Positions 1 through 21,488 of a DNA stretch of 21,488 nucleotides are shown here, piece after piece (within the stretch, counting starts at the first letter, position 1; each line of letters begins with the position of its first letter). This DNA is from a virus: the IMG/VR virus record IMGVR_UViG_3300033148_001175, positions 1 through 21,488 of that record; one strand, written 5' to 3'. Position numbers and translations under genes: made by a program. A model generated the notes under the pieces. It made no database searches, was not told the DNA's origin, and saw only the letters and a program-made list of their open reading frames with translations.

Positions 1-119
1 CATCCTCCTGTATTAGTAGTGTCATTGTATACACCAGTTATGTCACTTACCTTTAAGTCGGTACAATTATTTTCTAGACATGCGGATATTACTGGGCTAA
101 GAGCCAGTATTAAAAGGTG
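1..119 (-). other. Open reading frame, lipoprotein-like, no normal start, runs off left edge
   Basis: A minus-strand frame stays open for 39 codons from a TAA at 120-122 to the window edge. The translation begins hydrophobic (LLILALSPVISAC), which resembles a short lipoprotein signal with a lipobox-like end, and continues polar (LENNCTDLKVSDITG). No ATG, GTG or TTG precedes the hydrophobic part in frame; only CTG or ATA codons are available. It lies just past the terminator of the morphogenesis operon. It could be a real gene with an unusual or mutated start, or a chance frame. A hairpin (TACTGG at 90-95 with CCAGTA at 104-109) lies inside it. A competing plus-strand frame (1-123) looks less protein-like. 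Confidence 0.3.
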
Positions 120-136
120 TTAAGTGAGAAATAAAT

Positions 137-167
137 AAGGGGCTGACTGGTTAGGTGCCAGCCCCTT
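137..167 (-). terminator. Terminator of the morphogenesis operon
   Basis: AAGGGGCTG (137-145) pairs perfectly with CAGCCCCTT (159-167) around a 13-base loop. On the minus strand the stem is followed by TTATTTATTTCT, a T-rich tract typical of intrinsic termination. It lies 29 bases after the stop of the 413-aa virion protein gene, so it probably ends the long minus-strand unit. Confidence 0.8.
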
Positions 168-196
168 AACTGAAACATGAAAAAGAAAAATCTTTC

Positions 197-1438
197 TTAT
201 TCTAATACGATGCTTGATCCTAAGATATTATCAAGTACATCAGTGATGTTACCTGCAATACCTCCTGTCTCTGCCCAATCTGGCACATCTCCTGCCACAT
301 CTGGTACAGCTACCGTAAATAATTTCTTATTTCCGTGCTTTGTTAAATCTCCCTTAGTTGCATCTACTGAGATATTAATCTGCGGGTATCCATCTACAGA
401 ACTAGTAGACATAACTACTGATTCAAATAGGTTTGGTTCTCCAACGTGGAAGAATTCACCGTTATTTCCATTACAGAAGAATTCTAATTCTTTAGTTTGG
501 TTAACAGTACAAACTCCTGGGAATGCTTTTACTGAATTAGTAATAGGTGTATCTCCGAAATCTTCATCTAGTGTAGTATTCCATTGAACTACTTTATCAT
601 AAAATTTACCTGTAACGAACTTCTCAGACTCGCCTTGTAAACCTACACCCCAATCAGCAGTCGCTGCTGTAGAAGCATCTATTTCTTGCACTTCTGTAGT
701 AGCATAAGCACCTGTATCACCTTGGAAAGGTCTGTTTAAAGTAATTAAATCGCCATCTACACCTGTAACTAAATACACATCATCAGTTAAAGTAACTGTA
801 GTACTTGCTAATACTCCAATTCTAAAATAGTTTCCTACTGTAGCTCCTGCAGAGTTAGTGTCTGTAATAGTGGTTGATCCGTTAACTGCTCCTAGAGCAT
901 CAAAGTTAGAAGCTCCTGCTGCTACATTACAAATAGCTGAAAATCCAATTACATCTGAAGCTTCTCTAGAGAAGTTTAAGATACCACTAGCTGCTAATCC
1001 TGAAGCAATCTCATCTTGTGTAGCTGATAAATCAGAGTTGTATTGAGCATCCTTTACGTATACTCCACCGTGATTAGATTGGATAGACTGATTAATATTT
1101 AATCTGATTCTATACAATGTATCATTTACTACATCAATAGACCCTGTAGATCCATTATAACCTACGTAATCTAATTGCTCTACCTTTGCAGAGAATGTTT
1201 TAGAAGTTGTAGCCGTTACATTAGAAGGATTGATTACCTCTGATACTAATGGTTCAGCAGATCCTCTACCTACAGCTAGGATAAATTTTTCACCCGCTGT
1301 TCCTGTTGTAATTGCGGTACCTCCTGGAGTAAATACTCCAACTTCACCGTCAGCTAAAGCATCGATAGATGCTGCTTTTGTTGTAACATCGCCTGTCTTT
1401 CCTACAAGCAAATATTGGTAATCATTTTGTGATTGCAT
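197..1438 (-). CDS. Beta-rich virion structural protein
   Basis: 413 aa, ATG start, TAA stop. It is rich in Thr, Ser, Gly, Val and Ala with few charged clusters, no signal peptide, no membrane segment and only three cysteines, the composition expected of a beta-structured capsid-associated, tail or fibre protein. The N-terminus (YQYLLVGKTGDVTTKAASI) and the TGTAG-type turns support an extracellular or virion beta-sheet fold. It is the last gene before the operon terminator and lies 45 bases after the neck/ring-type gene, in the place where crAss-like phages carry further virion genes. I do not recognise a named family. A tail-tube, sheath-like or head-decoration role is possible but not shown. 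Confidence 0.75.
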   Translation of the reverse strand: MQSQNDYQYLLVGKTGDVTTKAASIDALADGEVGVFTPGGTAITTGTAGEKFILAVGRGSAEPLVSEVINPSNVTATTSKTFSAKVEQLDYVGYNGSTGSIDVVNDTLYRIRLNINQSIQSNHGGVYVKDAQYNSDLSATQDEIASGLAASGILNFSREASDVIGFSAICNVAAGASNFDALGAVNGSTTITDTNSAGATVGNYFRIGVLASTTVTLTDDVYLVTGVDGDLITLNRPFQGDTGAYATTEVQEIDASTAATADWGVGLQGESEKFVTGKFYDKVVQWNTTLDEDFGDTPITNSVKAFPGVCTVNQTKELEFFCNGNNGEFFHVGEPNLFESVVMSTSSVDGYPQINISVDATKGDLTKHGNKKLFTVAVPDVAGDVPDWAETGGIAGNITDVLDNILGSSIVLE

Positions 1439-1483
1439 TTGTTAAATTATTAGTTTATATAATATATTTTATTGATTTCAAAT

Positions 1484-2200
1484 TTATGTTATGTTCTTTG
1501 TTTCTTCCGAAACTGCTATTTGATATTCTTCTGGACTTGTAGATGCAGTAGCCATTCTAACTGCTATATCTACTATTTCCCTATGTGTTGACTGGTCTAA
1601 TTCACAATCTACTTGTGCTGTTGTTGTGCCATCCTTAGTATAAGGAGTAATTCCATTAGTACGTCTAATATATCTCACATCATATTGAGATATAGTGTAA
1701 TTCCCGTCTGTTATTACTTCGTGACGTTTAAGTTCACTGTCTCCAGGAGTTACCCTAGATCCTTCCATTCTCCAAGCCTTATCTGTTGAAGGTCTTTTAA
1801 ACGGGTTATTCTTATTTCTATTGTACTCATCTTCTGTAGTTGGTACTACTTCTACTATATTTCCATTATAACAATCATCATCAGATGCTATTACAATTTC
1901 TTCCTGTAGAGTGTATAGAAAATCACTCGGTAAATCAAAGAACGTTCCATTTGTGTGAACCCCTGTTTGTGTCGAAGAACTAGTAGTTATACTAGCAAAT
2001 GACTTAAGCTCATCAAAATCTTTCTTTCTCTCTTCAGTTTGTTCGAAGTCTCTATAAGGACTGTAACCTCCTCTAATAAAAACTTCTTCAGCTTTACTCA
2101 AGAATACACCAATCTCTCGATCAGTGTACCCCGGAGCTGATAAGCTGGTTATTCTATCACGTTGTAGATTAAACTCATATTTCATTTCATTAGCATCCAC
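1484..2200 (-). CDS. Putative neck/ring (head-tail connector) protein
   Basis: 238 aa. The N-terminal segment EMKYEFNLQRDRITSLSAPG followed by YTDREIGVFLSKAEEVF resembles the opening of a conserved Bacteroidetes-phage structural family annotated in crAss-like phages as a ring or neck protein; this link is from memory and moderate. The start is GTG at 2198-2200, whose G is shared with the TAG stop of the upstream gene (TAGTG), implying coupled translation. An in-frame ATG five codons later (2183-2185) is the alternative, but the residues before it fit the family opening better. Its place after the MCP fits an adaptor between portal and tail. No catalytic motif is visible. Confidence 0.65.
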   Translation of the reverse strand: MDANEMKYEFNLQRDRITSLSAPGYTDREIGVFLSKAEEVFIRGGYSPYRDFEQTEERKKDFDELKSFASITTSSSTQTGVHTNGTFFDLPSDFLYTLQEEIVIASDDDCYNGNIVEVVPTTEDEYNRNKNNPFKRPSTDKAWRMEGSRVTPGDSELKRHEVITDGNYTISQYDVRYIRRTNGITPYTKDGTTTAQVDCELDQSTHREIVDIAVRMATASTSPEEYQIAVSEETKNIT

Positions 2201-3069
2201 TATTCTTCTAGTCTAGCTTCTAATGTCATACGTAAATCTTCATCGTTCTTTAAGTACTTTACTGCTGACTCTTTAGTTGCAGCTTCCCCATCTTCACATA
2301 ATACCTTATCGCTATCTGTAAGTACATAAGATTTGCCATTTCTTTTGATAAAACCTTTATCTACACAATCATTTAATAATACTAAATAATCATAATTAGG
2401 GTTATCCAAAATACGTAAGAATCCATCAACATTCGTATCTATCATCTCACTAATTTGAGCTTTTAACCAATCCTTCTCTGCAGAAGCAGCTGGTTTTTTT
2501 CCTGCGGCCTTTAAGAAAGTAATCATCTTAAGTGCTGACCCTTCCATCTTACCGTATTCAATATAAGCTCGTTTGTTCTTATCTGTTTTAGTTAAAGTTG
2601 TTTGTAATTCATCACCTTCCCTAACAACTGCAAATAAGTAACTAGGTCTATCAAAACGCTCTTTCCAACTAGGAGCAATTTCCTTTTTGTTAGCTAATAA
2701 TGTTTTGTACTTTAAATAATCTCCAGGAATTGTAAGATCAAAAGTAACTCCCTTTTTATTAAGTTTTACTTTACTCTCTTTCTTTCTCCAGAAATTCTGC
2801 TCAAGTGGTGCATATACACTTAAATCTCCAACATTAAAGTGCATTTTTGATACACTTCTATCTTCAAAGAACGATATCTCTTCCTCATTAAGAGGGCATA
2901 TTAAGTTTCCGTGACCATCTACAGGTGCAGAATACTCGATATAAGAGTTACCAATTAAAAAATAAGCCTCGTGTTGCGAGTCTTTAATCATTCCTCTCGC
3001 TTTAAGGACGGGTTTGATCGTAACCTTACCCATCCCTCTAAGCGTGAATTTTTGTTCTATCTGTGTCAT
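2200..3069 (-). CDS. Conserved phage protein of unknown function
   Basis: 289 aa, ATG start. It has a mixed alpha/beta composition, is Lys/Glu-rich, and has no membrane segment or signal peptide. The first about 130 residues look beta-rich (FTLRGMGKVTIKPVLKARG), the middle holds basic helical stretches with an alanine/lysine segment (KAAGKKPAASAEKDWLKAQ), and the C-terminus is acidic. It lies between the MCP and the neck/ring-type gene and shares one base with the latter, so a role in capsid maturation or neck assembly is a reasonable inference. Unlike most genes here it has a clear Shine-Dalgarno sequence (3076-3081). I do not recognise the family. Confidence 0.7.
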   Translation of the reverse strand: MTQIEQKFTLRGMGKVTIKPVLKARGMIKDSQHEAYFLIGNSYIEYSAPVDGHGNLICPLNEEEISFFEDRSVSKMHFNVGDLSVYAPLEQNFWRKKESKVKLNKKGVTFDLTIPGDYLKYKTLLANKKEIAPSWKERFDRPSYLFAVVREGDELQTTLTKTDKNKRAYIEYGKMEGSALKMITFLKAAGKKPAASAEKDWLKAQISEMIDTNVDGFLRILDNPNYDYLVLLNDCVDKGFIKRNGKSYVLTDSDKVLCEDGEAATKESAVKYLKNDEDLRMTLEARLEE

Positions 3070-3075
3070 AATAAT

Positions 3076-3081
3076 CTCCTT
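3076..3081 (-). promoter_or_regulatory. Shine-Dalgarno sequence, unusual for this genome
   Basis: Reading the minus strand, AAGGAG lies six bases before the ATG at 3067-3069, inside AGGAGAAAAGGAG. Most genes here have only A/T-rich leaders, as is usual in Bacteroidetes, so this site marks an exception and fixes the start of the 289-aa gene. Confidence 0.6.
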
Positions 3082-3100
3082 TTCTCCTATTATTAATTTA

Positions 3101-3364
3101 TTACGATTGGTTGTAGATAAATGAAGCCGTTTTAGTTGGATCCATTACCATAACTCCACCACAGTAATACTTCATTTCTTCCCATCCATCAACTGAAGTA
3201 GCAACTAATTTAGGAGCTGATCCATTAGGACTGAAAGGGTCTCTTAAACCTGGAATGTAAGCATGGATAACGTCTTGTCCTTTAACAGACACTTTCTTTA
3301 CATTAGCCTCACCGTTAGTAGAACCAATGTCGTAAACATCATATCTGTACGATTCAGTAACACC
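3101..3364 (-). CDS. C-terminal segment of the major capsid protein, after an in-frame TGA
   Basis: This segment continues the MCP frame for 87 codons past the TGA at 3365-3367 and ends at TAA 3101-3103. It begins GVTESYRYDVYDIGS and later reads VKGQDVIHAYIPGLRDPFSP, with the density and composition of real coding sequence. An internal ATG (3290-3292) could start a 63-aa product, but no promoter or ribosome site is seen, and the codons before it also look conserved. With this segment the MCP reaches about 489 codons, close to the usual crAss-like MCP length as I recall it. I read it as the C-terminus of MCP, reached either because the TGA is a sequence error (for example for TGG) or by readthrough. 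Confidence 0.7.
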   Translation of the reverse strand, partial: GVTESYRYDVYDIGSTNGEANVKKVSVKGQDVIHAYIPGLRDPFSPNGSAPKLVATSVDGWEEMKYYCGGVMVMDPTKTASFIYNQS

Positions 3365-4570
3365 TCAATCCGGGTGGAATTTCTTATTTCTATTTCTATC
3401 ATCATATTGACTGTTGATAGATAAGTTAAATTTAATGTGGTTAGGTCCTATAAACTCAACGAATTGACCACCAAAGTTCATTGCTCTGTTAGCAAAGTCA
3501 GAAGTAGTACTACCGATAGTAATAGTCTCTCTAGCCGGTGAGAATAACTGTGCGTTATTTTCTAAAGCTTTGTGGAACTGGTAAGCTCCTCTTTCACCTG
3601 TCAAAGCAACAAATGCTCTCTCATCCATATCTAATTTACCTTCTGAGATATCCATCAACTTAGCTGATAAATCATCAATTGAGAAAGTATTATAGTAAGA
3701 TGTATTAGAAGCTTCTGCTTGCTCTCTAAGACCTGATCCTTCAACGATAGAGTATCCGCTATCATCTTTTTGTTGGTATTCACCATTAGCTCCTCTGTTT
3801 GAAGTTCCGAACATTAACAATCTGTTAATATCTTCTCTGAACTGTCTGTCAAACATATAAGACTCATACTGTTGCCATAACAAGAAGTTTTGACCATTAG
3901 GACCAACGATTGCAGTTCCCATCTTACGGTCTTTCAAGTTACCCGGAGTCTTTTTCTCGATTCTGATGCTAGTGAAAGCATTTCTCATCGTGATGTGAGA
4001 CTTGTAGTGAATCTTACGGCCTTTAGCAGATAATGTTCTTGCAACTGGAGCATACTCTCTAGAGAATAACTTTCCTGCTACTAACTCTTCGTAAGGGACG
4101 AAATCAGTAGAAGATGATGCCATTAATTCACAAGTATAAACGATATTCGTACCATCTGGCACACCATCATCCTTAACTATAATAGGATAAAGTTCATTCT
4201 CTTCACCTACAATCTTTTCAGTTGCAGAGAACCAATCTTTAGGGAATACTAATTCAAACTGTGAAAAGTTAGCTCCTGGTTTATCAGTAGAAGTGATAGC
4301 AGTACCATCTATTCTACATTCAATCAAGGCGATATTATCTAAAGCTTGAGATTGAAGTTCCCAGATGTAATCTGTATCATCTTCGAATTCCTTGGTAGGG
4401 AATCTACTTAAAAAGTTTTCTAAATCCATACCAAAATTCTTTTGTTGGATTCTTGCAATAAGGTCAGAACCTTTTTGCGGGGATTGTCTCCAGATAGCAC
4501 CTAAATGGTTTTCGGTAGTTAAACCTTTCCAAGCCGCAGCGTCTATCATTTGTAACGGACTAATGTTCAT
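3365..4570 (-). CDS. Major capsid protein (HK97-fold expected), frame broken by TGA
   Basis: 401 aa before an in-frame TGA. It forms the icosahedral shell. The call rests on position (directly after portal and the scaffold candidate), on size once the downstream segment is added, and on text features seen in crAss-like capsid proteins, such as the arrangement ending in SQYDDRNRNKKFHPD. The N-terminus (MNISPLQMIDAAAWKGL) is helical, with Gln/Arg/Lys-rich stretches near 40-60. The ATG at 4568-4570 follows an A/T-rich leader without Shine-Dalgarno sequence. The codon after HPD is TGA; the frame then remains open for 87 codons (3101-3364). Loss of the last 87 residues would be expected to disable a capsid protein, so full-length protein is probably made. 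Confidence 0.8.
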   Translation of the reverse strand: MNISPLQMIDAAAWKGLTTENHLGAIWRQSPQKGSDLIARIQQKNFGMDLENFLSRFPTKEFEDDTDYIWELQSQALDNIALIECRIDGTAITSTDKPGANFSQFELVFPKDWFSATEKIVGEENELYPIIVKDDGVPDGTNIVYTCELMASSSTDFVPYEELVAGKLFSREYAPVARTLSAKGRKIHYKSHITMRNAFTSIRIEKKTPGNLKDRKMGTAIVGPNGQNFLLWQQYESYMFDRQFREDINRLLMFGTSNRGANGEYQQKDDSGYSIVEGSGLREQAEASNTSYYNTFSIDDLSAKLMDISEGKLDMDERAFVALTGERGAYQFHKALENNAQLFSPARETITIGSTTSDFANRAMNFGGQFVEFIGPNHIKFNLSINSQYDDRNRNKKFHPD

Positions 4571-4596
4571 TTTTATTTATTTTTATTGATTTATTT

Positions 4597-5784
4597 CTAT
4601 TTAGTATTAAATTCTATAGCTGCAGTTAAATCTGTAGATACAGTTGTTCCTGCAGATCCTTTCTGTGAGCTTTTAGTAGGCATTGTTCTAGTTGAACTTA
4701 ACATTTTATTAAGGTCTTTAGTAGCAGCTGTTCCTGCTTCTCTTTTTACTTTGCTAAAATCAGTAAACCCTTTAGTTATAACATCTAAAGCATGCAGTCT
4801 AACTAAATACTCTGGATCATTATTAAATTTATCTATAACATCAGTAATAGCTTTTCCATCCTCTGTATATTTAACAGGCGTAGTTATAGAATTAAGTACT
4901 TTTTCTCTCTGCGTCTTATTTAACTTAACAAAAGGCAGTAAATCATTAACATTCTCTACATGCTTTTCTATAGTTTGTAGCATAGCTTTACTGTCTTGCT
5001 CTTCTTTTTCTCTAGATAGTCTAGTTTGCTCTCTAGCATCTTCTAACCTTTTAGTTTGAGAAGCTTTAAGTGCATTTAATGCATCTAGACTATCTTCAGC
5101 ATCAGTTCCTAAATCTATAGATTTCTGAGCATGTCTTTCAGCAGCATCTGCAGTAAATCCTTTATCTAAGAAATCTTGTTTAATTAACTCTTTTCTTAAA
5201 GGTGCATTCTCATCATTATTTAATGTATCTGTATTGATACTTTCTAATGCAAGATTATTACTATGTACCTCACGAAGAGTTTTATCCGGAACTCCATTTC
5301 TAATATCTTCTAAATATGCTTTTTTTTTATCATCCAATCCTGCTAATTCATTAGATTTAATCTGATCCGCTACAGCTTCAACTAATGCTTCTGCTGTATT
5401 TAATTCTTTTAATTCCTCATCGCTAAGGTTACTTAATACCCCCGACTCCACTAAAGTAGCCACAAAAGGAATGATTTCCTCATTGTTTGGAGAAGAAGGA
5501 GACTGACTACCATCTATATCATCAGGGGTATCAGTGTCTTTATTTTCATCTTCGTTGTCCCCTTCAGGTTCTCCGTTATTATCTTCAGGCTCAGTTACTA
5601 TGAGCTCTTCTATATTAATTTGTCCTTCTGGGGTAGCTTCTTTTGGGGCTTCCCCTTGTTCTGCTGGTGTATCATTATTTGTTTCGGCCTCTCCACTTTC
5701 CGAAATGATATCACCAATATTAATCATACCGTCAGCACCGCTATCGATGGTAGGTATAATTTGGTTGTCTCCTGTTGTTGTCAT
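4597..5784 (-). CDS. Putative scaffolding / capsid assembly protein
   Basis: 395 aa, TAG stop. Residues 1 to about 100 are strongly acidic and low-complexity (PEDNNGEPEGDNEDENKDTD) and contain a repeated motif, INIGDII near 21 and INIEELI near 56. Residues about 115-330 are predicted mostly helical with coiled-coil character (KRLEDAREQTRLSREKEEQD), and the tail is Ser/Thr-rich. This layout, and the place between portal and MCP, is that of scaffolding proteins in many tailed phages. It is 26 bases upstream of the MCP start. There is no protease motif to suggest a fused prohead protease. The role is inferred from context and composition, not from a recognised domain. Confidence 0.65.
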   Translation of the reverse strand: MTTTGDNQIIPTIDSGADGMINIGDIISESGEAETNNDTPAEQGEAPKEATPEGQINIEELIVTEPEDNNGEPEGDNEDENKDTDTPDDIDGSQSPSSPNNEEIIPFVATLVESGVLSNLSDEELKELNTAEALVEAVADQIKSNELAGLDDKKKAYLEDIRNGVPDKTLREVHSNNLALESINTDTLNNDENAPLRKELIKQDFLDKGFTADAAERHAQKSIDLGTDAEDSLDALNALKASQTKRLEDAREQTRLSREKEEQDSKAMLQTIEKHVENVNDLLPFVKLNKTQREKVLNSITTPVKYTEDGKAITDVIDKFNNDPEYLVRLHALDVITKGFTDFSKVKREAGTAATKDLNKMLSSTRTMPTKSSQKGSAGTTVSTDLTAAIEFNTK

Positions 5785-5846
5785 TATATAATTTATTTTA
5801 CAAGTTTACGTAATTAACATGCTATGAACAAATGTTCTGGCAACTA

Positions 5847-8291
5847 TCAATTTGCGCTATAGCTTTTTCCTAAAATTAAGTCTTCTTTGTTGTAGGTTTT
5901 GCTTTGGCTTCTGATCTTTTTAAATTTATCTTTCTCCATAGAATCGTGAGCCATCTTAGCCATATCAATACGTTCTGTAGTTCTTACCTTTTCAGCTTCC
6001 ACTTCATCAGGTATACCATCCGCATCTCTATCTGCTTGCATGCCAAATGCTTCTCCTTGTTGTTTAAGCATTTCTAAATCTAAAGCTCCTTGATTCTTCA
6101 TATCTTGAACCTGTCTAACATTCGCTAATTCAGCTTCTTTCTCCGCAGCTTGAGCTTGTATTTGTTCTGACTGCATCCTTTCGGCTTGCTCTGCATTTTG
6201 CTGTGCTGCTTGTTCTTTTCTCATCTCAGAAGCCTCTAATGTTCTTCTAATAGCAGCTGAGTTTGTAGAGGTCATTATAGTCATAAGATCTGAAAAATTA
6301 ATCTTGTCATTCTGTAATCCTGCTTGAGCTAATTGTTTCAGACTTTCATGGATCATAGTATCATCTCTAGAATCTCCTACAAATATTCCATATTCAGAAT
6401 CTACAAAGTCCTCTACATCGATAGTAGCTATTTGAGCAGTTGTATCATCTGCTACAAATTGTAACTTTTTATTCTTTTTATCTTGCCAAGCTATTTTAGC
6501 TGTCTCTAATCCTATAGTTAATACTCTCTTTTTCCAGTGATTATGTCCTGCAGACCAGTATTCTGTAATATTAGATGAACTACTTACTGATCTTTCTACA
6601 TTTCCTACTAATTCTCTTTGCTCGATTTGTCCTAATCTCTGAGCAGATACTCCTGATATTTCACCTAATTCCTGCTTAATATAAGCCATCATCTGAATAT
6701 ACATCTGGATAGTATTTCCTTGTTCCATATCAAGAACAGGAGAATTTTGTTGCATTTGACCTGCTAATTTTCCTTGTGCGGCTCCTTTTTTACCTTCTTT
6801 AAAGGCGTTATAAGGTACTGCTTTCATATTCTTAGCAAACCATAACCATTGTTCTACATCCCAACCTTCAGGAATTTCATGTACTGGAACTTTCATTATT
6901 CGACCCCAGTTAGCTGCTATTAATAGCTCTACATTATAATATAAAGCATTATACATGTATTGGTAAGGTTTCATCCTATCTACCAAAGACATAGCTCTAT
7001 TATCATTAGTATTATATATAGTACCAATTATTCCAGGATGGCATAAAGAAGGATTCTCCATACTTCTAAACTGCACAGGTCTTGGTTGTATTTTTAAATA
7101 TATACCATCAGTATCATCCTCTAAAGAAGAAGAACTCCAAGAGGAGATTTTATGTCCTTCCCACCATTCGCTTATCCATTCTTCTTTTTCTTCTTCTCCT
7201 CTATCTTTATCTATCTTATAAGAATCAGGCATAAGGAATTCCTGTTCATCTCCTTGCTCATCGAAGTACTTAACACGTTTCATTTTACGCATTGATTTCC
7301 AATAAACCTTGATAACTTTAATATTTCCATAATTATCAAAAGGAGTATCAAAATCCCCTAATCCATTTTCAAATCTAGCTGTGTCTATATTTCTATCTGC
7401 ATAATCAACTAGTAAAGGACTTAAAGCTAAATCTGGATTAGATCCTAAATCAAACCCAGAAGAATCAGTATCACCATCTCTAGAGAAATAATTATCAATC
7501 ATTGCTACCTGTGTAGGGGTTAATACATCATGGTAGTGATCTATAATTTGACCGGGGCTATAATAACCATCTACTACTATAATATCAGCATCCTCGACAT
7601 ATGAAGATTCTCCACTTCTAACTACATGTACATTTTTAGGATTTAATCTAGTAAATACAGGTTCTCCTGCTACTATATCCCATTGTCCTATCTCTTCTCC
7701 GGCTATAAGAACATCCTTATAGGCAGTATCCATTTTCATTTTCAGGTCTTGTTTTTCCCATAAGTATCGTAATACCTGGTCAGCTCTTTGCTCTCTTAAA
7801 TCCTTCCAAGTATAGTTCATATACTTTTGGTGGTAAGTTAAAGCGTCCTGAATTTCTTTTTCTGTAACATTATCCTTTGTAATAAGATTGGTAACTACTT
7901 GATTAAGTAATTCCTTTTGTTTTCTTTCTTTATCAGATACAGCATTCTCATTAGTTACTATAATATTCCAATTAAAGTGACGCTTTACTTCTTCTCCATA
8001 TAATAAATCAATCTTTGGATTCATTATAGGATAATTTTGCATTTTCCCTGGAGTAGACTCATTCTCAAACCCATATGGATTACAGGTCTTCTTTACATCT
8101 TCGGGATCAAGTATGTCTGAATAAAGATTGTAATTTATAGTTTTATTGTAAAAACTCTTTCGAAGTACATTATCTTCATGGTACAAAGACTGATGGGCAG
8201 CATTAACGCATCCTTTTCCCCATGCCGAACCGTTCTTTGTCTTCTGATAATCTGTCTTCTTTTGAGAAGGGAAATTGTATAATCCTGCCAT
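5847..8291 (-). CDS. Portal protein
   Basis: 814 aa, in the size range of crAss-like portals. It would form the dodecameric ring through which TerL pumps DNA. Support: it directly follows TerL; the N-terminal third carries the long helical and beta mix of phage portals; and a long helical, Gln/Ala/Glu-rich region (about 680-745, EQAERMQSEQIQAQAAEKEA) fits the barrel or crown helices. Near the C-terminus (754-765) is a calcium-loop-like motif, DRDADGIPDEVE, of thrombospondin type-3 kind. The C-terminal peptide GKSYSA is shared with TerL, and the DNA under it is an exact 19-base repeat. It ends TGA immediately followed by TAG. Confidence 0.85.
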   Translation of the reverse strand: MAGLYNFPSQKKTDYQKTKNGSAWGKGCVNAAHQSLYHEDNVLRKSFYNKTINYNLYSDILDPEDVKKTCNPYGFENESTPGKMQNYPIMNPKIDLLYGEEVKRHFNWNIIVTNENAVSDKERKQKELLNQVVTNLITKDNVTEKEIQDALTYHQKYMNYTWKDLREQRADQVLRYLWEKQDLKMKMDTAYKDVLIAGEEIGQWDIVAGEPVFTRLNPKNVHVVRSGESSYVEDADIIVVDGYYSPGQIIDHYHDVLTPTQVAMIDNYFSRDGDTDSSGFDLGSNPDLALSPLLVDYADRNIDTARFENGLGDFDTPFDNYGNIKVIKVYWKSMRKMKRVKYFDEQGDEQEFLMPDSYKIDKDRGEEEKEEWISEWWEGHKISSWSSSSLEDDTDGIYLKIQPRPVQFRSMENPSLCHPGIIGTIYNTNDNRAMSLVDRMKPYQYMYNALYYNVELLIAANWGRIMKVPVHEIPEGWDVEQWLWFAKNMKAVPYNAFKEGKKGAAQGKLAGQMQQNSPVLDMEQGNTIQMYIQMMAYIKQELGEISGVSAQRLGQIEQRELVGNVERSVSSSSNITEYWSAGHNHWKKRVLTIGLETAKIAWQDKKNKKLQFVADDTTAQIATIDVEDFVDSEYGIFVGDSRDDTMIHESLKQLAQAGLQNDKINFSDLMTIMTSTNSAAIRRTLEASEMRKEQAAQQNAEQAERMQSEQIQAQAAEKEAELANVRQVQDMKNQGALDLEMLKQQGEAFGMQADRDADGIPDEVEAEKVRTTERIDMAKMAHDSMEKDKFKKIRSQSKTYNKEDLILGKSYSAN
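5853..5871. repeat. 19-bp direct repeat, copy 1 (3' end of portal gene)
   Basis: TGCGCTATAGCTTTTTCCT is identical to 8363-8381. On the minus strand both copies encode GKSYSA in the same frame, at the C-termini of portal (residues 808-813) and TerL (772-777). Confidence 0.9.
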
Positions 8292-8338
8292 AAGTCGATG
8301 TAAAAACTTCTAAATTTAGTGCTTATTACTATGATAAT

Positions 8339-10693
8339 CTAAGAAATGTTCCAATTTTTAAGTGCGCTATAGCTTTTTCCTCTTCCTCTACCTGCTCCAA
8401 ATGATCTATAGGCATTATCCCAAAACTTATCTTTATCTGAGTTATCGTCTCTAAAACTACTACTATCTCCTACTGTATTTAATCTATCCTCTCTTAGTAA
8501 AAATAACATGCCCATTGCAGATACTCTATCGTAGTTCCCATTAGGTTCCCAAGAGGCTAGTTCTTTTAAATACGCAATAGAACGTATCTTATTAATATTT
8601 GATACTATTGTTTCCGGAGCTTCATCATCTTCTTCATTAGGAACAGTATAGGTACTAACTAGCCAATCTGCCTGTAATCTACGAGCATGTTGATTGATAG
8701 CCTTTCCAGAATTGGTACCTTTAGATTTATTTCCTGTTAAATTAGACTTTACTAAATCTGTACGCTTCAAAGAATCCAAAGTATCACAAAGCATATGCAA
8801 AGAATAATTATTTTTCATGTAGGCATAAAACCCTTTCTTATCTGCTTCATAGTTACAAATAGCATTATAGTAAATAAGTAATTTGTGTGCTATAATATAA
8901 GAAGCCTCTGCAGTACTGGCCCTCCCTGTATACTCTGCTACAGGCTCGTCTAATAATAGATCCCAAACAAACATAGAGAATAATGAGTTAGTAGTAGAAC
9001 TATCATCATCAATTGGATCCATTCCTGCTATATATCTCCTTGAAGGTACGTTACCTTCTTGTGTTTTATAGGGTACTTTGAATATCTCTACTCCTCCTTC
9101 CTTATTTATATTATTTTTAATAGGGAATTCTCTTAATATATTAATATCTGGAGCATTAGACCACTTAACTTTTCCAGGTCCTTCAAAGACTAATTCTCCT
9201 ATATAGTGAGAAGATAAAAAGGATTCTCTAGAAGGTAGTATCTGAGCTAAGCGTTCTTTAATATCTCCTGCTGGGAATAAGGTACCTTCTACTCTTAATA
9301 CGGCTTCTTGTGGAACAATAGGTTCCTCGGCCATTCTTTGTGTAAGAGCAGTAGGGTCTGGTGAATTATTCTTAATATACCAACGATCTGTTAATACCTC
9401 TATAAGAGCTTTAATAATATCACTTTCTCCTGTCTCCGGGTCAAAACATCCTCTTCTGTTCATATATGCAGGCCAAAAGAATCCGCAATCGCTGCTACCA
9501 TTTACTCCTCTATCATAAATATTAGGTATTCCATAAATAGAATATCCCTTGGGATTATAGAATAACTTCTCTGCTCCAGCCCATGCTGCTCCAGTTGTAC
9601 CTCCTGTACCTCCGGCTAACATTAGACAGAATCCAGTATTACCTTCTTCTGCCGCTTTTAAGTTTACATTCCAAGCTTTCTCTAATCCCCTAAATAAACC
9701 CATTTCTTCATAAGCAATAAGACTTCCTCTAATACCCCTTGCTTTATCTGGGTTATCTTTTAATGAAATTCCCGATACTGTGGATTTTAGACCTTTCCTC
9801 GCTCCGTACTCATCTACAAACCCTAATTGAATAGTCATTTGTTGTTTACTATCTACAAGGCGCATTCTAGGTAAAGGAGTATGTTCTCCTATATGATCTA
9901 ATACATCCATAACCTTACCGAATAAGCCTTGATCTCCTGCTAAAAAGGATTTCTCACTCGCTAAATGAAAACAAGTATTTTTAGAACCTGTATATACATA
10001 CATATTTCTTGGTGACATTGCAGCAGATTTAAAACTAAACCCAATACCTCTACACTTTAAAAATACTGCATGTAATCCATATTCTTGAGCTTGGTCTAGG
10101 TAGTGAAAGTATAGGTAATCTCCTGCATATACTTTTGGAAATGCTGTTATCCTTTCCCCCTTCTTCTTAGCCCCTTTCTTGCCTGGATCTTTAATTCTTT
10201 CTAGCCATTCATCAAATGTCTCATCCTCTTCTCCTTTTACAATTGCTATAGGAGAATAGTTTAAATAGAAGTAGTACCATCCGGGTATCCATTCTCCATC
10301 AGATTTTCTAGCATATCCATGTCTCCATCTTGCTTGCTCTCTAGCCCAGAATCGTGCATATTCACTTTTAGGGTTTGCACTCCTTTTAATACTAGTATAA
10401 ACACCATGTTTTTCAAAATGTATAGCCGCAGGTCTAAAATAATCCATGTCCTCTAAAATATGAGGATTAGTTAAATCTACTTGTATTCTACCTCTAGGAT
10501 CTTCTACACCTCTAACTTTAATTTTAGGTCTATCTTTTGCAAACCCTCTTATTTCTTCAGGTTGTATTAATTTATTTACATAAGGAATAGACTCTAATAG
10601 GTCTATTAAGTCTGCATATACCCCTTTAGGTAATGCTTCTATTAACTCTTCTGTTAATTTTGTTTGGTATTTATTAGTCTGGTTGAATTCCAT
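8339..10693 (-). CDS. terL: Terminase large subunit
   Basis: 784 aa DNA-packaging motor (ATPase plus headful or site nuclease). ATPase part: a Walker-A-like loop at about 214-223 (CRGIGFSFKS, a deviant P-loop with K222) and Walker B with catalytic glutamate at 325-330 (LIAYEE). Nuclease part (RNase H-like): D559 in YIAGMDPIDDDSS, an acidic residue in NYEAD (E616), and D722 in NYDRVSAMGML. The glycine-rich stretch near 360-370 (AGGTGGTTGAA) is typical of the coupling region. The length is normal for crAss-like TerL. The ATG at 10691-10693 overlaps the preceding gene by 20 bases. The C-terminal GKSYSA motif is shared with portal. Confidence 0.92.
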   Translation of the reverse strand: MEFNQTNKYQTKLTEELIEALPKGVYADLIDLLESIPYVNKLIQPEEIRGFAKDRPKIKVRGVEDPRGRIQVDLTNPHILEDMDYFRPAAIHFEKHGVYTSIKRSANPKSEYARFWAREQARWRHGYARKSDGEWIPGWYYFYLNYSPIAIVKGEEDETFDEWLERIKDPGKKGAKKKGERITAFPKVYAGDYLYFHYLDQAQEYGLHAVFLKCRGIGFSFKSAAMSPRNMYVYTGSKNTCFHLASEKSFLAGDQGLFGKVMDVLDHIGEHTPLPRMRLVDSKQQMTIQLGFVDEYGARKGLKSTVSGISLKDNPDKARGIRGSLIAYEEMGLFRGLEKAWNVNLKAAEEGNTGFCLMLAGGTGGTTGAAWAGAEKLFYNPKGYSIYGIPNIYDRGVNGSSDCGFFWPAYMNRRGCFDPETGESDIIKALIEVLTDRWYIKNNSPDPTALTQRMAEEPIVPQEAVLRVEGTLFPAGDIKERLAQILPSRESFLSSHYIGELVFEGPGKVKWSNAPDINILREFPIKNNINKEGGVEIFKVPYKTQEGNVPSRRYIAGMDPIDDDSSTTNSLFSMFVWDLLLDEPVAEYTGRASTAEASYIIAHKLLIYYNAICNYEADKKGFYAYMKNNYSLHMLCDTLDSLKRTDLVKSNLTGNKSKGTNSGKAINQHARRLQADWLVSTYTVPNEEDDEAPETIVSNINKIRSIAYLKELASWEPNGNYDRVSAMGMLFLLREDRLNTVGDSSSFRDDNSDKDKFWDNAYRSFGAGRGRGKSYSALKNWNIS
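8363..8381. repeat. 19-bp direct repeat, copy 2 (3' end of terL)
   Basis: Identical to 5853-5871; both encode the C-terminal peptide GKSYSA. The flanking bases differ, so the identity is confined to the peptide-coding stretch. Confidence 0.9.
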
Positions 10694-11261
10694 CAGGTAC
10701 GTCTAGCCCTTCTTCAAATGTGTTGAATACTTGTTTTCCTTTACTTTTACCTTCAGAAGTTTTAGTTTCGAGTAAATATTCCCTCTCTGCTTTTTTAAGG
10801 TCTCCCATTAAATCAGGCACCATCTTTATAGATCCTGCTATTTCTTTGGGTTTATATAAAGGTTTATCACTTTTATCTCTTTCTTTTAGTAAAGCGTCTG
10901 AGTTTCTTAAAAATAAAGATAAGGCATTAGTAGATATCAGCGCGCTTTCATATAGATTTCCTACAACAGTCTTACTTCTTTTTATATATAAGTCCATAGC
11001 AGCCTGTACCTTTTCATCCGGTTTCCAGTTTTCAGGTAACTCTATTTCTTCTGCTATCTGAGTCCTCCTTTCATCCTCATCAGCAACATTTAAGTAGTTA
11101 GATCTTAAGTCGCAACTATGATATACAAATAGCATCTCTTTTATTGCTTTAGATTTACCTTTTGTTTTGTCTCGTTTATATAACTCACTAAACTCTGGAT
11201 ATCCAAAAGCTTCTGGTGCAATTTCTAATGTATAATCTTTATTTAACTCAAACAGTCTCAT
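10674..11261 (-). CDS. Small terminase subunit candidate
   Basis: 195 aa from ATG at 11259-11261; a TTG two codons earlier is possible. It is a soluble, charged, mostly helical protein (MDLYIKRSKTVVGNLYESAL; LLKERDKSDKPLYKPKEIAG) with no membrane segment. It lies immediately before TerL and overlaps it by 20 bases, the usual place for the DNA-recognition subunit of the terminase. The helical core and the Lys-rich C-terminal part are compatible with TerS, but I see no clear N-terminal helix-turn-helix. It overlaps the zinc-ribbon gene by 14 bases. The name is therefore a contextual inference. Confidence 0.6.
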   Translation of the reverse strand: MRLFELNKDYTLEIAPEAFGYPEFSELYKRDKTKGKSKAIKEMLFVYHSCDLRSNYLNVADEDERRTQIAEEIELPENWKPDEKVQAAMDLYIKRSKTVVGNLYESALISTNALSLFLRNSDALLKERDKSDKPLYKPKEIAGSIKMVPDLMGDLKKAEREYLLETKTSEGKSKGKQVFNTFEEGLDVPDGIQPD

Positions 11262-11562
11262 TATCAAAATTTACGTAATCCCATTCTCCTGTAGGACACA
11301 CATTAGTAGGAGTGTTAGACCTTACCTTTACTTCCAAAGCACATCCACACCCATTATAGTATCTACCCTTAACTCTTGTATTTCCATTATAAATAAAGGA
11401 CTTAACTGCTCTCTTTTGTTTCTTTTTAGAGCATATTCCATTATCATTTAGGTAACATCCTGCACATATCTCAGCACGTTCTTTAGCTAATTTCTCGATC
11501 TTCTTATCTTTGAATACATAGTTCTTAAGACCGCTTAGTATATCTGTTAGTTTATCAAGCAT
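11248..11562 (-). CDS. Zinc-ribbon-like conserved phage protein
   Basis: About 104 aa from ATG at 11560-11562; an upstream in-frame TTG at 11572-11574 would add four residues. Six cysteines are arranged as CAGC (37, 40 counting from the TTG), C48, a GCGC pair (76, 78) and C93, a pattern that suggests binding of one or two zinc ions or another metal. The basic middle (KKKQKRAVKSF) could contact nucleic acid. Proteins with this Cys layout are common beside packaging genes in Bacteroidetes phages, as I recall them; function is unknown. It overlaps the groEL stop by 8 bases and the next gene by 14. It ends with TGA, with TAA three codons on. Confidence 0.75.
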   Translation of the reverse strand: MLDKLTDILSGLKNYVFKDKKIEKLAKERAEICAGCYLNDNGICSKKKQKRAVKSFIYNGNTRVKGRYYNGCGCALEVKVRSNTPTNVCPTGEWDYVNFDNETV

Positions 11563-13195
11563 TGTTCGAATCAAAGTTTTTTATACCTGTAGGTAATACA
11601 TTATTATCTTTATTTACTATCATGCAATTAACAGTTAAAAGACCTCCTGCAATAGATGCGGCATTCTCTAAAGATACTCTAGATACCTTAGCCGGATCTA
11701 TAATCCCTTCTTTTATCATGTTACTTACATATCTATCATCTTTAGCGTCATACCCTTTAGAATAGTCAGAATCCTCTATAGTATTTAATACTACATCAGG
11801 ACTTACACTAGAGTTAGTAGCTATTTGACGTAAGGGTGCTTCACATGCATTCCATACAATATCTATACCTAGTCTCTCATCTACATTACGACCTTCAGGT
11901 TTAGTACTATTATTTCTAGCCTTTAATAATGCAGTTCCTCCTCCTGGAACAATTCCTTCTTCTAATGCAGATGATACGGCACATGTAGCATCTTCTATTC
12001 TATACTTCTTCTCTTCTACATCTACTTCATTATATCCTCCTACGTATATTTGAGCTACTCCACCAAATAAAGATGCTATTCTATTATCATGCAGAGCTAC
12101 TAATTCAGGTTTTCTATCTTTATTAGCTTCTCTAATACCATTTTTTCTAGCTAATATCTTTTCCGGATTTCCACCAGGTTTAACAATAATAGTTTCAGAT
12201 CTATCTATGATAACTTGTTCTGCAGTTCCTAATTTATCTAAAGGTACTCTTTCTAACTGGTTTAGTAACTCCCTACTTATAAAAGTTCCTCCTGTTATAA
12301 TGGCCAAATCTTCTAACATGAAACTTCTCATATCTGCAATAGATGGAGGTCTTACACATACAGCAGTGAAAATACCTGCTTTGGTATTCTCCAAAAGAAA
12401 AGATAAAGCAAACTTATCTACTTCTTCCGCTATAATAAGTAAAGATCTTTTATTTCCATCTTTAATAATCTTATTAATGATAGGCATAATCTCATTATGG
12501 TCGCTCATTTTCTGGTCAGACACAAGAATATAAGGATTGTCTAATACTGTCTTAGTATCATCCTTTCCTGTAATGTATCCATTTGATACATATCCTTTTT
12601 CCCAAACTGCTCCTTCTTTTATCTTAACATAGGTTTCAGTATTATTAGAATCAGTCATTACAACTCTTCCTTCTTTAGGTAACCCATTATGAGCATCGGC
12701 TACGATGATACCTATTTCCTCATCATTATTAGCAGAGATAGTAGCTACCTGTTTAATGTAATCCGATCCAGGATTAACGTCAGTAGCCAAATCTGTAATG
12801 GATTTAGATAATACACTAGTAGCTTTATCAATACCTCTCTTAAGATCCATCGGGTCAGCTCCTGCTACGATATGTTTTAACCCTTCATTGTATATATTTC
12901 TAGCTAATACAGTAGAGGTAGTAGTACCATCTCCGGCACCATCCGCTGTTTTAGAAGCAGCTTGTTTCACTAACTGCGCCCCTATATTTTCAGCTTTGTC
13001 TTCCAAAAATACTTCATTAGCTACACTTACGCCATCTTTAGTTATCTTAGATGTATTGTATTCTCTTCCTAGAATAACATTCTGCCCTTTTGGTCCTAAT
13101 GTTACAGATACGGCATCAGCGAGGATATTTATACCTCGCTGAATCTTATTCCGTACTTCCTCCTTAAATATAATGTCTCTTACGTCTCCAAACAT
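11555..13195 (-). CDS. groL: GroEL-type chaperonin, phage-encoded
   Basis: 546 aa, full family length. Each GroEL ring folds client proteins with ATP and a GroES lid. Seen: LGPKG near 33-37, the phosphate-binding loop DGAGDGTTT at 85-93, RIEDA with D402 (the counterpart of the catalytic Asp398 of E. coli), and EEGIVPGGG at 412-420. The apical domain is diverged, and the C-terminus ends in KNFDSNNA without the hydrophobic GGM tail of cellular GroEL. It follows the GroES-like gene by 10 bases and lies in the head-assembly operon, so capsid or packaging proteins are the likely clients. It ends TGA directly followed by TAA. Confidence 0.95.
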   Translation of the reverse strand: MFGDVRDIIFKEEVRNKIQRGINILADAVSVTLGPKGQNVILGREYNTSKITKDGVSVANEVFLEDKAENIGAQLVKQAASKTADGAGDGTTTSTVLARNIYNEGLKHIVAGADPMDLKRGIDKATSVLSKSITDLATDVNPGSDYIKQVATISANNDEEIGIIVADAHNGLPKEGRVVMTDSNNTETYVKIKEGAVWEKGYVSNGYITGKDDTKTVLDNPYILVSDQKMSDHNEIMPIINKIIKDGNKRSLLIIAEEVDKFALSFLLENTKAGIFTAVCVRPPSIADMRSFMLEDLAIITGGTFISRELLNQLERVPLDKLGTAEQVIIDRSETIIVKPGGNPEKILARKNGIREANKDRKPELVALHDNRIASLFGGVAQIYVGGYNEVDVEEKKYRIEDATCAVSSALEEGIVPGGGTALLKARNNSTKPEGRNVDERLGIDIVWNACEAPLRQIATNSSVSPDVVLNTIEDSDYSKGYDAKDDRYVSNMIKEGIIDPAKVSRVSLENAASIAGGLLTVNCMIVNKDNNVLPTGIKNFDSNNA

Positions 13196-13205
13196 ATTTA
13201 TATTT

Positions 13206-13517
13206 TTACCAGATTGCTATTATATCAGATTCTGCACATACGCCATGCATCGCATCTTCATATATAAAGTAATATTTTAATTCTGACATTACTGTTATTC
13301 TGTCTCCCTTCTTAACAGAAGTAACCCCATCTGCAACTTTAATTACTTCTAATGTAGCATTCTGCTCTGTAATTTTTTCATCGGCAGACTCAGGTATGAT
13401 TAACTCATCCTCAGACGGTGTTGTGAATAATTCTCCTTTTACTACCAATGTATTTCTTAATACTTTAGGTAATTTCTTAGCTGTCATTAGCTGTTCTTGT
13501 GCTTTCTTTAACTCCAT
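13206..13517 (-). CDS. groS: GroES-like co-chaperonin
   Basis: 103 aa. The last residues (CAESDIIAIW) match the GroES ending (ESDILAIV type), and the core VKKGDRITVM corresponds to the VKVGDIVIF strand. The segment near 30-43 (ELFTTPSEDELIIP) takes the place of the mobile loop that docks to GroEL through a hydrophobic triplet; here it carries LII. There are about 15-20 extra residues at the N-terminus (KKAQEQLMTAKKLPKVLRN) compared with bacterial GroES. The sequence is diverged, as in phage co-chaperonins such as T4 gp31. It is directly upstream of groEL, so a matched phage chaperonin pair is likely. Confidence 0.8.
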   Translation of the reverse strand: MELKKAQEQLMTAKKLPKVLRNTLVVKGELFTTPSEDELIIPESADEKITEQNATLEVIKVADGVTSVKKGDRITVMSELKYYFIYEDAMHGVCAESDIIAIW

Positions 13518-13520
13518 AAT

Positions 13521-13850
13521 TTACTTTTTATATGTTCCTTTTAATCTTGAATTGTGAAATAATGTTCCTTTTAGTTTTTCTTTTCTATCTCCATTAATAA
13601 TTCTTCTTCTATATACAACTTCTTCTTTAGTTTCAAATGGAAGTTTACGACCATCCCGGATATCAAAGATACGAATTGTCTTGTACTTCATTTCATTATC
13701 TTCCTCATTACGATTAGCAACAAATGTATCCAGATCAGGTATTTCATGTTCTATATACTGATACTCATTACCTTCATGTTTTAATATCTGAACCTTTGGC
13801 TCTTCATCTTCTTTATAAGGATTAGTCCCTATCTTTGTGTGATCCTTCAT
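13521..13850 (-). CDS. Small charged protein of unknown function
   Basis: 109 aa. It is highly charged, acidic in the first half (YKEDEEPKVQ, IPDLDTFVANRNEEDNE) and basic in the second (RRRIINGDRKEKLKG). It has no membrane segment, signal peptide or recognised domain. The gene overlaps the IHF/HU-like gene by 29 bases and ends three bases before the GroES-like gene, so it is translated as part of the same unit. I do not recognise it; a role with the chaperonin or in DNA condensation is only a guess from position. Confidence 0.65.
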   Translation of the reverse strand: MKDHTKIGTNPYKEDEEPKVQILKHEGNEYQYIEHEIPDLDTFVANRNEEDNEMKYKTIRIFDIRDGRKLPFETKEEVVYRRRIINGDRKEKLKGTLFHNSRLKGTYKK

Positions 13851-14091
13851 CTCTTAATTGTTTTTCTTTTATTCGTTCCCTTAAAAATACAAGTCTTCCT
13901 GGCTTTACTGCAAATTTACCGAAATGAGGCAATGAAATATTTTTAAAGCTATCATCATCTCCTATAACTGAATCCTTCATCGTTTTTGCAACTAGATGCC
14001 ATTGTGATAACACTATCTTCTGCACTACCTCCGTTGAAATTCCTGTTTCTTTAGCTATTTTCTTTATTATCTCCTTTATTTCTGTTTGCAT
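13822..14091 (-). CDS. IHF/HU-family DNA-bending protein
   Basis: 89 aa, normal HU/IHF length. The N-terminal helices (IKEIIKKIAKETGISTEVVQKIVLSQ) and the strand NISLPHFGKFAVKPGR (51-66) match the body of the family, where a conserved Phe-Gly pair precedes the beta arms. The long DNA-clasping beta arm with its Pro tip is shortened or altered; residues 67-89 are instead a charged helix-like tail (RERIKEKQLRDEG). Similar IHF-like genes sit near structural genes in crAss-like phages. It probably bends phage DNA during packaging, replication or transcription. It is preceded by an unknown gene with 7 bases between them. Confidence 0.82.
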   Translation of the reverse strand: MQTEIKEIIKKIAKETGISTEVVQKIVLSQWHLVAKTMKDSVIGDDDSFKNISLPHFGKFAVKPGRLVFLRERIKEKQLRDEGSHKDRD

Positions 14092-14098
14092 AAATATA

Positions 14099-14419
14099 CT
14101 ACAGTCTAGATACTATCTCATCATAATAATACTTCTTAGTAGAATCTAGTTTTTCAAAATCCATTTCCTGTAACTCGCAAAGATCTGTATTACTTATGTA
14201 ATAAGGTTGGGTACTAAAAAATCCGGATTGACCATCATCATACTCCCCATTCTCATACTTAGCCAGAGTTAACCCTCTATCATCTAAGGAATAGCAATAT
14301 AATCTATTATTCTCTGTATCTAATTCTTTAAATACAACTAATTTACTTGGAGTCTCTACTACGTATTTAAACGTCACTAGGACTAAATCTCCTTCGGTAT
14401 AAGTCGTAGTGCTACTCAT
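14099..14419 (-). CDS. Small beta-rich protein of unknown function
   Basis: 106 aa. The first part (YTEGDLVLVTFKYVVETPSK) reads like a small beta barrel, and the rest is acidic with aromatic pairs (STKKYYYDEIVSRL). No motif or membrane segment is visible. The ATG overlaps the TGA of the winged-helix gene (ATGA), so the two are translationally coupled. It is the second gene of the operon that starts at 14787. Function unknown. Confidence 0.65.
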   Translation of the reverse strand: MSSTTTYTEGDLVLVTFKYVVETPSKLVVFKELDTENNRLYCYSLDDRGLTLAKYENGEYDDGQSGFFSTQPYYISNTDLCELQEMDFEKLDSTKKYYYDEIVSRL

Positions 14420-14787
14420 AGTATATCAAAATTTATTCTAAAATCAACTGAAGTTTCTTCCGTAATGGGCTTTAATAAGGCCGGAATCACTTTATTATCT
14501 ACAAGTAGACCACTTTTTCTTAGCCTACTCATATTATTATCAAATACAGCCTTACTCATATTAAGCCTATCTCGCATTTCTCCTTTACTCCTTTGCGATA
14601 AGACTGTGGCCCATCTGTACTCCTCTTCAACATTAGTATGTTTATTATATGCATATATCAATTGCCCTAATAGTTGCAGATCCTTATTACGTAACGGTTT
14701 AAGTTCTCGTATATGAGGCTGCATAAGTTCCAACCATTCTGTATAAACCATTTCTTTTGTAACGGTTCGTGTTATATTGTAACGCAT
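14416..14787 (-). CDS. Winged-helix DNA-binding protein, first gene of operon
   Basis: 123 aa. Residues about 70-105 (KGEMRDRLNMSKAVFDNNMSR then LRKSGLLVDNKVIPALL) read as a helix-turn-helix followed by a short wing, the pattern of MarR or primase-C-like winged helices. The N-terminal half is helical and might dimerise. Small HTH proteins of this kind precede the IHF-like gene in related Bacteroidetes phages, as I recall. As the first gene behind the promoter at 14806-14837 it may regulate late transcription or act in packaging. Start ATG, leader about 12 bases, TGA stop within an ATGA overlap. Confidence 0.7.
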   Translation of the reverse strand: MRYNITRTVTKEMVYTEWLELMQPHIRELKPLRNKDLQLLGQLIYAYNKHTNVEEEYRWATVLSQRSKGEMRDRLNMSKAVFDNNMSRLRKSGLLVDNKVIPALLKPITEETSVDFRINFDIL

Positions 14788-14805
14788 TTAGCAATTGAAT
14801 TTGGA

Positions 14806-14837
14806 CAAAACTAACCAAAAAAATTAATACTTCCAAA
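14806..14837 (-). promoter_or_regulatory. Promoter of the morphogenesis operon (Bacteroidetes type)
   Basis: On the minus strand TTTG (14834-14837) is followed after 20 bases by TAGTTTTG (14806-14813), matching the Bacteroidetes primary sigma consensus (TTTG, about 19-21 bases, TAnnTTTG). Transcription would begin near 14800, about 12 bases before the ATG at 14787. It probably drives all genes down to the terminator at 137-167. Confidence 0.75.
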
Positions 14838-14897
14838 CTTTTACATTAGTTTTTCACAAAAAAAGCAAAAATTTTATTAAAAAGACATAATTTGCAA

Positions 14898-14926
14898 AGA
14901 ATCCTAGAAAAATATCTAGGGTTTTC
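14898..14926. terminator. Hairpin with T-rich flank, possible terminator
   Basis: CCTAGA (14903-14908) pairs with TCTAGG (14915-14920) around AAAATA, with weaker A/T pairs extending the stem. The plus-strand side is followed by GTTTTCTTCATCTTT and the minus-strand side by ATTCTTTGC. On the minus strand it would stop transcripts from the 15234-17085 genes before the next promoter. The remaining sequence between here and 15058 shows no gene. Confidence 0.5.
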
Positions 14927-15057
14927 TTCATCTTTATTCTTTATAGTATATAATTATTTTTTATCCTTCTGTGTCTGTAGTCCAATATACGTCATAGAGT
15001 ATAGTTTCTTCCTTTATCTCCCAGTGTAAAATTTAAAAAATTGAATTTCGCCAAAAC

Positions 15058-15078
15058 ACTGACTGTAAGTTAGTCAGT
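15058..15078. terminator. Perfect 7-bp hairpin, possible weak terminator
   Basis: ACTGACT (15058-15064) pairs with AGTCAGT (15072-15078) around a 7-base loop. On the minus strand it is followed by GTTTTGG, only a short T-run. It sits 18 bases past the structured RNA candidate and could define that RNA's 3' end. Confidence 0.4.
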
Positions 15079-15096
15079 CAAATACACCTAACCAAG

Positions 15097-15227
15097 ATTT
15101 GCATTTGAGTTAATTTTGTGCCTCTAGGGACGTTATGTAACGGCTGGAGACCATCTATCTGATCCAACAGCCGTATATCTCGTTGCAGAGGCTGAAGTGT
15201 AGTCCTAAAATGGACAGGGATGCAAAT
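15097..15227 (-). ncRNA. Candidate structured RNA, nested stems
   Basis: An outer stem joins ATTTGCAT (15097-15104) and ATGCAAAT (15220-15227). Inside it GCCTCT (15120-15125) pairs with AGAGGC (15187-15192), and inside that ACGGCTG (15140-15146) with CAGCCGT (15168-15174); a small hairpin GTCC/GGAC (15202-15205 with 15212-15215) and CGTT/AACG (15131-15134 with 15139-15142) fill the arms. The local base composition is clearly richer in G and C than the flanks, and no protein frame fits. The minus strand is preferred because it follows the stop of the membrane-protein gene by only a few bases. It is not a tRNA, and I recognise no known RNA class. Confidence 0.45.
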
Positions 15228-15233
15228 GTAAGA

Positions 15234-15674
15234 TTATTTTTTGGTAAACCAAGAAAACTTATGAGAAAGTTCAAATACTACTCTAAAGACTATAGAGTAA
15301 ATAAGGAATTTAACTACATTAATAGTTATGATGTATTTATCCGGAGCGACTTCTACAAGAGTAGATGATACGGAAAGCATTACTATATGAAGTAGGATAG
15401 CTTGAATTAAATGCCACCCATCTGTTAAAGAGACTAGAATTGTCGATGACCACCAGAACCTTTCAATGTGAGAAGGTTTATATAGACCTAAATAATACCA
15501 GGGTTTTCTATAATTAACTATAGGATATCCATTTATACCTATTTTCCATTTATACATCCAAGACTTATCCTTATTCCAATAACTTTGGTTAAAATCACCT
15601 TCTGAAATCTTATCTAGGATGCCTTTTAAAATACCACAAATAGTAATTACTGTAATATTTATTTCTAGTATCAT
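15234..15674 (-). CDS. Membrane protein of Bacteroidetes-phage type
   Basis: 146 aa. It has a hydrophobic N-terminal segment (ITVITICGILKGIL), a soluble aromatic middle (WNKDKSWMYKWKIGINGYP) and two further hydrophobic stretches (LVSLTDGWHLIQAILLHIVML and the segment near 117-135). The WNK..SW.YKWK and LTDGWHL signatures recur in small membrane proteins of Bacteroidetes phages and prophages, as I recall; their role is unknown. Its ATG overlaps the TGA of the 71-aa membrane gene (ATGA), so the two may work together, possibly in lysis. The 3' end abuts the structured RNA candidate. Confidence 0.7.
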   Translation of the reverse strand: MILEINITVITICGILKGILDKISEGDFNQSYWNKDKSWMYKWKIGINGYPIVNYRKPWYYLGLYKPSHIERFWWSSTILVSLTDGWHLIQAILLHIVMLSVSSTLVEVAPDKYIITINVVKFLIYSIVFRVVFELSHKFSWFTKK

Positions 15675-15886
15675 CTAAACCATTTTCTCCAGTGAAGGAT
15701 AGAATCTACTATTAGTATTCCTAATATTACAATTAAAACATATCCGCTAATAAATACGATTCCTTCTATATTAGGAGTTGTACATGCAGTATAATTCCAA
15801 CTAACTGTAATACATAATGCAAATAGCATAGCCATTAATTTTCCTAGTCCTCCCCCTCTTGTAATTAAATATTTAAAGTAACTCAT
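15671..15886 (-). CDS. Small two-helix membrane protein, holin candidate
   Basis: 71 aa with two membrane segments: about 17-31 (LMAMLFALCITVSWN) and about 43-61 (IVFISGYVLIVILGILIVD), and a basic C-terminus (HWRKWFR). Size, two helices and charged tail fit a class II holin or antiholin, but no endolysin is seen nearby, so this is inference. It lies one base after the SET-domain gene and overlaps the next membrane gene through ATGA. Confidence 0.6.
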   Translation of the reverse strand: MSYFKYLITRGGGLGKLMAMLFALCITVSWNYTACTTPNIEGIVFISGYVLIVILGILIVDSILHWRKWFR

Positions 15887-15887
15887 G

Positions 15888-16208
15888 TTATTTATCGTTT
15901 TGTGTCGGATCGTACATAGTGTAACAAACCGTTATTTCTTCTCCTTTTTTAATGTCTTGTATAGAAGTAAGGGTATATATAATACATGATTCTCTTCCTT
16001 CCATATCCAATTTCCCTACTTTTTTACAGTTAGGTTCTGATGAATGGTTATAAAACGAACCGATAGCAGTACGTATAGGTACGTGTTTATAAAGATAATG
16101 AGATATACCAAGAGAAGTTCCCCCTGGTATATCTTCAGTAGCAAATAGACCTAACCCTTCAATGTCAGATTCTTTAATAGTAAGTGATTTAGGAAGAGGT
16201 CTATACAT
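15888..16208 (-). CDS. SET-domain protein (putative lysine methyltransferase)
   Basis: 106 aa, a minimal SET domain. Seen: the opening SDIEGLGLFATEDIPGGT (14-31), the core NHSSEPNC (54-61) that forms the SAM and lysine pocket, and the closing KKGEEITVCYTMYD (87-100), matching GEEIT-x-x-Y. It would transfer a methyl group from SAM to lysine of an unknown protein. There is no SET-I insert and no post-SET zinc cluster, so substrate specificity may come from elsewhere. It lies between a fibre-like gene and membrane genes. Possible targets are host proteins or phage virion proteins; neither is shown by the sequence. Confidence 0.82.
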   Translation of the reverse strand: MYRPLPKSLTIKESDIEGLGLFATEDIPGGTSLGISHYLYKHVPIRTAIGSFYNHSSEPNCKKVGKLDMEGRESCIIYTLTSIQDIKKGEEITVCYTMYDPTQNDK

Positions 16209-16218
16209 TATTATCTAA

Positions 16219-16692
16219 TTAAGGCCAAACTCTAATTTCAATTGGAACATCTACCAATAAATCATCAGCATATTGCCCTCCACCACCAGCTTCATATCCT
16301 TCTAGGGTGAATCCATTTACAGTAAGATTTTTAACACTAAAGTTGCCGACATCACCTAAATTGCTATCATAACCTTGATGACCTATAAATACTTGAGTTT
16401 TTGCAACTGTAAGCGCACCAGTTACAGTACAAGTGTAGTCTCCAGTACTATTATAGCTCCATACTGGGGTACCTCCCAAATCATCCTGTAATACCGTTGC
16501 TGCTGGAGCGTCTGAGCCTGATTGGTTTAATACTGCATTGTATGCAGTATAAGGAAGACTTCCTCCCCCTCCTCCAGATGAAAGTAAGTCAACATCCATC
16601 TTAACTGGACGATTATCAGTTTCTTTAAATCCTACAATGTAATCAACCCCTGCTAGAGTCTGCATTGTTTCTAATTGTTTTTTATTGAACAT
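16219..16692 (-). CDS. Fibre- or decoration-type protein with glycine linkers
   Basis: 157 aa. Residues 1-35 are helical and mixed (MFNKKQLETMQTLAG). A linker SSGGGGGS near 38-45 leads to a beta domain beginning YTAYNAVLNQSGSDAPAATV and LGGTPVWSYNSTGDYTCTV, a pattern I recall in tail-fibre or virion proteins of Bacteroidetes phages. A second glycine run (AGGGGQ) precedes the C-terminal strand VPIEIRVWP. It probably forms an exposed virion appendage. It is 10 bases upstream of the SET gene and 24 bases downstream of the HAD gene. Confidence 0.68.
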   Translation of the reverse strand: MFNKKQLETMQTLAGVDYIVGFKETDNRPVKMDVDLLSSGGGGGSLPYTAYNAVLNQSGSDAPAATVLQDDLGGTPVWSYNSTGDYTCTVTGALTVAKTQVFIGHQGYDSNLGDVGNFSVKNLTVNGFTLEGYEAGGGGQYADDLLVDVPIEIRVWP

Positions 16693-16716
16693 TTGTTATA
16701 TTTTTATAAGTTTATT

Positions 16717-17085
16717 TTATAAATATTTTTCACACTTACTTTTCCAAGATGCACTACCAAAATTAGTAATTCCTAATAAATCTGTATTTCTATTAATATC
16801 CTTACAGGTAATCCAGCAATCGTCTAAGTGCCATCTAAACCCATTATCATTTAAAAATGTAGATTTATCTTCTTTATTAGTAAATATAATATTCTCTTCT
16901 GAAATATTTATATCCTCTACAACTTGGAATAGATCATCATTATATTCTTCATTAGGCGCATCTTCCGGACCAGGACGAGCTGTACAGATCCATACTTCTA
17001 CGTTTCGGCTTATTAGTTCTTTTGCATACTCTTGTATATATTCAGAGTCTAAAACACCATCGAAGTCGAAACTTACTTTTGCCAT
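16717..17085 (-). CDS. HAD-superfamily phosphatase-like protein
   Basis: 122 aa, short single-domain HAD. Motif I is FDFDGVLD with D7 as nucleophile and D9 as acid/base; motif II is the T35 of ICTARPG; motif III is probably K71 in TNKEDK; motif IV is the Asp pair in WHLDDCW (88-89). Such phage enzymes act on nucleotides, phosphate monoesters or nucleic-acid ends; the substrate cannot be told. Cap domains are absent, so large or macromolecular substrates are possible. It begins five bases after a TATATTTG element and so may have an almost leaderless message. It is the first gene of the minus-strand block. Confidence 0.8.
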   Translation of the reverse strand: MAKVSFDFDGVLDSEYIQEYAKELISRNVEVWICTARPGPEDAPNEEYNDDLFQVVEDINISEENIIFTNKEDKSTFLNDNGFRWHLDDCWITCKDINRNTDLLGITNFGSASWKSKCEKYL

Positions 17086-17089
17086 ATGG

Positions 17090-17122
17090 CAAATATATTA
17101 AAAATATTAATACAAAACACAA
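17090..17122 (-). promoter_or_regulatory. Promoter of the HAD gene, near-leaderless
   Basis: TATATTTG (17090-17097, minus strand) matches the TAnnTTTG element and ends only four bases before the ATG at 17085. A TTG lies 22 bases upstream of it (17120-17122). The transcript would start at or next to the start codon. Confidence 0.55.
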
Positions 17123-17140
17123 TATATTCATCTTTTTTAT

Positions 17141-17148
17141 TACCTTTG
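17141..17148 (+). promoter_or_regulatory. Promoter -7 element of the plus-strand island
   Basis: TACCTTTG matches TAnnTTTG and lies 22 bases before the ATG at 17171, after a T-rich stretch. A good -33 element is not obvious. Together with 17090-17122 it makes this 85-base gap a divergent promoter region. Confidence 0.5.
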
Positions 17149-17170
17149 TTAAAACTTTAAACAAAAACAA

Positions 17171-17455
17171 ATGGCAAAGACACTAGAACAAAAAATTATA
17201 GATGCTATAGAAAGAGGGTTTGGTAAATCTCTTACTAATGTAAAACCTTATATGATAAGCGGTACAGATATACATGAAGATATAAACGGATATGCTATAT
17301 TAGCCTTTACAGATATTACTTTTACTACTATAGATACTGTAACGGATGGTGATGACTTAACAACTATGACCATACCTGCTGGAGTATCTTTCCCTGTAAA
17401 TATTAGAGGAACAGTACAATTGGCCGGAGGGTCTGGTGCGATATACCAAAACTAG
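17171..17455 (+). CDS. Small beta-rich protein, possible virion decoration
   Basis: 94 aa. It starts with a helix (LEQKIIDAIERGFGKSL) and continues with Thr- and Gly-rich strands (ITFTTIDTVTDGDDLTTMTI, VQLAGGSGAIYQN). There is no signal peptide or membrane segment. Helix then beta-strand architecture is common in small trimeric head-fibre or tail proteins. It is the first gene on the plus-strand island, followed after three bases by a second small gene. Function not recognised. Confidence 0.6.
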   Translation: MAKTLEQKIIDAIERGFGKSLTNVKPYMISGTDIHEDINGYAILAFTDITFTTIDTVTDGDDLTTMTIPAGVSFPVNIRGTVQLAGGSGAIYQN

Positions 17456-17458
17456 AGT

Positions 17459-17632
17459 ATGTTAGGGTTAAGACTTAGTGTATTAAATCAAAGAATAGGT
17501 AGCGGTGAATTAACTCCAAGCGGGATAGCTACTAAATATGGTGCTTTACATGCCTGGTCTGCAGATAATGTAGATATATCAGGAACAACTACAACTTCTA
17601 CAGATTTAATGACTTATTACGGAATAGTTTAA
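17459..17632 (+). CDS. 57-aa protein sharing ends with the LamG module
   Basis: The start MLGLRLSVLNQRIG parallels the start MIGLGLSVLNNKFG of the LamG-like protein at 17878. The end, DLMTYYGIV, is encoded by a 22-base sequence repeated just after the LamG gene. It thus looks like a short allele, or empty version, of the same gene slot: common start and end with a different middle (SGELTPSGIATKYGALHAW). The middle has a few aromatic residues and no known motif. It is three bases after the 94-aa gene and three bases before the 81-aa gene. Confidence 0.6.
   Translation: MLGLRLSVLNQRIGSGELTPSGIATKYGALHAWSADNVDISGTTTTSTDLMTYYGIV
17605..17626. repeat. 22-bp direct repeat, copy 1
   Basis: TTTAATGACTTATTACGG plus ATA and a final base is identical to 18577-18598. 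Copy 1 codes for DLMTYYGI at the end of the 57-aa protein; copy 2 is non-coding in the frame of the LamG gene. Confidence 0.9.
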
Positions 17633-17635
17633 AAT

Positions 17636-17881
17636 ATGAGAGGACATAAAATAGCACCAGAGAATTTCGAGGCTAAATTAGCAGAGATACACGAAGCTTT
17701 AGAAGGAATACCAGAATATACAAGTTCTGCGTATTGTGATGATAGATGTAAACATATAGATGGAGATATTATTATCCCGGAGTGTAATGATGCAGTAATT
17801 TGCTTTATTGTGAACGGGATTGCTCCTTTTACTGATATACCCTATGAAGATATTTATAAACCAGATATAATTAATCAATGA
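17636..17881 (+). CDS. Small acidic protein of unknown function
   Basis: 81 aa, acidic. The N-terminal helix (PENFEAKLAEIHEALEGIPE) is followed by four cysteines spread over 34-56 (YCDDRCKHIDGD, PECNDAVIC), which could bind metal or form disulfides. No recognised domain. The stop TGA shares bases with the ATG of the LamG-like gene (ATGA) and is directly followed by TAG. It lies between the two paralogous slots of the island. Confidence 0.6.
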   Translation: MRGHKIAPENFEAKLAEIHEALEGIPEYTSSAYCDDRCKHIDGDIIIPECNDAVICFIVNGIAPFTDIPYEDIYKPDIINQ

Positions 17882-18573
17882 TAGGACTTGGATTAAGCGT
17901 ACTTAACAATAAATTTGGTAACTCTTACGCATTGCCCGTTAGTGGTGCTACTTTGTGGCTTGATGCTCAACAAGAGAGTTATTCTAACAATGATTCTGTT
18001 GGAATATGGACGGATAGAAGCGGTCAGGGGAATGACGCGGTGCAGACAACGGAAGCTAATAAACCAGTTTTCAAAACTTCGGGTATAGGTGGCGTTAAAA
18101 GTATTTTATTTGACGGTATAAATGATGGTTTCGATTTAACATCGGGGTTGTCCTCTAGTGGTTCTTATACGGTTTTCACTGTTTGGGATATGACAGCAGG
18201 TCAGATGGCGGCTTTATTGAGTTTTTCTACTACTAATACTTATAACCAGTTAGTTAGTGGTGGTAATACTTATATTCGTAATTCGTTAGGTTACAAAAGC
18301 ATCGCTTCTACTCCTACGGGAGAGTCTATTTATACTACTGTTTCTGACGGAACGTTATCGGGGCAAAGTTTGTACAGGAATAATTCGCTTTTGACTTTAT
18401 CTGCTGCTACTTCTTTAGCGGGTTATGCGTTTATGGAAACGGTTGGTTATGGGTTTTCTTCTAATGCGGAAGGTTATATAGCGGAAATTATTTACTATCC
18501 TTCTGTTTTGAGTGGTGCAGACATTACAACTGTAAATACATATCTAAATAATAAGTATAATTCGATTTATTAA
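17878..18573 (+). CDS. LamG/concanavalin-like jelly-roll protein
   Basis: 231 aa. After a 20-residue shared leader (MIGLGLSVLNNKFG) it holds a LamG-type fold: ATLWLDAQQES, then IWTDRSGQGNDAVQ, VKSILFDGINDGF, and near the end EGYIAEIIYYPSVLS and NTYLNNKYNSIY. These are the usual blocks of bacterial and phage LamG domains that bind glycans or other ligands. It would be a surface-exposed host-binding or decoration protein. It uses GC-rich codons such as GCG and GGT more than its neighbours, a sign of recent acquisition. It starts inside the preceding gene and ends just before a 22-base repeat of a neighbouring gene's tail. Confidence 0.78.
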   Translation: MIGLGLSVLNNKFGNSYALPVSGATLWLDAQQESYSNNDSVGIWTDRSGQGNDAVQTTEANKPVFKTSGIGGVKSILFDGINDGFDLTSGLSSSGSYTVFTVWDMTAGQMAALLSFSTTNTYNQLVSGGNTYIRNSLGYKSIASTPTGESIYTTVSDGTLSGQSLYRNNSLLTLSAATSLAGYAFMETVGYGFSSNAEGYIAEIIYYPSVLSGADITTVNTYLNNKYNSIY

Positions 18574-18576
18574 TGT

Positions 18577-18598
18577 TTTAATGACTTATTACGGAATA
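18577..18598. repeat. 22-bp direct repeat, copy 2 (after LamG gene)
   Basis: Identical to 17605-17626. Here the DLMTYYGI-coding frame is shifted relative to the LamG stop at 18571-18573, so it is a non-translated remnant, as expected if the LamG module replaced the middle of an older gene. Confidence 0.9.
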
Positions 18599-18600
18599 TC

Positions 18601-18864
18601 CTAAAACCCGTTAATTTCAAACCATTCTAACCAAACCTTTACTCTATAGGGTTCATTTAAGTGGTCCTTGATCTCTAGGACCTTTTCGTACTCTAACATG
18701 CTATCTCTTATGTCACGGAACGATATTTCTTTGTATTCTCCGTAATATGTCGAAATAACAGCTTCGGCATTCTCTATAGAATCTGCGAGTCCTATTACTG
18801 TTTTTTCCTCATCGTCCAGATCCATTTCGTGTATTACTAATGTATTGTGTGTTCCTTCTTTCAT
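18601..18864 (-). CDS. Small acidic protein of unknown function
   Basis: 87 aa from ATG at 18862-18864. It is acidic in the first half (HEMDLDDEEKTVIGLADSIE) with alternating helix and strand (YRVKVWLEWFEI at the end). A longer reading frame upstream runs into the tRNA-Gln gene, so the shorter start is chosen; it also sits just after a TATATTTG element. It converges with the plus-strand island, ending three bases beyond the 22-base repeat. Function not recognised. Confidence 0.65.
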   Translation of the reverse strand: MKEGTHNTLVIHEMDLDDEEKTVIGLADSIENAEAVISTYYGEYKEISFRDIRDSMLEYEKVLEIKDHLNEPYRVKVWLEWFEINGF

Positions 18865-18868
18865 ATAA

Positions 18869-18899
18869 CAAATATATACAAAAAGTTCGATATAAACAA
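18869..18899 (-). promoter_or_regulatory. Near-leaderless promoter of the 87-aa gene
   Basis: TTG (18897-18899) is followed after 20 bases by TATATTTG (18869-18876), a full Bacteroidetes-type match. The -7 element ends four bases before the ATG at 18864, so the transcript would begin at or beside the start codon. Confidence 0.65.
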
Positions 18900-18900
18900 G

Positions 18901-18971
18901 TTGCGTTAGAAGGGGTCGAACCTCCAATTTTTGGCCCAAAACCAAACGTGCTGCCATTACACTATAACGCA
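18901..18971 (-). tRNA. tRNA-Gln (TTG)
   Basis: Acceptor strands TGCGTTA and TAACGCA pair over seven bases. The anticodon stem TTTGG/CCAAA encloses TTTTGGG, giving anticodon TTG with U33. A T arm with GTTCGA is present. No CCA is encoded. It is last in the minus-strand tRNA cluster. Confidence 0.9.
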
Positions 18972-18977
18972 ATATAG

Positions 18978-19049
18978 AGCTTGGAGCAAGGATCGAACTT
19001 GCAACTTATAGTTTTGCAGACTATACACCTCACCGTCAGTTTCCCAAGC
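18978..19049 (-). tRNA. tRNA-Cys (GCA)
   Basis: Acceptor GCTTGGG pairs with TCCAAGC. Anticodon stem ATAGT/ACTAT encloses CTGCAAA, anticodon GCA. The discriminator base is U (position 18978), as expected for tRNA-Cys identity. T arm contains GTTCGATC. CCA is not encoded. Confidence 0.88.
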
Positions 19050-19056
19050 ATTTTAG

Positions 19057-19133
19057 TCGGCAAGGCAGGATCCGAACCTGCGTGTGACCAGCTAACCTTT
19101 CAACCGGATATCAGCCGGAGGGTATACTTGCCG
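19057..19133 (-). tRNA. Aberrant tRNA-like gene, identity unresolved
   Basis: The acceptor strands CGGCAAG and CTTGCCG pair perfectly and the T arm (GCAGG, TTCGGAT, CCTGC) is normal, but the middle does not fold as a standard tRNA. Two candidate anticodon loops exist: CTGATAT in a perfect CCGG/CCGG stem (anticodon GAT, Ile, but placed where the D arm should be) and GGTTGAAA in a weak TATCC/GGTTA stem (TGA or GAA, with an 8-base loop). The region between acceptor and T arm is about four bases longer than usual. It may be a degenerate tRNA or one with an unusual fold. No UCA suppressor reading fits. Confidence 0.55.
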
Positions 19134-19138
19134 TACTG

Positions 19139-19212
19139 TTGCAGGACTGGGACTCGAACCCAGGACCTTGGAGTTATGAGCCCCACGAGCTGACCAGCTG
19201 CTCTACCCTGCA
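19139..19212 (-). tRNA. tRNA-Met (CAT)
   Basis: Acceptor TGCAGGG pairs with TCCTGCA. The D arm contains AGCTGGTCAGCTC, the anticodon stem TGGGG/CTCCA encloses CTCATAA (anticodon CAT), and the T arm CTGGG/CCCAG is perfect. The paired first base (T1-A72) argues against an initiator, which has a mismatch there; a lysidine-type Ile tRNA is not excluded. Confidence 0.9.
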
Positions 19213-19218
19213 ATATTG

Positions 19219-19291
19219 TGGAACCACCTGGTAACGATCCAGGATCTCCTGATTTTCAGTCAGGCGCAGACACCGTGTTTGCTATAGTTCC
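19219..19291 (-). tRNA. tRNA-Phe (GAA)
   Basis: Acceptor GGAACTA pairs with TGGTTCC. The anticodon stem CCTGA/TCAGG encloses CTGAAAA, anticodon GAA. T stem CCTGG/CCAGG has the unusual loop ATCGTTA in place of TTCGAAT. Confidence 0.9.
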
Positions 19292-19296
19292 ATTTG

Positions 19297-19369
19297 TATA
19301 ACGGGTTGGGCTCGAACCAACGGCCTCGTACTCCCAAAGTACGTAATCTACCAACTGATATACCGCTAT
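19297..19369 (-). tRNA. tRNA-Pro (TGG)
   Basis: Acceptor ATAGCGG pairs with CCGTTAT. D arm TATCAGTTGGTAGATT, anticodon stem CGTAC/GTACG with loop TTTGGGA (anticodon TGG), T arm GTTGG/CCAAC with TTCGAGC. It is the first tRNA of the cluster, about 16 bases after the terminator at 19385. Confidence 0.92.
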
Positions 19370-19384
19370 ATTTTATTCCAATAA

Positions 19385-19414
19385 AAAAGGCTCCTAATTT
19401 CTTAAGAGCCTTTT
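19385..19414 (-). terminator. Strong terminator between small genes and tRNA cluster
   Basis: AAAAGGCTC and GAGCC with flanking A/T form a 9-bp stem around a 12-base loop; on the minus strand it is followed by TTTTTTAT. It ends the minus-strand small-gene operon. No separate promoter fits between it and tRNA-Pro, so tRNA expression may rely on readthrough. Confidence 0.82.
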
Positions 19415-19440
19415 GTTAGTATTATATATGTTATTTCACA

Positions 19441-19521
19441 TCAAATTATACACATAACAGCTCCTAAGATAGCACTAAAAGGCATCGGGCAGATAAACTG
19501 GTATTGTGTAATAATTTTCAT
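19441..19521 (-). CDS. Very small possible protein (26 aa)
   Basis: ATG at 19519-19521 to TGA at 19441-19443. The peptide MKIITQYQFICPMPFSAILG is mildly hydrophobic towards the end (AILGAVMCII) and could associate with membrane. It sits between the 53-aa gene and the terminator, where a gene would be expected in this tightly packed region, but coding support is slight. Confidence 0.35.
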   Translation of the reverse strand: MKIITQYQFICPMPFSAILGAVMCII

Positions 19522-19590
19522 TGAATTAACTGTTTCTTTTCTATTCAGGTGCAATAATAAGTATAATTATTTAAACCGCAATGGCTTTTT

Positions 19591-19752
19591 TCAATTATTT
19601 TCAAATTTTTTTGCATTTTGCCTTTCTTTCTTGTGTAATAAGCGTTTCCAGAACTTCATACCCTTGGAACTAACCGAAGTACCACTTAACGGACGTTTCC
19701 CCCACCAATCTTTGCCTCGATTGCCATTTTTCTTCGCGTTCTGGCCGTTCAT
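19591..19752 (-). CDS. Small basic protein, 53 aa
   Basis: ATG at 19750-19752, whose first two bases overlap the TAA of the preceding gene (TAATG), and a TGA stop. The protein is strongly basic and Asn-rich (NGQNAKKNGNRGKDWWGKRP; WKRLLHKKERQNAKKFENN), as in small nucleic-acid-binding phage proteins. A 267-base plus-strand frame over the same region is judged a shadow. Function unknown. Confidence 0.6.
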   Translation of the reverse strand: MNGQNAKKNGNRGKDWWGKRPLSGTSVSSKGMKFWKRLLHKKERQNAKKFENN

Positions 19753-19919
19753 TACTTTTTATCTATCAACATGTACGTCTCTACAGAGTCTGTATGATTC
19801 TTGTGTACTTTTAAGAATACTAACTCACCATCCTCGTTCTTATTGCTCAGTACAACACCTTTACGGCCTTGTTCGTCTTCTATTTCCTCTATTTTGAAAT
19901 TATCTGTTTCTACTATCAT
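19752..19919 (-). CDS. Small acidic protein, 55 aa
   Basis: ATG at 19917-19919, TAA at 19752-19754. It is acidic with alternating strands (MIVETDNFKIEEIEDEQGRK; GELVFLKVHKNHTDSVETYM). It reads like a one-domain beta-hairpin protein. It overlaps the next gene start by a single base (TAATG), so translation is coupled. No recognised family. Confidence 0.65.
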   Translation of the reverse strand: MIVETDNFKIEEIEDEQGRKGVVLSNKNEDGELVFLKVHKNHTDSVETYMLIDKK

Positions 19920-19949
19920 AATCTTATTGTTTATTTAATTATTTGTTTC

Positions 19950-20153
19950 TTAACCTAACAGTTCTTCAATATCTATGCTGTAATCACAACAAACCTCCTC
20001 GATCTTTTCTAAAAACTCCTCTTTAGTTTCTAAATGCTTATTGTTATAGATTAATCTAAATAAAGCACAAGCCATATCTGAAGACTTAATACATCTCAAG
20101 TGCTCTTTAGCTTGTTCTGGGTCGTTTAAATCAAATTCTAATGTTGCTTTCAT
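19950..20153 (-). CDS. Small phage protein, MKATLEFDL type
   Basis: 67 aa. The N-terminus MKATLEFDLNDPEQAKEHLR followed by KSSDMACALFRLIYN resembles a common small phage protein that opens with MKA-LEFDL-PED and a helical repeat; its function is unknown. The rest is acidic and helical. The ATG overlaps the TGA of the preceding gene. Confidence 0.68.
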   Translation of the reverse strand: MKATLEFDLNDPEQAKEHLRCIKSSDMACALFRLIYNNKHLETKEEFLEKIEEVCCDYSIDIEELLG

Positions 20154-20383
20154 AACTCTTTATTTCTTAATTTATCTGCCCACCACGATAGAGATATATG
20201 TACACTAAACACTTTGCATTGTATAAATGCGAAATATCCTGACTTAAACCAAAGCCCGTTATACCAAGTCTCACAATATTGTGCTGTTACAAAAGATTTA
20301 CCTTCAGCTCTTTCAATCCAACCATTTAAACGCGGTTTAAACTTATACCAGATTTTTATATCTCTATATTTAGCTTTTCTCAT
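20150..20383 (-). CDS. Small aromatic-rich protein of unknown function
   Basis: 77 aa, rich in Trp, Tyr, Phe and Lys (KIWYKFKPRLNGWIERAEGK; YCETWYNGLWFKSGYFAF), without a clear membrane segment. The C-terminus ADKLRNKEL is identical to that of the 104-aa protein at 20578, and the underlying DNA is an exact 26-base repeat, although the two proteins are otherwise unlike. This suggests exchange of gene modules. ATG start; TGA stop in an ATGA overlap. Confidence 0.62.
   Translation of the reverse strand: MRKAKYRDIKIWYKFKPRLNGWIERAEGKSFVTAQYCETWYNGLWFKSGYFAFIQCKVFSVHISLSWWADKLRNKEL
20154..20179. repeat. 26-bp direct repeat, copy 1 (end of 77-aa gene)
   Basis: AACTCTTTATTTCTTAATTT followed by ATCTGC is identical to 20582-20607. 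On the minus strand it encodes the C-terminal ADKLRNKEL of two dissimilar proteins. Confidence 0.9.
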
Positions 20384-20407
20384 TTATTTGTTTCGTGGTT
20401 ACATTTT

Positions 20408-20581
20408 CTACAGCGGGCTCGTTATTTTAAACCCTAATTCTTTTGCTACTTCAGCTAACGCCTCTCCGTCCCTCACTCTCTTACTCAATTCCATCTTTTT
20501 ATGGAGAAGTTCAGTAATGTAATTGTCGTCCTCACTCCATTTGGCTATCTGTCTTTGTTTTTTTTTCTTGTTATCATTCAC
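20408..20581 (-). CDS. Small helix-turn-helix-like protein, 57 aa, GTG start
   Basis: GTG at 20579-20581, overlapping the TGA of the preceding gene; TAG at 20408-20410. The protein has a basic start (NDNKKKKQRQIAKWSEDDNY) followed by two helices (ITELLHKKMELSKRVRDGEA, LAEVAKELGFKITSP) that look like a small Myb/HTH-type or transposase-like DNA-binding unit. It may be a local regulator. There is no ATG alternative that keeps the whole helix pair. Confidence 0.55.
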   Translation of the reverse strand: MNDNKKKKQRQIAKWSEDDNYITELLHKKMELSKRVRDGEALAEVAKELGFKITSPL

Positions 20582-20892
20582 AACTCTTTATTTCTTAATT
20601 TATCTGCTTCTTTAAATGCTGCTTTGTATGCTTCGAATAGTGTATCTTCTACGTTATATCCTACTAAATTAACGTTCCAACCGTACTTATTCCCGTAATT
20701 GTCCTTCCCCGCAAATACTCTATACCCCAAACTATCATAATAAGCTAAGTAAACTCCTATTTTCATTTCGAAGGGTAGCATATCAAAAAACTCTTGATAA
20801 GTCCTGCAAATAAAATGATGTCTATAATGTATCTCTTTAATATATTCAGAATACCACTTCTCAAACTCTATTTTATTTTTTCCCGTTGTCAT
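20578..20892 (-). CDS. Protein of unknown function ending in a repeated tail
   Basis: 104 aa, ATG at 20890-20892. Charged helical N-terminus (KNKIEFEKWYSEYIKEIHYR), then an aromatic mixed region (YLAYYDSLGYRVFAGKDNYG). The tail ADKLRNKEL matches the 77-aa protein at 20150. It overlaps the preceding 51-aa gene by 20 bases. No recognised motif. Confidence 0.65.
   Translation of the reverse strand: MTTGKNKIEFEKWYSEYIKEIHYRHHFICRTYQEFFDMLPFEMKIGVYLAYYDSLGYRVFAGKDNYGNKYGWNVNLVGYNVEDTLFEAYKAAFKEADKLRNKEL
20582..20607. repeat. 26-bp direct repeat, copy 2 (end of 104-aa gene)
   Basis: Identical to 20154-20179. In both copies it begins just after the stop codon region and encodes ADKLRNKEL on the minus strand. 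Confidence 0.9.
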
Positions 20893-21028
20893 CTTCTATC
20901 TGTTGTTTAATTTCTAAATACTTTGAATATCTATAACATCGGACCACCATGTTACCATAATACATAACAAAGTTTCTAAGTTCCTTTGGAGTGTTGTTCA
21001 AAATCTTTCTTGCATATTTACTTGCCAT
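20873..21028 (-). CDS. Small basic protein, 51 aa
   Basis: ATG at 21026-21028, TAA at 20873-20875. It is basic and helical (ASKYARKILNNTPKELRNFV; VRCYRYSKYLEIKQQIEDDN). Its 3' end overlaps the next gene by 20 bases and its 5' end lies 10 bases after the YopX-like gene, consistent with an operon. No known family recognised. Confidence 0.6.
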   Translation of the reverse strand: MASKYARKILNNTPKELRNFVMYYGNMVVRCYRYSKYLEIKQQIEDDNGKK

Positions 21029-21038
21029 GCTATCTGTT

Positions 21039-21425
21039 TTAGTTGTTTAACAATTCTGGGTTTTCATGGATATTACCTATAACCTCGCTAATATTCCTAC
21101 CAGAAGTATCAGTGATAAATTCAGTTAGATTATCACAAGTGGTTCCCTCTGCATGAAAACCTCCCTTACTAGCCCAAATTATTTTTTTAATATGTGTTGT
21201 ATAATGCTCCATGAATCTAGTTGTTGTACTGACAATATCTCCCTCGTAAATCTCCGTTCCGTTCTTATCCTTAAGTCCTGTGTATTGCATTAGTATAGCA
21301 CCTTCTAGAAAATCCCCGTTAAGGGTGTATACTTCTCCGTTAGAATCAACCGTGAAATTGTCATAAGTTATTTCTTTTAGGTCAGGAATCCATGCCCTGA
21401 ACTTTATTTCTCTTTTCTGTCTCAT
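21039..21425 (-). CDS. YopX-family protein
   Basis: 128 aa. The signatures REIKFRAWIPDLKEIT at the start, MQYTGLKDKNGTEIYEGDIV in the centre and EVIGNIHENPELL at the end match the YopX family (named after B. subtilis phage SPbeta YopX), found widely in phages of many hosts. The family's biochemical function is not established; the fold is mostly beta. It overlaps the upstream partial gene through ATGA and precedes the 51-aa gene. Confidence 0.88.
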   Translation of the reverse strand: MRQKREIKFRAWIPDLKEITYDNFTVDSNGEVYTLNGDFLEGAILMQYTGLKDKNGTEIYEGDIVSTTTRFMEHYTTHIKKIIWASKGGFHAEGTTCDNLTEFITDTSGRNISEVIGNIHENPELLNN

Positions 21426-21488
21426 TTTAGTATTTCTTTAATTCTATTAAACTCTTCGTTGCTAACCTCGCGAGTTTCTCCGTCTATA
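21422..21488 (-). CDS. C-terminus of a gene running off the right edge
   Basis: A minus-strand frame enters the window at 21488 and reads IDGETREVSNEEFNRIKEIL before TGA at 21422-21424, which overlaps the ATG of the YopX gene. Only about 21 residues are visible, mostly helical and charged. It is placed as the preceding gene of the same operon. Confidence 0.6.
   Translation of the reverse strand, partial: IDGETREVSNEEFNRIKEILK

Follow-up and report, generated by a model that had tools for sequence, protein, structure and literature searches.

The viral DNA analysed here, a stretch of 21,488 nucleotides referred to below as the window, encodes on its minus strand a major capsid protein (MCP) of the Crassvirales whose reading frame is interrupted by one in-frame TGA. 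It is highly probable that the gene is otherwise intact, that a nonsense substitution changed the glycine codon at position 402 into TGA, and that the stop represents an error, or else a variant of the phage that is defective or minor, and not a regulatory device.

The interrupted capsid gene and its neighbours

The MCP frame begins at an ATG at position 4570 and runs for 401 codons to the residues ...NRNKKFHPD, directly after which the TGA stands as codon 402. Past the stop the same frame remains open for 87 codons (GVTESYRYDVYDIGS...FIYNQS) before a TAA at 3101-3103, giving 489 positions in all with the TGA counted in (Table 1). When the frame was re-read on the minus strand, the coordinates and description in an earlier account made from the letters of the window (the sequence-only reading) proved exact.

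With the TGA read through, the product matches the Pfam family Crass_capsid (PF23898) from residue 3 to residue 487, with 455 bits where the curated cut-off is 27, which is the full-length match expected of a Crassvirales MCP. It is assigned by PHROG to 'major head protein', and its sole sequence match of solved structure, extending over the whole length, is gp32 of phicrAss001. The full-length matches to PF23898 and gp32 bear out the identification of a crAss-like MCP gene and show that the frame is no chance ORF, since it follows the Crassvirales MCP family from end to end. Gene order in the window (terminase large subunit, portal, a conserved gene, MCP, two conserved genes and auxiliary capsid protein) likewise provides the head-gene neighbourhood of terminase, portal, MCP and auxiliary capsid protein by which a Crassvirales MCP is recognised, and those core genes that are comparable with relatives, the MCP aside, are full length and free of internal stops. 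With the family as a whole (PF23898; phicrAss001 gp32, PDB 7QOF) the window protein thus shares a full-length match, gene neighbourhood, HPxGGV motif and C-terminus, and it differs in that the first glycine of HPxGGV reads TGA in this contig.

Two further genes of the window may be mentioned. A GroEL chaperonin gene (PF00118; PHROG groEL; 11555-13195, minus strand), of a kind also present in Cellulophaga phage phi14:2, lies close to the head genes. The phage also encodes, at 15888-16208 on the minus strand, a small protein with a SET domain (PF00856), which is of the lysine-methyltransferase type.

Table 1. Features of the window discussed in the text
Feature	Positions	Strand	Basis
MCP codons 1-401, preceding the in-frame TGA	3368..4570	-	ORF reading and PF23898 match
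In-frame TGA, MCP codon 402, glycine site in relatives	3365..3367	-	Homologue comparison
MCP codons 403-489 and TAA; conserved C-terminal region of the MCP, which has the HK97 fold	3101..3364	-	Homologues, structure
Intact conserved gene at the phicrAss001 gp31 position, between portal and MCP	4597..5784	-	Homologues in 82 loci
Portal protein gene, intact; ends in TGA directly followed by TAG	5847..8291	-	Homologues, PHROG
Terminase large subunit gene, intact	8339..10693	-	Homologues, PHROG
tRNA cluster: Pro(TGG), Phe(GAA), Met(CAT), irregular Ile(GAT) call, Cys(GCA), Gln(TTG)	18900..19369	-	ARAGORN, Rfam

The codons downstream of the stop

The 87 residues encoded beyond the TGA are 53-73% identical to those of six relatives, in the same range as the 60-68% found for residues 1-401, and this upholds the proposal that the continuation belongs to the MCP. 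A family of homologues ending at the TGA would have made the downstream segment spurious, as the sequence-only reading pointed out; all of the full-length relatives examined run past this position to the usual C-terminus, and none stops there. In an alignment of 56 sequences, the window MCP with glycine at position 402 disrupts none of the otherwise invariant columns. These comparisons show that the downstream codons are genuine MCP coding sequence, conserved like the rest of the gene. Because the C-terminal part is conserved and no invariant column is broken, any lesion would have to be recent, and the MCP gene has been under normal constraint up to the very recent past, if not to the present.

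The predicted structure of the read-through MCP (mean pLDDT 75.9, pTM 0.66) has the capsid chains of phicrAss001 as its best match (E 4e-40), with high rmsd values to its matches that make domain placement loose and limit the use of the model to fold assignment and secondary structure. Residues 403-489 are modelled as a short helix and five strands, including the longest strand of the protein (463-475). Taken literally, the TGA would yield a 401-residue MCP without the last 87 residues; to judge from the model, a product ending at residue 401 would be deprived of the long strands at the C-terminal end of the HK97 fold and would presumably be non-functional and unable to form a capsid.

Since the MCP genes of two relatives, L181 and L164, have inserts that precede codon 402 by 8-11 codons, the TGA was also considered as a remnant of an intron or homing endonuclease, a reading rejected because the MCP frame of the window has no extra or lost codons there. 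In L181 (around 1555-2400) and L164 these inserts stand at residues 391-394 of the MCP, and NUMOD4/HNH endonuclease ORFs are present in both where inserts interrupt the gene. L164 is interrupted after positions 4082, 4662 and 5320, and besides the insert at residues 391-394 its MCP has others that follow about residues 189 and 281. None of the Rfam intron families gave a match at its cut-off; group I introns have been reported in MCP genes of crAss-like phages (PMC7886860).

The residue at codon 402

Alignment of homologous MCPs at the codon following HPD, a check that the sequence-only reading had called for, placed glycine at codon 402 in all 135 of the matches from the surveyed loci that cover it, encoded mainly by GGT or GGA, in a survey that is biased to the extent that part of it was collected by a pattern containing GG; in that part, only 11 distinct MCPs have the second search motif. 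The bias was countered by pattern scans of IMG/VR at the motif with codon 402 varied, the window's own record possibly lying outside these scans. GGN was present at the codon in at least 120 contigs, and a codon starting with a base other than G in one contig, where it specifies serine; TRR (any stop or Trp) and codons with G in the first and A, C or T in the second position were each found in none of the scanned contigs. Codon 402 is therefore, by comparison with its homologues, a nearly invariant glycine site at which tryptophan is never seen. Both GGA and TGG had been put forward as the codon from which the TGA arose; the glycine codon agrees with the homologues, which are all Gly but for the one Ser, and the tryptophan codon, with no contig in its favour, does not.

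Origin of the stop

A single-base substitution would have turned this glycine codon into TGA, either as a sequencing or assembly error in one metagenomic contig or as a change in a true but defective or minor-frequency phage variant. Of the 4,401 possible single-base changes in the MCP gene of the window, 244 create a stop; one event of this kind in a large uncurated contig collection is unsurprising. When the window was compared with the phage collection by megablast, no other contig of the same phage emerged, and the exact DNA around codon 402, with any first base, was not found in IMG/VR; a peptide search yielded no close MCP in genome contigs, and the nearest in IMG/VR was 58% identical (68% by profile). 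We regard an error as somewhat more likely than a real variant, the point counting against it being that the remaining sequence contains no other obvious error. The earlier proposal of 'error or mutation' is accordingly favoured as a whole, by relatives that lack the stop and by the lack of recoding signs in the fragment. Counting against a lesion of either kind is the unseen portion of the genome, roughly three quarters given relatives of about 100 kb, which could carry a suppressor tRNA.

Stop codon usage and tRNA genes

The TGA in the MCP gene is the only one in frame among the approximately 6,120 codons of the 26 genes of the window. TGA also terminates 8 of the 25 other genes, including those for portal and GroEL, and in four of the eight it forms an ATGA stop-start overlap with the next gene. 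No tRNA with a UCA anticodon was detected in the 21,488-nt fragment by ARAGORN and Rfam. A single in-frame TGA at a glycine site, together with the TGA-ended genes and the lack of a UCA tRNA in the fragment, supports the sequence-only reading in its view that full recoding does not fit.

The tRNA-Cys(GCA) at 18978-19049 (minus strand), missed by ARAGORN and matched by Rfam at 39.7 bits, was dismissed as a candidate suppressor, its anticodon being GCA and not UCA. An irregular tRNA-like gene at 19056-19144 (minus strand) overlaps tRNA-Met and is called Ile(GAT) by ARAGORN, although its acceptor and anticodon stems contain mismatches and its variable arm is long; it is not reported by Rfam. An alternative 7-bp acceptor stem is visible in this gene, and its anticodon arm is non-canonical.

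Stop codon reassignment is detectable by the approach used here: the MCP gene of the crAss-like contig L127 (IMGVR 3300001869_000005) contains three in-frame TAG codons and its neighbouring genes contain more, the many in-frame TAG of the contig aligning mostly with Gln or Lys/Arg, and L127 is likely to be a genome with TAG reassigned to Gln. In the survey of 137 distinct MCP loci, a lone TGA without general signs of recoding was seen in one contig besides the window (L197, IMGVR 3300009588_000106; 2.8 kb), which counts in favour of a single substitution in the window. Its MCP gene (670-2133, minus strand) resembles that of the window in being crAss-like and intact apart from a lone in-frame TGA, and differs in that the TGA occupies the site of a conserved Trp (position 113), the eight other Trp codons of the gene being TGG. 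This TGA may be a lesion or an early TGA-to-Trp reassignment. A further contig, L209 (CAKZOW010000092.1; 3.5 kb), carries a crAss-like MCP and is binned in an 'uncultured archaeon' genome; the archaeal placement is probably a binning error.

Alternative explanations

Genuine readthrough had been suggested as a source of full-length and truncated capsid protein, through programmed passage of some ribosomes over the UGA, and the intact and conserved downstream frame is what such a process requires. A readthrough gene is also expected to have a stop that is conserved in relatives and a stimulatory RNA structure beside it, and here the stop is absent from all relatives (no IMG/VR contig with a stop, against at least 120 with Gly), and the 125 nt around the TGA are no more stably folded than shuffled versions, 41 of 200 of which equal them (z -0.76). 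The MCP family has no short form, its members have Gly at the codon and never Trp, the residue usually expected from UGA readthrough by tRNA-Trp, and an inefficient process seems implausible for the most abundant protein of the virion. With a stop that is not conserved, RNA that is not unusually structured and no short form, the suggestion gained no positive evidence, and we consider it very unlikely. The TGA could instead mark an early stage of reassignment, served by a suppressor tRNA whose gene lies beyond the fragment. Reassignment of TGA to Trp or of TAG to Gln, mostly in late genes, and an ongoing accumulation of reassigned stops are known in crAss-like phages (PMC7886860), and the window resembles such phages in having a standard stop in frame in a hallmark late gene. 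It departs from them in having one such stop, where homologues have Gly and not Trp, no suppressor tRNA in view, and a third of its other genes ended by TGA, the late portal gene among them, where TGA read as Trp (code 4) would be expected to show several in-frame TGA at Trp sites of late genes and avoidance of TGA as terminator; in addition, no stop anticodon occurs among the ARAGORN-nameable tRNAs of ten longer relatives. We judge early reassignment highly improbable.

Because the TGA falls at a glycine site, genetic code 25 was looked at separately. If the phage infected a host with TGA as a glycine codon, either exclusively or in addition to one using the standard code, codon 402 would be a normal Gly codon there; phages compatible with both codes, with several differing stops clustered at gene ends, have been proposed (PMC10746230). 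All 8 TGA-ended genes of the window are followed by TAA or TAG within 10 codons; the idea that these act as dedicated back-up terminators, for which the window itself gave some indication (p 0.015, for a test picked post hoc), was abandoned, since relatives are similar for every stop type, with a second stop within 10 codons in 61-70% of their core genes whatever the first stop. Glycine at the site is unremarkable as a chance outcome, GGA making up a quarter of the window codons one step from TGA. The window shares with the code-25 and code-11/25-compatible phages of Gracilibacteria and Absconditabacteria (PMC10746230) a TGA at a Gly site and second stops near gene ends, and differs in that clear code-25 phages are dense in in-frame TGA at Gly sites while the window has one TGA against 218 GGA codons, in that its second stops are equally common in its relatives, and in that the relatives which are named infect Bacteroidota. 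A code-25 host is barely conceivable, and we give equally little credence to the fuller form of the idea, that the TGA is real and decoded as Gly, either in a host with that reading of TGA or by a phage tRNA encoded outside the fragment, capsid being made only where TGA is a sense codon and the other genes, with their paired stops, working under both codes.

Implications

Were the stop both real and decoded, capsid production would hang on the decoding of one codon, a striking kind of switch. The present case instead advises caution, in that a hallmark gene broken by an isolated in-frame stop in one metagenomic contig is weak evidence of recoding. A lone stop of this kind can be told from true reassignment by a test against homologues, which asks what residue is expected at the site, how many such codons there are, and whether the codon still serves as a stop elsewhere.
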